From NCBI RefSeq assembly GCF_001267885.1, contig NZ_CP012382.1, positions 5,009,001-5,073,000 of the forward strand: a stretch of DNA of 64,000 nt, in the 5' to 3' direction. The position numbers and the translations under genes are program-made. Source of the DNA: Streptomyces ambofaciens ATCC 23877 (GTDB taxonomy: Bacteria; Actinomycetota; Actinomycetes; Streptomycetales; Streptomycetaceae). The notes below the pieces were generated by a model. The model did not search any database, was not told the origin of the DNA, and saw only the letters and a list, made by a program, of their open reading frames with translations. Below are positions 1 to 64,000 of this stretch, in pieces (positions within the stretch are counted from its first letter, which is position 1; the number at the start of each line of letters is the position of its first letter).

Positions 1-19
1 CGGGGGTGAGCGACGCCCG

Positions 20-655
20 CTACGCCGCCGTACGCACCGTCGGGCACCGGCCCGCCGCCGCGGCCGTCAGCCGGCCCATCGCCTCGTCCCGGTCGCAGGC
101 GTGGGCGCCCAGCGCCGTCTGCCGGGCGATGACCGACCGCTCCTGCCGCATCAGCCGCCAGCCGCGACGCAGCAGGAAGGGCACGGACTTGCGGCTCTCC
201 CTCAGGTCCCGCAGGAAGCGGCGGCGGAAGGTGGTCAGCGGCCCGCGGCTCAGGCAGAGGGCGTCGGCCAGGACGCCCAGCTCCCGGCAGCGCGAGACGA
301 GTTCGGCGGCGAAGATGCCCTCCGCGAGGAAGAGCGGGGCCCGCCCGATGTCGATCGCCGACTCACCGGTGCGGGCACTGAGCGAGAGGTCGTAGACGGG
401 CACGTGCGTACGGCCCGCGCGGCACAGTTCCGTGATGGCCGCGACGGCGGCGTCCGCGTCCCACGAGCCGGGGTGGTCCCAGTCGATGTCGGAACTCTGC
501 GGCACCAGTGGCAGCGTCGGGTCGGTGCCCTCCTTGTAGAAGTCGTCGAGGCGCAGCACCGGAAGGCCGGCGCGGGCGGCGAGGAGGGACTTGCCGGAGC
601 CGGAGGGGCCGCAGAGCAGCACGACTCGCGTCGGTATGGGCGGATGGGAGCTCAC
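20..655 (-). CDS. Uridine kinase-like P-loop ATPase
   Basis: This is a 211-residue P-loop protein of the uridine kinase/phosphoribulokinase type. A clear Walker A motif (GPSGSGKS, residues 16-23) follows a short N-terminus, then LRLDDFYKEG and a DWDHPGSWD segment typical of nucleoside kinases. The expected reaction is phosphate transfer to a small nucleoside-like substrate in the cytosol, but the true substrate cannot be read from the sequence. The reading frame stays open upstream to 952, but that stretch has no protein-like composition. I chose GTG 655, which sits just before the first beta strand; no strong ribosome binding site is seen. It is divergent from the secreted protein gene that begins at 815. 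Confidence 0.75.
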   Translation of the reverse strand: MSSHPPIPTRVVLLCGPSGSGKSLLAARAGLPVLRLDDFYKEGTDPTLPLVPQSSDIDWDHPGSWDADAAVAAITELCRAGRTHVPVYDLSLSARTGESAIDIGRAPLFLAEGIFAAELVSRCRELGVLADALCLSRGPLTTFRRRFLRDLRESRKSVPFLLRRGWRLMRQERSVIARQTALGAHACDRDEAMGRLTAAAAGRCPTVRTAA

Positions 656-814
656 GGGACACCAGTCTGAGGCATCGGTCACCCTCCGTACGACCCCGCG
701 GGTCGACTTTGCAGCGCGCGTCACACGTCGGCCACGGTCCGCGGTGACCTGATCACCCTCCGCACTGTTATCCCGGTAGTCCGTAGCAACCCACACCAAG
801 AGGTGGCAGCAGCG

Positions 815-1219
815 ATGGTCCGACACGCGTCCCCCCGCACCCCGCACGCCCAGCGCGCCCTGATCGCCCTCGCGACCGCCGGGGCGGCCCTGGCCGCGGG
901 TGCCGCGACGGCCTCCGCGGACGGCGGTGAGGCGGTCGGCGGCCTGGCGCACACCCGCCCGACCTCACTGGGGAACATCGACCCGCAGGCGGGCCTCCAG
1001 GCGGTGACCGGCACGGTCGGCTTCGTCACCGGCCCGGTCGCGGACCTCAAGCCCAACCCGCTGGCCGGCACCGGCGTCGACCCGCTGGACAACGGCGTCG
1101 GCACGAAGGTCGCCGACTTCCAGCCGCTCACCTCGACGGCGCTGACCGGTCCGGTCGCGCAGGCGCAGTCGCTGGGCGGTGTGCCGGTGGTGGGGGAGGT
1201 GACGCGGCTGCTGCGCTGA
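815..1219 (+). CDS. Small secreted protein of unknown function
   Basis: This 134-residue protein has a typical signal peptide (basic start, Ala-rich hydrophobic core at about residues 17-35, ATASA cleavage-like site). The mature part of about 95 residues is rich in Gly, Val, Pro and Thr and contains the phrases LAGTGVDPLDNGVGT and VPVVGEVTRLLR. No cysteine or catalytic motif is visible. An in-frame GTG lies at 803, but AAGAGG at 798-803 fits ATG 815 better. I do not recognise its function; similar small exported proteins are common in streptomycetes. A strong hairpin follows at 1246. Confidence 0.7.
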   Translation: MVRHASPRTPHAQRALIALATAGAALAAGAATASADGGEAVGGLAHTRPTSLGNIDPQAGLQAVTGTVGFVTGPVADLKPNPLAGTGVDPLDNGVGTKVADFQPLTSTALTGPVAQAQSLGGVPVVGEVTRLLR

Positions 1220-1245
1220 CGGCCGCCCCTCACCCGGCGAGCGAA

Positions 1246-1283
1246 GAGCCGCGCCTTCCCCGGACGGAGGGAAGACGCGGCTC
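1246..1283. terminator. Bidirectional hairpin terminator
   Basis: Arms GAGCCGCG (1246-1253) and CGCGGCTC (1276-1283) pair perfectly. After one mismatch they continue with CTTCCC/GGGAAG around an 8-nt loop. The hairpin lies between two convergent genes ending at 1219 and 1324. No T-run is present, which is usual in this type of genome. Confidence 0.75.
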
Positions 1284-1323
1284 GCTGGTGGGTGCGCCGT
1301 GGTGCGGCGCGGCCTCCGGTGCC

Positions 1324-2238
1324 TCAGTACGACGAGCCGGACGCGCCGAGCGCGCCCGTCGGGTGCCAGACCGTCTTGGTCTCCAGGAACGCCGTCATGC
1401 GGTCGGTGCCCGGCGTCGCGGACCAGCCGGCTCCGTCCACAGGCTGTGGACGGAGTACGCGCTTCAGGTTGTCCGCCGCCGCGATCTCCAGTTCCTTCGC
1501 CAGCGTCTCGTCGGCGCCCGCGAGGTCGATCGCGTTGACGTCCTGGTGCGAGGCGAGGGGGGCCGCGATCTCCGCCGTACGGCCGGACAGGACGTTGACC
1601 ACGCCGCCGGGGAGGTCGGAGGTGGCCAGCACCTCGCCCAGGGAGAGGGCGGGCAGCGGGGCCTTCTCCGACGCCACGACGACCGCGGTGTTGCCCGTCG
1701 CGATCACCGGGGCGACGACCGAGACCAGGCCCAGGAAGGACGACTCCTGCGGGGCGAGGACGGCGACGACGCCCGTCGGTTCCGGGGAGGACAGGTTGAA
1801 GAAGGGGCCCGCGACCGGGTTGCCGCCGCCGACCACCTGGGCGATCTTGTCGGTCCAGCCCGCGTACCAGACCCAGCGGTCGATCGCCGCGTCGACCTGG
1901 GCGGCGGCCTTGGACTTCGACAGGCCCTCGGCGTCGGCCACCTCCGCCACGTACTGGTCGCGGCGGCCCTCCAGCATCTCGGCGACGCGGTAGAGGATCT
2001 GGCCGCGGTTGTAGGCCGTCGCGCCGGACCAGCCGCCGAACGCCTTGCGCGCGGCGACCACCGCGTCGCGGGCGTCCTTGCGGGAGGAGAGCGGGGCGTT
2101 CGCCAGCCACTTGCCCTTCGCGTCTGTCACCTCGTACACCCGGCCGCTCTCGGAACGCGGGAACTTGCCGCCCACGTACAGCTTGTAGGTCTTGAAGACC
2201 GAGAGTCGCGGTTCGGTCTTTTCGGTCTTCTCAGACAT
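1324..2238 (-). CDS. Short aldehyde dehydrogenase-like protein without catalytic cysteine
   Basis: This 304-residue protein matches the NAD-binding half of the aldehyde dehydrogenase superfamily: KLYVGGKFPRSESGRVYEV near the start, WVWYAGWTDKI, and a weakened PTGVVAVLAPQESSFLG in place of the family's PWNFP stretch. It is far shorter than the usual 480-500 residues and has no cysteine at all, so the catalytic thiol is absent. The protein ends soon after the cofactor domain. It overlaps the full-length dehydrogenase upstream by 8 nt (start 2238, previous stop 2231), so the two are translationally coupled. It may be a structural partner of that enzyme rather than an active dehydrogenase; this is inference. 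Confidence 0.85.
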   Translation of the reverse strand: MSEKTEKTEPRLSVFKTYKLYVGGKFPRSESGRVYEVTDAKGKWLANAPLSSRKDARDAVVAARKAFGGWSGATAYNRGQILYRVAEMLEGRRDQYVAEVADAEGLSKSKAAAQVDAAIDRWVWYAGWTDKIAQVVGGGNPVAGPFFNLSSPEPTGVVAVLAPQESSFLGLVSVVAPVIATGNTAVVVASEKAPLPALSLGEVLATSDLPGGVVNVLSGRTAEIAAPLASHQDVNAIDLAGADETLAKELEIAAADNLKRVLRPQPVDGAGWSATPGTDRMTAFLETKTVWHPTGALGASGSSY

Positions 2239-3673
2239 CGAGGTACGCCTCCAGGCCGTGGCGGCCGCCCTCGCGGCCGAAGCCCGACTCCTTGTAGCCG
2301 CCGAACGGCGAGGTCGGATCGAACTTGTTGAACGTGTTGGACCAGATCACGCCCGCGCGGAGCTTGTTGGCGACCGCCAGGATGCGCGAGCCCTTCTCCG
2401 TCCAGATGCCCGCGGACAGGCCGTACGGGGTGTTGTTGGCCTTGGCGACGGCCTCGTCGGGCGTGCGGAAGGTGAGGACGGACAGGACGGGACCGAAGAT
2501 CTCGTCCCGGGCCACCGTGTGCGCCTGGGTGACGTTCGTGAACAGCGTCGGCGCGAACCAGTAGCCGGAGCTCGGCAGTTCGCAGGCCGGGGACCAGCGC
2601 TCGGCGCCCTCCGCCTCGCCCTGGTCGGCCAGCGCGGTGATCCGGGCCAGCTGCTCGGCCGAGTTGATCGCGCCGATGTCGGTGTTCTTGTCCAGCGGGT
2701 CGCCCAGGCGCAGGGTGGTCAGCCGGCGCTTGAGGGAGTCCAGCAGCTCGTCGTGGATCGACTCCTGGACCAGCAGGCGCGAGCCCGCGCAGCAGACCTG
2801 GCCCTGGTTGAAGAAGATGCCGCTGACGATGCCCTCGACGGCCTGGTCGATCGGGGCGTCGTCGAAGACGATGTTGGCGCCCTTGCCGCCCAGCTCCAGG
2901 GTGAGCTTCTTGCGGGTGCCCGCGACCGTGCGCGCGATCTGCTTGCCGACGGCCGTCGAGCCGGTGAAGGCGACCTTGTTCACGTCGGGGTGGGCGATCA
3001 GCGCGGCACCGGTGCGGCCGTCGCCGGTGAGGATGTTGACGACACCCCTGGGCAGGCCGGCCTGACGGCAGATGTCCGCGAAGAACAGGGCGGACAGCGG
3101 GGTCGTCTCGGCGGGCTTCAGCACCACCGTGTTGCCGGTCGCGAGCGCCGGGGCGATCTTCCACGCCAGCATCAGGAGCGGGAAGTTCCACGGGATGACC
3201 TGGCCCGCGACGCCCAGGGGGCGCGGGTTCGCGCCGTAGCCGGCGTGGTCGAGCTTGTCGGCCCAGCCCGCGTAGTAGAAGAAGTGCGCGGCGACCAGGG
3301 GGAGGTCCGCGTCGCGGGTCTCCTTGATCGGCTTGCCGTTGTCGAGGGTCTCCAGGACGGCGAGCTCGCGGCTGCGCTCCTGGATGATGCGGGCGATGCG
3401 GAAGAGGTACTTCGCGCGCTCGGAGCCGGGGAGTGCCGACCACTTCTCGAAGGCCTTGCGGGCGGCCCTGACGGCGCGGTCGACGTCCGCCTCGCCGGCC
3501 TCGGCGACCTCGGAGAGGACCTCCTCGGTGGACGGCGAGAGCGTCTTGAAGACCTTGCCCTCGGCGGCCTCCGTGAACTCGCCGTCGATGAACAGGCCGT
3601 AGGAGGCGGCGATGTCGACGACCGAACGGGACTCGGGCGCCGGTGCGTACTCGAATGCGGATGCGGGTGCCAT
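2231..3673 (-). CDS. NAD(P)-dependent aldehyde dehydrogenase
   Basis: This full-length 480-residue aldehyde dehydrogenase oxidises an aldehyde to a carboxylate with NAD(P). Visible family motifs in order are VIPWNFPLLMLAWK (cofactor cradle), GSTAVGKQI (nucleotide binding), LELGGKGANIVF with the general-base Glu, NQGQVCCAG with the catalytic Cys, and EIFGPVLSV. It starts 5 nt after deoC ends and overlaps the short homologue downstream. Since DeoC releases acetaldehyde and glyceraldehyde 3-phosphate, oxidation of acetaldehyde to acetate is the most economical role in this operon. That substrate is inferred from context only. Confidence 0.92.
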   Translation of the reverse strand: MAPASAFEYAPAPESRSVVDIAASYGLFIDGEFTEAAEGKVFKTLSPSTEEVLSEVAEAGEADVDRAVRAARKAFEKWSALPGSERAKYLFRIARIIQERSRELAVLETLDNGKPIKETRDADLPLVAAHFFYYAGWADKLDHAGYGANPRPLGVAGQVIPWNFPLLMLAWKIAPALATGNTVVLKPAETTPLSALFFADICRQAGLPRGVVNILTGDGRTGAALIAHPDVNKVAFTGSTAVGKQIARTVAGTRKKLTLELGGKGANIVFDDAPIDQAVEGIVSGIFFNQGQVCCAGSRLLVQESIHDELLDSLKRRLTTLRLGDPLDKNTDIGAINSAEQLARITALADQGEAEGAERWSPACELPSSGYWFAPTLFTNVTQAHTVARDEIFGPVLSVLTFRTPDEAVAKANNTPYGLSAGIWTEKGSRILAVANKLRAGVIWSNTFNKFDPTSPFGGYKESGFGREGGRHGLEAYLDV

Positions 3674-3678
3674 GGTGA

Positions 3679-4644
3679 TCAGTCCACCGTCACGTAGTCA
3701 GGGCCGGAGTAGCGGCCGGTGGCCAGCTTCTGACGCTGCATCAGCAGGTCGTTCAGGAGCGAGGAGGCGCCGAAGCGGAACCAGTGGTTGTCCAGCCAGT
3801 CCCCGCCCGCGGTCTCGTTGACCAGCACCAGGAACTTGATCGCGTCCTTGGCCGTGCGGATGCCGCCGGCCGGCTTCACGCCGACCTGGACGCCGGTCTG
3901 CGCGCGGAAGTCGCGCACCGCCTCCAGCATGAGGAGGGTGTTGGCCGGGGTCGCGTTGACCGCGACCTTGCCGGTGGACGTCTTGATGAAGTCGGCGCCC
4001 GCCAGCATGCCGAGCCAGCTCGCACGGCGGATGTTGTCGTACGTCGACAGCTCGCCGGTCTCGAAGATGACCTTCAGGCGGGCGGACGTGCCGCAGGCTT
4101 CCCGTACGGCGGTGATCTCGTCGTACACCTTCATGTAGTGCCCCGCGAGGAACGCCCCGCGGTCGATGACCATGTCGACCTCGTCCGCGCCCGCCGCCAC
4201 GGCCTCGCGCACGTCGGCCAGCTTGACCGCGAGCGAGGCGCGGCCCGCCGGGAACGCGGTGGCGACCGAGGCGACCTTGACGCCCGAACCGGCGACGGCC
4301 TCCTTGGCGGCGGGCACCATGTCGGGATAGACGCAGACGGCCGCCGTCGACGGGGCCGTGCGGTCGGTCGGGTCGGGACGGACCGCCTTCGCGCCGAGCG
4401 CCCGGACCTTGCCCGGGGTGTCCGCGCCTTCCAGCGTCGTCAGGTCGACCATCGAGATGGCGAGGTCGAGGGCGTACGCCTTCGCGGTGGTCTTGATCGA
4501 ACGGGTGCCGAGCGAGGCGGCGCGCGCCTCCAGGCCGACCGTGTCGACGCCGGGCAGCCCGTGGAGGAAGCGGCGCAGCGTGCTGTCGGACGCGGTGACG
4601 TCGGCGAGTCCGTGTGCGGGTGCAGCGGATGCAGTGGTGGGCAT
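3679..4644 (-). CDS. deoC: Deoxyribose-phosphate aldolase
   Basis: DeoC cleaves 2-deoxy-D-ribose 5-phosphate to acetaldehyde and glyceraldehyde 3-phosphate in deoxyribonucleoside breakdown. The 321-residue protein shows the class I aldolase features DFIKTSTGK (Schiff-base Lys), EVDMVIDRGAFLAG, VKVIFETGEL and VGVKPAGGIRT of the TIM barrel. It is first in a tight deoC-aldehyde dehydrogenase-short homologue operon. ATG 4644 is listed. GTG 4650, two codons upstream and in frame, lies 6 nt after a TATGCT -10-like hexamer, so a leaderless start there is possible. A perfect palindrome overlaps this promoter, and the same one precedes the phosphorylase gene at 9.9 kb. Confidence 0.95.
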   Translation of the reverse strand: MPTTASAAPAHGLADVTASDSTLRRFLHGLPGVDTVGLEARAASLGTRSIKTTAKAYALDLAISMVDLTTLEGADTPGKVRALGAKAVRPDPTDRTAPSTAAVCVYPDMVPAAKEAVAGSGVKVASVATAFPAGRASLAVKLADVREAVAAGADEVDMVIDRGAFLAGHYMKVYDEITAVREACGTSARLKVIFETGELSTYDNIRRASWLGMLAGADFIKTSTGKVAVNATPANTLLMLEAVRDFRAQTGVQVGVKPAGGIRTAKDAIKFLVLVNETAGGDWLDNHWFRFGASSLLNDLLMQRQKLATGRYSGPDYVTVD

Positions 4645-4656
4645 GGTCACCAGCCG

Positions 4657-4675
4657 AGCATATCTACGCGCGTAG
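4657..4675 (-). promoter_or_regulatory. deoC promoter with CTACGCGCGTAG palindrome
   Basis: On the minus strand the perfect 12-bp palindrome CTACGCGCGTAG (4664-4675) sits directly upstream of a TATGCT -10-like hexamer (4657-4662) and 20 nt before deoC. An identical 12-mer lies at 9925-9936 upstream of the purine nucleoside phosphorylase. Its position inside the promoter suggests a repressor site. The cognate regulator is unknown; the DeoR-family gene at 12.2 kb is a nearby candidate. Confidence 0.6.
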
Positions 4676-4757
4676 CGGCTGTACAGTCCCGTGCGCCCGT
4701 TCCACGCGGCGGCACCGCCCATGAGCGCCGCCCGGGCCGTCGGGCACAATCGGCACC

Positions 4758-5453
4758 ATGACGACCCCGGAGCCCCAGTCACCACCGCCGCAGCCGCCGG
4801 TACCCGTGTCCAAGGACCGGATCTACCGCTCGCCCGCGGGCCTCGCCGGCGGCGTCCTGCTGCTCGCCCTCGCCCTGTGGCTCGGTATCGACGCCGTGGT
4901 CGCGGGCGAGGGGCGCACCCCCTGGACGGCGCTCGCGGCGCTGCTCTTCCTCGTGCCGCTCATCGCCGCCTACACCGTGCGGCCCGCGGTCTTCGCCAAC
5001 GACGACCGGCTGCGCGTGCGCAACCCGTTCCGCGTGATCGTGCTGCCCTGGGGGCAGGTCGCGTCCTTCCGGTCGGGGTACTCCAACGAGGTCTTCACCG
5101 AGGCCGGCGACAAGTACCAGCTGTGGTCCATCCCCGTCTCCCTGCGCGGCCGCAAGAAGGCCGCACGGCAGGAGGCGCGGCGGGCCTCCGGGGGCGGCCG
5201 CGGGCGCGGTGGCCTGCTCGGGGGCCTCGGCGGGGGCGGGGCGCGGACCGACGTCGCCGGTGCCGGGGCCGTGGTGGACGGGCCGGTGCGGGCGGAGACC
5301 GACAAGGTCATGGACGAACTGAAGGAGCTGGCGGAGGCGCGGAAGCCGGCCAACACCTCGCAGGGCGAGGTGACGGTGCGGTGGGCCTACGAGGTCCTCG
5401 CGCCGGTGGCCGCGGGGGCGGTGCTGCTCGCGGTGCTGCTGGGGACGGGCTGA
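4758..5453 (+). CDS. PH-domain membrane protein
   Basis: This 231-residue membrane protein has a proline-rich N-terminus, two transmembrane helices (about residues 27-48 and 56-75), then a bacterial PH-like stretch (PAVFANDDRLRVRNPFRVIVLPWGQVASFRSGYSNEVF). A basic Gly/Arg linker follows, then a third hydrophobic segment near the C-terminus (about 210-229). Such proteins are common and mostly uncharacterised in actinobacteria. A CACAAT hexamer ends 7 nt before the ATG and no ribosome binding site is visible, so the mRNA may be leaderless. It is convergent with the membrane glycosyltransferase-like gene. Confidence 0.8.
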   Translation: MTTPEPQSPPPQPPVPVSKDRIYRSPAGLAGGVLLLALALWLGIDAVVAGEGRTPWTALAALLFLVPLIAAYTVRPAVFANDDRLRVRNPFRVIVLPWGQVASFRSGYSNEVFTEAGDKYQLWSIPVSLRGRKKAARQEARRASGGGRGRGGLLGGLGGGGARTDVAGAGAVVDGPVRAETDKVMDELKELAEARKPANTSQGEVTVRWAYEVLAPVAAGAVLLAVLLGTG

Positions 5454-5506
5454 CCGGACGCGGGCCGGGTTGGCTCCGACGGTGCGGACGCGGGCGTCAT
5501 GAGGCG

Positions 5507-6748
5507 TCACGGGGCCGCTGACCAGGCCACCAGCATGTACCCGCCGCAGTACGCCGAGCCCAGCACCGCCGTCGACAGGGCCAGCGCGCGGTGGCGCCGT
5601 GAGGCGCGGGACAGGTGCACGGCCAGCGGCAGCAGCAGCGGGAAGGCCGGGAGCAGGAAGCGCGCCCGCGGGAAGTACACGCCTCCGCTGCCCAGGACGA
5701 TCGCCAGCATGACCCCCGTGAAGACCAGCAGCGCGGCGGGCTGGCGGTCCCACGCGGACAGGCCGAACAGCACCACCGAACCGAGCAGCGTGAGCGTCAC
5801 CATCACCAGGAACAGATGCGGGGTCGGGTCGCGCCACAGCAGCCACCGGATCTGGTGCAGCGTCCGCAGACCGCCGTCCAGCTCGTTGTACCAGAGCCGC
5901 TGTACGGCGAAGTAGCCGTCCCAGCGGTCCAGGCGCAGGCCCACCCAGGCGAGGTACGCGCACCAGCCGAGCGGCGCCAGGGCCGCCGCCGCCAGGACGC
6001 GGGGGAGGAGCGCGCGGTGACGGGCGAGGTGCAGCAGCGCCGTCACCGTGACCGCCGCCGCCACCGCGATGCCGGTCGGACGGGTCAGCCCCGCCAAGGA
6101 GGCGCAGCCGGCCGCCCACAGCCAGCGTCCCGTCAGCACCGCGTACAGCGACCAGGCCGCGCAGGCCGTGAACAGGGACTCCGTGTACCCCATCCACTGC
6201 ACCGCGCCCACCGGGAAAGCCGCCCACAACGTGGTGAGCAGCACGCCGACGCGGCGGCCGTGCAGCCGGTCGCCCACCGCGAAGACACCCCACGCGGCGA
6301 CGAGCGAGGCGGCGACCGCGAGGCCGAGGCCCGTGGAGGCGCGGCTGCCGGGGGTGAGGACCGCGACAGCCTTGACCAGGACCGGGTAGAGCGGGAAGAA
6401 CGCCAGGTTGTTGGCGTTGGGAGTGGTGCCGAGCTCGCGCGCGTAGCCGTGCTCGGCGATGCCGAGGTACCAGTCGGAGTCCCACTGGGCGGCCAGGTTC
6501 ACCCAGAGATCCTGGTGGCGGCGGGGCGCCCAGACGGCGAGCACCAGCAGGCCCGTGAGGCGCACGGCCAGGTAGGCGCCGAGGGCGGGGGCGGCGTGGT
6601 GTGCGGCGCGCAGGAGGCGCCGGGCGTGGGCGCGGGCGCGGTCGCGGGCGTCGCCCGGCGGGGACGGCGCGGTGGTGGTGGCCGGCCGGGGGCGCCGGGT
6701 GCCGGGGATGTGTCCGCTGGAGGTGGTCTTGGGCGCGGTCGAGGACAC
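5507..6748 (-). CDS. Polytopic mannosyltransferase-like membrane protein (PigV type)
   Basis: This 413-residue membrane protein has about nine or ten hydrophobic segments. The phrases WVNLAAQWDSDWYLGIAEHGY and FFPLYPVLVKAV are typical of GT-C fold, PigV-like glycosyltransferases of actinobacteria, in which the first extracytoplasmic loop carries acidic residues. Transfer of mannose from a polyprenyl-phosphate donor outside the membrane is the family expectation, not shown here. The frame is open upstream to 6880. GTG 6748 was chosen because GGGAG lies about 9 nt before it and the preceding residues are low complexity. Two strong hairpins upstream separate it from the mutase gene. Confidence 0.78.
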   Translation of the reverse strand: MSSTAPKTTSSGHIPGTRRPRPATTTAPSPPGDARDRARAHARRLLRAAHHAAPALGAYLAVRLTGLLVLAVWAPRRHQDLWVNLAAQWDSDWYLGIAEHGYARELGTTPNANNLAFFPLYPVLVKAVAVLTPGSRASTGLGLAVAASLVAAWGVFAVGDRLHGRRVGVLLTTLWAAFPVGAVQWMGYTESLFTACAAWSLYAVLTGRWLWAAGCASLAGLTRPTGIAVAAAVTVTALLHLARHRALLPRVLAAAALAPLGWCAYLAWVGLRLDRWDGYFAVQRLWYNELDGGLRTLHQIRWLLWRDPTPHLFLVMVTLTLLGSVVLFGLSAWDRQPAALLVFTGVMLAIVLGSGGVYFPRARFLLPAFPLLLPLAVHLSRASRRHRALALSTAVLGSAYCGGYMLVAWSAAP

Positions 6749-6857
6749 GGCGGCGGCTCCCTGGTGGCTCGCGGTGGTGCGTTTCCGGTCCACCGTTGCC
6801 CGGAGGGAGGCCGGGTATCGGGAGGGTGGGTCGACAGGATGCGGGAAATCACCCGAT

Positions 6858-6929
6858 GGGGTGCCCCCGGGCGGGGGCACCCCCTCCTCGGTCCCGGGGC
6901 GGACGCCTCCCGGGGGTGTCCGCCCCGGG
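6858..6929. terminator. Two consecutive strong hairpins
   Basis: The first hairpin has 11-bp perfect arms (GGGGTGCCCCC 6858-6868, GGGGGCACCCC 6873-6883) with a 4-nt loop. The second has 12-bp perfect arms (CCCGGGGCGGAC 6893-6904, GTCCGCCCCGGG 6918-6929). They lie downstream of the phosphomutase (ends 6974 on the minus strand) and before the next minus-strand gene, so they probably end the mutase transcript. Confidence 0.75.
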
Positions 6930-6973
6930 GCGGTCCGGTGACGGCCGGGTCCGCCTTCCGATGGCGACCCGCA

Positions 6974-8605
6974 TCAGATGCCCGCCGCGGCCGAGAGGTC
7001 CCGCTTGAGGGCGGTCAGCAGTTCGTCCGCCTTCGCCCGCGCCTCGGGGAGGCCGGAGGGCCCCGCGACCGGGACGACGACCTCCAGGTAGCACTTCAGC
7101 TTGGGCTCCGTACCGCTCGGGCGGACGATCACCCGGGCGCCGTCCAGGGTGTAACGCAGGCCGTCCGTGGGCGGAAGCGTGTCCGTGCCGCGGGTGAGGT
7201 CCTCCGCGTCGGTGACGGGCAGGCCCGCGAGACGGGTCGGGGGCTGCTCGCGCAGGCGGTGCATCGCGGCCGCGATGACGGAGAGGTCCTCCACGCGGAC
7301 CGAGAGCTGGTCGGTGGCGTGCAGACCGTGCTCGACGGCCAGGTCGTCGAGGAGGTCCAGGAGCGTGCGGCCCTCCTCCTTGAGGGCCGAGGCCAGCTCC
7401 GTGATCAGGAGGGCCGCGGTGATGCCGTCCTTGTCGCGGACGCCCTCCGGGTCGACGCAGTAGCCGAGGGCCTCCTCGTAGCCGTAGCGCAGGCCCTCGA
7501 CGCGGGCGATCCACTTGAAGCCGGTGAGGGTCTCCTCGTACGGGAGCCCCGCCTTCCCGGCGATGCGGCCGAGGAGGGAGGAGGAGACGATCGACTCGGC
7601 GAACGTGCCCCGCGCTCCGCGGGTGACCAGGTGCGCGGCGAGGAGCGCGCCGACCTCGTCGCCGCGGAGCATGCGCCAGTCGCCGCCGGCGGGGACGGCC
7701 ACCGCGCAGCGGTCGGCGTCCGGGTCGTTGGCGATGACCAGGTCGGGCTCGGTCCCGCGGGCCTTCGCGAAGGCCAGGTCCATGGCGCCGGGCTCTTCCG
7801 GGTTGGGGAAGGCGACGGTGGGGAAGTCCGGGTCGGGCTCCGCCTGCTCCGTGACCAGGACGGGCTCCGGGAAGCCGGCCCGTGCGAAGGCGGCCAGGAG
7901 GGTGTCCCTGCCGACGCCGTGCATCGCGGTGTACACGGTGCGGGCGGTACGGGGGGAGTCCGCGGAGAGGACGGCGTCCGTGCGGGCGAGGTAGGCGTCC
8001 AGGACGGAGTCGTCCAGGGTCTGCCAGCCGGTGGTGGGGCGGGGCACGTCGTCCAGTGAGCGGACGGCGGCGATCTCCGCGGCGATCCCGGCGTCGGCGG
8101 GGGGCACGATCTGGGAACCGTCGCCCAGGTACACCTTGTAGCCGTTGTCGCGGGGCGGGTTGTGGCTGGCGGTGACCTCCACGCCCGCCACGGCGCCGAG
8201 GTGCCGGATGGCGAAGGCGAGGACGGGGGTGGGCAGGGGGCGGGGGAGGACGGCCGCGCGGAGGCCGGCGCCGGTCATCACCGCGGCGGTGTCGCGGGCG
8301 AAGTCCTCGGACTTGTGGCGGGCGTCGTAGCCGATGACGACGAGACCGTCGGGGTGGCCCTGGGCCTTCAGGTACGCGGCGAGGCCGGCGGCGGCGCGGA
8401 TGACGACCGAGCGGTTCATGCGCAGGGGGCCGGCGCCGAGTTCGCCGCGGAGGCCCGCGGTGCCGAACTGGAGGGTGCCGGAGAAGCGCGCGGTGAGTTC
8501 GGCGTGGTCCTCGGCGTCGATGAGCGCGGCGAGTTCCGCGCGGGTGTCCGCGTCGGGGTCCTCGGCCAGCCATGCCTTGGCGCGTGCGAGGAGGTCGTCG
8601 TGCAC
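6974..8605 (-). CDS. Alpha-D-phosphohexomutase family enzyme (possible phosphopentomutase)
   Basis: This 543-residue phosphosugar mutase has all four family signatures: TASHNP with the phosphorylated Ser at residue 147, the metal loop DPDADRC, a sugar-binding GDEVG, and the phosphate-binding RPSGTEPKLK. The length and GTAGLRGELG near the N-terminus fit the PGM2/PmmB-like branch rather than the shorter PMM/PGM enzymes. Members of that branch can interconvert deoxyribose 1-phosphate and 5-phosphate. With a nucleoside phosphorylase upstream and deoC nearby, phosphopentomutase activity is an attractive inference; phosphogluco- or phosphomannomutase remains possible. GTG 8605 has GAGAGG about 9 nt upstream. 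Open frame further upstream is repetitive noncoding DNA. Confidence 0.88.
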   Translation of the reverse strand: MHDDLLARAKAWLAEDPDADTRAELAALIDAEDHAELTARFSGTLQFGTAGLRGELGAGPLRMNRSVVIRAAAGLAAYLKAQGHPDGLVVIGYDARHKSEDFARDTAAVMTGAGLRAAVLPRPLPTPVLAFAIRHLGAVAGVEVTASHNPPRDNGYKVYLGDGSQIVPPADAGIAAEIAAVRSLDDVPRPTTGWQTLDDSVLDAYLARTDAVLSADSPRTARTVYTAMHGVGRDTLLAAFARAGFPEPVLVTEQAEPDPDFPTVAFPNPEEPGAMDLAFAKARGTEPDLVIANDPDADRCAVAVPAGGDWRMLRGDEVGALLAAHLVTRGARGTFAESIVSSSLLGRIAGKAGLPYEETLTGFKWIARVEGLRYGYEEALGYCVDPEGVRDKDGITAALLITELASALKEEGRTLLDLLDDLAVEHGLHATDQLSVRVEDLSVIAAAMHRLREQPPTRLAGLPVTDAEDLTRGTDTLPPTDGLRYTLDGARVIVRPSGTEPKLKCYLEVVVPVAGPSGLPEARAKADELLTALKRDLSAAAGI

Positions 8606-8655
8606 GTCGGTCAGCCTCTCGTGTCTGCGGGGGCCTGCGGCGCCTTTGCGGGGTG

Positions 8656-8986
8656 CCTGCGGCGGCCTGTGCGGGTTCGGGGGTGGTGCGGGTGTCTTGC
8701 CTGCGGCGCCTGTGCGGGTTCGGTGGGGGTGCGCGTTGCGCGGGCGGTGGTCTGTGGGTCGGGGCCGTGCCGGGGGGTGTCCGTCCTCGGAACGGCGCGG
8801 AATCGGTCGGGGAACAGGGTTCCGTCCGTTGACGCGCCAACCGCTGCGGGCGGACACCCCCCGACCCGGCCCCTTCTCGCCGTACGCGGTTGCGGCTCCG
8901 TTTCCCGGTCGTGCCTTCTCGCCGTACGCGGGTGCGGGTCCGTGTCCCGGTCGTGCCTTCCCGCCGTGTGCGGGTGCGGGTCGGCG
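8656..8986. repeat. Repeat-rich intergenic segment with 42-bp tandem repeat
   Basis: The 469-nt gap between the phosphorylase and the mutase holds several repeat types. Two near-identical 24/25-mers begin at 8656 and 8700. A long inverted repeat has 13-bp perfect arms (CGGGGGGTGTCCG 8771-8783; CGGACACCCCCCG 8851-8863). A 42-bp tandem repeat occupies 8872-8913, 8914-8955 and part of a third copy from 8956. No credible gene is seen in the gap. Confidence 0.85.
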
Positions 8987-9074
8987 GAGTCCCCGGCACG
9001 CCGTGTGCGGGGGCGGCCCCTCCGTCCTCTGCGTGCTGGCCGGCCCGCGCCGGGCGCGGGCCGGGTGGCCCGGG

Positions 9075-9899
9075 TCAGAGGCGGCCGAGGACCTGGGTCA
9101 GGAGGGAGCCCATCCGGGCGGCGGAGTCGCGGCCGGCCTGGAGGACCTCCTCGTGGTTGAGGGGCTCTCCCGTCATGCCGGCCGCGAGGTTGGTCACCAG
9201 GGAGATGCCCAGGACCTCCGCGCCGGCCTCGCGGGCCGCGATCGCCTCCAGGACCGTCGACATGCCGACCAGGTCGGCGCCGATCACGCGGGCCATGCGG
9301 ATCTCGGCGGGCGTCTCGTAGTGCGGGCCGGGGAACTGGGCGTAGACGCCCTCCTCCAGCGTGGGGTCGACCTCCTTGCACAGGGCGCGCAGGCGCGGGG
9401 AGTAGAGGTCGGTGAGGTCGACGAAGTTGGCGCCGACGATGGGGGAGGTGGCGGTGAGGTTGATGTGGTCGCTGATCAGGACCGGCTGGCCGGGGCGCAT
9501 GCCCTCGCGCAGGCCGCCGCAGCCGTTGGTCAGGATGATCGTCTTGGCGCCGGCGGCCACCGCCGTGCGGACGCCGTGGGAGACGGCGGCCACGCCGTGG
9601 CCCTCGTAGTAGTGGGTGCGGCCCAGGAAGACCAGCGCACGCTTGTCGCCGATGGAGTACGAGCGGACCTTGCCGCCGTGGCCCTCCACTGCGGGCTTGG
9701 GGAAGCCCGGCAGGTCGGTGACCTGGAGATCGGTCTCGGGGGCGCCCAGGGCGTCCACGGCCGGTGCCCAGCCGGAGCCCATCACGAGGGCGACGTCGTG
9801 GGTCTCGGCGCCGGTGAGTTCGCGCAGGCGGGCCGCGGCGGCGTCGGCGGCGGCGTACGGGTCGCCCTGGATGTCGTCCGGAAGAAGAGATGCGTTCAC
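9075..9899 (-). CDS. punA: Purine nucleoside phosphorylase (trimeric type)
   Basis: This 274-residue enzyme phosphorolyses purine (deoxy)ribonucleosides to base and (deoxy)ribose 1-phosphate. Family landmarks are [53 protein letters not shown] and [10 protein letters not shown]; the last carries the Asn typical of 6-oxopurine-specific trimeric enzymes. GTG 9899 gives the usual family length. TACCCT ends 7 nt before it with no ribosome binding site, so a leaderless mRNA is likely. The promoter contains the same palindrome as deoC. With the mutase downstream and deoC, it would complete a route from deoxynucleosides to acetaldehyde and triose phosphate. Confidence 0.93.
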
Positions 9900-9906
9900 G
9901 CCGAAG

Positions 9907-9936
9907 AGGGTAGCCGGTTTACGCCTACGCGCGTAG
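9907..9936 (-). promoter_or_regulatory. Phosphorylase promoter with CTACGCGCGTAG palindrome
   Basis: The minus-strand -10-like TACCCT (plus-strand 9907-9912) is 7 nt from the GTG start. The 12-bp palindrome CTACGCGCGTAG (9925-9936) lies where the -35 region and spacer begin. It is identical to the deoC site at 4664-4675, indicating co-regulation by one dimeric repressor; this is inference from the sequence match. Confidence 0.6.
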
Positions 9937-9991
9937 ATGACAGAGCTCACGGGATCGTGATTGTTGTTTTGTTGTTTTCGACGAAGGCGGC

Positions 9992-10429
9992 TCAGCAGGG
10001 GCGTTTGCGGAGTTCCATGACGTAGTCGTGGGGTGCGCCGGCGGACTCGGCCGCGTCCGCCACCTCGCCCAGGTAGCGGGCGGAGGGCAGGCCGCCCTCG
10101 TAGGCGTTCAGCACGTACGTCCACGCGCCCTGCTCGCCCTCCAGGGTCTGGATGCGGACGCGGGTGCGGCGGTATATGTCCATGCCCACGCCCTCCCAGC
10201 GGTCGAGCGAGTCCTCGTCCATCGGGGCGATGTCGTAGAGGGACACGAAGACCTGCGAGATCGGGTCCTCGACGAGCGTCGCCAGCGCGCCCTCCCAGCC
10301 CATGTGCTCGCCCCCGAAGGTCAGCCGCCACCCGTTCAGCCAGCCGGTGGCGCGCAGCGGCGAGTGCGGGGCGCGGCGGGTCATCAACCGCGCGTCGAGG
10401 TTGCCGGCGTAAGCGGCGTAGAGCGACAT
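9992..10429 (-). CDS. Gamma-glutamylcyclotransferase-like protein
   Basis: This 145-residue protein has the gamma-glutamylcyclotransferase/AIG2-like fold pattern: [13 protein letters not shown] at the start (YGSNL-like substrate loop), a central [22 protein letters not shown] containing the family's acidic region, and YVMELRKRP at the end. The family releases 5-oxoproline from gamma-glutamyl compounds, although many bacterial members have unknown substrates. ATG 10429 starts directly at the conserved segment. It diverges from the LpdA-like reductase gene, with 83 nt between the starts. Confidence 0.78.
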
Positions 10430-10512
10430 GCACAGAGCGTACGGCAGCGGTGCGGCGTCACTCGTGTAACAGGTGTGCCCCCGGGCGGCCGCCCGTTGAA
10501 GGGTGCGGGACA

Positions 10513-11961
10513 ATGGAGTACGTGACTCGGATCGTGATCATTGGTGGCGGACCCGGCGGATACGAAGCGGCGCTGGTGGCCGCCCAGCTCGGCGCGGAGG
10601 TGACCGTCGTCGACTGCGACGGTCTGGGCGGGGCGTCGGTGCTGACCGACTGCGTGCCGTCCAAGACTCTGATCGCCACGGCCGAGGTGATGACCACCTT
10701 CGACTCGTCGTACGAGGAACTGGGGATCATCGTCGCCGACGACACCCCGCCCATGGAGCAGGCCGCGCGGGTGGTCGGGGTGGACCTGGGCAAGGTCAAC
10801 CGGCGGGTGAAGCGGCTGGCCCTCGCGCAGTCGCACGACATCACCGCCTCCGTGACCCGGGCGGGTGCGCGGGTGGTGCGCGGGCGCGGGCGGCTGGAGG
10901 GCATGCAGGCCCTGGACGGCTCGCGCAAGGTCGTGGTGCGCGCCGCCGACGGGAGCGAGGAGACGCTGACCGCGGACGCGGTGCTGATCGCCACCGGCGG
11001 GCACCCGCGGGAGCTGCCGGACGCCCGGCCCGACGGCGAGCGGATCCTGAACTGGACCCAGGTCTACGACCTCGACGAGCTGCCCGAGGAACTCATCGTC
11101 GTCGGATCCGGTGTGACCGGTGCCGAGTTCGCCGGCGCCTACCAGGCCCTCGGCTCCAAGGTGACGCTCGTGTCGTCCCGGGACCGGGTGCTGCCCGGTG
11201 AGGACCCCGACGCCGCCGCCGTCCTGGAGGACGTGTTCCGGCGGCGCGGCATGAACGTCATGGCGCGGTCGCGGGCCCAGTCCGCCAAGCGGGTCGGGGA
11301 CCGGGTGGAGGTGACCCTCTCCGACGGGCGGGTCATCACCGGGTCGCACTGTCTGATGGCCGTCGGCGCCATCCCCAACACCGAGGGGATGGGGCTGGAG
11401 GAGGCCGGGGTCCACCTCAAGGACTCCGGGCACATCCGCACCGACCGGGTCTCGCGCACCTCGGCCCCCGGCGTGTACGCCGCCGGTGACGTGACGGGTG
11501 TCTTCGCCCTCGCCTCGGTGGCCGCCATGCAGGGGCGCATCGCCATGTACCACTTCCTGGGCGACGCCGTGACCCCGCTGGACCTGAAAACTGTCTCGTC
11601 CAACGTCTTCACCGACCCCGAGATCGCCACGGTCGGCTACTCGCAGGCCGACGTCGACGCCGGCAAGATCGACGCCCGGGTGGTGAAGCTGCCGCTGCTG
11701 CGCAACCCGCGCGCCAAGATGCAGGGCATCCGGGACGGCTTCGTCAAGATCTTCTGCCGGCCCGGCACCGAGATCGTGGTGGGCGGTGTCGTGGTGGCGC
11801 CGCGGGCCTCGGAGCTCATCCACCCGATCTCGATCGCGGTCGACAACAACCTGACGGTCGAGCAGATCGCGAACGCCTTCACCGTGTACCCCTCCCTCTC
11901 GGGGTCCATCGCCGAGGTGGCTCGGCAGCTGCACACCCGCAAGGCCGCCGGGGACGCGTAG
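10513..11961 (+). CDS. lpdA: LpdA-type NAD(P)H quinone reductase (flavoprotein disulfide reductase family)
   Basis: This 482-residue protein belongs to the FAD-dependent pyridine nucleotide-disulfide oxidoreductases: GGGPGGYEAAL (FAD), VVGSGVTGAEFAGAY (NAD(P)H), YAAGDVTGVFALASVA (second FAD motif) and a C-terminal dimerisation domain. The redox-active CxxxxC pair is broken: the segment reads GGASVLTDCVPSK, keeping only the second Cys. The C-terminal His-Pro catalytic motif has become VYPSLSGS. These are hallmarks of mycobacterial LpdA, an NAD(P)H quinone reductase, not lipoamide dehydrogenase. ATG 10513 is chosen at the conserved start; GTG 10522 would also fit. Confidence 0.88.
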   Translation: MEYVTRIVIIGGGPGGYEAALVAAQLGAEVTVVDCDGLGGASVLTDCVPSKTLIATAEVMTTFDSSYEELGIIVADDTPPMEQAARVVGVDLGKVNRRVKRLALAQSHDITASVTRAGARVVRGRGRLEGMQALDGSRKVVVRAADGSEETLTADAVLIATGGHPRELPDARPDGERILNWTQVYDLDELPEELIVVGSGVTGAEFAGAYQALGSKVTLVSSRDRVLPGEDPDAAAVLEDVFRRRGMNVMARSRAQSAKRVGDRVEVTLSDGRVITGSHCLMAVGAIPNTEGMGLEEAGVHLKDSGHIRTDRVSRTSAPGVYAAGDVTGVFALASVAAMQGRIAMYHFLGDAVTPLDLKTVSSNVFTDPEIATVGYSQADVDAGKIDARVVKLPLLRNPRAKMQGIRDGFVKIFCRPGTEIVVGGVVVAPRASELIHPISIAVDNNLTVEQIANAFTVYPSLSGSIAEVARQLHTRKAAGDA

Positions 11962-12138
11962 CGTGTCCGGTGGGCCAAGTGGCGCGTGCGGCAGGCGGGT
12001 TGAGGTCGGCGGCCGGAAGTCGACCCGCCGTGGTCACGGTGCGTCGCGGAGTGTGCGGGCGGCATAGTCGGCCGGAGTAGGCGCGTATACCACCTCGTGG
12101 TCCCCCATGCGAACAACTTCTGTTATTCGGCGCATACT

Positions 12139-12177
12139 GCTGAAAGCAGACGGTCGTTGGGGTTACTGTCAGTTTCG
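12139..12177 (+). promoter_or_regulatory. Putative leaderless promoter of the DeoR-family gene
   Basis: A TACTGT -10 hexamer at 12164-12169 is followed by exactly 7 nt and then the GTG start at 12177. A weak -35-like CTGAAA lies at 12140-12145. No Shine-Dalgarno sequence is present. This arrangement implies that transcription begins at the first base of the start codon. Confidence 0.5.
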
Positions 12178-13169
12178 TGTTCGCTGCAGAACGTCGCCAA
12201 TTGATCCTCGAAATGGTGCGAGCGAACGGAGCCGTGTCGCTCCGTGAGCTCGCCCGCGTCGTCCAGACCTCCGAAGTGACCGTACGGCGGGACGTGCGCG
12301 CACTGGAGGCAGAAGGACTCCTCGACCGTCGGCACGGCGGTGCGGTACTGCCGGGCGGATTCACGCGAGAATCCGGCTTCCCGCAGAAGTCCCATCTCGC
12401 GACCGCCGAGAAGACGGCCATCGCCGACCTCGCCGCGGGCTTCGTCGAAGAGGGCGAGGCCATCGTGGTCGGGGCCGGGACCACGACGCAGGAGCTGGCG
12501 CGCCGGCTCGCGCGGGTGCCCGGGCTGACCGTCGTCACCAACTCGCTGCTGGTGGCCCAGGCCCTCGCCCACGCCAACCGGGTCGAGGTCGTGATGACCG
12601 GTGGCACCCTCCGCGGGTCCAACTACGCGCTCGTCGGGTCGGGAGCCGAACAGTCCCTCCAGGGGCTGCGGGTCTCCAAGGCCTTCCTGTCCGGGAGCGG
12701 GCTGACGGCGGAGCGGGGCCTGTCCACGTCCAACATGCTGTCGGCGTCGGTCGACCGCGCGCTGGTGCAGGCGGCCGCCGAGGTCGTCGTCCTCGCGGAC
12801 CACTCCAAACTGGGCACCGACACCATGTTCCAGACCGTGCCCACGGACGTCATCACCCGCCTGGTCACGGACGAGCCGCCCGCCCACGACGACCGGGCCG
12901 GCACGGAGCTCCAGGCGCTGGCCGACCAGGGCGTGCAGATCGCGGTGGCGGGGTCGTCAGGGGGTGCCACGGGGAACCCGGGAGCGCCGGGGGCCCAGGT
13001 GGCGGGCGGTGACTCCGGCCCGGCGCGTCAGCAGCGCCGGGACGTGCCGGTTCCGGGGCCACGCCGACAGGTCCCGGGCGCCGCGGCGGGGCTGCGGTCG
13101 GCCACCGCCCTGGGGGAGCAGAACCCCGGAGCGGAACGGGCGCGGGTCGCGGATCTGCGCCGGCGCTGA
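12177..13169 (+). CDS. DeoR-family transcriptional regulator
   Basis: This 330-residue regulator has an N-terminal winged HTH (FAAERRQLILEMVRANGAVSLREL, then VQTSEVTVRRDVRALEAEGLLDRRHGGA) and a DeoR sensor domain with VVGAGTTTQELARRL and TVVTNSLLVAQAL, expected to bind a phosphosugar. It is longer than the usual 250-260 residues because of a Gly/Ala/Pro/Arg-rich tail of about 70 residues that looks disordered. Family members repress sugar or nucleoside catabolism. Because deoC and the phosphorylase share an operator-like palindrome, this regulator is a candidate for that site, but no copy of the palindrome is in its own promoter. Confidence 0.88.
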   Translation: MFAAERRQLILEMVRANGAVSLRELARVVQTSEVTVRRDVRALEAEGLLDRRHGGAVLPGGFTRESGFPQKSHLATAEKTAIADLAAGFVEEGEAIVVGAGTTTQELARRLARVPGLTVVTNSLLVAQALAHANRVEVVMTGGTLRGSNYALVGSGAEQSLQGLRVSKAFLSGSGLTAERGLSTSNMLSASVDRALVQAAAEVVVLADHSKLGTDTMFQTVPTDVITRLVTDEPPAHDDRAGTELQALADQGVQIAVAGSSGGATGNPGAPGAQVAGGDSGPARQQRRDVPVPGPRRQVPGAAAGLRSATALGEQNPGAERARVADLRRR

Positions 13170-13205
13170 GCTCTTCACGGTCCGTCGCGCCCCGGCACCG
13201 ACAGC

Positions 13206-13247
13206 GGGGCGCCCGGCGGACCGGATGATCGGTTCGCCGGGCGCCCC
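13206..13247. terminator. Bidirectional terminator with 13-bp perfect stem
   Basis: The arms GGGGCGCCCGGCG (13206-13218) and CGCCGGGCGCCCC (13235-13247) are perfect. The stem continues inward with ACCG/CGGT (13220-13223, 13230-13233) around a 6-nt loop. It lies between the convergent DeoR-family gene and the carboxylase alpha-subunit gene. Confidence 0.85.
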
Positions 13248-13266
13248 GGTCGTGTCGTACGGGTCC

Positions 13267-15039
13267 TCAGTCCTTGATCTCGCAGATCGCGGCGCCGGAG
13301 GTGACGGACGCGCCGACCTCGGCGCCCAGGCCCTTGATGGTGCCGGACTTGTGGGCGTTGAGGGGCTGTTCCATCTTCATGGCCTCCAGGACGACGATCA
13401 GGTCGCCTTCCTGGACCTCCTGGCCCTCTTCCACCGCGATCTTGACGATGGTGCCCTGCATGGGCGAGGCGAGGGTGTCGCCGGAGGCGGCGGGGCCGGA
13501 CTTCTTGGCCGCGCGGCGCTTGGGCTTGGCGCCGGCCGCGAGGCCGGTACGGGCCAGGGACATGCCCAGCGACGACGGGAGGGAGACCTCCAGGCGCTTG
13601 CCGCCGACCTCCACGACGACCGTCTCCCGGCCCGCGTCCTCGTCCGCCTCGGCGTCCGCGGGGGCGGTGAAGGGCTTGATCTCGTTGACGAACTCGGTCT
13701 CGATCCAGCGGGTGTGGACCGTGAACGGGTCGCTGGAGCCGGTCAGCTCGGGGGCGAAGGCGGGGTCGCGGACGACCGCGCGGTGGAAGGGGATGGCGGT
13801 GGCCATGCCCTCGACCTGGAACTCCTCCAGGGCGCGGGCGGCGCGCTGGAGGGCTTCCTTGCGGGTGCGGCCGGTGACGATGAGCTTCGCGAGGAGGGAG
13901 TCCCAGGCGGGGCCGATGACGCTGCCGGATTCGACGCCGGCGTCGAGGCGGACGCCGGGGCCGGTGGGCGGGGCGAAGGTGGTGACGGTGCCGGGGGCGG
14001 GCAGGAAGCCCCGGCCGGGGTCCTCGCCGTTGATGCGGAACTCGAAGGAGTGGCCGCGCAGGTCAGGGTCGTCGTAGCCGAGTTCCTCGCCGTCGGCGAT
14101 GCGGAACATCTCGCGGACCAGGTCGATGCCGGCGACCTCTTCGGTGACCGGGTGTTCGACCTGGAGGCGGGTGTTGACCTCCAGGAAGGAGATGGTGCCG
14201 TCGAGGCCGACGAGGAACTCCACGGTGCCGGCGCCGACGTAGCCGGCTTCCTTGAGGATCGCCTTGGAGGACGAGTACAGCTCCTCCATCTGGGCGTCGG
14301 AGAGGAAGGGCGCGGGGGCTTCCTCGACCAGTTTCTGGTGGCGGCGCTGCAGGGAGCAGTCGCGGGTGGAGACGACGACCACGTTGCCGTGGGTGTCGGC
14401 CAGGCACTGGGTCTCCACGTGGCGGGGCTTGTCGAGGTAGCGCTCGACGAAGCACTCGCCGCGGCCGAAGGCGGCCACCGCCTCGCGGACGGCGGAGTCG
14501 TACAGCTCGGGGACCTCTTCGAGGGTGCGGGCGACCTTCAGGCCGCGTCCGCCGCCGCCGAAGGCGGCCTTGATGGCGATGGGCAGGCCGTGTTCCTTGG
14601 CGAAGGCGACGACCTCCTCGGCGCCCGAGACGGGGTCGGGGGTGCCGGCGACCAGGGGGGCGCCGGCGCGTTGGGCGATGTGGCGGGCGGCGACCTTGTC
14701 GCCCAGGTCACGGATGGCCTGCGGGGGCGGGCCGATCCAGGTCAGACCCGCGTCCAGGACCGCCTGTGCGAACTCGGCGTTCTCGGAGAGGAATCCGTAC
14801 CCGGGGTGGATGGCGTCCGCGCCGGACTCGCTCGCGGCTTTGAGGACCTTGGTGATGTCCAGATAGCTGGCGGCGGGGGTGTCACCACCCAGGGCGAACG
14901 CCTCATCAGCGGCGCGGACATGCAGAGCGTCCCGGTCCGGGTCCGCGTAGACGGCCACGCTCGCGATCCCGGCGTCCCGGCAGGCCCGGGCCACGCGGAC
15001 AGCGATTTCGCCACGGTTGGCGATGAGCACCTTGCGCAC
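13267..15039 (-). CDS. accA2: Biotinylated alpha subunit of acyl-CoA carboxylase
   Basis: This 590-residue protein joins biotin carboxylase and biotin carboxyl carrier domains. It carboxylates its own biotin for acetyl/propionyl-CoA carboxylase. Visible features are [14 protein letters not shown], the ATP-grasp loop [26 protein letters not shown] (here [16 protein letters not shown]), and the C-terminal EAMKMEQPL with biotinyl-Lys at 555. The length equals the known Streptomyces AccA subunits. GTG 15039 has AAGGAGGGAG upstream. The 374-nt gap upstream contains a TTACTCGTTAGTAA motif shared with the beta-subunit gene. The beta, epsilon and biotin ligase genes lie 2-4 kb away. Confidence 0.94.
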
Positions 15040-15325
15040 GATTGAGGCTCCCTCCTTGAAACAAGCCGAGTTTAGGGACTGCCGACACGGCACTTCGACC
15101 CGTCCCCAATGGTGACCTTGCCCACACGGAGCGTGATTCGAGGCTCACTCGACCCGCGAAATCCCTTGCAGTGCCGAGAAACACGGTGCTCCTCGGGCAA
15201 ACCCTAGCCCTCCGGTGTGGGCAAGGTCTCTGTAAGAGGGTGCTGCGGGCCACTCCGTTTCTTTGTGGAGTCCCTACGAATGGCCCAATGATTCTTTGCC
15301 CGCGGCAGACCCCTTGTCGCGAGGT

Positions 15326-15339
15326 TTACTCGTTAGTAA
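15326..15339. promoter_or_regulatory. TTACTCGTTAGTAA operator-like motif
   Basis: This 14-mer has inverted arms TTACT/AGTAA around CGTT. It lies in the divergent region between accA2 (start 15039, minus) and the membrane protein gene (start 15414, plus). A 12-of-14 match, TTACTCGTTCGTAG, occurs at 18643-18656 just upstream of the beta-subunit gene. TetR-type regulators of fatty-acid metabolism often use such short dyads; the assignment is inferred. The rest of the 374-nt gap shows no gene. Confidence 0.5.
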
Positions 15340-15413
15340 CGTGCCGGATGTCTCGAACGTACTTGGGGTAACAGCTGTCCTGTGCGGCAGCGGTCGAAAG
15401 TGGGTGGGGACCG

Positions 15414-15899
15414 GTGTCAGTGCGCAGGCCGGTGGCGTGGACCGTGGCGGTCGTGCTCTTCGCGGAGGCGGTCGGCGTCGCGGCGCTGAACTGGTTCCTC
15501 GGGATCGTCGTCGACCGCCAGGACATGTCCCTGGCCGGTCTCGACCCGGACATGATGTCCGTGTCCTCGAAGATCGGCGGGGTCGTCTTCGGGCTCTACT
15601 TCGCGCTGTGCGGGCTGGTCGCCCTGCTCGTGGCGGTGCGCGACCGCCCGCCCGCCGGCCTCGGCCGGGTCCTGCTGGTCAGCGCGGCTGTGGTGCACGG
15701 GCTGCTCGGCGCCTTCGGCTGGGGACTGGTGGGCTGGCACGCCTTCCTGTTCATGATCGTCGTGCTCGCCCTCGTCGTGCTGCTGCTGATGACGTACGAC
15801 GCCCAGGCGCGGCCCGTGGCCGGCGTGCCCGCGGCCGGCGAGGGCAAGGGCGACGACGGCTCCCCGGTCAGCCCTCCGCCGGCGCCCACAACTCCGTGA
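15414..15899 (+). CDS. Four-helix integral membrane protein of unknown function
   Basis: This 161-residue protein has four hydrophobic helices (about residues 8-29, 54-75, 84-105 and 110-131), an extracytoplasmic loop after the first helix, and a proline/glycine-rich cytoplasmic tail. It has no recognised catalytic motif. GTG 15414 is preceded by GTGGGGA. Its 3' end overlaps the convergent maf gene by 32 nt. It is conserved-looking in composition, but I cannot name a function. Confidence 0.72.
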
Positions 15900-16491
15900 T
15901 GCCCACCCCGAGGTCGGCGAGGAGACGGCGGAGCAGGGGCAGGCTGAGGCCGATCACGTTCCCGTGGTCGCCCTCGATGCCGTCGATGAACGGGGCCGAG
16001 CGTCCGTCCAGGGTGAAGGCCCCGGCGACGTACAGGGGCTCTCCGGAGGCCACGTAGGCGGCGATCTCCGCGTCGGTCGGCTCGCCGAAGCGGACGACGG
16101 TGGAGGCGGTCGCCGAGACGTGGCGGCCGGAGGCGGTGTCCCAGACGCAGTGGCCGGTCTGCAGGGTGCCCGCCCGGCCGCGCATCGCCTTCCAGCGGGC
16201 GGTGGCCTCCTCGGCGTCCGCCGGCTTGCCGAGGGCCTGTCCGTCCAGGTCGAGCACCGAGTCGCAGCCGATCACCAGGGCGCCGCGCACCTCGGGCTTC
16301 GCGGCCACGACGGAGGCCTTGGCCTCGGCGAGGGCGAGGGCCAGCTCGGCGGGGGTCGGCGCGGTGACCGCGTCCTCGTCGACGCCGCTCACCAGCACCT
16401 CCGGGACGAGCCCGGCCTGGCGCAGCAGGCCGAGCCGGGCCGGGGACTGGGAGGCGAGGACGAGGCGGCGGCGCGGCTGCTGAACTGTCAT
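15868..16491 (-). CDS. maf: Maf-family nucleoside triphosphate pyrophosphatase
   Basis: Maf proteins hydrolyse non-canonical or modified nucleoside triphosphates to monophosphates and have been linked to septum control. The 207-residue protein shows [19 protein letters not shown] (phosphate-binding start; SxSPxR), [18 protein letters not shown] (catalytic Asp region) and [26 protein letters not shown]. It begins 40 nt after the small membrane protein gene ends, in the same direction, and may be co-transcribed with it. Confidence 0.92.
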
Positions 16492-16531
16492 GGGATCAAG
16501 CGTATCGGCGGCGCCGGGCGGACCGCTCGCG

Positions 16532-16660
16532 CTACCCGAGGCCGATGACGATCATCGCGAGAACCATCGCCAGCGCCAGGAAGACGCTCAGCCGCCGCAG
16601 CCTGTCCTGCATGTCGCGCAGTTCCTCGGGCGGCTCGTTCTCGGGATCGGACCACAGCAT
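16532..16660 (-). CDS. 42-residue membrane protein, resembles MmpB
   Basis: A short reading frame on the minus strand encodes 42 residues. It has an acidic N-terminus ([19 protein letters not shown]), a basic stretch (RLRRL), and a C-terminal transmembrane helix with many Met, Leu, Val and Ile residues ending VIGLG. Length and layout match what I recall as the morphogenic membrane protein MmpB of streptomycetes; that recollection is not certain. GGTGGA just upstream can serve as ribosome binding site, and a perfect TGAGTAC-GG-GTACTCA palindrome lies 36 nt before the start. It sits between maf and the carboxylase epsilon subunit, all in one direction. Confidence 0.7.
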
Positions 16661-16695
16661 TCCACCAGCGTGGGGCTTGGCGGAGGGCCGGCGCG

Positions 16696-16711
16696 TGAGT
16701 ACGGGTACTCA
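16696..16711. promoter_or_regulatory. 16-bp palindrome TGAGTACGGGTACTCA
   Basis: The 7-bp arms TGAGTAC and GTACTCA are perfect around GG. The site lies 36 nt upstream of the 42-residue membrane protein gene and downstream of the epsilon-subunit gene. The position fits an operator in that gene's promoter. The binding protein is unknown to me. Confidence 0.5.
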
Positions 16712-16792
16712 TTCCAGGGGCGCGGAGTCTCCTCCCGCGTGCGCTCACGCCGCGGAGCCGCACAGCGGCAGGGCCCCGCGCCCCCGGGTGGG

Positions 16793-17002
16793 CTAGCCCG
16801 GCCAGTAGGTGCGGCCCCATGCCGCGGGGCCCGGCTGCGGCAGGTGGGTCGACGCGATGCGCGACGGGTCGGACCACGCGTCGCGCGGTCCCCGGGCGCC
16901 GGACGGCTCCTCCTCCGCCGCCACGGCGCGGGCCCTGACCACCGCCAGGGCGGCGGCCAGCTCCTCGGGGGTCGGGTTGCCCCGTACGACCTTGATGGTC
17001 AC
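16793..17002 (-). CDS. accE: Acyl-CoA carboxylase epsilon subunit
   Basis: This 69-residue protein matches the small epsilon subunit of actinobacterial acyl-CoA carboxylases: IKVVRGNPTPEELAAALAVVRA at the start and a Trp/Pro-rich end with AWGRTYWPG. Epsilon subunits bind the beta-subunit hexamer and raise carboxylase activity. It begins 9 nt after the beta-subunit gene ends (GTG 17002, AAGGAG upstream), so the two form a transcription unit. The partner is the propionyl-type beta subunit, so PccE is also an appropriate name. Confidence 0.9.
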   Translation of the reverse strand: MTIKVVRGNPTPEELAAALAVVRARAVAAEEEPSGARGPRDAWSDPSRIASTHLPQPGPAAWGRTYWPG

Positions 17003-17011
17003 AGCGGCTCC

Positions 17012-18604
17012 TTACAGGGGGATGTTGCCGTGCTTCTTCGGGGGGAGGGATTCCCGCTTGGTACGCAGCTGACGCAGGCCGCGGACGATGTGGCGGCGGG
17101 TGTCGGAGGGCATGATCACGGCGTCGACGTAGCCGCGCTCGGCCGCCGTGTAGGGGTTGAGGAGGGTGTCCTCGTACTCCTGGATCAGGCGGGCGCGGGT
17201 GGCCTCGGCGTCGTCACCGGCATCGGCGATGGTGCGCCGGTGCAGGATGTTGACCGCGCCCTGGGCGCCCATGACGGCGATCTGGGCGGTGGGCCAGGCC
17301 AGGTTGAGGTCGGCGCCCAGGTGCTTGGAGCCCATGACGTCGTAGGCGCCGCCGAAGGCCTTGCGGGTGATGACCGTGATCAGCGGGACGGTGGCCTCGG
17401 CGTAGGCGAAGATCAGCTTGGCGCCGCGGCGGATGATGCCGTCGTGCTCCTGGTCGACGCCGGGCAGGAAGCCGGGGACGTCCACGAAGGTGATCACGGG
17501 GACGTTGAAGGCGTCGCAGGTGCGCACGAAGCGGGCCGCCTTCTCGGAGGCCGTGATGTCCAGGCAGCCGGCGAACTGCATCGGCTGGTTGGCCACGATG
17601 CCGACCGGGCGGCCCTCGACGCGGCCGAAGCCGGTGAGGATGTTCGGCGCGAACAGCGGCTGCGTCTCGAAGAACTCCGCGTCGTCGAGGACGTGCTCGA
17701 TGACGGTGTGCATGTCGTAGGGCTGGTTCGCCGAGTCCGGGACGATCGCGTCCAGCTCCGCGTCCTCGTCGGTGAGGGCGAGGTCGGCCTCCTCGGGGAA
17801 GACGGGGGGCTCGGAGAGGTTGTTGGACGGCAGGTACGACAGCAGCTGCTTGACGTACTCGACGGCGTCCTTCTCGTCGCCCGCCATGTGGTGCGCCACG
17901 CCGGAGGTGGAGTTATGGGTGCGGGCGCCGCCCAGCTCCTCGAAGCCGACGTCCTCGCCGGTGACGGTCTTGATCACGTCGGGACCGGTGATGAACATGT
18001 GGCTGGTCTGGTCCACCATCACCGTGAAGTCGGTGATCGCGGGGGAGTAGACCGCGCCGCCCGCGCACGGACCGACGACCAGGCTGATCTGCGGGATCAC
18101 GCCCGAGGCATGGGTGTTGCGGCGGAAGATCTCACCGTACGCCCCCAGGGAGGCCACGCCCTCCTGGATGCGGGCGCCGCCCGAGTCGTTGATGCCGATG
18201 ACCGGGCAGCCGGTCTTCAGCGCGAAGTCCATGACCTTGACGATCTTCTGGCCGTAGACCTCGCCCAGCGCCCCGCCGAAGACGGTGAAGTCCTGCGAGA
18301 AGACGGCGACCGGACGGCCGTCGACCGTGCCGTAGCCGGTGACGACGCCGTCGCCGTAGGGGCGGTTGGCGTCCAGGCCGAAGTTGGTGGAGCGGTGCCG
18401 GGCGAACTCGTCGAGCTCGACGAAGGAATCCTCGTCGAGCAGGAGGTCGATGCGCTCACGGGCCGTCAGCTTGCCCTTGGCGTGCTGCTTCTCGACGGCG
18501 CGTTCCGAACCGGCGTGCGTCGCTTCCTCGATACGGCGCCTCAGGTCCGCGAGCTTGCCCGCGGTCGTGTGGATGTCGGGCTGCTGCTCTTCCGGCTCGG
18601 ACAT
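17012..18604 (-). CDS. pccB: Propionyl-CoA carboxylase beta subunit
   Basis: This 530-residue carboxyltransferase transfers CO2 from carboxybiotin to propionyl-CoA, giving methylmalonyl-CoA. Features include [25 protein letters not shown] (acyl-CoA oxyanion site) and [24 protein letters not shown] (biotin site). Residue 422 is Asp in [15 protein letters not shown]; in Streptomyces PccB this Asp is known to favour propionyl-CoA over acetyl-CoA. ATG 18604 has GGGAG upstream. It is followed by the epsilon subunit and diverges from the biotin ligase gene that activates the alpha subunit. Confidence 0.95.
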
Positions 18605-18642
18605 CGGGATGCGGCTCCCTGCCTGCTCAAAAGGGGGGACGG

Positions 18643-18656
18643 TTACTCGTTCGTAG
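18643..18656. promoter_or_regulatory. TTACTCGTTCGTAG motif upstream of pccB
   Basis: This 14-mer lies 39 nt upstream of pccB in the pccB-birA divergent region. It matches the accA2-upstream motif (15326-15339) at 12 of 14 positions. Recurrence next to the two main subunits of one enzyme supports a shared transcription factor. Confidence 0.45.
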
Positions 18657-18714
18657 AGTAGTAGGGGGCCTTCCGATCGGCAGTGCGGTGTTTCCCACAC
18701 CTAGGGTGGGTTGC

Positions 18715-19581
18715 ATGACGCCCCGAGATGCCTCCGACTCCCCGCGCGACCGCTGGTCCGACCTGGGCCGGCCGCCCCTCAGCAGCACGGCCCTGCGCCG
18801 GGGGCTGGTGCGGGCGGACGGGCTGTGGCGGCAGGTGGACGTGGTGCAGCGCACCGGCTCCACCAACTCCGACCTCGTGGCCCGTGCCGCCGCGGGTGAG
18901 GCGGGCGAGGGCGCGGTGCTGGTCGCCGAGGAGCAGACGGCCGCCCGGGGACGCCTGGACCGGCAGTGGACGGCACCGGCCCGCTCCGGGCTCTTCTTCT
19001 CCGTGCTGCTGAACCCCGCCGACGTCCCGGTCACCTGCTGGGGCTGGCTGCCGCTGCTCACCGGCGTGGCGGTGGCCACCGGGCTGTCCCGGGCCGCGGG
19101 CGTCGACACGGCCCTGAAGTGGCCCAACGACCTGCTCGTCACGGTCGGCGACGAGGAGCGCAAGGCGGGCGGCATCCTGGCCGAGCGGGCCGGGAACGAC
19201 GGGATCGTCGTCGGCGTCGGCATCAACGTCACCCTCCGGGCGGACGAGCTGCCGGTCCCGAGGGCCGGGTCGCTGGCGCTGGCCGGCGCCGTCAGCACCG
19301 ACCGGGACCCGCTGCTGCGGAGCGTGCTGCGGTCGCTGGAGGACTGGTACGGGCGGTGGCGGGCGGCCGGGGGCGACCCGGCGGCCAGCGGGCTCCAGGA
19401 GACGTACGCGGCGGGCTGCGCGACGCTGGGACGGATGGTGCGGGCGGAGCTTCCGGGAGACCGGTCGCTCGTGGGGGAGGCGGTGGCCGTGGACGGGGAG
19501 GGGCGGCTGGTGCTGGCCACGGAGGCCGGCGTGCAGGAGCCGGTGGGGGCGGGGGACATCGTGCATCTGCGACCGGCGTGA
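18715..19581 (+). CDS. birA: Biotin-[acetyl-CoA carboxylase] ligase
   Basis: This 288-residue enzyme attaches biotin to the carrier domain of biotin-dependent carboxylases via biotinyl-AMP. The core shows the TGSTNSDL opening, AARGRLDRQW (biotinyl-AMP loop, normally GRGRxGRxW) and ALKWPNDLLV, followed by the C-terminal SH3-like domain. No N-terminal HTH is present, so it is a monofunctional ligase without BirA repressor activity. TAGGGT ends 7 nt before ATG 18715 with no ribosome binding site, so the transcript may be leaderless. It is divergent from pccB, its probable functional partner. Confidence 0.93.
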   Translation: MTPRDASDSPRDRWSDLGRPPLSSTALRRGLVRADGLWRQVDVVQRTGSTNSDLVARAAAGEAGEGAVLVAEEQTAARGRLDRQWTAPARSGLFFSVLLNPADVPVTCWGWLPLLTGVAVATGLSRAAGVDTALKWPNDLLVTVGDEERKAGGILAERAGNDGIVVGVGINVTLRADELPVPRAGSLALAGAVSTDRDPLLRSVLRSLEDWYGRWRAAGGDPAASGLQETYAAGCATLGRMVRAELPGDRSLVGEAVAVDGEGRLVLATEAGVQEPVGAGDIVHLRPA

Positions 19582-19707
19582 GCGCGCCCGCCCCGGCGGT
19601 GCCGGGGTGCCACCGCGGGCTCCGCGTGACGGAGTGAGCTGGGGCACACCTGACGTAAAGTTGGGGCCGGTCGAACCTGACCGCGGCAGATCGGAAGGGC
19701 AGCAGGC

Positions 19708-20850
19708 GTGACCGTCGACGACACGGGCTCCGGCGCGGACGGGGACGGCCGGGTGGACCCCGAGCCCGACCCGGACTCCGCCGACTCCGGCGAGGACCCG
19801 CTCGCGCTGCGCCTGGAAGGGCTCATCCTGGGCGCCGAGCGCCGCTACACCCCCTTCCAGGCCGCACGCAGCGCGGGCGTCTCCATGGAGCTGGCGTCCC
19901 GTTTCTGGCGGGCCATGGGCTTCGCCGACATCGGCCAGGCCAAGGCGCTCACCGAGGCGGATGTCCTCGCGCTGCGGCGGCTGGCCGGTCTGGTGGAGGC
20001 GGGGCTGCTCAGCGAGGCCATGGCGGTGCAGGTGGCCCGGTCCACGGGACAGACCACCGCCCGGTTGGCCGAGTGGCAGATCGACTCCTTCCTGGAAGGG
20101 CTGACCGAGCCGCCGGAGCCGGGGATGACGCGCACCGAGGTGACGTACCCCATCGTCGAGCTGCTCCTGCCCGAGCTCCAGGAGTTCCTCGTCTACGTGT
20201 GGCGGCGCCAGCTCGCCGCCTCGGCCGGCCGGGTCGTGCAGGCCGGTGACGACGAGGAGATGGTCGACCGGCGTCTCGCGGTGGGCTTCGCGGACCTGGT
20301 CGGCTTCACCCGGCTGACCCGCCGGATGGAGGAGGAGGAACTCGGCGAGCTGGTCGAGGCCTTCGAGACCACCGCCGCCGACCTGGTCGCCGCACGCGGC
20401 GGACGGCTGATCAAGACCCTCGGCGACGAGGTGCTCTACGCGGCCGACGACGCCGGTACGGCCGCCGAGATCGCGCTGCTCCTCGTCGAGACGATGGCCA
20501 ACGACGAGACCATGCCGGAGCTGCGCGTGGGCATCGCCTTCGGCACGGTGACCACCCGGATGGGCGATGTCTTCGGTACGACCGTCAACCTCGCCTCCCG
20601 GCTCACGTCGATAGCTCCCCGGGACGCCGTCCTCGTCGACTCGGCCCTCGCGGAGGAGCTGATCCGTACGCGGGACGCCCCGGAGTCGGAGGCCGTGGCG
20701 GCCGAGGAGGCCGCCGCCGCCGAGAAGGAGGGCGAGGCGCCGCCGACGTACCGCTTCGCGCTCCAGCCGATGTGGCAGCGACCGGTCCGCGGCCTCGGCG
20801 TGGTCGAGCCGTGGCTGCTCACCCGGCGGGGCGACGACGGGGAGTCCTGA
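19708..20850 (+). CDS. cya: Class III adenylate cyclase
   Basis: This 380-residue cyclase makes cAMP from ATP. The C-terminal catalytic domain contains VGFADLVGFTRLTRRM (metal-binding Asp), GGRLIKTLGDEVLY (second metal-binding Asp) and GTTVNLASRLTS (transition-state Asn/Arg). The N-terminal half is predicted soluble and helical, with an HTH-like stretch (YTPFQAARSAGVSMELASRFWRAM). No transmembrane segment is visible, as in the characterised Streptomyces cytosolic enzyme. GTG 19708 has GGAAGGG upstream. A diguanylate cyclase gene lies 2 kb downstream. Confidence 0.93.
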   Translation: MTVDDTGSGADGDGRVDPEPDPDSADSGEDPLALRLEGLILGAERRYTPFQAARSAGVSMELASRFWRAMGFADIGQAKALTEADVLALRRLAGLVEAGLLSEAMAVQVARSTGQTTARLAEWQIDSFLEGLTEPPEPGMTRTEVTYPIVELLLPELQEFLVYVWRRQLAASAGRVVQAGDDEEMVDRRLAVGFADLVGFTRLTRRMEEEELGELVEAFETTAADLVAARGGRLIKTLGDEVLYAADDAGTAAEIALLLVETMANDETMPELRVGIAFGTVTTRMGDVFGTTVNLASRLTSIAPRDAVLVDSALAEELIRTRDAPESEAVAAEEAAAAEKEGEAPPTYRFALQPMWQRPVRGLGVVEPWLLTRRGDDGES

Positions 20851-20882
20851 CGGCGGGGAGGGGCGGCCTGTGCTCGGGCCCG

Positions 20883-21539
20883 TCAGCCGTTGCTGTCCAG
20901 CAGGTCCACGCACAGGCCGATGACCGGCACGCACAGACCGTCCGGGCCGTCGTGCTCCGGTGCGGGCGCCGACGGCGTACCGCGGCCGGGCGGCGGGACC
21001 GGCGTGGGGCGCGGGGCGGGCGTCCCGGGCCGCGGTGGCGGCGAGGACCGCGGGGGCGGCGCCTGCGGGGGCGGGCCCGCTTCGTTCGCACCCGAGGTGC
21101 CCGAGGTGCCTGGGACGTCCGCGGTGCCCGGTGGGGCCGGGGCGTCCGTGGCGGTCGTCGGGGAGGGGAGCGCGGCGGAGGGCGTGCCCCCGGCCGGGCC
21201 CGGTATGAGCCCCGGCCCCGGGGAGGCGCCGAGGCCGCCCATGGCCGAGGTCGCCGACGGGCTCACCCGGGGCGGACCGGCGGTGCTCGCGGCGGGAGCC
21301 GTCCGGCCCGCCGCGGTGGCCCGGCCGCGGTCCGCCTCCGCGTGAGGCCCGGCCTGGGCACCGGACCCGTGCACGTCGTCCCCGCCGGGCTCGGCCAGCA
21401 GGCGTACGAGGCCCAGGGTGCCGGCCGCGAGGGCCAGGCCGCCGGCCGCGACCACCGCCCCGCGCGGGCGGGGCCGGCGGTGCCTGCCGCGGCGGCTTCG
21501 TCGGTACCGCTGATCCGTCGCCGTGCCGGTCGTCGTCAT
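20883..21539 (-). CDS. Membrane-anchored proline-rich protein of unknown function
   Basis: This 218-residue protein has a basic cytosolic N-terminus, one transmembrane helix (about residues 30-50: GAVVAAGGLALAAGTLGLVRLL) and a long Ala/Pro/Gly/Ser/Thr-rich low-complexity region. It ends with GLCVPVIGLCVDLLDSNG, in which two Cys are seven residues apart. Only the N- and C-terminal ends look constrained. ATG 21539 has GGGGAGGGA directly upstream, so translation is likely. It is convergent with cya. I do not recognise the family. Confidence 0.65.
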   Translation of the reverse strand: MTTTGTATDQRYRRSRRGRHRRPRPRGAVVAAGGLALAAGTLGLVRLLAEPGGDDVHGSGAQAGPHAEADRGRATAAGRTAPAASTAGPPRVSPSATSAMGGLGASPGPGLIPGPAGGTPSAALPSPTTATDAPAPPGTADVPGTSGTSGANEAGPPPQAPPPRSSPPPRPGTPAPRPTPVPPPGRGTPSAPAPEHDGPDGLCVPVIGLCVDLLDSNG

Positions 21540-21723
21540 GTTCCCTCCCCGGTGCGCACGCGCCCCCGTCGCGTCGTGGCGGGGCGACGCTACGTGCTGC
21601 CGTCGGCGGGGGCGGGCCGGTCGGCCTGATGTCACTCGAACGGGTAAGCGGGGTGCCGTGGGAAGCGGGCGCGCCCGGCCTTTCGCCGTGCCGGTCCGCC
21701 TGCGATGATCGGGCGGTCCAGTT

Positions 21724-21739
21724 GTTAACCCGCGTTAAC
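21724..21739. promoter_or_regulatory. GTTAAC-CCGC-GTTAAC repeat upstream of the hydratase
   Basis: Two GTTAAC hexamers, each itself a palindrome, flank CCGC immediately upstream of the GGAGGGTG ribosome binding site of the hydratase gene. In such GC-rich DNA this AT-containing dyad is unusual and may be an operator. Confidence 0.4.
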
Positions 21740-21750
21740 CGGAGGGTGTC

Positions 21751-22551
21751 ATGAGCGAGGAGCGGTTCGGAGAGTTCGTCCTGGTGCGGCGGCACGGGGA
21801 CGGACATGTCGCGGAGCTCGCGCTCGACCGGCCGAAGGCCATGAACGCCGTCTCGACCGCCATGGCCCGGTCCATCGGCGCGGCGTGTGCGGCGCTGGGC
21901 GAGGACCGGGGCGTGCGGGTGGTGGTGCTGACCTCGACGCACGAACGGGCGTTCTGCGTCGGGGCCGACCTCAAGGAGCGCAACTCCTTCTCCGACGCCG
22001 ACCTGCTGCGCCAGCGGCCGGTGACGCGCGGTGCCTACACCGCGGTGCTGGAACTCCCGGTGCCGACGGTCGCGGCCGTGCACGGGTTCGCGCTGGGCGG
22101 CGGGTTCGAGCTGGCGCTGTCCTGCGACGTGATCGTGGCCGACCCCACGGCGGTGGTCGGGCTGCCCGAGGTGTCGGTCGGGGTGATTCCGGGCGGCGGC
22201 GGTACGCAGCTGCTACCGCGCCGGGTGGGTGCGGCGCGGGCGGCCGAGCTGGTGTTCACGGCGCGGCGGGTGGAGGCCGCGGAGGCGCGTGAGCTGGGAC
22301 TGGTGGACCAGCTGGTGGACGAGGGGCGCGACCGGGAGGAGGCGCTGGAGCTCGCCGCCCGGATGGCCGCCAACTCGCCGGTGGGGCTGCGGGCGGCCAA
22401 GCGGGCGCTGCGGCTCGGGCACGGGCTGGACCTGCGGGCCGGCCTCGAGGTCGAGGACGCGGCGTGGCGGTCGGTGGCGTTCTCGGGGGACCGGGCCGAG
22501 GGGGTCGCGGCGTTCAACGAGAAGCGGGCCCCGCGGTGGCCCGGGGAGTGA
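21751..22551 (+). CDS. Enoyl-CoA hydratase/isomerase family protein
   Basis: This 266-residue crotonase-fold protein is expected to hydrate a 2-enoyl-CoA in fatty-acid or amino-acid breakdown. The oxyanion-hole segments AFCVGADLKER and VHGFALGGGFELALSCD and the catalytic region GLPEVSVGVIPGGGGTQLLPRRVG (Glu in LPEV) are all present. The reading frame is complete and single-domain. A good ribosome binding site (GGAGGG) precedes ATG 21751. The substrate cannot be fixed from the sequence; proximity to propionyl-CoA carboxylase suggests acyl-CoA catabolism. Confidence 0.9.
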   Translation: MSEERFGEFVLVRRHGDGHVAELALDRPKAMNAVSTAMARSIGAACAALGEDRGVRVVVLTSTHERAFCVGADLKERNSFSDADLLRQRPVTRGAYTAVLELPVPTVAAVHGFALGGGFELALSCDVIVADPTAVVGLPEVSVGVIPGGGGTQLLPRRVGAARAAELVFTARRVEAAEARELGLVDQLVDEGRDREEALELAARMAANSPVGLRAAKRALRLGHGLDLRAGLEVEDAAWRSVAFSGDRAEGVAAFNEKRAPRWPGE

Positions 22552-22794
22552 CGCGGGAGTGACGCGGGAGCCGCCGGGAGTGGCGCGGGAAGGGTCGGGA
22601 GTCGCCGGGAGTGAAGCGGGAAGGGCCCGCGGGCGGCGCTGGAGCGGCCGGGAGTGATCCGGGAGGGACCGTGAGGGGTCCCGGAACCTCCGGCCCCGCG
22701 TTCCTCGCCGGGGCGCCGGACGAGGGACCCGGTCCGGCGACCCTTTCGCCCTGCTTGAGTGACGTTTCTCCCTGAATCTCCCTAGCCTGGAGTG
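22552..22794. repeat. Degenerate GGGAGTGACGC-like tandem repeats, intergenic
   Basis: From about 22542 to 22680 the sequence is a run of imperfect units of about 10-13 bp based on CGGGAGTGACG (for example at 22545 and 22556), decaying into CCGGGAGT variants. No gene is seen in the gap. The right end contains a TAGCCT -10-like hexamer just before the diguanylate cyclase start. Confidence 0.6.
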
Positions 22795-23943
22795 ATGGGT
22801 GAGGACAGGCGGCTCGCGGCCGTCGTGGCGCTGGCGCAGGGGATGGCCGCCGCGCAGGGCTCGCGCGAGGCGTGGCGGGCGGCTGCCCTCGGCGCGTGCC
22901 TGGCGCTGGGCGGCAGCTTCGCCGCGCTGTCCGTGTGGGAGCGCGAGCTGGGCCGGCTCCGGGTCCTGGTGAACGTCGGCCGGCGGGCCGAGGGCGAGGA
23001 GGAGTTCCCGGAGGACGAGTCCTATCCGGTGCACCAGTTCGCGGAGATCACCGAGTTCCTGCACGAGCGCTGGGCCGGCGGCGGGGAGCCCGACGCCTGG
23101 GTCGAGACGGCCGAGGGGCCCGCCGCCGGGCGTCCGGGCTACGTCCATCAGCGCGTCGCCGCCCTGCGCCGCCGGGGGCGCGGCTGCTGCGTGGTCGCGC
23201 CCATCGTGCTGCACGGCCGGGCCTGGGGTGAGCTGTACGTCGCCCGCCCGGTCGGTGAGCGGGTCTTCGAGCGGGCCGACGCCGACTTCGCCACCGTGCT
23301 GGCCTCGGTCGTCGCCGCCGGGATAGCCCAGACCGAACGGCTGGAGGAGGTCCGGCGGCTGGCCTACACCGACGCGCTCACCGGTCTGGCCAATCGCCGC
23401 GCCGTCGACTCCGCACTGGACGAGGCCGTCGAGCGGCACCGCAGGGACGACGTGGTCGTCAGTCTCGTCGTGTGCGACCTGAACGGTCTCAAGCAGGTGA
23501 ACGACACGCACGGACACGCCGCCGGCGACCGGCTCCTGGAGCGCTTCGGGTCGGTCCTGTCGCTGTGCGGGGCGATGCTGCCGGGCGCGCTCGCCGCGCG
23601 GCTCGGCGGGGACGAGTTCTGCCTGCTCGCGGTCGGACCGGCCGCCGACGCCGTGGTCAAGGCGGCCGAGGAGCTGTGCCGCCGGGCGGGCGAGCTGGAG
23701 CTCGGCGAGGGCGTGGCCTGCGGGGTCGCGTCCACGGAGGACCCCGTGGGGCCCGTGCGTTCCGCCCGTCGGCTGTTCCGGCTCGCGGACGCCGCCCAGT
23801 ACCGCGCCAAGGCCGAACGGTCGGCGGGACCGGTCGTCGCCGGCCGCGAGGGGCCCGACGACCCCGTGGTCCGGCTTGCGGACGAGCCGTCCCGGGAGGA
23901 GGACGGCGAGCGCAGACGGTTCCGCGGCCGGCACTCGCCGTGA
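22795..23943 (+). CDS. GAF-GGDEF diguanylate cyclase
   Basis: This 382-residue protein makes cyclic di-GMP from two GTP. An N-terminal GAF-like sensor domain (about residues 10-175) precedes a GGDEF domain starting at YTDALTGLANRRAVD. The active-site motif is an intact GGDEF in RLGGDEFCLLAV. No EAL domain, no transmembrane segment and no clear RxxD inhibitory site were seen. ATG 22795 is preceded by TAGCCT six nucleotides upstream, so a leaderless start is possible; GTG 22792 also fits. Cyclic di-GMP controls development in Streptomyces through BldD; which signal the GAF domain senses is unknown. The tail is rich in charged residues. Confidence 0.9.
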   Translation: MGEDRRLAAVVALAQGMAAAQGSREAWRAAALGACLALGGSFAALSVWERELGRLRVLVNVGRRAEGEEEFPEDESYPVHQFAEITEFLHERWAGGGEPDAWVETAEGPAAGRPGYVHQRVAALRRRGRGCCVVAPIVLHGRAWGELYVARPVGERVFERADADFATVLASVVAAGIAQTERLEEVRRLAYTDALTGLANRRAVDSALDEAVERHRRDDVVVSLVVCDLNGLKQVNDTHGHAAGDRLLERFGSVLSLCGAMLPGALAARLGGDEFCLLAVGPAADAVVKAAEELCRRAGELELGEGVACGVASTEDPVGPVRSARRLFRLADAAQYRAKAERSAGPVVAGREGPDDPVVRLADEPSREEDGERRRFRGRHSP

Positions 23944-23994
23944 GGCGGGCACGGTAAGGGGTGCAACCGGTGCCCGCTGGTGACGTACCCCCTC

Positions 23995-24031
23995 GTGACA
24001 TCATCGAATTCAGTGCGTACGCTCCTGAATA
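23995..24031 (+). promoter_or_regulatory. Leaderless promoter of hutH
   Basis: GTGACA (23995-24000), a 17-nt spacer, TACGCT (24018-24023) and 7 nt lead exactly to the ATG at 24031. No ribosome binding site is visible. This is a near-consensus housekeeping-sigma promoter that would give an mRNA starting at the A of the start codon. Confidence 0.6.
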
Positions 24032-25605
24032 TGGATATGCACAGTGTGATGGTGGGGACCTCCGGAGTCACCGCGTCCGACGTCCTCGCCGTGGCGCGCG
24101 CCGGCGCCCGGGTCGAGCTCTCCGACGAGGCGGTGGCCGCCCTGGCGGCGGCCCGCGGGATCGTGGACGCGCTGGCCGCCAAGCCGGACCCCGTGTACGG
24201 CGTGAGCACCGGTTTCGGCGCCCTGGCGACCCGGCACATCAGCCCGGACCTGCGGGCCCGGCTACAGCGCAACATCGTGCGCTCGCACGCCGCCGGAATG
24301 GGTCCGCGCGTCGAGCGCGAGGTGGTCCGCGCGCTGATGTTCCTGCGGCTGAAGACCGTCTGCTCCGGGCACACCGGCGTCCGGCCCGAGGTGGCGCAGA
24401 CCATGGCCGACGTGCTCAACGCCGGGATCACCCCCGTCGTGCACGAGTACGGCTCCCTCGGCTGCTCCGGCGACCTCGCCCCGCTGTCGCACTGCGCGCT
24501 CGCCCTCATGGGGGAGGGGGACGCCGAGGGCCCCGACGGCACCGTGCGGCCGGCCGGTGAGCTGCTCGCCGAGCACGGCATCGCCCCCGTCGAGCTGCGC
24601 GAGAAGGAGGGCCTCGCCCTGCTCAACGGCACCGACGGCATGCTCGGCATGCTGGTCATGGCCCTCGCCGACCTCGACACCCTCTACAAGTCCGCCGACA
24701 TCACCGCCGCCCTGACCTTGGAGGCCCTGCTCGGCACCGACCGCGTGCTCGCCCCCGAGCTGCACGCCATCCGCCCGCACCCCGGGCAGGCCGCCAGCGC
24801 CGCCAACATGCTCGCCGTGCTCAGGGGGTCCGGCCTGACCGGGCACCACCAGGACGACGCCCCGCGCGTCCAGGACGCCTACTCGGTGCGCTGCGCCCCG
24901 CAGGTCGCCGGTGCCGGACGCGACACGATGGCCCACGCGGGCCTGGTCGCCGAGCGTGAGCTGGCGGCGGCCGTGGACAACCCGGTGGTTCTGCCTGGGG
25001 GTACCTCCCAGGCTTTCGGCACTGGGGGAGGGCGCGTGGAGTCCAACGGCAACTTCCACGGTGCCCCGGTCGCCTACGTCCTCGACTTCCTCGCCGTCGC
25101 CGTCGCCGACCTCGGCTCCATCGCGGAGCGGCGCACCGACCGGCTGCTGGACAAGAACCGCAGCCACGGCCTGCCGCCGTTCCTCGCCGACGACGCCGGC
25201 GTCGACTCCGGCCTGATGATCGCCCAGTACACGCAGGCCGCCCTGGTCAGCGAGTTGAAGCGGCTGGCCGTACCGGCCTCGGCGGACTCGATCCCCTCCT
25301 CCGCGATGCAGGAGGACCACGTGTCGATGGGCTGGTCGGCGGCGCGCAAGCTGCGTACGGCCGTCGACAACCTGACCCGGGTGATCGCCGTCGAGCTGTA
25401 CGCCGCCACCCGCGCGATCCAGCTCCGCGAGGGCCTCACCCCGGCGCCCGCCTCGCAGGCCGTGATCGACGCCGTACGGGCGGCCGGCGTCGAGGGCCCC
25501 GGGCCGGACCGGTACCTGGCCCCGGATCTCGCCGCGGCGGACGCCTTCGTGCGTGGCGGACACCTGGTCAGGGCGGCGGAGACGGTCACCGGGCCGCTGC
25601 GCTAG
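24031..25605 (+). CDS. hutH: Histidine ammonia-lyase
   Basis: HutH deaminates L-histidine to urocanate, the first step of histidine use. The 524-residue protein has YGVSTGFGALA (catalytic Tyr), and the prosthetic-group segment GSLGCSGDLAPLSH, where the usual Ala-Ser-Gly is Cys145-Ser146-Gly147. It also has ESNGNFHG and SSAMQEDHVSMGW. About 12 residues (GGTSQAFGTGGG) are inserted between VDNPVVLP and RVESNGNFHG, where homologues have only one or two residues. The DNA there is a palindromic repeat typical of intergenic elements. The insertion keeps the frame. Other hut genes are not adjacent, as expected for streptomycetes. Confidence 0.93.
   Translation: MDMHSVMVGTSGVTASDVLAVARAGARVELSDEAVAALAAARGIVDALAAKPDPVYGVSTGFGALATRHISPDLRARLQRNIVRSHAAGMGPRVEREVVRALMFLRLKTVCSGHTGVRPEVAQTMADVLNAGITPVVHEYGSLGCSGDLAPLSHCALALMGEGDAEGPDGTVRPAGELLAEHGIAPVELREKEGLALLNGTDGMLGMLVMALADLDTLYKSADITAALTLEALLGTDRVLAPELHAIRPHPGQAASAANMLAVLRGSGLTGHHQDDAPRVQDAYSVRCAPQVAGAGRDTMAHAGLVAERELAAAVDNPVVLPGGTSQAFGTGGGRVESNGNFHGAPVAYVLDFLAVAVADLGSIAERRTDRLLDKNRSHGLPPFLADDAGVDSGLMIAQYTQAALVSELKRLAVPASADSIPSSAMQEDHVSMGWSAARKLRTAVDNLTRVIAVELYAATRAIQLREGLTPAPASQAVIDAVRAAGVEGPGPDRYLAPDLAAADAFVRGGHLVRAAETVTGPLR
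24993..25030. repeat. Palindromic repeat element inserted in hutH
   Basis: GCCTGGG (24993-24999) and CCCAGGC (25007-25013) form a stem around GGTACCT, followed by TTTCGGCACTGGGGGAG. The composition matches a short palindromic element that I recall as widespread between genes of streptomycetes. Here it lies inside the hutH reading frame and adds about 12 codons without breaking it. Confidence 0.6.
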
Positions 25606-25618
25606 CGGAGCCGGACGC

Positions 25619-25653
25619 CGGAGGGGCCCCGTCGGGAGGACGGGGCCCCTCCG
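25619..25653 (+). terminator. hutH terminator
   Basis: A perfect 15-bp stem (CGGAGGGGCCCCGTC 25619-25633 with GACGGGGCCCCTCCG 25639-25653) and a 5-nt loop begin 13 nt after the hutH stop codon. Confidence 0.85.
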
Positions 25654-25718
25654 CGTGTCCTTCCGGCGGACTCACCGCCTCCGAACGGTCAAGATTGCCA
25701 AAAGAACGTCAAGTTCTC

Positions 25719-26036
25719 TCAAAAATCGAGGCGTTCCCGGCGTACCGAGTAGCCGACGAAGCCGGCCCCGAGACCGAGGCAGAGGGCGCCGCCGACGACG
25801 TACGGAGTGCTGTCGAAGCTGCCGGTGTCGGCCAGGCGGGTGGTGCCCTCGCCGGAGGCCGCCGTACCCGTGGATACGGCTCTGGCCTGCTCGGTGACCT
25901 GCGGAGACGGGGTCGCGGCGGCGGACTGGAGCACCCGTGTGTCGGGTGTCGCGTTCGCGGACGGGACGAACCACAGGGCACACAGCAGGCCGCCCGCGGC
26001 GGCGGCGGTCAGCAACGGACGGCGAGCGGATGACAC
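25719..26036 (-). CDS. Small surface protein with LADTG sortase signal
   Basis: This 105-residue protein has a signal peptide (MSSARRPLLTAAAAGGLLCALWFVPSANA). A short Thr/Ala/Ser-rich mature region follows, then TRLADTGS, a hydrophobic helix (about residues 78-97) and the basic tail RRERLDF. The order LAxTG, helix, positive tail is the class E sortase cell-wall sorting signal used for chaplins in Streptomyces. Processing would leave a mature peptide of only about 45 residues linked to the wall. GTG 26036 has AAGGGG upstream. The function of the displayed peptide is unknown. An L,D-transpeptidase gene lies close by. Confidence 0.78.
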   Translation of the reverse strand: MSSARRPLLTAAAAGGLLCALWFVPSANATPDTRVLQSAAATPSPQVTEQARAVSTGTAASGEGTTRLADTGSFDSTPYVVGGALCLGLGAGFVGYSVRRERLDF

Positions 26037-26145
26037 GGAATATCGATCCCCTTGTGGCGCTGGCGAATTGGCCGTGTGGGCAGATGTTAGTGAAAGGCGC
26101 GGGTCACGGGAAAGTCACGGGAGGGGCCGGCCTTACGCTCCGGAC

Positions 26146-26499
26146 ATGAGCACTCCAGAGACATCACGTTTTGTACGGATTCGCGTCGACCTCGTCCTCG
26201 CGGTCGACGACGACGAGGCCGTCACGGGGGCCGCGCTCCAGGCACTCACCGACGACGCCGACCTGCCCGACGCGGAGCGCGCGCAGGCGGAGCGCGCCGT
26301 GGCGGAGGACGCCGCCGAGGCCCTGGCCCACATCGTCGACCCGTTCGACCTGGTCAGCGCGGTGCCCGGGGTGGAGCTCCAGCAGGCCTCCTGGAGCAGT
26401 GAACTGATCGACTACGACCCCGATTCGTCCGAGTGGGACCTCGGCGAGGATGATGGCGACGAGAACGACCCGGAAGACGAGGAAATGACGGTCGGCTGA
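26146..26499 (+). CDS. Acidic protein of unknown function
   Basis: This 117-residue protein is very acidic. It starts with STPETSRFVRIRVDLVLAVDDDEAVTGAALQALTDD, has a helical middle and ends in an Asp/Glu cluster (DLGEDDGDENDPEDEE). No signal peptide, transmembrane segment or known motif is seen, so it should be cytosolic. TACGCT ends 6 nt before ATG 26146 without a ribosome binding site, again suggesting a leaderless mRNA. It is followed by a strong terminator. I do not recognise the family. Confidence 0.72.
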   Translation: MSTPETSRFVRIRVDLVLAVDDDEAVTGAALQALTDDADLPDAERAQAERAVAEDAAEALAHIVDPFDLVSAVPGVELQQASWSSELIDYDPDSSEWDLGEDDGDENDPEDEEMTVG

Positions 26500-26520
26500 C
26501 GCGGTGTGGGGAAACTCGTG

Positions 26521-26548
26521 ACCCCGGGCGGCAACCACCGCCCGGGGT
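26521..26548 (+). terminator. Hairpin terminator with T-rich tail
   Basis: ACCCCGGGCGG (26521-26531) pairs perfectly with CCGCCCGGGGT (26538-26548) around CAACCA, followed by TTTCGTCGTCT. It ends the short acidic-protein gene upstream. Confidence 0.85.
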
Positions 26549-26731
26549 TTCGTCGTCTCAGGGGGCGCGCACCGGCCCGCCTCCCGTCGCACGTCAGCGT
26601 CCGCCTCCGCGGAAACGTGGCATGCCCCACACCGGGCAGCGATGTGGAACGGGACGAACCGGTCGTAGCGTTGGAAGTTCTGACGGGGAATCTCGGGGTT
26701 TCCGGAATCGGCAACGATGGAGAAGCGTGTG

Positions 26732-27976
26732 ATGACGGACGGTAAGCGGCGCAAGGGCCTGGCGGCCGCGTCCGCACTGCTCGGCGGTGTGTTGGTGCTC
26801 TCGGCATGTTCCGGTAGCGACGCCGAGACCTCCGGTGGTGGGGACAGGACCTCGCAGGCGGAGGCCGACGCGGCCGCGGCCAAGGAGTCGTCCGAGGCAC
26901 AGATCAAGATCACCCCCGACGACGGCTCGGACAACGCCTCCATCAACAACTCGGCCGGCGTCACCGTGAGCAAGGGAACGCTCACCGAGGTGAAGATGAC
27001 CGCCACCGACGGCACCGAGGTCAGCGGCCAGATATCGTCGGACAAGACCAGCTGGAAGCCCACCGGCCAGCTGGAGCGGGCCACCACCTACAAGCTGACG
27101 GCGACCGCGCAGGACTCCGAGGGCCGCGCCGCCCACGAGAACGCGTCGTTCACCACGGTCTCCCCGAAGAACAGCTTCATCGGCACCTTCACCCCGGACG
27201 ACGGCAAGACCGTCGGTGTCGGCATGCCCGTGTCGATCAACTTCGACAAGGAGATCACCGACAAGGCCGCCGTCCAGAAGGGCATCACGGTCAACACCAC
27301 CAGCGGCCAGGAAGTCGCCTGCCACTGGTTCAGCACCCAGCGCATGGACTGCCGCCCCGAGGACTACTGGCAGGAGGGCGCGACCGTCACCCTCAAGCTG
27401 GCGCTCGACGGTGTCGAGGGCGCCGAGGGCGTCTACGGCGTCCAGCAGAAGACGGTCAGCTTCAAGATCGGCCGCAACCAGGTCTCGTACGTCGACGCGA
27501 AGACCAAGCAGATGAAGGTCACGCAGGACGGCAAGACCGTCAAGACGATCCCGATCTCCGCGGGCTCGCCGGAGAACAAGACCTACGAAGGTCAGATGGT
27601 GATCTCCGAGAAGTACAAGGAGACCCGGATGGACGGATCGACGGTCGGCTTCACCGACGACGACGGCAAGGGCGAGTACGACATCAAGGACGTGCCCCAC
27701 GCCATGCGCCTGAGCACCTCCGGCACCTTCATCCACGGCAACTACTGGGGCAAGGGCATCTTCGGCAGCGCCAACACCAGCCACGGCTGCGTGGGCCTGG
27801 CCGACGCCAAGGGTGCCGACGACCCGAACACGCCGGGCGCCTGGTTCTACGACAACTCCATCGTCGGTGACGTGGTCGTCGTCCAGAACACCGGCGACAA
27901 GACCATCGCCCCGGACAACGGCCTCAACGGCTGGAACATGGACTGGGCCCAGTGGAAGGCGGGTTCGGCGGTCTGA
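26732..27976 (+). CDS. L,D-transpeptidase lipoprotein (YkuD domain)
   Basis: This 414-residue exported enzyme is expected to make 3-3 cross-links in peptidoglycan. A lipobox (VLVLSAC, Cys at about residue 26) shows membrane anchoring. Two Ig-like domains follow (about 60-145 and 150-250, the second with the NFDKEITDKAAV type of Ldt fold), then a YkuD catalytic domain ending in FIHGNYWG and SHGCVGL, with the active-site Cys and His. ATG 26732 was chosen because GGAGAAG (26719-26725) lies six nucleotides upstream; ATG 26717 would overlap that site. The layout matches mycobacterial LdtMt-type proteins. It stands alone between two terminators. Confidence 0.93.
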   Translation: MTDGKRRKGLAAASALLGGVLVLSACSGSDAETSGGGDRTSQAEADAAAAKESSEAQIKITPDDGSDNASINNSAGVTVSKGTLTEVKMTATDGTEVSGQISSDKTSWKPTGQLERATTYKLTATAQDSEGRAAHENASFTTVSPKNSFIGTFTPDDGKTVGVGMPVSINFDKEITDKAAVQKGITVNTTSGQEVACHWFSTQRMDCRPEDYWQEGATVTLKLALDGVEGAEGVYGVQQKTVSFKIGRNQVSYVDAKTKQMKVTQDGKTVKTIPISAGSPENKTYEGQMVISEKYKETRMDGSTVGFTDDDGKGEYDIKDVPHAMRLSTSGTFIHGNYWGKGIFGSANTSHGCVGLADAKGADDPNTPGAWFYDNSIVGDVVVVQNTGDKTIAPDNGLNGWNMDWAQWKAGSAV

Positions 27977-28037
27977 CGGACGGAGGTCCGGCAGTGTGAC
28001 GCCGAACGACCCGCGGTCATCCGCGACTTCGGCCGGG

Positions 28038-28071
28038 CGCCCGTCGCCCCCCTCACCGGGGGCGGCGGGCG
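28038..28071 (+). terminator. Terminator after the L,D-transpeptidase
   Basis: CGCCCG-T-CGCCCCC (28038-28051) pairs with GGGGGCG-G-CGGGCG (28058-28071) with a single mismatch and a 6-nt loop. The remaining 28072-28284 stretch of this 486-nt gap holds no credible gene. Confidence 0.75.
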
Positions 28072-28284
28072 TCCGGCGTCTCCGGCTTCTCACCCTCCCC
28101 TCGCCACCGGCGGCGGCAGGTCCACGCTCCCGCAGACGCTGGGCGCGCCGGACCGGCCCGGCTCCGGCGCGGCCGTCCTCGACGGCACGTGGAGACCGCG
28201 CTCGTCCCGCTCGGCGTGCAGGGACCTCACGGTGACGCAGAGGGCGAGGGCGTAGTCCCCGCCCCGCGCCAACCCGTAGGTCTG

Positions 28285-28348
28285 GTAACGGACTTCGCGC
28301 GGCCCCGTTACGACGGCCCGACGGTTTGCGCACCTTCCGTGGAACCGT
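28285..28348. promoter_or_regulatory. Two successive inverted repeats upstream of the subtilase
   Basis: GTAACGG (28285-28291) and CCGTTAC (28305-28311) form a 7-bp dyad. ACGGTT (28321-28326) and AACCGT (28343-28348) form a second, 6-bp dyad. Both lie 115-180 nt before the start of the secreted protease gene and may be operator sites for its expression. Confidence 0.4.
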
Positions 28349-28462
28349 TGAGCGGATGATCTCCCCTCGGCATACTCCGAGTTCCGGGGGAGCACGCGCG
28401 TGCGAGACCGCCCCCGGCCGGGTGAACGGGGAATTCTCCCGGTACTTCCGCAAGGGGGAACG

Positions 28463-31400
28463 TTGCGCAGACATGTGAAAAGGGCCGGCGCGGCCACCGT
28501 CGCCACGGCGGCGGCCGTCGCTCTCACGGCGGGCCTGACCAGCCCGGCCGGGGCGGCCGGGGAACGGACGGCGGCCTCCGAGGACGGGACGCGGACGGCG
28601 GCCCCGGCGCGGGCCGGTGCCGCACCGGCCGCCTCCGGCGCGGCCAGGCACCGCGTCACGCTGATCACCGGCGACCGGGTCGTCGTCGACGCCAAGGGCC
28701 GCGTCGTCGGTCTGGAACGGGCCGAGGGCCGGGAGCACATACCCGTCCAGATCCGCAGGGCCGGCGGGCACACCCTCGTCGTCCCGGCCGACGCGGCCCG
28801 CCTGGTCGCCGACGGCAAGCTGGACCGGCGCCTCTTCGACGTCACCGAACTGAGCAGGGCCGCCACCCGCAAGGCCCAGCGGAACGGCCTGAAGGTCATC
28901 GTCGGCTACCGGGGCACCGCCGGGGCCACCAAGGCCGACGTCCGCGACGCGGGCACCCTGCGCCGCACGCTGACGTCCCTGAACGCCGACGCCGTGCAGA
29001 CCCCGCACGAGGACGCGCCCGAGCTGTGGGAGGCGGTGACCGACGGCGAGAAGACGGCCGCCGGCATCGCGCACGTGTGGCTCGACGGCGTCCGCAGGGC
29101 CAGCCTCGACAAGTCCGTCCCGCAGATCGGCGCCCCGAAGGCCTGGGCGTCCGGCTACGACGGCAAGGGCGTGCGGATCGCCGTCCTGGACACCGGCGTC
29201 GACACCACCCACCCCGACCTGAAGAAGCAGGTCGTCGCGTCGAAGAACTTCTCCGTCTCGCCCGACGCCACCGACAAGTACGGCCACGGCACCCACGTCG
29301 CCTCCATCGCCGCCGGCACCGGAGCCAAGGCGGGCGCGAAGTACAAGGGCGTGGCCCCGGGAGCCGAGCTGCTCAACGGCAAGGTGCTCAGCGACGACGG
29401 CTTCGGCGACGACTCCGGCATCCTCGCCGGCATGGAGTGGGCCGCCGACCAGGGCGCCGACATCGTCAACCTCAGCCTCGGCGGCGGCGACACCCCGGAG
29501 ATCGACCCGCTGGAAGCGCAGGTCAACAGGCTCTCCGAGGAGAAGGGCATCCTCTTCGCCATCGCCGCCGGCAACGAGGGCGAGTTCGGCGACCGGACCG
29601 TCGGCTCCCCGGGCAGCGCCGCGGCGGCCCTCACCGTCGGCGCGGTCGACGACAAGGACCGGCTCGCCTCTTTCTCCAGCACCGGCCCCGGCCTGGACGG
29701 CGCGGTCAAGCCCGACGTGACGGCCCCCGGCGTCGACATCACCGCCGCCTCCGCCAAGGGCAGCCTCATCGCCCGGGAGGAGGGCGAGAAGCCCGCCGGA
29801 TACGTCACCATCTCCGGTACGTCGATGGCGACCCCGCACGTCGCGGGCGCCGCGGCCCTCCTGAAGCAGCAGCACCCCGACTGGACGTACGCCGAGCTGA
29901 AGGGCGCGCTGACGGGGTCGGCGAAGGGCGGCACGTACACGCCCTTCCAGCAGGGCTCGGGCCGCATCCAGGTCGACAAGGCGGCCACGCAGACCGTGAT
30001 CGCCGACCCGGTGTCGCTCACCTTCGGCACCCAGCAGTGGCCGCACACCGACGACAAGCCGGTCACCAAGCGGCTGACCTACCGCAACCTCGGCACCGAG
30101 GCCGTCACGCTGAAGCTGACGTCGACCGCCACCGGCCCCCAGGGCAAGGCGGCTCCCGCCGGCTTCTTCAAGCTGGGCGCCGGCTCGGTCACCGTCCCGG
30201 CGGGCGGTAAGGCCTCGGTGGACCTCACCGCCGACACGAAGCTGGGCGGCACGGTCGACGGCGCCTACTCGGCGTACGTCACGGCGACCGGCGGCGGGCA
30301 GACCGTCCGCTCCGCCGCCACCGTGGAACGCGAGGTGGAGTCGTACGACGTCACCCTGAAGGCGCTCGGCCGCGACGGCCGGCCCACCGCGCACTACGAG
30401 ACCGACCTGACCGGGGTCTCGGGCCTCGCCACGGACACCTGGTTCACGCCGTACGAGGCCGACGGCACCGTCACCGTCCGGGTGCCCAAGGGCGGTTACA
30501 TCCTCAACTCCTCGATCCGCGTGAGCGGTGACCCGGAGGTGTGGAAGGGCGCCGACTGGATCGCCCAGCCGAAGCTGAACGTCGCGAAGAACACCACCGT
30601 CACCCTGGACGCCCGCACCGCCCGGCCCGTGAAGATCACCGCGCCGGACAAGGCGGCGAAGTCCGCGTCCGTGTCGGCGGACTACACCGTGGAGGCGGCC
30701 GGCAACACGTACAGCTACGGATGGTGGCTGGACTCCTACGAGGGTCTGCGCACCAAGCACCTCGGCCCGCGCACCACCGACGGCACGCTCAGCCAGCAGT
30801 GGGACGCGCACTGGACCAAGGGCGCCAAGGAGCAGTACGACACCGTCACCGGCGGCAAGGTCCAGCAGCTCGCCACCGGTTACACCCGGCACTACAAGAG
30901 CGGCGAGCTGGCCACCCTCAAGGCCGGCCTCGGCGCCTCCGCGAGCGGCAAGAAGGGAGCCGTCTCCGCGACCGGCTGGCTGCCCGGCGGCACGGGCGGC
31001 TCCTCGCTCGGCATCGAGCAGACCCTGCCCGGCACCCGCACCCTGCACCTGTCCACCGGCAGCGGCGTGACCTGGGACCTCGGCTTCGAGCAGTACGGAG
31101 GCCGGGACGCCGACGGATTCCCGGTCGTGGAGGCCGGCTACCTGTCCGACGGCGCCCAGCGCTACAAGGCGGGCAAGAGCTACGCGACGACCTTCAACAC
31201 CGCCGTGTTCGCTCCGCGCCTCACCACGGACGCGGGCCTGTTCCGCGACGGCAACGCCATCACCGGGATGCTCCCGCTCTTCGCCGACGGCAAGGGCCAC
31301 GCGGGCTCCTCGGTCTTCACGTCGGTCGCCACCACCCTCTACCGCAACGGCACCAAGGTCGGCTCCCACCAGGACCCGCTGTTCGGCGAGGGCGAGTTCA

Positions 31401-31834
31401 AGGTCCCCTCGGGTGACGCCCGGTACCGGCTGACGACGTCCGTCAAGCGCTCCGCCAAGGTCGCCGCGGCCTCCAGCCGCATCGACGCGAGCTGGACGTT
31501 CCGCTCCAAGAAGACCTCCCGCCTCACCGAGCTGCCCGCGTCCACCGCCCGCTTCGCCGCGGCCACCGGCCTCGACAGCAAGGTCGCGGCTGGCAAGCAG
31601 GCCACCGTCCCGGTCACCGTCGAGGGCGCGGCCGCCGGCCGCAACCTCAAGTCCCTGACGGTCCACGTGTCGTACGACCACGGCAAGACCTGGAAGAAGG
31701 TCACCGTGAAGAAGGGGAAGATCAGCGTCAAGAACCCGTCGAAGGGGAAGTCCCTCTCCTTCCGCGCCAAGATCGTCGACAAGAAGTCCAACGAGTCGGT
31801 GATCTCGGTCTACGACGCGTATTACGGCAAGTAG
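28463..31834 (+). CDS. Large secreted subtilisin-family serine protease
   Basis: This 1123-residue exported protease has a signal peptide (RRHVKRAGAATVATAAAVALTAGLTSPAGAA), a propeptide of about 190 residues, then the S8 domain with the full triad: VLDTGVDTTHPDL (Asp), YGHGTHVASIAAG (His) and GTSMATPHVAG (Ser), plus AAGNEG for the oxyanion hole. About 600 C-terminal residues are beta-rich and of unknown function, ending with a Lys-rich YDHGKTWKKVTVKKGK-type module. TTG 28463 is chosen because AAGGGGGAA lies just upstream; GTG 28475 is the alternative. It is monocistronic: a terminator follows at 31850. Its role is probably extracellular protein breakdown or processing. Confidence 0.92.
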   Translation: MRRHVKRAGAATVATAAAVALTAGLTSPAGAAGERTAASEDGTRTAAPARAGAAPAASGAARHRVTLITGDRVVVDAKGRVVGLERAEGREHIPVQIRRAGGHTLVVPADAARLVADGKLDRRLFDVTELSRAATRKAQRNGLKVIVGYRGTAGATKADVRDAGTLRRTLTSLNADAVQTPHEDAPELWEAVTDGEKTAAGIAHVWLDGVRRASLDKSVPQIGAPKAWASGYDGKGVRIAVLDTGVDTTHPDLKKQVVASKNFSVSPDATDKYGHGTHVASIAAGTGAKAGAKYKGVAPGAELLNGKVLSDDGFGDDSGILAGMEWAADQGADIVNLSLGGGDTPEIDPLEAQVNRLSEEKGILFAIAAGNEGEFGDRTVGSPGSAAAALTVGAVDDKDRLASFSSTGPGLDGAVKPDVTAPGVDITAASAKGSLIAREEGEKPAGYVTISGTSMATPHVAGAAALLKQQHPDWTYAELKGALTGSAKGGTYTPFQQGSGRIQVDKAATQTVIADPVSLTFGTQQWPHTDDKPVTKRLTYRNLGTEAVTLKLTSTATGPQGKAAPAGFFKLGAGSVTVPAGGKASVDLTADTKLGGTVDGAYSAYVTATGGGQTVRSAATVEREVESYDVTLKALGRDGRPTAHYETDLTGVSGLATDTWFTPYEADGTVTVRVPKGGYILNSSIRVSGDPEVWKGADWIAQPKLNVAKNTTVTLDARTARPVKITAPDKAAKSASVSADYTVEAAGNTYSYGWWLDSYEGLRTKHLGPRTTDGTLSQQWDAHWTKGAKEQYDTVTGGKVQQLATGYTRHYKSGELATLKAGLGASASGKKGAVSATGWLPGGTGGSSLGIEQTLPGTRTLHLSTGSGVTWDLGFEQYGGRDADGFPVVEAGYLSDGAQRYKAGKSYATTFNTAVFAPRLTTDAGLFRDGNAITGMLPLFADGKGHAGSSVFTSVATTLYRNGTKVGSHQDPLFGEGEFKVPSGDARYRLTTSVKRSAKVAAASSRIDASWTFRSKKTSRLTELPASTARFAAATGLDSKVAAGKQATVPVTVEGAAAGRNLKSLTVHVSYDHGKTWKKVTVKKGKISVKNPSKGKSLSFRAKIVDKKSNESVISVYDAYYGK

Positions 31835-31849
31835 ACCGCACATGTGAAC

Positions 31850-31883
31850 AGCCTGCCCGGAGCCCGATGGCGCCGGGCAGGCT
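31850..31883 (+). terminator. Subtilase terminator
   Basis: AGCCTGCCCGG (31850-31860) pairs perfectly with CCGGGCAGGCT (31873-31883) with a 12-nt loop, starting 16 nt after the stop codon. Confidence 0.82.
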
Positions 31884-32113
31884 ACTGTGTCGGATCGGCT
31901 TATGCGAGGGTTCCGTGCTCACCTGGCCTGGCCGACCCCTCCACACCTCGAACGGCCATCCCGTCATGGCGGGCTTCGTGTACGGCTCCGAGGCGCCGAC
32001 GACCACGACATCCAGTCCATCAGGCACGTACCCGGCCTCTGGACCCGTCTGCGTGGAAGAATGGATCACCGTACCGTCGGCTCAGTCGCATGGCCGTCGT
32101 CGAGGGGAGAGGC

Positions 32114-33841
32114 GTGTCGGGGAGTTCCGCGTCCTGGCTTTCCGCCAAGAAGTGCGAACGGGCTTGGTTGGAGGCGATGGCATGTCTCCAGCGGGGTCGC
32201 AAGGACCAGGCTGCACATTTGTTCGACATGGCTGTGCGGCACGACCGGTCGGCCGCCGACGCATGGCTGGGACTGCACGCCATGGGCTACCGCCAATCCG
32301 AGGCGGTCGACATGATGGCCCGCAACATGGCGACGTTCGGAGCCTTGCGCGGGAAACTGGGCCGCCCGCTGGAGTCTCGCTTCGATCTGGGCTTCCATGT
32401 CACCTTCCGGCTCCGGACGCAGCGTGACCTCTGGCTCGCCGTAATGGCCCGGCTTTTGACCGAGAGGCGGCTGGACGAGGCATGGCTGTCACTCGAACGC
32501 GCCTACCTGGACTGTGACGAAACCCGGTTCATCTGTGCCAGGTACGCCTTCCTGAGAAGGGACTGGCCGCTTGTCCTCACCTTTTCCCAGTCGATCACTG
32601 ACGGCTTCCTGCGCGACGAGTCGCAGCTCTATGTGGCGCGGGCGCTGGTGGAGCAGGGCGTCCACCACGAAGCACTGAACGTGCTCGCCCCGCTGCCTCA
32701 ACGCTTTGAAGCCGAGGGCAGGTTCGACGGAGAGGTGGCCTTCGTGCGGGGCCTCGCCGCGGAGGGGCTGGGCCGGTCCGAAGAGGCGTTGCGCCACTTC
32801 CAGTACGCGTATCGATGCTCCCCGGGTCTGCTCGACGTGGCCAACAGGGCGGGAGTCGCGACATCCGCCCCCGAAGCGATCGCCGTACCCGCCCCACCCT
32901 CGCGGCCACCGGCCGAAGCTTCTCCTGCCCCCACCACGCCGAATCGTGAATCAGACGGCTCGCCGACGAGAGAAGACACTCTGGCCGACGCCCTGTCCCT
33001 GCTGGACGACATGGTGGGACTCGACCCGGTCAAGCGCCAAGTACGCGCTCTGACCGCTCAACTGCGCATGTCCACCCTCCGCGCGGAGCAGGGACTCCCG
33101 TCCACCGCGGCCCCGCAGCACCTTGTGTTCGCGGGTCCGCCGGGTACCGGCAAGACGACCGTCGCTCGCATCATCGGGAAGGTCTTCGCCGGTCTCGGCC
33201 TCCTGGAGAAGGGACAGGTCGTCGAGGCACAGCGTCCGGACCTGGTCGGCCAGCACCTCGGCGAGACGGCGCTCAAGACAAGCAAGATGATCGACGCGGC
33301 CCTCGATGGAGTGCTGTTCATCGACGAGGCCTACGCACTGTGCAACAGCGGGTACAGCGGGGGCGACGCCTTCGGCACGGAGGCGCTGCAGGTCTTGCTC
33401 AAGCGGGCGGAGGACGATCGGGACAGGCTCGTCATCGTCCTGGCCGGCTACCCGGACGAGATCGCCGAACTACTGGCCACCAACCCCGGTCTCGCCTCCC
33501 GCTTCACCGGCAGGGTCGACTTCCCCGCGTACTCCGCGGCCGAGTTGGGGCTCATCGCCCGGCGCATCGTGGAGACGCATGGCGATGTGCTGGACGAGGA
33601 GGCTATGTACGCGCTGGACGCCGTCTGCGGCAGCGTCGTCGACGACGGGCTGGCCGACCGGCTGGGCAACGGCCGCTTCGCCCGCGAGCTGTGCCGGAAG
33701 GCAGCCGCGCTGCGCGACCTACGCGTGTTCGAGGTCCACGGTGGTTCCGGCACGCCTTCCCGGGAGGACATCACCACGCTGCGCCTGGCAGACATCACGG
33801 CCGCCTATCGTGAGCTCCGGGCCGGAGTCACGGGCCCCTGA
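32114..33841 (+). CDS. Orphan EccA-like AAA+ ATPase (CbxX/CfxQ family)
   Basis: This 575-residue protein has the two-part layout of type VII secretion ATPase EccA. The N-terminal half is helical and TPR-like (about residues 10-260: AWLEAMACLQRGRKDQAAHLFDMAV, LYVARALVEQGVHHEAL). A proline-rich linker follows, then a CbxX/CfxQ AAA+ domain with Walker A GPPGTGKTT (341-349), Walker B VLFIDEAYAL (Asp404-Glu405), and the arginine-finger region NPGLASRFTGRVDFPAYS. GTG 32114 has GGGGAGAGG just upstream; longer starts read through noncoding DNA. No eccB, eccC, eccD, eccE, esxA or esxB gene lies in the window. Its 3' end overlaps the convergent ATP-binding gene by 37 nt. Confidence 0.88.
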   Translation: MSGSSASWLSAKKCERAWLEAMACLQRGRKDQAAHLFDMAVRHDRSAADAWLGLHAMGYRQSEAVDMMARNMATFGALRGKLGRPLESRFDLGFHVTFRLRTQRDLWLAVMARLLTERRLDEAWLSLERAYLDCDETRFICARYAFLRRDWPLVLTFSQSITDGFLRDESQLYVARALVEQGVHHEALNVLAPLPQRFEAEGRFDGEVAFVRGLAAEGLGRSEEALRHFQYAYRCSPGLLDVANRAGVATSAPEAIAVPAPPSRPPAEASPAPTTPNRESDGSPTREDTLADALSLLDDMVGLDPVKRQVRALTAQLRMSTLRAEQGLPSTAAPQHLVFAGPPGTGKTTVARIIGKVFAGLGLLEKGQVVEAQRPDLVGQHLGETALKTSKMIDAALDGVLFIDEAYALCNSGYSGGDAFGTEALQVLLKRAEDDRDRLVIVLAGYPDEIAELLATNPGLASRFTGRVDFPAYSAAELGLIARRIVETHGDVLDEEAMYALDAVCGSVVDDGLADRLGNGRFARELCRKAAALRDLRVFEVHGGSGTPSREDITTLRLADITAAYRELRAGVTGP

Positions 33842-34212
33842 ACAGCGCTGAGCGGCGGCTCTCCTTCCAGCTCGCACCAGACCGTCTTGCTGTTCGCACG
33901 CTGCTCCACGCCCCACCGCAGCGCCAGCGCGTCCAGAAGGGCGAGACCGCGTCCGCACTCGTCCGTTGCAGTGGCCGCCCGGACCAGTACGGGAAGGGCG
34001 CGCGGATCGGGGTCGGTGACCTCCACGCGGGTGTGGCCCGTTCCGGTGCCGGTCACGCGGATGGTCACGGGAGTGCCCTCGCCGAGGTGGTCGATGACAT
34101 TCGTCAGCAACTCGCTCACGCAGAGGTGGATGTCGTGGCCGTGGCGGCGCAGAAGGTGCCGCACTTCGGGAACGGCCTTCGGCGTGGCGAGCACGCTGAT
34201 CTCGACGGTCAC
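33805..34212 (-). CDS. ATP-binding anti-sigma-type protein (HATPase, RsbW-like)
   Basis: This 135-residue protein has a single GHKL ATPase domain: HLCVSELLTNVIDHLGEGTPVTIRV (N box with Asn), VEVTDPDPRALP (G1 box) and TDECGRGLALLDALALRWG (G2 box). Such stand-alone kinase domains act as anti-sigma factors or partners of XRE/DUF397 proteins in streptomycetes. Its GTG start overlaps the stop of the 73-residue gene upstream by 4 nt, so the two are coupled. It faces the EccA-like gene. Divergently placed XRE and DUF397 genes complete a whiJ/abaA-type set. Confidence 0.85.
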   Translation of the reverse strand: MTVEISVLATPKAVPEVRHLLRRHGHDIHLCVSELLTNVIDHLGEGTPVTIRVTGTGTGHTRVEVTDPDPRALPVLVRAATATDECGRGLALLDALALRWGVEQRANSKTVWCELEGEPPLSAVQGPVTPARSSR

Positions 34213-34430
34213 AGGGCAGCCGCCTCACGGAGTACGGCGGCCAGGGCCCGTGCGGTAGTGGAGTTGCAGTTCCCGAGCGCCACAAGCCCAGCGGTCGGCC
34301 CGTACGTCCCAGCGAAGGTCGGCAGGTCCACGCGGAGTGAGGGCAGGGTGATGCCGTGCAGGGTGAGCGCTGCGCGGAGTTCCTCCACGCAACGGGTCAT
34401 GTCATCGTCCGGTCGGGAGGGCTGGGGCAT
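34209..34430 (-). CDS. Small protein coupled to the anti-sigma-type ATPase
   Basis: This 73-residue protein has an acidic helical start (PDDDMTRCVEELRAALTLHGITLPSLRVD), a segment TYGPTAGLVALGNCNSTTARALAAVLREAA, no signal peptide and no transmembrane helix. Its last 4 nt overlap the start of the ATP-binding gene. GGAAAGG lies upstream of ATG 34430. Similar small proteins sit beside XRE/ATPase pairs in streptomycetes, but I know no defined role. Confidence 0.72.
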   Translation of the reverse strand: MPQPSRPDDDMTRCVEELRAALTLHGITLPSLRVDLPTFAGTYGPTAGLVALGNCNSTTARALAAVLREAAAL

Positions 34431-34453
34431 GTACGGGCACCTTTCCGTGTGCT

Positions 34454-34477
34454 CTCTGTGATGGAGTCCTCACAGAG
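34454..34477. promoter_or_regulatory. Perfect inverted repeat CTCTGTGA-8-TCACAGAG
   Basis: The 8-bp arms (34454-34461 and 34470-34477) are perfect and separated by 8 nt. They lie in the 115-nt divergent region between the small protein gene (start 34430, minus) and the XRE gene (start 34546, plus). The right arm overlaps the place of a -35 box for a TAACGT -10 at 34493-34498. It is a likely autoregulatory site for the XRE protein. Confidence 0.6.
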
Positions 34478-34545
34478 TGAGTCGTGGCGCCCTAACGTGG
34501 AAGGGATCTCGCGTCGGCAGCCCGAAGTGCGGAAGAGGCAACGCC

Positions 34546-35409
34546 ATGGCACAGCGCAAGGACATCGACGGCTCGGTGAGCGTCCCGACGTTCTACGGCA
34601 AGGAGCTGAGATGGCAGCGGGAGCGGGCCGGTCTGTCCCTGGAGGCGCTGGTCGAGGGCAGCTTCTACGGCAAGTCGCACCTGAGCGACATCGAACGCGG
34701 GGAGCGGCGCATGCCGTTGGACCTGGCCCGGCACGTGGATCGGTCGTTGGCGACGGACGGGTTCTTCGAGCGGCGGTGCGAGGATGTGCGGAAGGCACGG
34801 CGGGGGCCCCATGCCGCGTACTTCGAGAAGGCACTGGAGGCGGAGCGGTACGCCGAGTCCATCGAGTTGTGGTCACCCAGTACCTTCCCCGGGTTGCTCC
34901 AGACCGCCCCGTACGCGCGGACCCTCGTACGAGCAGCGCACCCGCAGGCCTCCGACGAGCACGTGGAGGAGAAGGTGCAGGCCCGGCTGGCCCGCGCCCT
35001 TCTCTTCGAGGATGACCACGGCAGCCCGGAGTACTGGACGATTCTGCACGAGTCGTTGCTGCTCGACCCGATCGTGCCGCCGGTGGAAATGGCTCGCCAG
35101 CTCGACCGGATCGTGGAGCTGTCCGAGCGGCGCCGGATCACTCCGCAGATCGTTCCGCGGAAGTGCGGAGCGTATCCTCTGATGGCTGCCTCCATCATGG
35201 TCATGGCCTTTTCTGACGCGCCGCCGCTTGTCTACACCGAGGCGTCGTACAGCGGGGACACCATCGACGATCCGGCCCTCGTGAAGCAGTACCGCAAGGC
35301 ATACGATCGGCTCAGGGCCGTCGCACTCTCACCGGAGACGTCCCTGGCCAGGATCAAGTCGGCGGCAGAGGATTACCGAAATGGTCAGCAACCGGATCGA
35401 CTTGAGTGA
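34546..35409 (+). CDS. XRE-family regulator with DUF5753 domain (WhiJ/AbaA type)
   Basis: This 287-residue regulator has an N-terminal XRE HTH (YGKELRWQRERAGLSLEALVEGSFYGKSHLSDIERGERRMP, about residues 15-60) and a large C-terminal DUF5753 domain (about 95-275) with LWSPSTFPGLLQTAPYAR and LDRIVELSERRRITPQIVP. GGAAGAGG lies 8 nt before ATG 34546. The DUF397 gene starts inside its 3' end. In Streptomyces such regulators pair with a DUF397 protein and often an anti-sigma-type kinase, and control development or antibiotic genes. The target here is unknown; an inverted repeat upstream suggests autoregulation. Confidence 0.9.
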   Translation: MAQRKDIDGSVSVPTFYGKELRWQRERAGLSLEALVEGSFYGKSHLSDIERGERRMPLDLARHVDRSLATDGFFERRCEDVRKARRGPHAAYFEKALEAERYAESIELWSPSTFPGLLQTAPYARTLVRAAHPQASDEHVEEKVQARLARALLFEDDHGSPEYWTILHESLLLDPIVPPVEMARQLDRIVELSERRRITPQIVPRKCGAYPLMAASIMVMAFSDAPPLVYTEASYSGDTIDDPALVKQYRKAYDRLRAVALSPETSLARIKSAAEDYRNGQQPDRLE

Positions 35410-35599
35410 CGCGCTCTGGAAGAAGAGCAGCCACAGCAACGGCGACGGCGGGGAGTGCGTCGAGGTCGCCGACGGCCTACCCGGCATTGTCCCCGTCCGT
35501 GACTCCAAGGTTCGTGGCGACGGTCCCGTCCTCCTCCTCACCGCCCGCTCCTGGGCGCCCTTTGTCGCGGCGCTGAAGGACGCGGGGCCGATCGACTGA
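35381..35599 (+). CDS. DUF397 protein, partner of the XRE regulator
   Basis: This 72-residue protein is a clear DUF397 member: WKKSSHSNGDGGECVEVAD near the start, VPVRDSKVRGDGPVLLLTARSWAPFVAALK at the end. Its ATG lies 29 nt inside the XRE gene, so translation is coupled. DUF397 proteins antagonise or bind the XRE-DUF5753 partner in whiJ-type systems; that role is known for the family and inferred here. Confidence 0.9.
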   Translation: MVSNRIDLSDALWKKSSHSNGDGGECVEVADGLPGIVPVRDSKVRGDGPVLLLTARSWAPFVAALKDAGPID

Positions 35600-35614
35600 G
35601 CGAGGCCGGCCACG

Positions 35615-36490
35615 TCACATCGGCAGCGAAGCCGCCGCGTCCGAGCCCCAGCTCGCCAGCAGGCGCAGCGCCTCCGCCGACGGGGAGCCCGGCTCGGCGT
35701 GGTACGTCACGAACGCCTGCTCGTCGTCGTCGACCAGGCGGAACGTCTCGAACGACAGCGTCAGGTCGCCGACCAGCGGGTGCCGCATCCGCTTGACGCC
35801 GTAGCTCTTCTCCTTCACGTCGTGCGTGGCCCACCGCCGCCGGAACTCCTCGCTCTTCACGGACAACTCGCCGACCAGCGCGGACAGCCTCGGGTCGTCC
35901 GGGTGCCGGCCCGCGTCCATGCGCAGGAAGCTGACCATGTCGGACGCCTTCTGGTCCCAGTCCACGAAGAGGTCGCGGTAGTCGGGGTTGAGGAACACCA
36001 GCCGGGCCCAGTTCCGCTCCTCGGCCGGCAGCGCGCCCCAGTCACCGAAGAGGGCCGCCGCCATCCGGTTCCAGGCGAGGATCTCCGACCGACGGCCCGT
36101 CACGTACGCCGGCACCGTCTCGATCGACTCCAGCAGCTGGAGCAGCGCCACCCGCACCGGCTGCTGCGCCCGCGCGCCCGCCGCCCGCCTGCGCTGCTGC
36201 TGGGGCTTCGCGAGGTGCGTCAGGTGCGCCTGCTCGGCGTCGGACAGCCTGAGCGCGCGGGCGATCGCGTCGAGGACCTCCGCCGACACGTTCCGCCCGT
36301 TGCCCTGCTCCAGGCGCGTGTAGTAGGCCACCGACACCCCGGCCAGCTGCGCCAGCTCCTCCCGCCGCAGGCCCGGCACCCGGCGGTGCCGCCCGAACGA
36401 CGGCAGCCCCACGTCCTCCGGCTTCAGCCGGGCCCGCCGGGTGCGCAGGAACTCGCTCAGTTCGGCACGCCGGTCCAGCTGTCCATCCAT
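35615..36490 (-). CDS. XRE-family regulator with MmyB-like ligand domain
   Basis: This 291-residue regulator has an N-terminal HTH ([22 protein letters not shown], then [24 protein letters not shown], about residues 8-80). A C-terminal MmyB-like, PAS-type domain follows (about 105-275: [43 protein letters not shown]), which in homologues binds a fatty acid-like ligand. It is divergent from a zinc alcohol dehydrogenase, with 183 nt between them holding a 12-bp direct repeat. Such regulators usually control the neighbouring oxidoreductase gene. It converges on the DUF397 gene with 15 nt between. Confidence 0.9.
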
Positions 36491-36516
36491 GCCCTCCAGT
36501 ATCGCCGCCCGTATTC

Positions 36517-36572
36517 CCGGTCGTACGCCCCTGAGCCTGTCCCCGCCAGTGGTACGCACGCCGGTCGTACGC
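36517..36572. promoter_or_regulatory. Direct repeat CCGGTCGTACGC in divergent promoter
   Basis: CCGGTCGTACGC occurs at 36517-36528 and again at 36561-36572, 44 bp apart (about four helical turns). A related GGTACGCACG lies between them. The repeats fill the region between the MmyB-type regulator and the alcohol dehydrogenase, and fit a regulator binding two sites on one face. Confidence 0.5.
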
Positions 36573-36673
36573 AAAGGCGTGGCCTGTGTGAACGTCCCGA
36601 TCCGAGGCACGCTGGAAGCATCACCCTGACCGCTGTCACGAGACCTCGTCTCGGGAATTCCGGAGAACCCGGC

Positions 36674-37714
36674 ATGACCACTGTCGCCGCATACGCCGCA
36701 CCCGCCGCCAAGGCTCCGCTGGAGCGGACCACCATCGAGCGGCGCGAGGTGCGCGAGCACGACGTCCTGATCGACATCAAGTTCGCCGGCATCTGCCACT
36801 CCGACATCCACCAGGTGCAGGAGGGCTGGGGCGAGGCCATCTTCCCGATGGTCCCCGGCCACGAGATCGCCGGCATCGTCTCCGAGGTCGGCCCCGGCGT
36901 CACCAAGTTCGCCGTCGGCGACCGGGTGGGCGTCGGCTGCATGGTCGACTCCTGCCGCGAGTGCGAGAACTGCAAGGCCGGCCGCGAGCAGTACTGCACG
37001 GGCGGCAACGTGATGACGTACAACGGCATCGGCAAGGACGGCGAGCCGACCTACGGCGGCTACTCGGAGAAGGTCGTCGTCGACGAGAACTTCGTCCTCG
37101 GCATCCCCGAGGGCATCTCCCTGGACGAGGCAGCGCCCCTGCTGTGCGCCGGTATCACCACGTACTCGCCGCTCAGGCGCTGGAACGCGGGCCCCGGCAA
37201 GAAGGTCGCCGTCGTCGGCCTGGGCGGTCTCGGCCACATGGCCGTCAAGCTCGCGCACGCCCTGGGCGCCGAGGTGACCGTGCTGTCGCAGTCGCTGCGC
37301 AAGAAGGACGACGGCCTGAAGCTGGGCGCCGACCACTTCTACGCCACCAGCGACCCGGCCACCTTCGAGGAACTGGCGGGCAGCTTCGACCTGATCGTCT
37401 CCACGGTCTCCGCCCCGCTCGACCTCGGCGCCTACCTGGGACTGCTGAAGACGGAGGGCACGCTGGCCAACGTCGGCGCGCCCGAGGAGCCGGTCTCCCT
37501 CAACCTGTTCGCGCTGCTCGGCGGCGGAAAGTCCCTCTCCGGGTCCATGATCGGCGGCATCGCCGAGACCCAGGAGATGCTGGACTTCTGCGCCGAGCAC
37601 GGCATCGGCGCGGAGATCGAGCTGATCGCCGCGTCCGAGGTCAACGAGGCGTACGAGCGGGTCCAGGCGAGCGACGTGCGGTACCGCTTCGTGATCGACA
37701 CGGCGACGATCTGA
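36674..37714 (+). CDS. Zinc-dependent alcohol dehydrogenase (YahK/CAD type)
   Basis: This 346-residue medium-chain dehydrogenase reduces aldehydes with NADPH, as in the YahK/cinnamyl alcohol dehydrogenase group. It shows the catalytic zinc ligands ([20 protein letters not shown]), the structural zinc site with four Cys ([16 protein letters not shown]) and the cofactor loop [16 protein letters not shown] 36674 follows a weak GGAGAACCCGGC ribosome binding site. It is divergent from an MmyB-type regulator that probably controls it. A hairpin with a T-run lies just downstream. Confidence 0.93.
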
Positions 37715-37728
37715 CGGGAGGACCGGCC

Positions 37729-37748
37729 CGGGAGAAATCTTTTTCCCG
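37729..37748 (+). terminator. Hairpin with T-run after the alcohol dehydrogenase
   Basis: CGGGAGAAA pairs with TTTTTCCCG around a short loop; the five consecutive T residues form part of the right arm. It begins 15 nt after the stop codon at 37714. Confidence 0.5.
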
Positions 37749-37863
37749 TTCCTGTCACACGGCCGCGACGCCGCGGGTCACACCGCCGTAGACACAACGG
37801 CGGACGCCTCGGGCGGGCAGGTCACGCACCTGACCGCCCGGGCGCCAGACCCCGGGAGCAGCC

Positions 37864-38679
37864 ATGACGTACCCCTCGTCCTCCACCACCCCCCTCCTGG
37901 TCACCGGCGGCACGGGCACCCTGGGCGGCCACGTCGTCCCGCTGCTGCGGGCGGCCGGCCACGAGGTGCGGGTCCTCACCCGGCGCCCCCGCCCCGCCGC
38001 GGACGGCGTCACGTACGTCACCGGCGACCTCCTCACCGGAGCGGGCGTCGACGCCGCCGTCGACGGCGTGCACACCGTCCTGCACCTGGCGGGCGGCCCC
38101 AAGGGCGACGACGAGGCGACCCGCACCCTGGTGCGTGCCGCGTCCGGCGCGGACGTGCGGCACCTCGTGTACATCTCGGTCGTGGGCGCGGACGGCGTGC
38201 CGCTGAAGTGGCTGCGCACCAAGCTCGACTCGGAGCGGGCGATCGCGGACTCCGGCATCCCGTGGACGGTGCTGCGGGCGGCCCAGTTCCACGAGCTGAC
38301 CCTGACGATGATCGAGAAGATGACGAAGCTGCCGGTGCTGCCCGTCCCGGGCGGCATGCGCCTCCAGCCGGTCGACTCCCGTGAGGTCGCCGCCCGCCTC
38401 GCCGAGCTGGCCCTCGCGGCCCCCTCCGGCCGGGTCCCCGACCTGACCGGCCCCGAGGTCCTGGACCTGGCCGCCCTGACCCGCTCGTACCGTGCGGTCC
38501 ACGGCGGGCGCCGGCGTCCGCACCTGCCGGTCCGCATCCCCGGCAAGGCCGGCCGCGCCTACCGGGCGGGGGCCAACCTCGCACTGGAGGGGGCCCTGGT
38601 GGGGCGGCTGACGTGGGAGGAGTTCCTGGCGGAGCGTGCGGGACGCGGGCCGCGGACGGCTGCCGCGCACCGCTCCTGA
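37864..38679 (+). CDS. NmrA/SDR-like NAD(P)-binding protein
   Basis: This 271-residue atypical short-chain dehydrogenase has a Rossmann start (PLLVTGGTGTLGGHVVPLLRAAGHEVRVLTRRP), HLAGGPKGDD, and RHLVYISVVGADGVPLKWLRTKLDSE. It then reads AQFHELTLTMIEKMTKLPVLPVPGG, typical of NmrA-like or isoflavone-reductase-like sensors and oxidoreductases. The usual catalytic YxxxK is replaced by WLRTKLDSE. GGAGCAGCC precedes ATG 37864. The substrate is unknown. Repetitive noncoding DNA and a TetR gene follow, and co-regulation with that TetR is possible but not shown. Confidence 0.88.
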   Translation: MTYPSSSTTPLLVTGGTGTLGGHVVPLLRAAGHEVRVLTRRPRPAADGVTYVTGDLLTGAGVDAAVDGVHTVLHLAGGPKGDDEATRTLVRAASGADVRHLVYISVVGADGVPLKWLRTKLDSERAIADSGIPWTVLRAAQFHELTLTMIEKMTKLPVLPVPGGMRLQPVDSREVAARLAELALAAPSGRVPDLTGPEVLDLAALTRSYRAVHGGRRRPHLPVRIPGKAGRAYRAGANLALEGALVGRLTWEEFLAERAGRGPRTAAAHRS

Positions 38680-38689
38680 ACCTGGCCCC

Positions 38690-39050
38690 GGCGTCGCCGG
38701 CGTCGCCGGGGGCGGCCGGGTGGCGCGGGGGTGGCCGGGTGGCGCGGGGGTGGCCGGGCGGCGATGCCTGGCCCCGCTGTCGCCTGGCCCCGCTGTCGCC
38801 TGGCCCCGTTGGCGCCGGGCCCCAGGGCCCAGGGCCCTTACGTGGCCGGGGCCGACGTGTCTGAGCCCTCTTGCCCCTGCGCCGGCAGCGCGCCCGGGGC
38901 CTCACGTGGCTAAGCCGCATGCCCCAGGGCTTCCACGTGCCCGGGGCCCGCACCTGTCCAGGGCCCGCACTTGTCCAGGGCCCACCTGTCCAGGGCCCGC
39001 AATGTCCGGGGCCCCACGTGCCCGGGGGCCCGTGCGGCAGAGCGCCCCCC
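38690..39050. repeat. Block of short tandem repeats (19, 16 and 17 bp units)
   Basis: Three repeat families follow each other in this 506-nt gap. Units of 19 bp (GGCCGGGTGGCGCGGGGGT) occur from 38714. Units of 16 bp (GCCTGGCCCCGCTGTC) occur at 38766, 38782 and 38798. Imperfect 17-bp units (CAGGGCCCGCACCTGTC-like) occur from about 38944 to 39010. No gene is supported here. Confidence 0.8.
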
Positions 39051-39115
39051 GGCAGGCGCACACCGACGCGGCACCCGATGGTGACGGTCTCCGCGCTCTG
39101 GCATCATGGCCAAGT

Positions 39116-39154
39116 GGAACCCTGTCCCGCTTGACGGTACGGAACAGTGTCCCG
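39116..39154. promoter_or_regulatory. TetR promoter with repeated GGAAC..TGTCCCG operator
   Basis: GGAACCCTGTCCCG (39116-39129) and GGAACAGTGTCCCG (39141-39154) are near-identical 14-mers 25 bp apart. The second is part of a dyad CGG-A-ACA-G-TGT-C-CCG centred at 39147. A TTGACG -35-like box (39131-39136) lies between them. The likely ligand is the TetR product. Confidence 0.55.
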
Positions 39155-39185
39155 TTCGGCAGGCCCGGGAAGCGGAGGGAACGGC

Positions 39186-39779
39186 GTGGTGAAGGACGGC
39201 GACGAGGCCGCGGAGCACGCGGCCCGGCCCAAGCGGGCGGACGCCCGGCGCAACCAGGAGACCCTGCTCGACGCGGCCGCCGCGGTCTTCGTCGAGTCGG
39301 GTGTGGAGGCTCCGGTGCGCGACATCGCGGCCAGGGCCGGCGTGGGGACGGCCACGATCTACCGCCACTTCCCGACACGGGCCGACCTCATCATCGGCGT
39401 CTACCGGCACCAGGTGGAGGCGTGCGCCGAGGCCGGCCCGGCGCTCCTGGCGAGCAGCCCGACCCCGTACGCCGCGCTGGCCCGGTGGATCGACCTCTTC
39501 GTGGACTTCCTCGTCACCAAGCACGGCCTCGCCGCCGTGCTGCAGTCCGACAACGCCGGCTTCGAGACGCTGCACGCGTACTTCCTCGACCGCCTCGTGC
39601 CCGTGTGCACCCGGCTCCTCGACGCCGCGACCGCCTCCGGCGAGATCCGTACCGACCTGGAGGCCATCGCCTTCATGCGCGGCGTAGGCAACCTCTGCAT
39701 CGGCGCGGAGAACGACCCCCGGTACGACGCCCGGAGGCTGGTCGGACTCCTGGTGGCGGGGCTGCGCCTCCCCGGCTGA
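39186..39779 (+). CDS. TetR-family transcriptional regulator
   Basis: This 197-residue regulator has a classic N-terminal HTH (RRNQETLLDAAAAVFVESGVEAPVRDIAARAGVGTATIYRHFPTRADLI, about residues 21-68) and a helical ligand domain. GTG 39186 was chosen because GGAGG lies 7 nt upstream; GTG 39189 or the in-frame GTG 39147 are less likely. The promoter carries a repeated operator-like sequence, suggesting autorepression. The neighbours are an NmrA-like reductase upstream and a MerR-HEAT gene facing it. Confidence 0.9.
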   Translation: MVKDGDEAAEHAARPKRADARRNQETLLDAAAAVFVESGVEAPVRDIAARAGVGTATIYRHFPTRADLIIGVYRHQVEACAEAGPALLASSPTPYAALARWIDLFVDFLVTKHGLAAVLQSDNAGFETLHAYFLDRLVPVCTRLLDAATASGEIRTDLEAIAFMRGVGNLCIGAENDPRYDARRLVGLLVAGLRLPG

Positions 39780-39931
39780 CCGCGCAGGCGCCTCGGCGGC
39801 CGTCCGGCCGTCCGGCTGTCAGTGGGCGGGGATCCGCGCCGCGGGCGGGTGCTCGCGTGCCGTGGGCCGCCCTGCGGCCGGTGCGCCGGCGGCGGGCCGT
39901 CGGGGGAGGCGCGGGCCGCCTTCCCGCCGGG

Positions 39932-40936
39932 TCACCGCGCGCCGCGCAGCCGGACGAGGTAGGTCGCGGTCACCGCGACGGCACGGTCCCCGTCGTGCAC
40001 GAGTTCCGCGAGGGCACGTGAAGCCGTCGGGCCCGGGATGTCCGCCAGCGCCTGGGTCACCCGTACGCGTCCGGGCGCGTCGGTGGTGCCGTCGGCGAGG
40101 TGCTCGACGAGCCCGCCCGCGATCCGCTCCGCCGTCGAGCCGTCACCGGCCAGCATGCTCAGCGCGTCGGCCGCGTCCGTGTCGTTCTGACCCCTGACGA
40201 CCATCTCGGTGAGCGTCGGGACGGCGTCGGCGACTCCGCGTGTCCCGAGCGCCAGAGCCGCGTGGCCGCGGACCACGACGTCGGGATGGGCGAGCGCCTC
40301 CCGCAGCCGGGCGGTGGCGTCCTCACCGGACAGCTCGGCGAGGCACTGGACGGCGCGTTCCCGCACCGCGGCCACCGGGGAGGCGAGGCCCTCGGCCAGC
40401 AGCGCCGTGCCGGTGCCGCCCGACCGGGCCAGCGCCCACCGCAGGGCGCCGGCGACGTTCGTGTCCGTCTCGCTCAGCACCGCCTCGACCAGGGCCTCAA
40501 CCGGCACCGGCACCTCGTCGACCGAGGAGAGGGCCGCACGCTGGCGGGCGGCGGCGCTCTTCGACCCCAGGGCCTGGAGGACCGAGACGGCCTGGAGGAC
40601 GTCCTCCCAGCCCGCGGGCTCCACGGCACCGATCCGGCTCAGCCGCGTCAGCAGCTCGGTCTCGGCCGCGATGCGTTCGCGGGTCTGGCGGATGAGGTCG
40701 TCGACGAGCGCCGAGGGCGTGAAACCCGGATCGTCGAGCGCTCGCCCGATCTCGCGCAGCGACAGCCCCAGCGACCGCAGGCTCTCGATGTGGAAGATCC
40801 GCCGGATGTCCTCGACGGCGTACTCCCGGTAGCCGGAGCCGGTACGGCCCGACGGCCTGATCAGGCCCAGCGACTCGTAGTGCCTGAGCATGCGGGCACT
40901 GACCCCGGACCGCCGCGCCACCTCACCGATCAACAC
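39932..40936 (-). CDS. MerR-family regulator fused to HEAT repeats
   Basis: This 334-residue protein joins a MerR winged HTH (LIGEVARRSGVSARMLRHYESLGLI, about residues 1-70) and coiled-coil dimer helix (about 75-115) to a C-terminal array of HEAT-like helical repeats. These repeats run from about 130 to 330 (for example VAAVRERAVQCLAELSGEDATARLREALAHPDVVVRGHAALALG). The repeats replace the short metal- or drug-binding tail of ordinary MerR proteins, so the signal may be a protein partner. GTG 40936 lies 3 nt after the stop of the HEAT-only gene, so both are in one operon. A MerR-type dyad is present in the operon promoter. Confidence 0.9.
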   Translation of the reverse strand: MLIGEVARRSGVSARMLRHYESLGLIRPSGRTGSGYREYAVEDIRRIFHIESLRSLGLSLREIGRALDDPGFTPSALVDDLIRQTRERIAAETELLTRLSRIGAVEPAGWEDVLQAVSVLQALGSKSAAARQRAALSSVDEVPVPVEALVEAVLSETDTNVAGALRWALARSGGTGTALLAEGLASPVAAVRERAVQCLAELSGEDATARLREALAHPDVVVRGHAALALGTRGVADAVPTLTEMVVRGQNDTDAADALSMLAGDGSTAERIAGGLVEHLADGTTDAPGRVRVTQALADIPGPTASRALAELVHDGDRAVAVTATYLVRLRGAR

Positions 40937-40939
40937 CTC

Positions 40940-41608
40940 CTATCGTCCCTCCGGGCCGGAACCGCCGAGGGCCACGACGCGCTTCGCCTCCTCGATGGCG
41001 GCCTCGAACCCGGTGTCCGGGTCGCGCAGCAGCCGTTCCGTGGCGAGGGCGTGCGCGCGGACGCCCTCGTCCCGCGCCGTCGCCGCGGCCCGCAGAGCCG
41101 ACGGCACGACCTCGCCCAGCGCGACCAGTGCCCGGCTGAGACTCCGCTGCGTGTCCCGATCGCCGCGCCCGAGCTGCGTCGCCAGCGCCGAGGCCAGGGC
41201 GGCCTCCTCGCCCTCCGGCACGAGCACGACGGCCGCCCGCCAGGCGCTGCGGGCCACCTCGTCGTCGGCGTCGGACAGGAGGGCGCCGGTGATCGCCGGC
41301 CACGCCCGCCGGTCCCCGATCTTGGACAGGGTGTGCAGCGCCTGGCTCCGGGCCTGCGCCCGCTCGGATCCGACCTCCCGGAGCAGCACGGGGAGCGTCG
41401 AGGACACCGGATGGCGGGTGAGCGCCCAGGTCAGCATGTCGCGGACGAAGAACTCGGGTTCGACGGCGCAGCGCTCGACGAGCGTGCCGACGAAACGTGG
41501 GTCCGGGGCCGTGCCGACGGCCAGAGCCGCCCGCAGCCGCACGGACGGACTGTCGTCCTCCAGGGCCCGCAGCGCTCGCGACGCGTCCGGGCCCAGTGTC
41601 GTGGTCAT
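40940..41608 (-). CDS. HEAT-repeat protein, operon partner of MerR-HEAT
   Basis: This 222-residue soluble protein is made of about six HEAT-like repeats ([53 protein letters not shown] and similar). It has no signal peptide, enzyme motif or transmembrane segment. It precedes the MerR-HEAT gene by 3 nt and is related to its C-terminal domain. It could bind the regulator or titrate its ligand; this is inference from the paired repeats. CAGGAGGTGG precedes ATG 41608. Confidence 0.85.
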
Positions 41609-41639
41609 GGGGAAACCACCTCCTGGCAGACAGTGAAGG

Positions 41640-41658
41640 CCTTGTCACCGTGTCAAGG
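41640..41658 (-). promoter_or_regulatory. MerR-type operator in the HEAT operon promoter
   Basis: The near-perfect 19-bp dyad CCTTGTCACCGTGTCAAGG (plus strand) overlaps a minus-strand TTGACA (41651-41656) that serves as -35 box. The dyad fills the spacer towards the gene start at 41608. MerR regulators bind such dyads within a long spacer and untwist the promoter. Autoregulation by the MerR-HEAT protein is the simplest reading. Confidence 0.65.
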
Positions 41659-41796
41659 TCAACCCCGGCGAACGCCTCGCCGGCCGGGCGGGCGCGGAAT
41701 CACCGGGAGGTCCGACGCGTTGACGAAGGTCGGACGGGGTGCGGGCGTGTGCTGGGCAACCCGAGTGACCCGGCTGACAGGAATAGGAGGGCCGCA

Positions 41797-42309
41797 ATGG
41801 CTGCGCAGACACAGAGGGCCGTGCTGGCGGGCGGATGCTTCTGGGGGATGGAAGAGCTGATCCGCCGGCTTCCGGGCGTGACGGCGACGCGGGTCGGTTA
41901 CACCGGCGGAGACGTGCCGAACGCGACGTACCGCGACCACGGCACGCACGCGGAGGCCATCGAGATCCTCTTCGACCCCGAGCGGACCGACTACCGCACG
42001 CTCCTGGAGTTCTTCTTCCAGATCCACGACCCGAGCACCAAGAACCGCCAGGGCAACGACATCGGCCTCAGCTACCGCTCGGCGATCTACTACGTGGACG
42101 ACGAGCAGAAGCGGATCGCCGAGGACACGATCGCGGACGTGGACGCCTCCGGTCTGTGGCCCGGCAAGGTCGTCACCGAGGTGGAGCCGGTCGGTCCCTT
42201 CTGGGAGGCCGAGCCCGAGCACCAGGACTACCTGCAGCGCTACCCCGAGGGGTACACCTGCCACTTCCCGCGCCCGGGATGGCGGCTGCCCGCCCGGACC
42301 GAGGGCTGA
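41797..42309 (+). CDS. msrA: Peptide-methionine (S)-S-oxide reductase
   Basis: MsrA repairs oxidised methionine in proteins. The 170-residue protein has the catalytic [13 protein letters not shown] (Cys14), [24 protein letters not shown] and [12 protein letters not shown] segments of the family, and is of typical short length. A strong AGGAGG lies 7 nt before ATG 41797. It is monocistronic and converges on the hypothetical gene at 42361 across a strong hairpin. Thioredoxin or a mycothiol-linked system would recycle it. Confidence 0.95.
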
Positions 42310-42315
42310 CACCGG

Positions 42316-42348
42316 GGGCGGCCCGGCGGGCGTTCCTCCGGGCCGCCC
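42316..42348. terminator. Bidirectional hairpin after msrA
   Basis: GGGCGGCCCGG (42316-42326) pairs perfectly with CCGGGCCGCCC (42338-42348) with an 11-nt loop, between convergent genes ending at 42309 and 42361. Confidence 0.75.
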
Positions 42349-42360
42349 GCCGGGGCACCG

Positions 42361-43479
42361 TCAGTGGGGGAGCGTCGCCGGGCTGCCGCCGTTCGCCTCG
42401 TAGCCCGCGACCGCCAGGGCGCGGTAGACCGCGAACTCCGCGGCCGGATCGGTGGACAGGGTCCAGGGGAGGGCGCCGACGTGGCCGTCGATGACGACGA
42501 TCTGGTTCATGGCTTCGGCCCAGCGCTCGCCGCGGACCAGGAAGAAGACCAGCAGATGGCGGACGTGTGCCTGCATCGGGTCCTCGGGACGGGCCGAGTG
42601 GACCGCGTGCAGCGCGCCGTGGACCGCCTTGGTGACGACCTCGCTCTGGTAGAAGCCGCTGACCAGATTGACCTCGGGCAGGTGCTCGAAGACCGCGAAC
42701 AGGGGCATCGCCGCGAGGAGTGAGCCCTGCGGCGCGCGGGCCGCGGCGGCCTCCGCGAAGGAGTACGCCAGGTCCCGGGAGCCGTGCCACTTCTCGCACC
42801 AGTAGTGCAGGGCGGCCAGGTGCGCCCCCATGTGGTTCGGAGCGCGGTCGAGGATCTTCAGCCAGAGCTGCTCGAACTCCTCGCGCGGATAGCCGAGACC
42901 GCGGGCCACCGACAGCTCGACGATGTACGGGATCGGGTCGCCGGGAGCGAGCAGCGCCGCCTCCGAGCAGGCCGCCCTGGCCTCCTCCATGATGATCCGG
43001 AAGTCGTCCGTGCCGGGCGTCGCCGTCCGCCACGCCTGCTGCACCAGGAACTCCGCGTGCACGGCCGCGCCGCCCGCGTCCTTCGGGGCCTCCGCCCGCC
43101 ACACCCGCAGCCACTGGCCGCCCGGCGTCTCGCCGGCACCGCCCGGCCGCCGCGTCAGCTCCAGGGAGGCGGCACCCGCGAAGGCCTGCACGCGCTGCCA
43201 GCGCCGCTCGCCCTCCGCCTCCGTGCCGGCGAGGAGCTGCTGCGCTCCCCGGTAGTCCTGCGTGCGCTGGACCAGGTCCAGGACGTCCAGGAGGTCGTGG
43301 TCGGGGCCGGGCATGCGGATGTCCAGCTCCTCCTCGCGGGCGAAGCCGTAGTTCGCGGGGTCCGCCGCGTCCGGGTGGCCGGGAGGCACCAGGCCGACCG
43401 CGCTCCGTCGGCGCCGCGAGATTTGGAGCAGCACGAAGCCCAGCATGACCAGCGCTATCAGCACCCAGAGAATCTCCAT
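42361..43479 (-). CDS. Membrane-anchored helical-repeat protein of unknown function
   Basis: This 372-residue protein begins with one transmembrane helix (MEILWVLIALVMLGFVLLQISRRRRS). A short linker and a soluble helical domain of about 300 residues follow. The alpha-helical pattern with LDLVQRTQDYRGAQQLLAG, NHMGAHLAALHYWCEKWHGSRDLAYSFAEAAAA and LVFFLVRGERWAEAMNQIVVI suggests TPR-like repeats facing the cytosol. GGAG precedes ATG 43479. It diverges from the cystathionine gamma-synthase gene. I do not recognise a named family. Confidence 0.8.
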   Translation of the reverse strand: MEILWVLIALVMLGFVLLQISRRRRSAVGLVPPGHPDAADPANYGFAREEELDIRMPGPDHDLLDVLDLVQRTQDYRGAQQLLAGTEAEGERRWQRVQAFAGAASLELTRRPGGAGETPGGQWLRVWRAEAPKDAGGAAVHAEFLVQQAWRTATPGTDDFRIIMEEARAACSEAALLAPGDPIPYIVELSVARGLGYPREEFEQLWLKILDRAPNHMGAHLAALHYWCEKWHGSRDLAYSFAEAAAARAPQGSLLAAMPLFAVFEHLPEVNLVSGFYQSEVVTKAVHGALHAVHSARPEDPMQAHVRHLLVFFLVRGERWAEAMNQIVVIDGHVGALPWTLSTDPAAEFAVYRALAVAGYEANGGSPATLPH

Positions 43480-43576
43480 GTCTCCAGCGAACCAGACGGT
43501 GCCGACAATTGGCCAACCTGCGCCCCGACCCTGTGGAAAACGCGCGGAGGCGTCCGCGCCGCTACCCTCGGTGCCC

Positions 43577-44731
43577 ATGAGCGACAGGCACATCAGTCAG
43601 CACTTCGAGACGCTCGCGATCCACGCGGGCAACACCGCCGATCCCCAGACCGGCGCGGTGGTCCCGCCGATCTACCAGGTGTCGACGTACAAGCAGGACG
43701 GCGTCGGCGGTCTGCGCGGCGGCTACGAGTACAGCCGCAGCGCCAACCCGACCCGCACGGCCCTGGAGGAGAACCTCGCCGCCCTGGAGGGCGGCCGTCG
43801 CGGCCTCGCCTTCGCGTCCGGACTGGCGGCCGAGGACTGCCTGTTGCGTACGCTGCTGCGCCCCGGTGACCACGTGGTGATCCCGAACGACGCGTACGGC
43901 GGCACCTTCCGGCTCTTCGCCAAGGTCGCCACCCGGTGGGGCGTGGAGTGGTCGGTGGCCGACACGAGCGACCCCGCCGCCGTGCGGGCCGCGCTCACCC
44001 CGAAGACCAAGGCCGTGTGGGTGGAGACGCCCTCCAACCCGCTGCTCGGCATCACCGACATCGCCGCCGTCGCCCAGGTCGCCCGGGACGCCGGGGCCCG
44101 GCTGGTCGTCGACAACACCTTCGCCACGCCGTATCTGCAGCAGCCGCTGGCGCTCGGCGCGGACGTCGTCGTGCACTCCCTGACCAAGTACATGGGCGGA
44201 CACTCCGACGTCGTCGGCGGTGCGCTGATCGTGGGCGACCAGGAGCTGGGGGAGGAGCTGGCGTTCCACCAGAACGCGATGGGCGCCGTCGCCGGGCCCT
44301 TCGACTCCTGGCTGGTCCTGCGCGGCACCAAGACGCTCGCGGTCCGCATGGACCGGCACAGCGAGAACGCCGGCAAGATCGCCGACATGCTCACCCGGCA
44401 TGCGCGCGTGACGAGCGTGCTGTACCCGGGGCTGCCGGAGCACCCGGGCCACGAGGTCGCCGCCAAGCAGATGAAGGCCTTCGGCGGCATGGTGTCCTTC
44501 CGCGTCGAGGGCGGCGAGGAGGCGGCCGTCGAGGTGTGCAACCGCGCGCGGGTGTTCACGCTGGGCGAGTCCCTGGGCGGCGTCGAGTCGCTGATCGAGC
44601 ACCCGGGCCGGATGACGCACGCCTCCGCGGCCGGCTCGGCCCTCGAGGTGCCCGGCGACCTGGTGCGCCTGTCGGTCGGCATCGAGAACGCCGACGACCT
44701 GCTCGCCGACCTCCAGCAGGCGCTCGGCTAG
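43577..44731 (+). CDS. metB: Cystathionine gamma-synthase/lyase family enzyme
   Basis: This 384-residue PLP enzyme of the Cys/Met metabolism family has YEYSRSANPTRTALEENLAALEGG, AYGGTFRLF, ETPSNPLLGITDI and the PLP-lysine segment VVHSLTKYMGGHSDVVGG. The family includes cystathionine gamma-synthase, which makes cystathionine from O-acyl-homoserine and cysteine, and cystathionine gamma-lyase; sequence alone does not fully separate them. TACCCT ends 8 nt before ATG 43577 and no ribosome binding site is seen, so the transcript may be leaderless. It stands alone. Confidence 0.9.
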   Translation: MSDRHISQHFETLAIHAGNTADPQTGAVVPPIYQVSTYKQDGVGGLRGGYEYSRSANPTRTALEENLAALEGGRRGLAFASGLAAEDCLLRTLLRPGDHVVIPNDAYGGTFRLFAKVATRWGVEWSVADTSDPAAVRAALTPKTKAVWVETPSNPLLGITDIAAVAQVARDAGARLVVDNTFATPYLQQPLALGADVVVHSLTKYMGGHSDVVGGALIVGDQELGEELAFHQNAMGAVAGPFDSWLVLRGTKTLAVRMDRHSENAGKIADMLTRHARVTSVLYPGLPEHPGHEVAAKQMKAFGGMVSFRVEGGEEAAVEVCNRARVFTLGESLGGVESLIEHPGRMTHASAAGSALEVPGDLVRLSVGIENADDLLADLQQALG

Positions 44732-44750
44732 GCCGTCCCCCCCCGGGGGC

Positions 44751-45008
44751 TCACCAGCCCTCCCAGCCCGTCACGGGTGGGGTCGTCTCCGACGGCGGCT
44801 CCACCCAGGGCTGGACGGTCAGCGCCCACACCGCGAAGGCCACGGCGGCCGCGCACAGCACCAGCCACATCAGCCGGCGGGCGGCGGTCCTGCGCCGCAG
44901 GATCCGGCCGCCCCGGCGCACGGCGTCCGCGTACAGCCCGGGCGGCACCCGCGGGGGCGACTGCTCCATGATCCGCCGCGCCGCGGCCTCACGCTGTGGG
45001 CGGTTCAC
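44751..45008 (-). CDS. Small single-helix membrane protein
   Basis: This 85-residue protein has a basic cytosolic part (NRPQREAAARRIMEQSPPRVPPGLYADAVRRGGRILRRRTAARR), one transmembrane helix (LMWLVLCAAAVAFAVWALTV) and a short Pro/Trp-rich outer tail ending GWEGW. GGGAGG lies 5 nt before GTG 45008. It follows the sigma-like gene in the same direction by 76 nt, so it may be its membrane partner, for example an anti-sigma-like protein; no zinc-binding motif supports this, so the idea is weak. Confidence 0.7.
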   Translation of the reverse strand: MNRPQREAAARRIMEQSPPRVPPGLYADAVRRGGRILRRRTAARRLMWLVLCAAAVAFAVWALTVQPWVEPPSETTPPVTGWEGW

Positions 45009-45084
45009 GGGTGCCTCCCGGTCTCCCACCGCCCCGCGCGCGTGCCCGTCACGGCGCTCTCCCTCCGCGCCGCGCGCGTGCCCG

Positions 45085-45594
45085 TCACGGCGTCGTCGCC
45101 TTCGCTTCCGCCGGCACCGGGTGGGCCGGTCCGGCGGGCGGGTGCAGCAGGGTGGCCGTCGCGCGGTCGCAGATCGTCCGGACGCGTTCCACCGGCAGGC
45201 CCAGCAGCGCGGCCGCCTGTTCCTCCGCGACGCCCTCGTAGAGCCTGAGCACCAGGATCAGGCGCTCCTGCGGGGCGAGGCCGCTCAGCGGGCCGGCGGG
45301 ACGCCTGCGCGCCCGGCCGAGGCCGCCGCCGTACCGGTGCCAGGCCTCGCGCGCGAAGCGGGTGGCGAGGTACTGGCGGGCCCGGTCGTACGGGTCCTCG
45401 CCGTGCAGCCGGTCCCAGTACGCGTACGTGTGGGCGAGGGACAGCGCCAGCAGGCGCCGCGCGCGCGGGTTGTCGGCCGGCGGCTCGGCCGTGAGCAGGG
45501 TGGCGGCATGCGACAGCCGCCCTGCCGCGCCCGCGACGAACGCCTCGAACTCCCGGGCCCGGCGGGCCCCCTGCGAGGCCTGCCGTTCTCGCAC
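45085..45594 (-). CDS. Sigma-like regulatory protein (ECF type, divergent)
   Basis: This 169-residue protein has an N-terminal helical region resembling sigma-2 (REFEAFVAGAAGRLSHAATLL, LALSLAHTYAYWDRL). The C-terminal region is sigma-4-like, with an HTH (LAPQERLILVLRLYEGVAEEQAAALLGLPVERVRTICDRATATLL). The domain order and length fit an extracytoplasmic-function sigma factor, but the core-polymerase contacts in region 2 are weakly conserved. GGGAGG lies 5 nt before GTG 45594. A small membrane protein gene follows. Confidence 0.75.
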   Translation of the reverse strand: MRERQASQGARRAREFEAFVAGAAGRLSHAATLLTAEPPADNPRARRLLALSLAHTYAYWDRLHGEDPYDRARQYLATRFAREAWHRYGGGLGRARRRPAGPLSGLAPQERLILVLRLYEGVAEEQAAALLGLPVERVRTICDRATATLLHPPAGPAHPVPAEAKATTP

Positions 45595-45754
45595 CGCGCC
45601 TCCCGCCCGGGGGGCGACGACCGCGAGTCTCGTACGACGACCCCCTGGGTCTCATATCAGGCCAGGGGCGGCACGCCGGTCAAGAGTTCGGTACGAACCG
45701 CTTCCGAGAGGCGGTGAGAGGCGGTGAGAGGCGGGGAAGCCGGTGGGAGGCGCC

Positions 45755-46279
45755 TCAGGAGGCCGTCGGCGCCTCCTGGCCCGCCGGACCCGACGGGGCC
45801 ATACGGGCGGACAGGGCGCCGTTGAAGCGCGACAGGAGCGTGCAGAACGCCTCGCGCTCCTCGGGCGCCCAGTCGTGGGTCAGTTCGGCCATGAGCCGGC
45901 GCCGGGAGGACCGGACCTCCTCCAGCCGCGACTCGCCGCGCGGGGAGAGCTGGAGCACCACCGCGCGGCCGTCCTCGGGGTGCGAGGTCCGCTTGACGAG
46001 TCCGGTGTCGACGAGCGGGGCCACCTGCCGGGTGACCGTCGAGGAGTCGATCCCCATGCTCGCGGCGAGCGCCTTCACGCCCATCGGGCCCTCTTTGTCG
46101 AGGCGGTTGAGCAGCAGATAGGCGGCGCGGTCCATGGAGTTGCGCACCTGGCCGACCCCGCCGAGCCGGGTCTGTTCGGCGCGGCGGGCGAAGAGCGCCA
46201 CCTCGTGCTGGAGCGTCTCGAGAAGACCGGTGTCACCGGCGGTCGTCATGTCCATCGACATTTCAGGTGTTGTGGGCAT
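45755..46279 (-). CDS. MarR-family transcriptional regulator
   Basis: This 174-residue regulator has the winged-HTH core MDRAAYLLLNRLDKEGPMGVKALAASMGIDSSTVTRQVAPLVDTGLVKRTSHPEDGRAVVLQLS (positions about 49-112), flanked by dimerisation helices. The DGR wing is intact. It diverges from threonine dehydratase, with 144 nt between the starts; an inverted repeat there may be its operator. Ligand and targets are unknown. Confidence 0.92.
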   Translation of the reverse strand: MPTTPEMSMDMTTAGDTGLLETLQHEVALFARRAEQTRLGGVGQVRNSMDRAAYLLLNRLDKEGPMGVKALAASMGIDSSTVTRQVAPLVDTGLVKRTSHPEDGRAVVLQLSPRGESRLEEVRSSRRRLMAELTHDWAPEEREAFCTLLSRFNGALSARMAPSGPAGQEAPTAS

Positions 46280-46322
46280 GGCCGGGGGCTCACTTCGTGG
46301 AGGGCTGCTAATTGGGGGACAG

Positions 46323-46350
46323 GGTACGCGGCCGGGCGGCGAGGCGTACC
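46323..46350. promoter_or_regulatory. Inverted repeat GGTACGC-14-GCGTACC
   Basis: Perfect 7-bp arms (46323-46329 and 46344-46350), 14 nt apart, lie between the MarR gene and ilvA. The spacing and divergent location suit a MarR-type site. Confidence 0.45.
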
Positions 46351-46423
46351 GGCGCTGGGCAAAGCGGGTCTCGGAGGTTGGTCACAACGGTCTCCGGCGC
46401 CCGTGAACTGCGATGCTGGAGGC

Positions 46424-47653
46424 ATGAGCTACAGCACGGCCGCCCTCGTCGGACCCGTCACCCTCGACGACGTGCGCGGAGCGCAGAAGATGCTCTCGGG
46501 CGTGGCGCGGGTGACGGCGATGGAGGGCAGCAGGCACCTGTCCCAGCTGGTCGGCGCGCCCGTCCACCTCAAGTGCGAGAACCTCCAGCGGACGGGTTCG
46601 TTCAAGCTGCGCGGCGCCTACGTCAGGATCGCCGGGCTGCTGCCCGAGCAGCGGGCCGCCGGTGTCGTCGCGGCGAGCGCGGGCAACCACGCGCAGGGCG
46701 TGGCGCTGGCCTCGTCGCTGCTCGGCGTGCACGCCACGGTATTCATGCCGAAGGGCGCCCCGCTGCCGAAGATCAGCGCGACCCGGGAGTACGGCGCCGA
46801 GGTGCGGCTGCACGGTCAGGTGGTCGACGAGACGCTGGCCGCCGCGCAGGAGTACGCGGAGCGGACCGGCGCGATGTTCATCCACCCCTTCGACCATCCG
46901 GACGTCATCGCGGGCCAGGGCACGGTCGGGCTGGAGGTGCTGGAACAGTGCCCGGAGGTGCGGACCGTCGTGGTCGGCATCGGCGGGGGAGGCCTGGCGG
47001 CCGGGATCGCGGTCGCGGTGAAGGCGCTGCGGCCGGACGTGCGGATCGTGGGCGTGCAGGCCGAGGGCGCGGCGGCGTATCCGCCGTCACTGGCGGCCGG
47101 GCGGCCGGTGGCCGTCGAGCATCCGGCGACGATGGCCGACGGCATCAAGGTGGGGCGGCCCGGCGACGTGCCGTTCCGGATCGTCGGCGACCTGGTGGAC
47201 GAGGTCCGTACGGTCTCCGAGGACGAGCTGTCCACCGCCCTGCTGCTCTGCCTGGAGCGGGCCAAACTGGTCGTGGAGCCGGCCGGGGCGAGTCCGGTGG
47301 CGGCCCTGCTGAGCGACCCGGGTGCCTTCGAGGGGCCCGTGGTGGCGGTGCTGTCCGGGGGCAACGTGGACCCGGTGCTGATGCAGGGCGTGCTGCGGCA
47401 CGGCATGGCCGCGCAGGGCCGCTACCTGGCGGTCCGGCTGCGCCTGACGGACCGGCCGGGGGCGCTCGCCACGCTGCTCGGCGTGCTGTCCGTGGTCGAC
47501 GCCAACGTCCTCGACGTGAGCCACGTGCGGACCGATCCGCGGCTCGGGCTCACGGAGGCGGAGGTCGAGCTGCACCTGGAGACGAAGGGGCCGGAGCACT
47601 GCGCCGAGGTCGGCCGGGCGCTGCACGAGGCGGGTTACCCCGTCATCGGCTGA
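46424..47653 (+). CDS. ilvA: Threonine ammonia-lyase (threonine dehydratase) with ACT domain
   Basis: This 409-residue PLP enzyme converts threonine to 2-oxobutanoate and ammonia. It has KCENLQRTGSFKLRGAY (PLP-Lys), SAGNHAQGVA, GIGGGGLAAGIA (phosphate cup) and a C-terminal ACT-like domain from about residue 330 (RLRLTDRPGALATLLGVLSVVDANVLDVSHVR). That tail is of the short catabolic/TdcB-plus-ACT form common in actinobacteria, not the long biosynthetic IlvA with two ACT domains. GGAGG precedes ATG 46424. Feeding 2-oxobutanoate can supply propionyl-CoA, in keeping with pccB in the window. Confidence 0.92.
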   Translation: MSYSTAALVGPVTLDDVRGAQKMLSGVARVTAMEGSRHLSQLVGAPVHLKCENLQRTGSFKLRGAYVRIAGLLPEQRAAGVVAASAGNHAQGVALASSLLGVHATVFMPKGAPLPKISATREYGAEVRLHGQVVDETLAAAQEYAERTGAMFIHPFDHPDVIAGQGTVGLEVLEQCPEVRTVVVGIGGGGLAAGIAVAVKALRPDVRIVGVQAEGAAAYPPSLAAGRPVAVEHPATMADGIKVGRPGDVPFRIVGDLVDEVRTVSEDELSTALLLCLERAKLVVEPAGASPVAALLSDPGAFEGPVVAVLSGGNVDPVLMQGVLRHGMAAQGRYLAVRLRLTDRPGALATLLGVLSVVDANVLDVSHVRTDPRLGLTEAEVELHLETKGPEHCAEVGRALHEAGYPVIG

Positions 47654-47721
47654 CGGCCCGAGGACCGCCGGCGGTTCGGCGTTCACTCGTTCGGGGAAGT
47701 TCGGTCCCACGTCTGGGCGGA

Positions 47722-47735
47722 CGCGATACATCGCG
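47722..47735. promoter_or_regulatory. CGCGAT-AC-ATCGCG operator-like palindrome
   Basis: A 14-bp palindrome with perfect 6-bp arms lies about 100 nt upstream of the DrrAB-type exporter. It is followed by a TAGGCT -10-like box at 47785-47790, 33 nt before the start codon. Operators of this kind (with ATACATCGCG) are often seen before multidrug ABC exporters; the regulator is not in the window. Confidence 0.5.
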
Positions 47736-47823
47736 TTATGGTGTGTCGTAATTCGCTCGCTGAGCGCGGCGAAACGTACAAACCTAGGCTGTGCGAAGAA
47801 TCCCCGACGACGTGGAGACTCAT

Positions 47824-48840
47824 ATGCCGGGCGCCATCTATGCCGAAGGCCTGGTGAAGTCCTTCGGTGACGTAAGGGCTCTGGACGGCGTCGACCTGGA
47901 CGTTCCCGAGGGGACGGTCCTCGGTCTGCTCGGGCCGAACGGCGCGGGCAAGACCACGGCCGTGCGCTGCCTGACGACCCTGCTCCGCCCCGACAGCGGC
48001 AGGGCGGTCGTCGCGGGCATCGACGTGCTCAGGCAGCCCAACGAGGTGCGGCGCTCGATCGGCCTCTCCGGCCAGTTCGCCGCGGTCGACGAGTACCTGA
48101 CCGGCCGGGAGAACCTGCAGATGGTGGGCCAGCTCTACCAGATGCGCGCCAAGGCCGCGAAGGTCCGGGCCCGCGAGCTGCTCGACCAGTTCCACCTCAC
48201 GGATGCGGCCGACCGCCCCACGAAGACCTACTCGGGAGGCATGCGCCGCCGGCTCGACCTGGCGGCCGCCCTGGTCGTCTCGCCACCCGTCATGTTCATG
48301 GACGAACCGACGACCGGCCTCGACCCGCGCAACCGGCAGGAGCTGTGGGAGGTCATCAAGCAGCTCGTCTCCGGCGGGACCACCCTGCTGCTGACGACGC
48401 AGTACCTGGAGGAGGCCGACCACCTCGCGCACGACATCGCGGTCGTCGACCACGGCCGCGTCATCGCCCGCGGCACCTCCGACCAGCTCAAGGCCCGTAC
48501 CGGTGGCGAGCGCGTCGAGGTCGTGGTCCACGAGCGGGGGCACATGCCGACAGCGGCCGAGGTGCTCGCCGGTTTCGGCAAGGGCCCCACCACCGTCGAG
48601 GAGCACACCCGCAAGCTCACCGTCCCCGTCACCGGCGGCGCCAAGCTGCTCGCCGAGGTCATCCGCGAACTCGACGTCCGCGGCATCGAGATCGACGACA
48701 TCGGTCTGCGCCGCCCCACCCTCGACGACGTCTTCCTCTCCCTCACCGGCCATGTGGCGGAGAGCGAGAACCCCGGGAACGGAGAGCAGGACCCGGCGGC
48801 CGACGCCGGCCGCACGGACCGCGAGGAGGCCGCCAAGTGA
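47824..48840 (+). CDS. DrrA-type ABC exporter ATP-binding protein
   Basis: This 338-residue ATPase powers a drug or lipid exporter of the daunorubicin resistance class. Walker A (GPNGAGKTT), the signature YSGGMRRRLDLA and Walker B VMFMDEPTTGLD are intact. The C-terminal extension (about residues 225-320, ending in RRPTLDDVFLSLTGH) is the DrrA regulatory domain. GGAG lies 7 nt before ATG 47824; GTG 47791 is also in frame. The permease gene overlaps its stop by 4 nt. No antibiotic biosynthesis genes are near, so this is likely a housekeeping multidrug exporter. Confidence 0.93.
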   Translation: MPGAIYAEGLVKSFGDVRALDGVDLDVPEGTVLGLLGPNGAGKTTAVRCLTTLLRPDSGRAVVAGIDVLRQPNEVRRSIGLSGQFAAVDEYLTGRENLQMVGQLYQMRAKAAKVRARELLDQFHLTDAADRPTKTYSGGMRRRLDLAAALVVSPPVMFMDEPTTGLDPRNRQELWEVIKQLVSGGTTLLLTTQYLEEADHLAHDIAVVDHGRVIARGTSDQLKARTGGERVEVVVHERGHMPTAAEVLAGFGKGPTTVEEHTRKLTVPVTGGAKLLAEVIRELDVRGIEIDDIGLRRPTLDDVFLSLTGHVAESENPGNGEQDPAADAGRTDREEAAK

Positions 48841-49697
48841 GCACCGTCAGCACCGACACCGAGCAGGTCACGGCGACCACCCACCCCATCGGACAGTCCG
48901 TCCGGGACTCCCTGGTCATCGCCCGCCGGAACCTGATCCGCATGACCAGGATTCCCGAGATGGTGCTGTTCGGGGTCGTCCAGCCGGTGATGTTCGTGAT
49001 CCTGTTCACGTACGTCTTCGGCGGTTCGATGCAGATCGGGAACACCACCGACCCGGACGTCTACAAGGACTTCCTGATGGCGGGCATCTTCGCGCAGACC
49101 GTCACCTTCGCCACCGCCGGATCGGCGGCCGGCATCGCCGACGACATGCAGAAGGGTCTCGTCGACCGCTTCCGCTCCCTGCCGATGGCCCGTGGCGCGG
49201 TGCTGACCGGACGCACCGTCGCCGACCTCGTGCAGACGGCCATCACGCTGCTCGTACTCGCGATCGTCGCGCTGATCGTGGGCTGGCGCACCGGCTCCGC
49301 CGAGCCGACCAACGCGGTGCGGATCCTGGTCGGCTTCGCCCTGCTGCTCCTCCTGGGCTACGCCTTCACCTGGATCGGAGCGCTCATCGGCCTGTCCGTG
49401 CGCACCCCGGAGGCGGCGACCTCGGGAGGGATCATCTGGCTGTTCCCGGTGACGTTCGTCTCGAACGCCTTCGTGGACTCCAGCCAGATGACCCCCTGGC
49501 TCCGGCACATCGCCGAGTGGAACCCCTTCAGCGCCACGGTGCAGGCCTGCCGCGAGCTGTTCGGCAACCCGGGCGTCGTGCAGTCCGACGCCTGGCCCAT
49601 GCAGTATCCCGTCTGGGCCTCGGTGATCTGGTCGGTCCTGATCGTCGTGGTCTTCCGGACCCTGGCGGTACGCAAGTACCGGTCGGCCTCCGCATGA
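48837..49697 (+). CDS. DrrB-type ABC exporter permease
   Basis: This 286-residue ABC-2 type permease has six hydrophobic segments. It includes PEMVLFGVVQPVMFVILFTYVFGG at the first helix, the EAA-like loop DDMQKGLVDRFRSLPMARGAVLTGRT, and PFSATVQACRELFGNPG before the last helix. Its GTG start overlaps the ATPase stop (GTGA), giving strict coupling. The pair should form a four-subunit exporter in the membrane. A strong terminator follows 5 nt after the stop. Confidence 0.93.
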   Translation: MSTVSTDTEQVTATTHPIGQSVRDSLVIARRNLIRMTRIPEMVLFGVVQPVMFVILFTYVFGGSMQIGNTTDPDVYKDFLMAGIFAQTVTFATAGSAAGIADDMQKGLVDRFRSLPMARGAVLTGRTVADLVQTAITLLVLAIVALIVGWRTGSAEPTNAVRILVGFALLLLLGYAFTWIGALIGLSVRTPEAATSGGIIWLFPVTFVSNAFVDSSQMTPWLRHIAEWNPFSATVQACRELFGNPGVVQSDAWPMQYPVWASVIWSVLIVVVFRTLAVRKYRSASA

Positions 49698-49701
49698 CGA
49701 A

Positions 49702-49730
49702 GCCCCCGGCGTCACCAGGACGCCGGGGGC
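49702..49730. terminator. Terminator between exporter operon and greA
   Basis: GCCCCCGGCGTC (49702-49713) and GACGCCGGGGGC (49719-49730) form a perfect 12-bp stem with loop ACCAG, between convergent genes ending at 49697 and 49771. Confidence 0.88.
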
Positions 49731-49770
49731 CGTCGGGGACGGTCGGCCGGGGTGCCGGCCGGGCCGCCGG

Positions 49771-50268
49771 TCAGCCGTTGTAGGGCTCGGCCTTCAGGAT
49801 CTTCACGGAGGCCGGCTTGCCGTTGGGCAGCTCGTACTGCGCGTCCTCGCCGACCTTGTGGCCGATGACGCCCGAGCCCAGCGGGGACTGCGGCGAGTAG
49901 GTCTCGATGTCCGAGCTCGCGTACTCGCGCGAGGCGAGCAGGAAGGTCAGCGTGTCGTCCTCGTCACCGTCGAAGGCGATCGTGACGACCATGCCGGGGG
50001 CCACCGAGCCGTTCGCGGCCGGAGCCTCACCCACCTTGGCGCTCTCGAGCAGCTGGGTCAGCTGGCGCACTCGGAGCTCCTGCTTGCCCTGCTCCTCCTT
50101 CGCCGCGTGGTACCCGCCGTTCTCGCGCAGGTCCCCCTCCTCGCGCGCCGCGGCGATCTTGGCAGAGATCTCGGTGCGCGCGGGACCAGTAAGGTATTCA
50201 AGCTCCTCCTTGAGCTTGTTGTACGCCTCCTGGGTCAGCCAGGTGACGTTCTCGCTGGTCTGGGTCAC
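49771..50268 (-). CDS. greA: Transcription elongation factor GreA
   Basis: GreA rescues backtracked RNA polymerase by stimulating transcript cleavage. The 165-residue protein has the N-terminal coiled coil (TQEAYNKLKEELEYL) with the acidic tip AAAREEGDLRENGGYHAAKEEQG, and the C-terminal FKBP-like domain ending in SPLGSGVIGHKVGEDAQYELPNG. GTG 50268 with GAGGAG upstream gives the usual length; the longer reading frame adds upstream noncoding codons. It lies 180 nt after the DUF4307 gene in the same direction and may be independently transcribed. Confidence 0.95.
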   Translation of the reverse strand: MTQTSENVTWLTQEAYNKLKEELEYLTGPARTEISAKIAAAREEGDLRENGGYHAAKEEQGKQELRVRQLTQLLESAKVGEAPAANGSVAPGMVVTIAFDGDEDDTLTFLLASREYASSDIETYSPQSPLGSGVIGHKVGEDAQYELPNGKPASVKILKAEPYNG

Positions 50269-50448
50269 GGGTGCTCCTCGTTGGTACAGGGAATACAAAT
50301 CAACGCCCTACCCAGAAGGATGTTCCTTCACGGAAGGGCGAAACCACGAGCCTAACAATTCAGTGGCCAAAGGGGGAGGACATAAGCCACCAGATTCCTG
50401 TCACAGCAGGTCAGCGATGGTGGATTCGCGCGGGCGGGCCTCGCGGAG

Positions 50449-50847
50449 TCAGCCCGCGTGGCAGCCGAGCAGCTCGGCCGACGTGCCCGGGGCCTTCGTC
50501 CGCAGGGTGACGACCCGGTCGATGCGCGTGTCGTCCCCGTCGAAGCGGAAGTCGGCGCGGCCCACCTCGTCGCCGTCCTCCGCCTGGGAGCGGACGGTGC
50601 AGTAGCCGGTCACACCGGCGTCCTTGCGGACCTCCAGGTGCACCTGCACCGAGTCCTCGGCGAGCTCGAAACCGATCAGCTCACCGCTGATCTTGTTCTG
50701 GCCGACGTAGTGGTAGCCGAACCAGCCGATCACCGCGAGCAGAACGGCACCGAGCACGGCGCCGACGATCTTGAGGGTGCGGTCGGCCCGTTCGTCCGAG
50801 GAGCGGCCGTAGCGGCTCTCGGGCGTTCGTGTGCTCGCCGTACTCAT
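50449..50847 (-). CDS. DUF4307 membrane protein
   Basis: This 132-residue protein has a charged cytosolic N-terminus (residues 1-25), one transmembrane helix (TLKIVGAVLGAVLLAVIGWFGYHYV) and an extracytoplasmic beta-rich domain with two Cys (VTGYCTVRSQ, ELLGCHAG) that could form a disulfide. This matches the actinobacterial DUF4307 family, which typically lies next to mca and greA as here. Its function is unknown. It diverges from mca. Confidence 0.88.
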   Translation of the reverse strand: MSTASTRTPESRYGRSSDERADRTLKIVGAVLGAVLLAVIGWFGYHYVGQNKISGELIGFELAEDSVQVHLEVRKDAGVTGYCTVRSQAEDGDEVGRADFRFDGDDTRIDRVVTLRTKAPGTSAELLGCHAG

Positions 50848-51026
50848 GATCGTCCTCTCGGCGGGAGCCGGACCTGCCGGGCTCCGGAATTATTCCGCCC
50901 CCGATTCGGTCACTATAGAAGCCGCCCGACCGCCCCCGACCGCCGCCCCTCGACGACGCCCCTGCGGGACGGCACCTATTGGAATGCGCCGATGTACACG
51001 GGCGCCGACTGACCGAGGATTGAGTC

Positions 51027-51908
51027 TTGACTGACCAGCTGCGACTGATGGCCGTCCACGCACACCCCGACGACGAGTCGAGCAAGGGCGCGGCCACCAT
51101 GGCGAAGTACGTGTCCGAGGGGGTGGACGTGCTGGTGGTGACCTGCACGGGCGGCGAGCGCGGCTCCATCCTCAACCCCAAGCTCCAGGGCGACGCCTAC
51201 ATCGAGGAGCACATCCACGAGGTGCGCAAGAAGGAGATGGACGAGGCCCGGGAGATCCTGGGCGTCAAGCAGGAGTGGCTCGGCTTCGTCGACTCCGGGC
51301 TGCCCGAGGGCGACCCGCTGCCGCCGCTGCCGGAGGGCTGCTTCGCCCTGGAGGACGTCGACAAGGCGGCCGGTGAGCTGGTGCGCAAGATCCGCTCCTT
51401 CCGGCCCCAGGTGATCACCACCTACGACGAGAACGGCGGCTACCCGCACCCGGACCACATCATGACCCACAAGATCACGATGGTGGCCTTCGAGGGCGCG
51501 GCCGACACCGAGAAGTACCCGGAGGCGGAGTACGGAACGGCGTACCAGCCGGTGAAGGTGTACTACAACCAGGGCTTCAACCGCCCCCGCACCGAGGCGC
51601 TGCACAACGCGCTGCTGGAGCGCGGCCTGGAGTCCCCCTACGGGGACTGGCTCAAGCGCTGGTCGGAGTTCGAGCGCAAGGAGCGCACGCTCACCACGCA
51701 CGTGCCGTGCGCCGACTTCTTCGAGATCCGCGACAAGGCGCTGATCGCGCACGCGACGCAGATCGACCCCGACGGGGGCTGGTTCCGGGTGCCGATGGAG
51801 CTCCAGAAGGAGGTCTGGCCCACCGAGGAGTACGAGCTCGCCAAGTCGCTCGTGGATACCTCCCTCCCCGAGGACGACCTCTTCGCGGGCATCCGGGACA
51901 ATGCCTGA
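51027..51908 (+). CDS. mca: Mycothiol S-conjugate amidase
   Basis: Mca cleaves mycothiol S-conjugates, releasing a mercapturic acid for export and GlcN-inositol for mycothiol recycling. The 293-residue protein is in the LmbE/MshB metal-dependent deacetylase family, with the zinc motif AHPDDE near the start and HPDH in GGYPHPDHIMTHK. It keeps the LGVKQEWLGFVDSGLPEG segment found in Mca rather than MshB. TTG 51027 with GAGGA upstream is the only sensible start. A small membrane protein gene follows immediately. Confidence 0.93.
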   Translation: MTDQLRLMAVHAHPDDESSKGAATMAKYVSEGVDVLVVTCTGGERGSILNPKLQGDAYIEEHIHEVRKKEMDEAREILGVKQEWLGFVDSGLPEGDPLPPLPEGCFALEDVDKAAGELVRKIRSFRPQVITTYDENGGYPHPDHIMTHKITMVAFEGAADTEKYPEAEYGTAYQPVKVYYNQGFNRPRTEALHNALLERGLESPYGDWLKRWSEFERKERTLTTHVPCADFFEIRDKALIAHATQIDPDGGWFRVPMELQKEVWPTEEYELAKSLVDTSLPEDDLFAGIRDNA

Positions 51909-51909
51909 C

Positions 51910-52140
51910 ATGAGTGCAAGCGCAAGCCTGGCAATGACGCACCTCGTCACTCTCGCCGAACTCGACGAGGACAAGGTCACCCCCGGTGTCCTCGGCTTCG
52001 TCGTCTTCGCGGTGATGGCCCTGGCGGTGTGGGGCCTGATGCGGTCCATGAGCCGGCACATGGGCAAGGTGGACTTCAAGGAGGCACCGGACCCGGAGGC
52101 CGAGAAGGCCTCCGGCCGGGTGGAGCCCCAGAAGGGCTGA
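51910..52140 (+). CDS. Small membrane protein coupled to mca
   Basis: This 76-residue protein has one transmembrane helix (about residues 29-46: PGVLGFVVFAVMALAVWGLM) and a cytosolic acidic tail (SRHMGKVDFKEAPDPEAEKA). ATG 51910 begins just after the mca stop at 51908; an in-frame ATG at 51901 would overlap mca, and ATG 51934 is a shorter option. It is probably co-expressed with mca. No function is known to me. A perfect 16-bp terminator follows. Confidence 0.78.
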   Translation: MSASASLAMTHLVTLAELDEDKVTPGVLGFVVFAVMALAVWGLMRSMSRHMGKVDFKEAPDPEAEKASGRVEPQKG

Positions 52141-52143
52141 CGC

Positions 52144-52179
52144 GCGCCTGGCGCCCGGCGCGGGCCGGGCGCCAGGCGC
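52144..52179 (+). terminator. Perfect 16-bp hairpin terminator
   Basis: GCGCCTGGCGCCCGGC (52144-52159) pairs without mismatch with GCCGGGCGCCAGGCGC (52164-52179), with a 4-nt loop, 3 nt after the stop codon at 52140. Confidence 0.88.
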
Positions 52180-52360
52180 TGACGTGAGTCTTCGTGTCCG
52201 GCACGGCCGGGCGCCCCCGGCGTCGGCGTGAGGCCGGCTGCCTGGTGTCGGCGTGGGCCCGGGTGCCAGGCGCCGTCCGGGCGTCCGGCGCGGGCGCGGG
52301 CCGGGGTCGCCTGGTGCCGCCGTAGTTCGCCGTGCCCGCGGCCCGGTGTCGTCCTGGCTG

Positions 52361-52430
52361 GAGCCCGGAGCCCGGAGCCCGGAGCCCGGAGCCCGGAGCC
52401 CGGAGCCCGGAGCCCGGAGCCCGGAGCCGG
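52361..52430. repeat. Heptanucleotide tandem repeat (GAGCCCG)9
   Basis: Nine perfect GAGCCCG units run from 52361 to 52423, followed by the variant GAGCCGG. The array ends 12 nt before the stop codon of the convergent large TPR protein gene (52442). It is a microsatellite prone to slippage and is not coding on either strand in a credible way. The rest of the 301-nt gap holds degenerate GC-rich repeats only. Confidence 0.95.
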
Positions 52431-52441
52431 ACCGCCCCCGC

Positions 52442-55400
52442 CTACGTCGTGACCGTCACCCCCATCACCTCGCGGGCCTGGCGGTTCGGCACCATGCCCA
52501 GGCGCCAGCCCTGCCAGCCGTCCTCCAGCTGCACGCCCCGCTCCAGGAGGAGCCGGTACGCCTCCACGTAGTCGTCCAGCTTCCCGTCCCGGGCCGGGTG
52601 GCGGTCCCGTGCCACCTGGGCCAGCTCCTCCTGCGCCACCGCCGTGCCCACCTCCACGCCACCCGCAGCGGCGTACGGCAGCAGCGTGCAGCGCAGGAAG
52701 CGGGCCCAGTCGCCGCCCCGCCGGTCGCCGTACGCCGCGAACAGCGCCGCGGCCTCGTCGCACAGCGCCAGTGCCTGCGGGGTACGGGCGTTGCCCGCGT
52801 CCACCACCGCCAGCTCCAGACAGGTCCACGCCTCCCCGTGGCCGACGCCGATGCGCTGGAAGTCGGCGCGCGCGTCGACCAGGAGCTGGCGGGCGAAGCC
52901 CGAGTTGCGCAGCGACCCCGTCCGGGCGGCACGCTGGTCCCGGGTCACCCGCGCCGAGTGGTGCCGGGCGCAGGCCAGCCCGTACACGTCCCGCATCCGG
53001 GAGAACATCGTGCGGGAGCGTTCCAGCTCGCGGACCGACTGGTCCAGGGCGCCCGTCTCCTCCAGCGCCTGGCCCACGTAGTAGACCGTCCACGCCTCGC
53101 CGCGCGCGTCCTCGTTCTCCCGGTGCCGGGCCGCGGCGCGCCGCAGTTCGTCCAGCGCCTCGGCGGCGTCGCCGTCCATCAGCCGCGCCCGCGCCAGCTG
53201 GGTCAGGGCCCAGGCCTCGCCGCGGGCGTCCTGGGTGCGGCCGTACAGCTCCAGCGCCGCGCGCAGGTCCGTCTCCGCGCCCAGCACGTCGCCCATGCGC
53301 AGGCGGAGCTGACCGAGCTGGAAGTGGGCCCAGGCCTGGCCGTGCACCGACTCGCCCGCCCGGTGCAGGACCAGCGACTCGGTCAGCAGCTCCAGCGCCT
53401 CGGCGAGCCGGGCCCGGTCCCGCTGCACCGCCGCCAGCGCGTGCAGCGTCCACGCCCGGTCCGCGTCCAGCTCGGGCGGGGCCTGGAGGTCCAGCGCCTC
53501 CCGCAGCTTCGCCGCCGCCTCGGTCAGGTTGCCCTGGTGGTGCAGCGTGATGCCCAGCGAGCACAGGGCGCGCGCCGCCCCCGCGTCGTGGTGCGCCTCC
53601 CGGTACAGGTCGACCACGGAGGTCAGCGTCGTCCGCGCCTTGTCCAGCTCGCCGAGCTGCCGGGCCGCGATACCGGTGCGCCACTGCACCGAGCGCACCA
53701 GCAGCCCCTGGTCCACGGACTGCGCCAGCTCGCTGATCTCGCCCAGCCGGTACAGGTCGCCGCGCAGCAGGCAGTAGTCGCACAACGCGCCCAGCAGGTT
53801 CAGCACCGCGCGCTGGTCGACCCCCTCCGCGTGTCTGAGCGCGGCCGTGATGAAGCTGGACTCGTCGTCCAGCCAGCGCAGCGCCTCGTCCAGGGACGTG
53901 AAGCCGTACTGCCCGAACCGGTCGGAGCGGGTCGACACGTTGCCGTCGATCAGGCGCAGCACCGAGTCGGCCAGTTCGGCGTAGTTCGCGATCAGCCGCT
54001 CCTGCGCCGCCGCCCGCTCGCCCGGCTCCTCCTCGTCGGCGAGCCGGGCCCGCGCGAAGGCGCGCACCGAGTCGTGCAGCCGGAAGCGGCTGCCGCGGAC
54101 GCGGTCGATCAGGCCCGCCCGGGCCAGCGCCTCCAACTGCCGGGCCGCCTCCGTCTCGTCCGTGGCCAGCAGCGCGGCCGCCGCCGGGTTGCCCAGCGAG
54201 GTGCGCCCCGCCAGCGCCAGCCGGCGCAGCAGCCGCCGGGCCGGCTCCGACTGGTCGGTGTAGCGCAGCCACAGCACCCGCTCGACCGGTTCCACCGGCC
54301 CGTACGCGCCCAGGTCGGTCGCCAGGGCGCGCGGCGAGCGCGGTCCCAGGGACGACCCCGCGATGCGCAGCGCCAGCGGCAGTCCGCCGCACAACTGCCG
54401 GACCAGATCGGCGGACTCGGCGTCGTAGGGGCCCGAGGCGTCCTGCGCGGCGGCTCCCAGCAACTCCTCCGCGCCCGCCGCGTCCAGCGCCTCCACCGGC
54501 AGGTGATACGTCCGGGCGGGCAGGTCGGCCGGCAGCTCCAGCGCCTCGCGCGCGGTGACCAGCACCAGGCTGTCCGACCGCTCCGGCACCAGCGTGCGCA
54601 CCTGCTCGGCGTCCGAGGCGTCGTCCAGCACGACGGTCACCGGCACGCCCGTCAGATGCTGGTGGTACAGCTCACTGAGCCGCTTGACCTGCTGGTCCGC
54701 CGAGGAACGCTCACGGAAGAGCAGTTGCTCACGGGGCGCCCCCAGCCGGTTCAGCAGGTGCAGCAGGGCGTCCCGGGTGCTCAGCGGCGACTCGCCGTCC
54801 GACCCCGGACCGTCCCCGCGCAGGTCGACCACGCAGGCCCCGCGGAAGTGGTCCCGCAGCTCGTGGGCGGCGCGCACGGCGAGCGTCGTGCGGCCGCTGC
54901 CGGGCGCCCCGTGGAGCACCACGACCGTCGGCTTCGTCTCCGTACTCGCCCGGGCCGCCTGCACCCACTGCCGCAGCCGCGCCATCTCCTGCCGCCGGCC
55001 GGCGAAGCTGCCCTGCGGTTCCGGGAGTTGCGCGAACGACTGCTCCAGCGCGCTGCGTCCCCGGGCCGCGGCGCTCTTGTCGGCACCCCGCAGCTTAGGC
55101 CCCGCCTTCTTCGGCGCGGTGGACGCGGCCAGCATGCGCTGCTGGTCCAGGAACGGCCGGATGCCGCGCACCTCCAGCGCCGTCAGCCACTGCAACCGCA
55201 ACTGCTCGGGCCCGCCAGGCTGACTGACGGCCCCGGCGCGGTGATGGGCGGCCGGCACATGGGAGCCGACCACCTTGACGACGGTCGTCGCGGCCCCGAC
55301 GACGCCGACGGCCACGCCCGCGCCCACCGCCGTGCCCGTCCCGGTGCCGAGCGCCATGTCGGCCACCACCGCGGCGACCGCCGCCACGCCCGCCACCAGC

Positions 55401-55645
55401 AGGGGGGTGCCGGCGCCCTCCCGGGCGTAGCGCTGCCGGAAGGTGAGGTGTCCCGCCTCGGCCTCGTCGACGGCGTGCGTGTAGGCCGCGTACTCCTCGG
55501 CGGCGGCGCCCGCCATCGCGTCGAGCGCCCCGCGCGCCCGGGACAGCAGCACGTTCCCGTCCGTGCGGCCACCCGAACGCCGCACCTCCTCCTCCACGGC
55601 CTGCCGCAGCAGCCGCTCGGCCTCCGCCCGATGTCCGTCCCGCAT
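52442..55645 (-). CDS. STAND-type NTPase with TPR repeats and altered P-loop
   Basis: This large 1067-residue protein starts with a helical domain (1-75), then a very hydrophobic Gly/Ala/Val-rich stretch (about 79-127) that could form two membrane helices. An NB-ARC-like NTPase domain follows, with P-loop [13 protein letters not shown] at 242-254, in which the usual Lys is Arg252. It has a DDAS Walker B-like segment and a winged-helix-like domain ([16 protein letters not shown]), and about eight TPR units fill the C-terminal half. This is the layout of STAND signalling ATPases related to AfsR/SARP-type proteins, but no DNA-binding domain is present. GGAGGGGA precedes ATG 55645. Its trigger is unknown. 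Confidence 0.85.
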
Positions 55646-55804
55646 GTCGCGTCCCCTCCGGCGGCAGCCCTGTCGGCAACTCCCTGGTCCACAAGTGTCC
55701 TTCGGACCGGGGGGTCGGCGCGAGGGGGCGACGATCACCGGATGCCGCCGGCGGTCCCCCGTGGCGTACGGGCGGGGCCCGGACGGGTGCGCCAAGATGG
55801 AGGT

Positions 55805-57835
55805 ATGCCCAATCGACTCGCGCAGGCCACGTCCCCGTACCTCCTCCAGCACGCGGACAACCCCGTCGACTGGTGGCCGTGGGAGCCCCAGGCGTTCGAG
55901 GAGGCCCGGCGGCGCGACGTCCCGGTCCTCCTGAGCGTCGGCTACAGCGCCTGTCACTGGTGTCACGTCATGGCCCACGAGTCCTTCGAGGACGAGGCCA
56001 CCGCCGCCTACCTGAACGAGCACTTCGTGTCCGTCAAGGTCGACCGCGAGGAGCGGCCCGACGTGGACGCCGTCTACATGGAGGCCGTGCAGGCGGCGAC
56101 CGGACAGGGCGGCTGGCCCATGACCGTGTTCCTCACCCCGGACGCCGAGCCCTTCTACTTCGGCACCTACTACCCGCCCGAGCCCCGGCACGGCATGCCG
56201 TCCTTCCGGCAGGTGCTCCAGGGCGTCCACCAGGCCTGGGCCGAGCGCCGGGACGAGGTGACCGACGTCGCCGGGAAGATCGTGCGGGACCTCGCCGGGC
56301 GGGAGATCTCCTACGGCGACGCGCAGGCGCCCGGCGAGGCCGAGCTCGGGCAGGCGCTGCTCGGGCTCACCCGGGAGTACGACCCGCAGCGCGGCGGGTT
56401 CGGCGGGGCGCCGAAGTTCCCGCCGTCCATGGTGGTCGAGTTCCTGCTGCGCCACCACGCCCGCACCGGCGCGGAGGGCGCGCTCCAGATGGCGCGGGAC
56501 ACCTGCGAGCGGATGGCGCGCGGCGGGATCTACGACCAGCTCGGCGGCGGTTTCGCGCGCTACTCCGTGGACCGCGAGTGGGTCGTGCCCCACTTCGAGA
56601 AGATGCTGTACGACAACGCCCTGCTGTGCCGGGTCTACGCCCACCTGTGGCGTGCCACCGGCTCGGAGCTCGCCCGCCGGGTCGCGCTGGAGACCGCCGA
56701 CTTCATGGTGCGGGAACTGCGCACCGCCGAGGGCGGCTTCGCCTCCGCGCTGGACGCGGACAGCGACGACGGGACGGGCCGGCACGTCGAGGGCGCCTAC
56801 TACGTGTGGACGCCCGCGCGGCTCACCGAGGTGCTCGGCGCCGACGACGCCGCGCTCGCCGCCCAGTACTTCGGCGTGACCGAGGAGGGCACCTTCGAGC
56901 ACGGCTCCTCGGTGCTGCAACTGCCGCAGCAGGAGGGTGTGTTCGAGGCGGAGCGGATCGCCTCGATCCGGGAGCGGCTGCTGGCCGCCCGGGACGGACG
57001 CCCCGCCCCGGGCCGGGACGACAAGGTGGTCGCGGCCTGGAACGGCCTGGCGGTCGCCGCGCTCGCCGAGACGGGCGCCTACTTCGAGCGCCCCGACCTG
57101 GTGGAGGCCGCCGTCGCCGCCGCGGACCTGCTGGTGCGGCTGCACCTCGACGACCACGGGCGGCTCTTCCGTACCAGCAAGGACGGCCGGGCCGGCGCCC
57201 ACGCCGGGGTGCTGGAGGACTACGCCGACGTGGCGGAGGGCTTCCTCGCGCTGGCGTCGGTGACCGGGGAGGGCGTCTGGCTGGACTTCGCCGGGCTGCT
57301 GCTCGACCACGTCCTCACCCGCTTCGCCGACGACTCCGGTTCCCTGTACGACACCGCGGCCGACGCCGAGCAGCTGATCCGCCGCCCGCAGGACCCCACC
57401 GACAACGCCACCCCGTCCGGCTGGAGCGCCGCCGCCGGCGCCCTCCTGTCCTACGCCGCCCACACCGGCTCCGAGCCCCACCGCACCGCCGCCGAGCGCG
57501 CCCTGGGGGTCGTGAAGGCGCTCGGTCCGCGGGTGCCGCGGTTCATCGGCTGGGGACTGGCCGCCGCCGAGGCGCTGCTCGACGGGCCGCGCGAAGTGGC
57601 CGTCGTCGGACCGTCGCCGGACGACGGCGCGACCAGGGGCCTGCACCGCACGGCACTTCTGGGGACGGCCCCGGGCGCCGTCGTCGCCGTGGGCACGGAG
57701 GGGAGCGACGAATTCCCCCTGCTGGCCGACCGGCCGCTGGTGAACGGCGCCCCGGCCGCGTACGTCTGCCGTAACTTCACCTGCGACGCGCCGACGACCG
57801 ATCCGGAACGGCTGCGCGCCAGCCTGAACAGCTGA
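55805..57835 (+). CDS. Thioredoxin-domain protein of YyaL/SPATA20 family
   Basis: This 676-residue protein begins with [22 protein letters not shown], the family signature. A thioredoxin-like domain follows with [16 protein letters not shown] (CxxC-type pair), then an (alpha/alpha)6 barrel resembling a glycosidase/epimerase (about 190-560) with [13 protein letters not shown] and ALDADSD. Members occur from bacteria to man; the biochemical role is not settled. Start ATG 55805 is at the conserved N-terminus although GGAGGT is unusually close. It is divergent from the TPR protein. The next operon starts 204 nt after its stop. Confidence 0.93.
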
Positions 57836-58039
57836 AACGACATAAAGAGAAACAATGGGAACGGGACCGATGGGTGAAATGTTCAGACCCGGTCCGCGTT
57901 GTGAGGAAACACGCTCTTCACCCAACCACCTTATGTGTTTCACGGATTACCCCTAGCCTCTTCACCGTGACGCGGAGTGGCCGCCCGGTTTCGGGCGCGC
58001 CCCCGCGGCAGGGGGAGTTCAAGATCTGGGGGGATCTTT

Positions 58040-59302
58040 TTGCTGACGTCCGTCTTCATCGCTGCCGTTTCCCTGGCGCTCTTCTGGATGGCGGCGTTCA
58101 CGCTGTGGTGGCAGATGCACGCCTGGCGTACGCCGGAGGTTCTCGCCTCCACCCGCTTCAGCAGCCCGGACGGGGACGAGCACGTGTCGTTCTCGCTGCT
58201 GCTGCCCGCGCGGCACGAACAGGCCGTGCTCGACCACACCATCCAGCGGCTGCTGACCTCGTCCCACACCGACTTCGAGATCATCGTGATCGTCGGGCAC
58301 GACGATCCGGAGACCACCGCCGTCGCCGAACGGGCCGCGGCTCGTGATCCGCGGGTGCGGGTCGTCGTCGACACCCACGAGAAGAAGAACAAGCCGAAGG
58401 CCATGAACACGGCGCTGCCGCACTGCCGCGGTGACGTCGTCGGAGTCTTCGACGCCGAGGACCAGGTCCATCCCGAGCTGCTCGCCCACGTCGACCACGC
58501 CTTCCGCACCACGGGCGCCGACGTGGTGCAGGGCGGGGTCCAGCTGATCAACTTCCATTCCAGCTGGTACAGCCTGCGCAACTGCCTGGAGTACTTCTTC
58601 TGGTTCCGCTCCCGGCTGCACCTGCACGCGCAGAAGGGGTTCATCCCGCTCGGCGGCAACACCGTCTTCGTGCGCACGGACGTGCTCCGGGCGGCCGACG
58701 GCTGGGACCCGGACTGCCTGGCCGAGGACTGCGACCTCGGGGTCCGGCTCTCCAGCACCGGCAAGAAGGTCGTCGTCGCCTACGACTCCGACATGGTCAC
58801 CCGCGAGGAGACCCCGGGCACGCTGGTCTCCCTGCTGAAACAGCGCACCCGCTGGAACCAGGGCTTCCTCCAGGTGTACCGGAAGAAGGACTGGCGGCAA
58901 CTGCCGACCTTCACCCAGCGGTTGCTGGCCCGCTACACCCTGATGACGCCGTTCCTGCAGGCCTTCACCGGCGTGATCATCCCGCTCAACGCGGCCGTCG
59001 CGCTCTTCCTGGACGTGCCCGTCGGCATCGCCTTCGTCACCTTCCTGCCGGCCGTCACCGCCCTGGTCACCTTCGTCTTCGAGGTCGTCGGCCTGCACGA
59101 CTTCGGCAAGCAGTACGGCCTGCGGATCCGCTTCACGCACTACCTCAAGCTGATCGTCGGCGGCCCCTTCTACCAGGTCCTGCTGGCCGGGGCCGCCGTC
59201 CGCGCCGTCTGGCGTGAGCAGCGCGGCCGCAACGACTGGGAGCTGACCAGCCATGTCGGCGCACACCTCGCGCCCGTGGACCGAGAGGACGTTCTCGCGT
59301 GA
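58040..59302 (+). CDS. Processive-type family 2 glycosyltransferase (cellulose synthase-like)
   Basis: This 420-residue membrane glycosyltransferase has an N-terminal helix, a GT2 domain with SLLLPARHEQ, the metal-binding DAED (138-141), LAEDCD with the catalytic acid region (228-232) and the processive motif QRTRW (268-272). Three C-terminal helices follow. It is much shorter than CslA of the cslA-glxA locus (about 600 residues) and lacks its extra segments. TTG 58040 was chosen because GGGGGGA lies just upstream and the protein then begins at its helix; GTG 57977 is the alternative. A TAGCCT -10-like box lies at 57954. It heads a coupled operon with the next three genes. Confidence 0.88.
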   Translation: MLTSVFIAAVSLALFWMAAFTLWWQMHAWRTPEVLASTRFSSPDGDEHVSFSLLLPARHEQAVLDHTIQRLLTSSHTDFEIIVIVGHDDPETTAVAERAAARDPRVRVVVDTHEKKNKPKAMNTALPHCRGDVVGVFDAEDQVHPELLAHVDHAFRTTGADVVQGGVQLINFHSSWYSLRNCLEYFFWFRSRLHLHAQKGFIPLGGNTVFVRTDVLRAADGWDPDCLAEDCDLGVRLSSTGKKVVVAYDSDMVTREETPGTLVSLLKQRTRWNQGFLQVYRKKDWRQLPTFTQRLLARYTLMTPFLQAFTGVIIPLNAAVALFLDVPVGIAFVTFLPAVTALVTFVFEVVGLHDFGKQYGLRIRFTHYLKLIVGGPFYQVLLAGAAVRAVWREQRGRNDWELTSHVGAHLAPVDREDVLA

Positions 59303-60948
59303 CCTCCACCCTCCCCGCGGCGACCGGTACCAAGGTCCCCGCGCAGCGCAGGCCTGCCCACGACACCGTTCCGGCCACCACACCGGGGACGCCACCGGGC
59401 CGTCTGCGGCCGGCCCGCCCGGACCTGCTGCTGTGCGGCACGCTCCTCGTGGCGATCATGCTCGTGCAGGGCTGGAACATCTCCGACTACCCGACCCTCA
59501 GTGACGACGAGGGCACCTACCTCGCCCAGGCCTGGGCGGTCCAGCAGGGCGAGGGCCTGGCCCACTACACCTACTGGTACGACCACCCGCCGCTCGGCTG
59601 GATCCAGATAGCCGTGCTGACCTGGATCCCCGCGCTGATCAGTCCCGAGTCGATGACCGTCGGCGCCATGCGCGGCGTGATGCTGCTGATCGGCGCCGTC
59701 TCCGCCGCCCTCGTCTACGTGATCGCCCGCCGCCTCTCCCTGCCCCGCTGGGCGGCCGGGCTCGCCATGGCCCTCTTCGGCCTCTCCCCGCTCTCGGTGG
59801 TCCTCCAGCGGGAGATCTTCCTCGACAACCTCGCGGTGATGTGGACGCTGCTGGCCTTCGCGCTCGCCGCCTCCCCGAGCCGCCACCTGTGGCACCACTT
59901 CGGCGCGGGCATCGCCGCCGCGACGGCCGTGCTCACCAAGGAGACGATGCTCGTCGTCCTGCCCGCCCTGTTCGTCACCGCCTGGCGGCACAGCCACCGG
60001 GACACCCGCAAGTTCGCGCTGACCGGCGCCGTCACGGCCTGCACGCTCATCGGGTTCGCGTACCCGCTGTTCGCCCTGCTCAAGGGCGAGCTGCTGCCGG
60101 GCAGCGGGCACGTCTCGCTGTGGGAGGGTGTCGAGTACCAGCTCACCCGCCCCGGCTCCGGATTCATCCTCGACGAGGGCTCCGGCTCGTGGGGCGTCCT
60201 CCAGTCCTGGCTGTACTACGACCGCGTCCTGCCGCTCGGCGGCCTCGCCGGAGCGCTGCTCCTGCTGGCGACCTGGCGCTGGTCGGTCACCGCACGGGCC
60301 CTGGCCGGACCCGCCCTGACGGTGGGCATCCTCGCCGCCCTGGCCCTGCGCCCGAGCGGCTACCTGCCCGCGATGTACGTCATCCAGGCGCTGCCCTTCC
60401 TCGCCCTGGTGCTGGCCGGCGGCACGGCGAGCATCGCCCACGCCGTGCTGCGCAGACGACGTACGGAGGCCGAGAAACGGGGCCTGACGTACGGCCGGTA
60501 CGCCGTCGCCGGCGCCCTGGCGCTGGCCGCCTGCGCCTACGTCGTCCCCCGCTGGTACGACGGGGACCGCACCGCCGTCACCGCCGACGCCAACGCCCCC
60601 TACGAGGCCGCCGCGGACTGGATGGCCAGTGAGGTGGAGGACCCCGCCCGCACCCGCGTCCTCGTCGACGACGCCCTCTGGCTGGACCTCGTGCACGCCG
60701 GGTACGAGCCGGGGCTCGGGGTCATCTGGTTCTACAAGGCCGACCTCGACCCGGCCGTGACGAAGACGATGCCGGGCGGCTGGCGCGACATCGACTACGT
60801 GGTCGCCTCCCCGACGGTGCGGCGCGACGCGGTCGACCTGCCCAATGTCCGGGCCGCCATGAACCATTCGAGGCCGGTCGCCGTCTTCGGCACCGGCGCG
60901 GACCGCATCGAGATCCGCCGCGTCCAGTCCTCCGGAGCCGCCCGATGA
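59299..60948 (+). CDS. GT39/ArnT-like membrane glycosyltransferase
   Basis: This 549-residue polytopic protein has about eleven hydrophobic helices. The catalytic loop is WNISDYPTLSDDEGTYLAQAWAVQQG with the acidic pair after the first helix, followed by YWYDHPPLGWIQIA. This is the dolichol-phosphate-mannose protein mannosyltransferase/ArnT (PMT_2, GT-C) pattern. Such enzymes transfer sugars from a polyprenyl-phosphate donor on the outer face. Its GTG start overlaps the stop of the GT2 gene by 4 nt, and its own stop overlaps the next gene, so it is strictly coupled. The likely donor maker is encoded next. Confidence 0.88.
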   Translation: MTSTLPAATGTKVPAQRRPAHDTVPATTPGTPPGRLRPARPDLLLCGTLLVAIMLVQGWNISDYPTLSDDEGTYLAQAWAVQQGEGLAHYTYWYDHPPLGWIQIAVLTWIPALISPESMTVGAMRGVMLLIGAVSAALVYVIARRLSLPRWAAGLAMALFGLSPLSVVLQREIFLDNLAVMWTLLAFALAASPSRHLWHHFGAGIAAATAVLTKETMLVVLPALFVTAWRHSHRDTRKFALTGAVTACTLIGFAYPLFALLKGELLPGSGHVSLWEGVEYQLTRPGSGFILDEGSGSWGVLQSWLYYDRVLPLGGLAGALLLLATWRWSVTARALAGPALTVGILAALALRPSGYLPAMYVIQALPFLALVLAGGTASIAHAVLRRRRTEAEKRGLTYGRYAVAGALALAACAYVVPRWYDGDRTAVTADANAPYEAAADWMASEVEDPARTRVLVDDALWLDLVHAGYEPGLGVIWFYKADLDPAVTKTMPGGWRDIDYVVASPTVRRDAVDLPNVRAAMNHSRPVAVFGTGADRIEIRRVQSSGAAR

Positions 60949-62126
60949 GCCACGAGTCCACCGTCCCCGGCGAGCTGGGCCATCCGGCCGTCGGCGCCTC
61001 GGAGGTGCCCGAGCCGGGCGCCGTCACCATCGTCGTGCCGACCTTCAACGAGTCCGGGAACGTGCGGCGGTTGCTGCACCTGATCACCGAGTCCGTGCCC
61101 GCCCGGCTGCCCTGCGAGGTCGTCTTCGTGGACGACTCCACCGACGACACCCCGGACGTGATCCGCGCGGCGGCGCTCGACTGCCCCTTCCCGGTCACCG
61201 TCCTGCACCGCGAGGAGCCGTCCGGCGGGCTCGGCGGCGCGGTCGTCGAGGGCATGAAGGCGGCCGGGTCGGACTGGATCGTCGTCATGGACGGCGACTG
61301 CCAGCACCCGCCCTCCCTGGTGCCGGAGCTGGTCGCCACCGGCGAGCGGGCGAACGCCGGACTCGTCGTCGCCTCCCGCTACATCAAGGGCGGCAGCCGC
61401 GCCGGGCTGGCGGGCAGCTACCGGATCGCCGTGTCCCGCGCGGCGACCTGGCTGACCAAGGCGCTCTTCCCGCGCCGGCTGCACGGCGTCAGCGACCCGA
61501 TGAGCGGCTTCTTCGCCATCCGCCGCAGCGCGGTCACCGCCGAGGTGCTCAAGCCCCTCGGGTACAAGATCCTGCTCGAACTGGCGGTCCGCAGCCGCCC
61601 CCAGACGGTCACCGAGGTGCCGTTCGTCTTCGAGGAGCGGTTCGCCGGCGAGTCCAAGTCCACGGCGCAGGAAGGCCTGCGCTTCCTGCGCCACCTGGCC
61701 GGGCTGCGCACCACCTCGCCCCTGGCCCGCATGGTCGTCTTCGGGCTGATCGGCCTGAGCGGTTTCGTGCCCAACCTCGCGGCTCTGTGGGCGCTGACCG
61801 AGGCCGGGCTGCACTACCTGCCCGCGGAGATCCTCGCCAACCAGTTCGGCGTGGCCTGGAACTTCCTGCTCCTGGAGCGGCTGCTCTTCCGCGACCGGCG
61901 CCGGCACCGGCACTGGGCCGACCGCACCCTGCGGTTCACGCTGATCGCCAACGCCGACCTGGTGCTGCGCATACCGCTGATCGCCCTGCTCGTCGGGCAG
62001 TTCGGGCTGACCGTGCTGCCGGCCACCGCCCTCGCCCTCGTCATCACCTTCGTCCTGCGCTTCGCCGGGACGGAGGCGCTCGTGTACCTCCCGCGCAGGC
62101 GTCGTACGTCAAGGAGTGACGCATGA
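60945..62126 (+). CDS. Polyprenyl-phosphate mannosyl transferase (DPM-type GT2) fused to GtrA
   Basis: This 393-residue protein joins a dolichol-phosphate-mannose-synthase-like GT2 domain (about 25-255: TIVVPTFNESGNVRRLL, VVFVDDSTDDTP, VVMDGDCQHPPS, GVSDPMSGFFAIRR) to a GtrA-like domain of four helices (about 265-390). It should charge polyprenyl phosphate with a hexose and flip or hold the lipid-linked sugar. It overlaps the preceding gene (ATGA) and the following gene by 4 nt. The fused layout is well known in actinobacteria. The product would feed the GT39-type enzyme encoded upstream. Confidence 0.92.
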   Translation: MSHESTVPGELGHPAVGASEVPEPGAVTIVVPTFNESGNVRRLLHLITESVPARLPCEVVFVDDSTDDTPDVIRAAALDCPFPVTVLHREEPSGGLGGAVVEGMKAAGSDWIVVMDGDCQHPPSLVPELVATGERANAGLVVASRYIKGGSRAGLAGSYRIAVSRAATWLTKALFPRRLHGVSDPMSGFFAIRRSAVTAEVLKPLGYKILLELAVRSRPQTVTEVPFVFEERFAGESKSTAQEGLRFLRHLAGLRTTSPLARMVVFGLIGLSGFVPNLAALWALTEAGLHYLPAEILANQFGVAWNFLLLERLLFRDRRRHRHWADRTLRFTLIANADLVLRIPLIALLVGQFGLTVLPATALALVITFVLRFAGTEALVYLPRRRRTSRSDA

Positions 62127-64000
62127 GAAGACCCCGACGGAGAACCTCCGCCCTCCTGGCGGTGTCCGCCCTCACCGGCGGCCTCCTGCTCACCGCCCCG
62201 CAGCCCGCCTCCGCCGCCAACCTGATCACGAATCCGGGGTTCGAGACCGCGGGCACCGGCGGCATGCCGTACTGCTGGTCGAAGTCCGGCTGGGGCGACA
62301 ACGACTTCACCTTCGAGACCGTCGGCGACGCCCACACCGGTACGAAGGCCATGAAGGTCGAGCTGACCCGCCGGACCGACGGCGACCGCAAGGCCCTGAT
62401 CACCGAGTCCAACGCGTGCGCCCCGGTGGTGACGGTGGGCAAGCAGTACGACCTGTCGCTCTGGTACAAGACGACGACCCCGGACGCCTCCCTCACCCTC
62501 TTCCGGCACGACGCCACCGCCGGCTGGCAGTACTGGACCGACCTGAAGACCCTGGACCTGGCGGCCGGCTGGACCGAGGCGAGCGTCCGCACCCCCGAGG
62601 TCCCGGCCGGCACCGACCGCATCAGCTGGGGCGTCTCGGTCTACGGCACCGGCTCGGCGACCACCGACGACTACACGATGGAGCAGGTCGCCGACCCCGT
62701 CCCGGACCCGGAGTGCACGGGGACCGCCGAGGAGTGCGCGAACGGCCGCTGGGACGTGCTGCCCACGCGCAACCCGGTGCGTTCCATGCACTCCGTCGTC
62801 CTGCACAACGGCAAGGTCCTGCTGATCGCGGGCTCCGGCAACGACCCGGAGATGTTCGAGGCGGGGACCTTCACCTCGGCCGTCTACGACCCGCAGACCG
62901 GCACGTACGAGACGATCCCGACGCCCAAGGACATGTTCTGCGCCGGGCACGTGCAGCTCAAGGACGGCCGGGTCCTCGTCATGAGCGGCAACAAGGGCTA
63001 CCCGTCGGCGGACGGCACGGTCGGCTACCAGGGCTACAAGGACTCGTACGTCTTCGACCCGGAGACCGAGACCTACACGAAGACCGGCGACATGAACGAC
63101 GGCCACTGGTACCCGTCGGCGACGATCCTCGGCAACGGCGACGTCATCTCCTTCGGCGGCCTGCGTGAGGACTCCACCGGCTCGGTGACGGCCGAACGGT
63201 GGTCGGACGAGCAGCAGAAGTGGCTGCCGACCTGGCAGGTCAACCAGACCTGGTCGTACTGGGGTCTGTACCCGTCGATGATCCTGATGCAGGACGGCCG
63301 GCTCTTCTACTCGGGCAGCCACGTCTTCGGCAACAACATCCCGGGCACCGGCTCGGCGATCTACGACTACGAGGGCAACACCATCACGCAGGTCCCCGGG
63401 CTCCAGGACAAGGACGTGCGGGACCAGTCCGCCAGCGTGCTGCTGCCCCCGGCGCAGGACCAGAAGGTGCTGACGATCGGCGGCGGCAACATCGACTCCA
63501 ACCCGGACGCCAACCGCCTCACCGACATCATCGACCTCAAGCAGCCCAACCCGACGTACGTCGCCGGGCCGCCGCTCCCGCAGGGCACCGTCGATCTCGG
63601 CAACGGCCCGGTCCCGCAGACCGGCGGCCAGGGCAAGATGTACCCCTCCACCGTCCTGCTCCCCGACGGCAAGGTCCTGGAGACCGGCGGCGCCCTGCAC
63701 AACCGGGCGGACCCCGTCTACGAGACGTCGATCTTCGACCCGCGGACGGAGACCTTCGACCCGGTCGCCCCCGACCCGGAGGCCCGCGGCTACCACTCCT
63801 CGGCGTTCCTGCTGCCCGACGGGCGGGTCATGACCACCGGCGACAACCCGGGCAACGGCTCGTGGAACCACGACGTCTCGATCTACACCCCGCCCTACCT
63901 GCTGAAGGGCGAGCGTCCGGCGATCACCTCGGTCATCGACACCGAGTGGACCTACGGCGACACCCAGCGGATCACCGTCGACCGGCCGATCGCCAAGGCC
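62123..64000 (+). CDS. Secreted galactose-oxidase-like copper radical enzyme with N-terminal CBM-like domain (cut by window end)
   Basis: 626 residues are visible and the frame is open at 64000. A signal peptide (RRPRRRTSALLAVSALTGGLLL...ASA) precedes a CBM-like beta-sandwich (about 34-190; ANLITNPGFETAG, LSLWYKT). A seven-bladed Kelch-type galactose oxidase domain follows. Its radical copper site is visible: DMFCAGH with Cys273, GHWYPSA with Tyr330 (the Tyr-Cys cofactor pair), and RGYHSSAFLLPDG with Tyr557 and His558. The final His ligand lies in the C-terminal domain beyond the window. GlxA has the same catalytic parts but lacks this N-terminal domain. Its ATG overlaps the stop of the upstream gene by 4 nt; AAGGAG precedes it. 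Confidence 0.9.
   Translation, partial: MRRPRRRTSALLAVSALTGGLLLTAPQPASAANLITNPGFETAGTGGMPYCWSKSGWGDNDFTFETVGDAHTGTKAMKVELTRRTDGDRKALITESNACAPVVTVGKQYDLSLWYKTTTPDASLTLFRHDATAGWQYWTDLKTLDLAAGWTEASVRTPEVPAGTDRISWGVSVYGTGSATTDDYTMEQVADPVPDPECTGTAEECANGRWDVLPTRNPVRSMHSVVLHNGKVLLIAGSGNDPEMFEAGTFTSAVYDPQTGTYETIPTPKDMFCAGHVQLKDGRVLVMSGNKGYPSADGTVGYQGYKDSYVFDPETETYTKTGDMNDGHWYPSATILGNGDVISFGGLREDSTGSVTAERWSDEQQKWLPTWQVNQTWSYWGLYPSMILMQDGRLFYSGSHVFGNNIPGTGSAIYDYEGNTITQVPGLQDKDVRDQSASVLLPPAQDQKVLTIGGGNIDSNPDANRLTDIIDLKQPNPTYVAGPPLPQGTVDLGNGPVPQTGGQGKMYPSTVLLPDGKVLETGGALHNRADPVYETSIFDPRTETFDPVAPDPEARGYHSSAFLLPDGRVMTTGDNPGNGSWNHDVSIYTPPYLLKGERPAITSVIDTEWTYGDTQRITVDRPIAKA

What the first reader, a model, noticed from the sequence alone, without database searches (positions are those of the whole stretch)
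58040..64000. Coupled four-gene operon: processive GT2, GT39, DPM-GtrA and galactose-oxidase-like enzyme
Each gene overlaps the next by 4 nt. The set combines a QxxRW-type GT2, a lipid-linked sugar pathway (DPM-GtrA maker and GT39 user) and a secreted copper radical oxidase. In Streptomyces the known cslA-glxA locus joins a GT2 and a copper radical oxidase to make a tip glycan. Here the GT2 is shorter, two membrane glycosyltransferases are added, and the oxidase has an extra carbohydrate-binding-like domain. I infer a separate extracellular glycan that is made, decorated and then oxidised.
Basis: partly seen in the sequence, partly recalled or inferred. Interest (0 to 1): 0.72.

Follow-up and report, generated by a model that had tools for sequence, protein, structure and literature searches.

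The report
Oxidase-coupled surface glycan operon, second type
This Streptomyces chromosome carries a four-gene operon, found in about a third of the Streptomyces species sampled and in half the genomes of an actinobacterial family rich in nitrogen-fixation genes, that looks like a second machine for building a cell-surface sugar polymer and chemically activating it with a copper enzyme, separate from the known cellulose machine CslA-GlxA.

Summary
Four co-directional genes (58040-64534; the last runs 534 bases past the window) overlap by exactly 4 nt each. They encode a QxxRW GT2 synthase, a PMT-like GT-C transferase, a DPM-GtrA lipid-sugar synthase and a secreted copper radical oxidase with the expected copper/cofactor residues. 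The set is a real unit: of 199 Streptomyces genomes 70 have the oxidase, all 70 also the GT-C gene and 69 the GT2; apart from remnants, one further genome has GT2 and GT-C orthologues. The genes stay together in four gene orders, and in versions without DPM, across Streptomycetaceae and a nifH-rich, Frankia-like family, where a SCO1 copper chaperone sits inside the cluster. It is not CslA-GlxA: the oxidases form a separate clade from GlxA (100/99), the GT2 is 22% identical to CslA, and the window's own genome keeps CslA-GlxA elsewhere. Best reading: an extracellular glycan whose chain is made by GT2, carries lipid-donated side sugars added by the GT-C enzyme, and is oxidised to aldehydes outside the cell. 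Sugars, linkages, substrate and phenotype are unknown. Ten literature searches showed no description of this operon. New variant of a known kind.

The parts
57903..57958 (+). conserved promoter-like block upstream of the operon (GAAACA ... TTTCAC N8 CCCTA); sigma factor not assigned
   Evidence: alignment of 50 leaders
58023..58037 (+). leader element GATCTGGGGGGATCT around the likely ribosome-binding site; single copy in the genome
   Evidence: exact in 62 of 80 named loci and 35 of 69 genus-set loci
58040..59302 (+). GT2 synthase, 420 aa, N-terminal and C-terminal membrane segments, DAED / AED / QRTRW motifs; TTG start
59299..60948 (+).
60945..62126 (+). DPM-type polyprenyl-phosphate hexose synthase fused to GtrA membrane domain, 393 aa
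62123..64000 (+). secreted copper radical oxidase, 803 aa in all; the gene continues to position 64534 counted on past the window end, so its E-set end and Excalibur-like tail lie outside the window

Best explanation
A dedicated extracellular-glycan operon. Step 1 (inferred from family): the GT2 protein polymerises and exports a beta-linked hexose chain from a nucleotide sugar. Step 2 (inferred): DPM-GtrA charges polyprenyl phosphate with a hexose and helps it cross the membrane; where this gene is missing, a stand-alone Ppm-type synthase may supply the donor. Step 3 (inferred): the GT-C protein takes the hexose from the lipid and attaches it outside the cell, most simply as side sugars on the GT2 chain. 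Step 4 (active site shown by sequence, substrate inferred): the secreted oxidase, matured with copper by a Sco chaperone and held in the wall or on the glycan by its carbohydrate-binding-like domain, oxidises primary alcohols of the new sugars to aldehydes, releasing H2O2 and allowing cross-linking or adhesion. Shown: linkage, co-occurrence, domain content, active-site residues, separateness from CslA-GlxA. Not shown: sugars, linkages, substrate, phenotype.
Against: No sugar, linkage or activity was measured. Two of 16 loci from other genera are lone oxidases, in genomes with no GT-C match at E<=1e-40, and a third shows GT-C>OX without GT2 nearby (L260), so the oxidase need not have the rest beside it. 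DPM-GtrA is absent beside the cluster in 3 Streptomyces sample loci, 1 named locus and 7 loci of other genera with GT2>GT-C>OX, and from the divergent loci L089 and L227. The GT2 is not clearly closest to any characterised synthase: XrtP-associated GT 94 bits, PgaC 79, both far below cut-off. The GT-C acceptor could be a protein, a teichoic acid or a lipid. CBM and Excalibur matches are below Pfam cut-offs.
Confidence: 0.57

Rival explanations
1. The cluster glycosylates secreted proteins or another wall polymer: the GT2 adds single sugars rather than making a polymer, DPM-GtrA and the GT-C enzyme O-glycosylate, and the oxidase modifies those glycoproteins or wall sugars.
For: The GT-C protein matches PMT (PF02366, 43 bits, above cut-off) and the DPM part matches Pyrococcus dolichol-phosphate-mannose synthase (185 bits); Streptomyces use polyprenol-phosphate mannose for protein O-mannosylation (PMC5882110, listing and start of abstract seen).
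Against: No PMT_4TMC domain was found (that domain is recalled as typical of bacterial PMTs). GT2 carries QRTRW and terminal membrane segments typical of polymerising, exporting synthases (typicality recalled). A paralogous GT2>GT-C pair sits with cellulase-family genes.
Confidence: 0.2
2. It is simply an extra copy of cslA-glxA, as reported for S. griseus, S. albus and S. roseosporus, making cellulose.
For: Same GT2-plus-copper-radical-oxidase logic; the oxidase matches the GlxA model NF052501 with 411 bits; extra cslA-glxA copies are described in PMC3543389 (section 5 read).
Against: 411 bits against a cut-off of 800; separate oxidase clade, 100/99; GT2 22% identical to CslA and on the far side of a long branch; GlxA's insert of about 110 residues is missing; in 180 operon loci the best CslA hit is 53 bits at 22%, at the GT2 itself; in five genomes with two GlxA-type hits, all 8 GlxA loci examined stand next to CslA and not next to these genes.
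Confidence: 0.05
3. The oxidase is a secreted scavenging or defensive enzyme (H2O2 or aldehyde production) that only happens to be co-transcribed with a glycan locus.
For: Two lone oxidases in other genera; copper radical oxidases act on many alcohols (recalled).
Against: 70 of 70 co-occurrence with the GT-C gene and linkage kept through four gene orders; oxidase directly after GT-C in the 11 loci with GT2>GT-C>OX.
Confidence: 0.12

Closest known systems
CslA-GlxA(-CslZ) cellulose synthase complex of Streptomyces (PMC11022532, passages seen; PMC3543389, passages and section 5 read)
   Same: GT2 synthase with QxxRW coupled to a galactose-oxidase-fold copper radical oxidase; filamentous actinobacteria; a sco gene nearby in some Frankia-like loci.
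   Different: GT2 is 420 aa against 667 and 22% identical; the oxidase is in another clade, lacks GlxA's insert, and has an apparent signal peptide (read from sequence) plus CBM-like and Excalibur-like or PA14 domains where GlxA has a membrane anchor; a lipid-sugar branch (DPM-GtrA, GT-C) is added. Both systems coexist in the window's genome.
Frankia gene cluster beside sco noted in PMC4736821 (passages and section 17 read; its figure S1 not seen)
   Same: May overlap with the loci found here: oxidase, SCO1 and GT2 together.
   Different: There it is called the cslA-glxA cluster. Here the Frankia-like family shows CslA-GlxA loci (4 of 4 examined, 3 with a sco gene nearby) and a distinct DPM-oxidase-SCO1-GT2-GT-C cluster; the two of its oxidases scanned carry PA14 repeats.
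Lactobacillus johnsonii GtrA-GtrB-dependent glucan exopolysaccharide (PMC7117936, outline and abstract read)
   Same: A putative bactoprenol glycosyltransferase and GtrA-type flippase are needed for an exopolysaccharide.
   Different: No oxidase or GT2 polymerase was mentioned in the abstract or outline that I read.
Pyrococcus furiosus DPMS (PDB 5mlz; species and naming recalled)
   Same: GT2 domain plus GtrA membrane domain, match over residues 27-373, 185 bits.
   Different: Sugar donor and lipid of the window protein are not established.
Paralogous Streptomyces locus GH5-GH6-S8 / GT2-GT-C-X-regulator (loci L229-L237, L248)
   Same: Same GT2 family (41-45%) next to a GT-C protein (27-34%).
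   Different: No oxidase or DPM hit; cellulase-family genes instead.

Membership tests
Copper radical oxidase (galactose oxidase / GlxA fold, AA5-like) | Cys and Tyr of the thioether cofactor, axial Tyr, two His ligands (positions recalled) | tested here: met
   FC.GH, WYP, YHS, TH..D.NQR align with GlxA and GalOx; all four motifs in 79 of 81 operon-type frames
Copper radical oxidase (galactose oxidase / GlxA fold, AA5-like) | Kelch propeller plus E-set domain | tested here: met
Copper radical oxidase (galactose oxidase / GlxA fold, AA5-like) | Copper binding and oxidase activity | not testable with these tools
   needs purified protein
GlxA orthologue | Score over the NCBIfam equivalog cut-off (NF052501) | tested here: not met
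   411 bits against 800
GlxA orthologue | Inside the GlxA clade | tested here: not met
   19 operon-type oxidases and 13 GlxA form separate sides, 100/99
GlxA orthologue | Encoded next to cslA | tested here: not met
   no CslA orthologue in 180 operon loci, best hit 53 bits at the GT2; own CslA-GlxA at L004
CslA / bacterial cellulose synthase | Falls with CslA in a tree | tested here: not met
   8 CslA form a separate clade; 22% identity over 320 aa
Processive GT2 synthase | QxxRW, acidic motifs, terminal membrane segments | tested here: met
Processive GT2 synthase | Polymer product | not testable with these tools
   needs glycan analysis
DPM synthase with GtrA domain | GT2 domain with acidic motif plus PF04138 | tested here: met
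   PF04138 61.8 bits (cut-off 26.1), DGD motif
GT39 protein O-mannosyltransferase | PMT core domain | tested here: met
   PF02366 43.1 bits (cut-off 22.7), PF13231 36.1 (cut-off 26.1)
GT39 protein O-mannosyltransferase | C-terminal PMT_4TMC domain (recalled) | tested here: not met
   not among Pfam matches at E<=0.001
Excalibur / CBM_4_9 accessory domains on the oxidase | Pfam cut-off | tested here: inconclusive
   CBM_4_9 17.6 of 25.9 bits; Excalibur 16.5 of 22 bits

The most novel reading that the evidence does not exclude
An undescribed class of surface-glycan machine in actinobacteria, with GT2 synthase + GT-C side-chain transferase + copper radical oxidase as its core and lipid-sugar synthase and Sco chaperone as satellites. 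It builds a branched glycan outside the membrane and oxidises the branches to aldehydes that cross-link the sheath. It exists in parallel with CslA-GlxA and is shared by Streptomycetaceae and a nifH-rich, Frankia-like family, where the oxidase has swapped its carbohydrate-binding domains.
Probability: 0.45. Interest if true: 0.66.

Novelty: new variant of a known kind. Interest (0 to 1): 0.52.

Why it matters
What GlxA's oxidase chemistry does for the tip glycan is unresolved in the passages I read. A second, independent GT2-plus-oxidase system with an added side-chain pathway gives a comparison: if the oxidase follows the GT-C enzyme, the substrate is probably the added side sugar. It also means that roughly a third of Streptomyces species (70 of 199 sampled) may make another oxidised surface polymer that could bear on pellets, aerial growth and adhesion, and that in species carrying both enzymes some copper-dependent traits need not be GlxA's alone.

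Tried and rejected
Extra copy of cslA-glxA: rejected. Riboswitch in the leader: four Rfam matches, all below gathering score. GT-C structure: the AlphaFold model had mean pLDDT 50.8 and was not searched; a sequence search of the PDB gave no match at E<=1. Foldseek and VIA lists for the oxidase were filled by its catalytic domain; no match to the N-terminal domain alone was seen among the rows shown, which says nothing about its fold. A link between the cluster and nitrogen fixation in family f18 was checked: 18 of 35 genomes have the oxidase and all 18 have nifH, but 7 of 25 nifH genomes lack the oxidase and the genera are clumped, so I do not claim a functional link. Left out of the co-occurrence counts: the G198 GT-C fragment at a contig end (42-47%), remnants in G124 and G043, and the 30-45% paralogues of GT2 and GT-C in nine genomes. 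The GT2 tree dropped the row L220 (2 residues).

Literature: all ten searches (open-access PMC only) showed no paper describing this operon in their listings; figure S1 of PMC4736821 was not seen.

Full report
What is there. The window is G000:C1:5009001-5073000 of an 8.39 Mb genome, whose nearest named relatives by this locus are Streptomyces (best 93% identity). Four co-directional genes lie between a YyaL/DUF255-like gene (55805-57835; name recalled, no family scan run on it) and a convergent gene downstream; both flanks recur in many relatives. The oxidase runs past the window to 64534 and is 803 aa long. The junctions are GTGA, ATGA and ATGA, 4 nt each. The TTG at 58040 is the likely GT2 start, because leaders of relatives differ just upstream of it by indels that are not multiples of three.

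Is the set real? In 199 Streptomyces genomes the operon-type oxidase (about 60% identity or more) occurs in 70, the GT-C orthologue in 71 and the GT2 orthologue in 70. All 70 oxidase genomes have the GT-C gene and 69 have the GT2 (G152 is broken by contig ends). G073 has GT2 and GT-C on two contigs and no operon-type oxidase. Remnants occur in G124 and G043. Of 72 sample loci fetched, 57 show GT2>GT-C>DPM>OX, 6 the divergent order, 3 lack DPM, and 6 are truncated or remnants. Of 80 named loci, 76 show the full order, 3 are incomplete at contig ends and 1 lacks DPM (the named loci are the best 80 of 334).

Outside Streptomyces the oxidase is found in 4 other genera of the family (71 of 297 genomes in all at E<=1e-120, Streptomyces included; 5 of 17 genera). 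All 16 non-Streptomyces loci were fetched: 7 are GT2>GT-C>OX, 2 have the full order, 2 the divergent order, 2 are OX>SCO1>GT2>GT-C with DPM following, 1 is GT-C>OX, and 2 are lone oxidases in genomes with no GT-C match at E<=1e-40. In family f18 the operon-type oxidase is in 18 of 35 genomes, and in 9 of the 9 loci fetched from these, DPM, oxidase, SCO1, GT2 and GT-C lie together on one strand. There the oxidase has PA14 repeats: 4 and 3 in the two proteins scanned. f18 is probably Frankiaceae, as 25 of 35 genomes have nifH.

Not CslA-GlxA. The window's genome has its own CslA (667 aa) and GlxA (645 aa) elsewhere. The GT2 shares 22% with CslA, and in 180 operon loci the best CslA hit is 53 bits, at the GT2 itself. 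In an oxidase tree of 35 rows, 19 operon-type proteins from both families stand apart from 13 GlxA, support 100/99. In a GT2 tree, 8 CslA stand apart from 25 GT2 rows; long branches make the finer joins unsure. Five Streptomyces genomes with two GlxA-type hits were checked at 8 loci: all 8 GlxA genes lie beside CslA, the kind of extra copy reported in PMC3543389. In f18, 4 of 4 GlxA loci examined lie beside CslA; of these four genomes only G235 also has the operon.

How it may work. A GT2 synthase with QxxRW plus a DPM-GtrA donor and a GT-C acceptor enzyme is a plausible kit for a chain that gains lipid-donated side sugars outside the cell (family knowledge, applied by inference). The oxidase directly follows the GT-C gene where DPM is lost, which suggests that it acts on the GT-C product. 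The chaperone Sco is needed for GlxA maturation in S. lividans under copper limitation (PMC4736821, passages and section 17 read), so a SCO1 gene placed between oxidase and GT2 argues for a working copper enzyme. The DPM-less genomes searched have only relatives of 30-40% identity that match the synthase part and not the GtrA part; these might supply the lipid donor. G457 has a DPM-GtrA elsewhere, matched in two pieces. The paralogous GT2>GT-C locus with GH5 (9 of 9) and GH6 (8 of 9, one partial) genes suggests a beta-1,4-glucan-like backbone for this GT2 family, but named-family scores do not decide it.

Limits. Everything about sugars, linkages and phenotype is inference. Genome sampling was even but phylogenetically clumped. 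The model confidence of the GT-C protein was too low to use. PMC4736821 mentions a Frankia cluster next to sco which may overlap the f18 loci; its figure was not seen. Within the ten literature searches made, I found no description of the four-gene operon. On checking, motif, CslA and gene-order statements were recounted; the confidence of the best explanation went from 0.58 to 0.57 because more DPM-less and GT2-less loci are now told.

Noticed in passing
L229-L237 and L248 (9 Streptomyces genomes): A second, different locus with the same GT2 and GT-C families: GH5, GH6 and S8 protease genes divergent from GT2, GT-C, a 513-aa acidic protein and a possible regulator; no oxidase hit.
   Followed up: partly
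window 58023-58037: GATCTGGGGGGATCT in the leader is unique in the genome even with one mismatch; exact in 62 of 80 named and 35 of 69 genus-set loci and missing from the divergent loci L070-L093; it frames the likely ribosome-binding site.
   Followed up: partly
L192 and L211: A second operon-type oxidase stands close to the first in one Frankia-like cluster (L192, at a contig end); in L211 the second copy is in pieces.
   Followed up: no
L094 (G124), L225 (G043), L221 (G142): Decayed copies: oxidase with GT-C or GT2 fragments, and an oxidase split into two frames.
   Followed up: no
L200, L201, L202: In the Frankia-like family a sco gene also lies within about 2.7-6.5 kb of CslA-GlxA in 3 of 4 loci, so both oxidase systems can have a nearby copper chaperone.
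   Followed up: partly
L255 (G713), L259 (G674): Lone operon-type oxidases in genomes with no GT-C match at E<=1e-40.
   Followed up: partly
35 genomes of family f18: All 18 genomes with the operon-type oxidase also have nifH; none of the 10 without nifH has it; confounded by phylogeny.
   Followed up: partly
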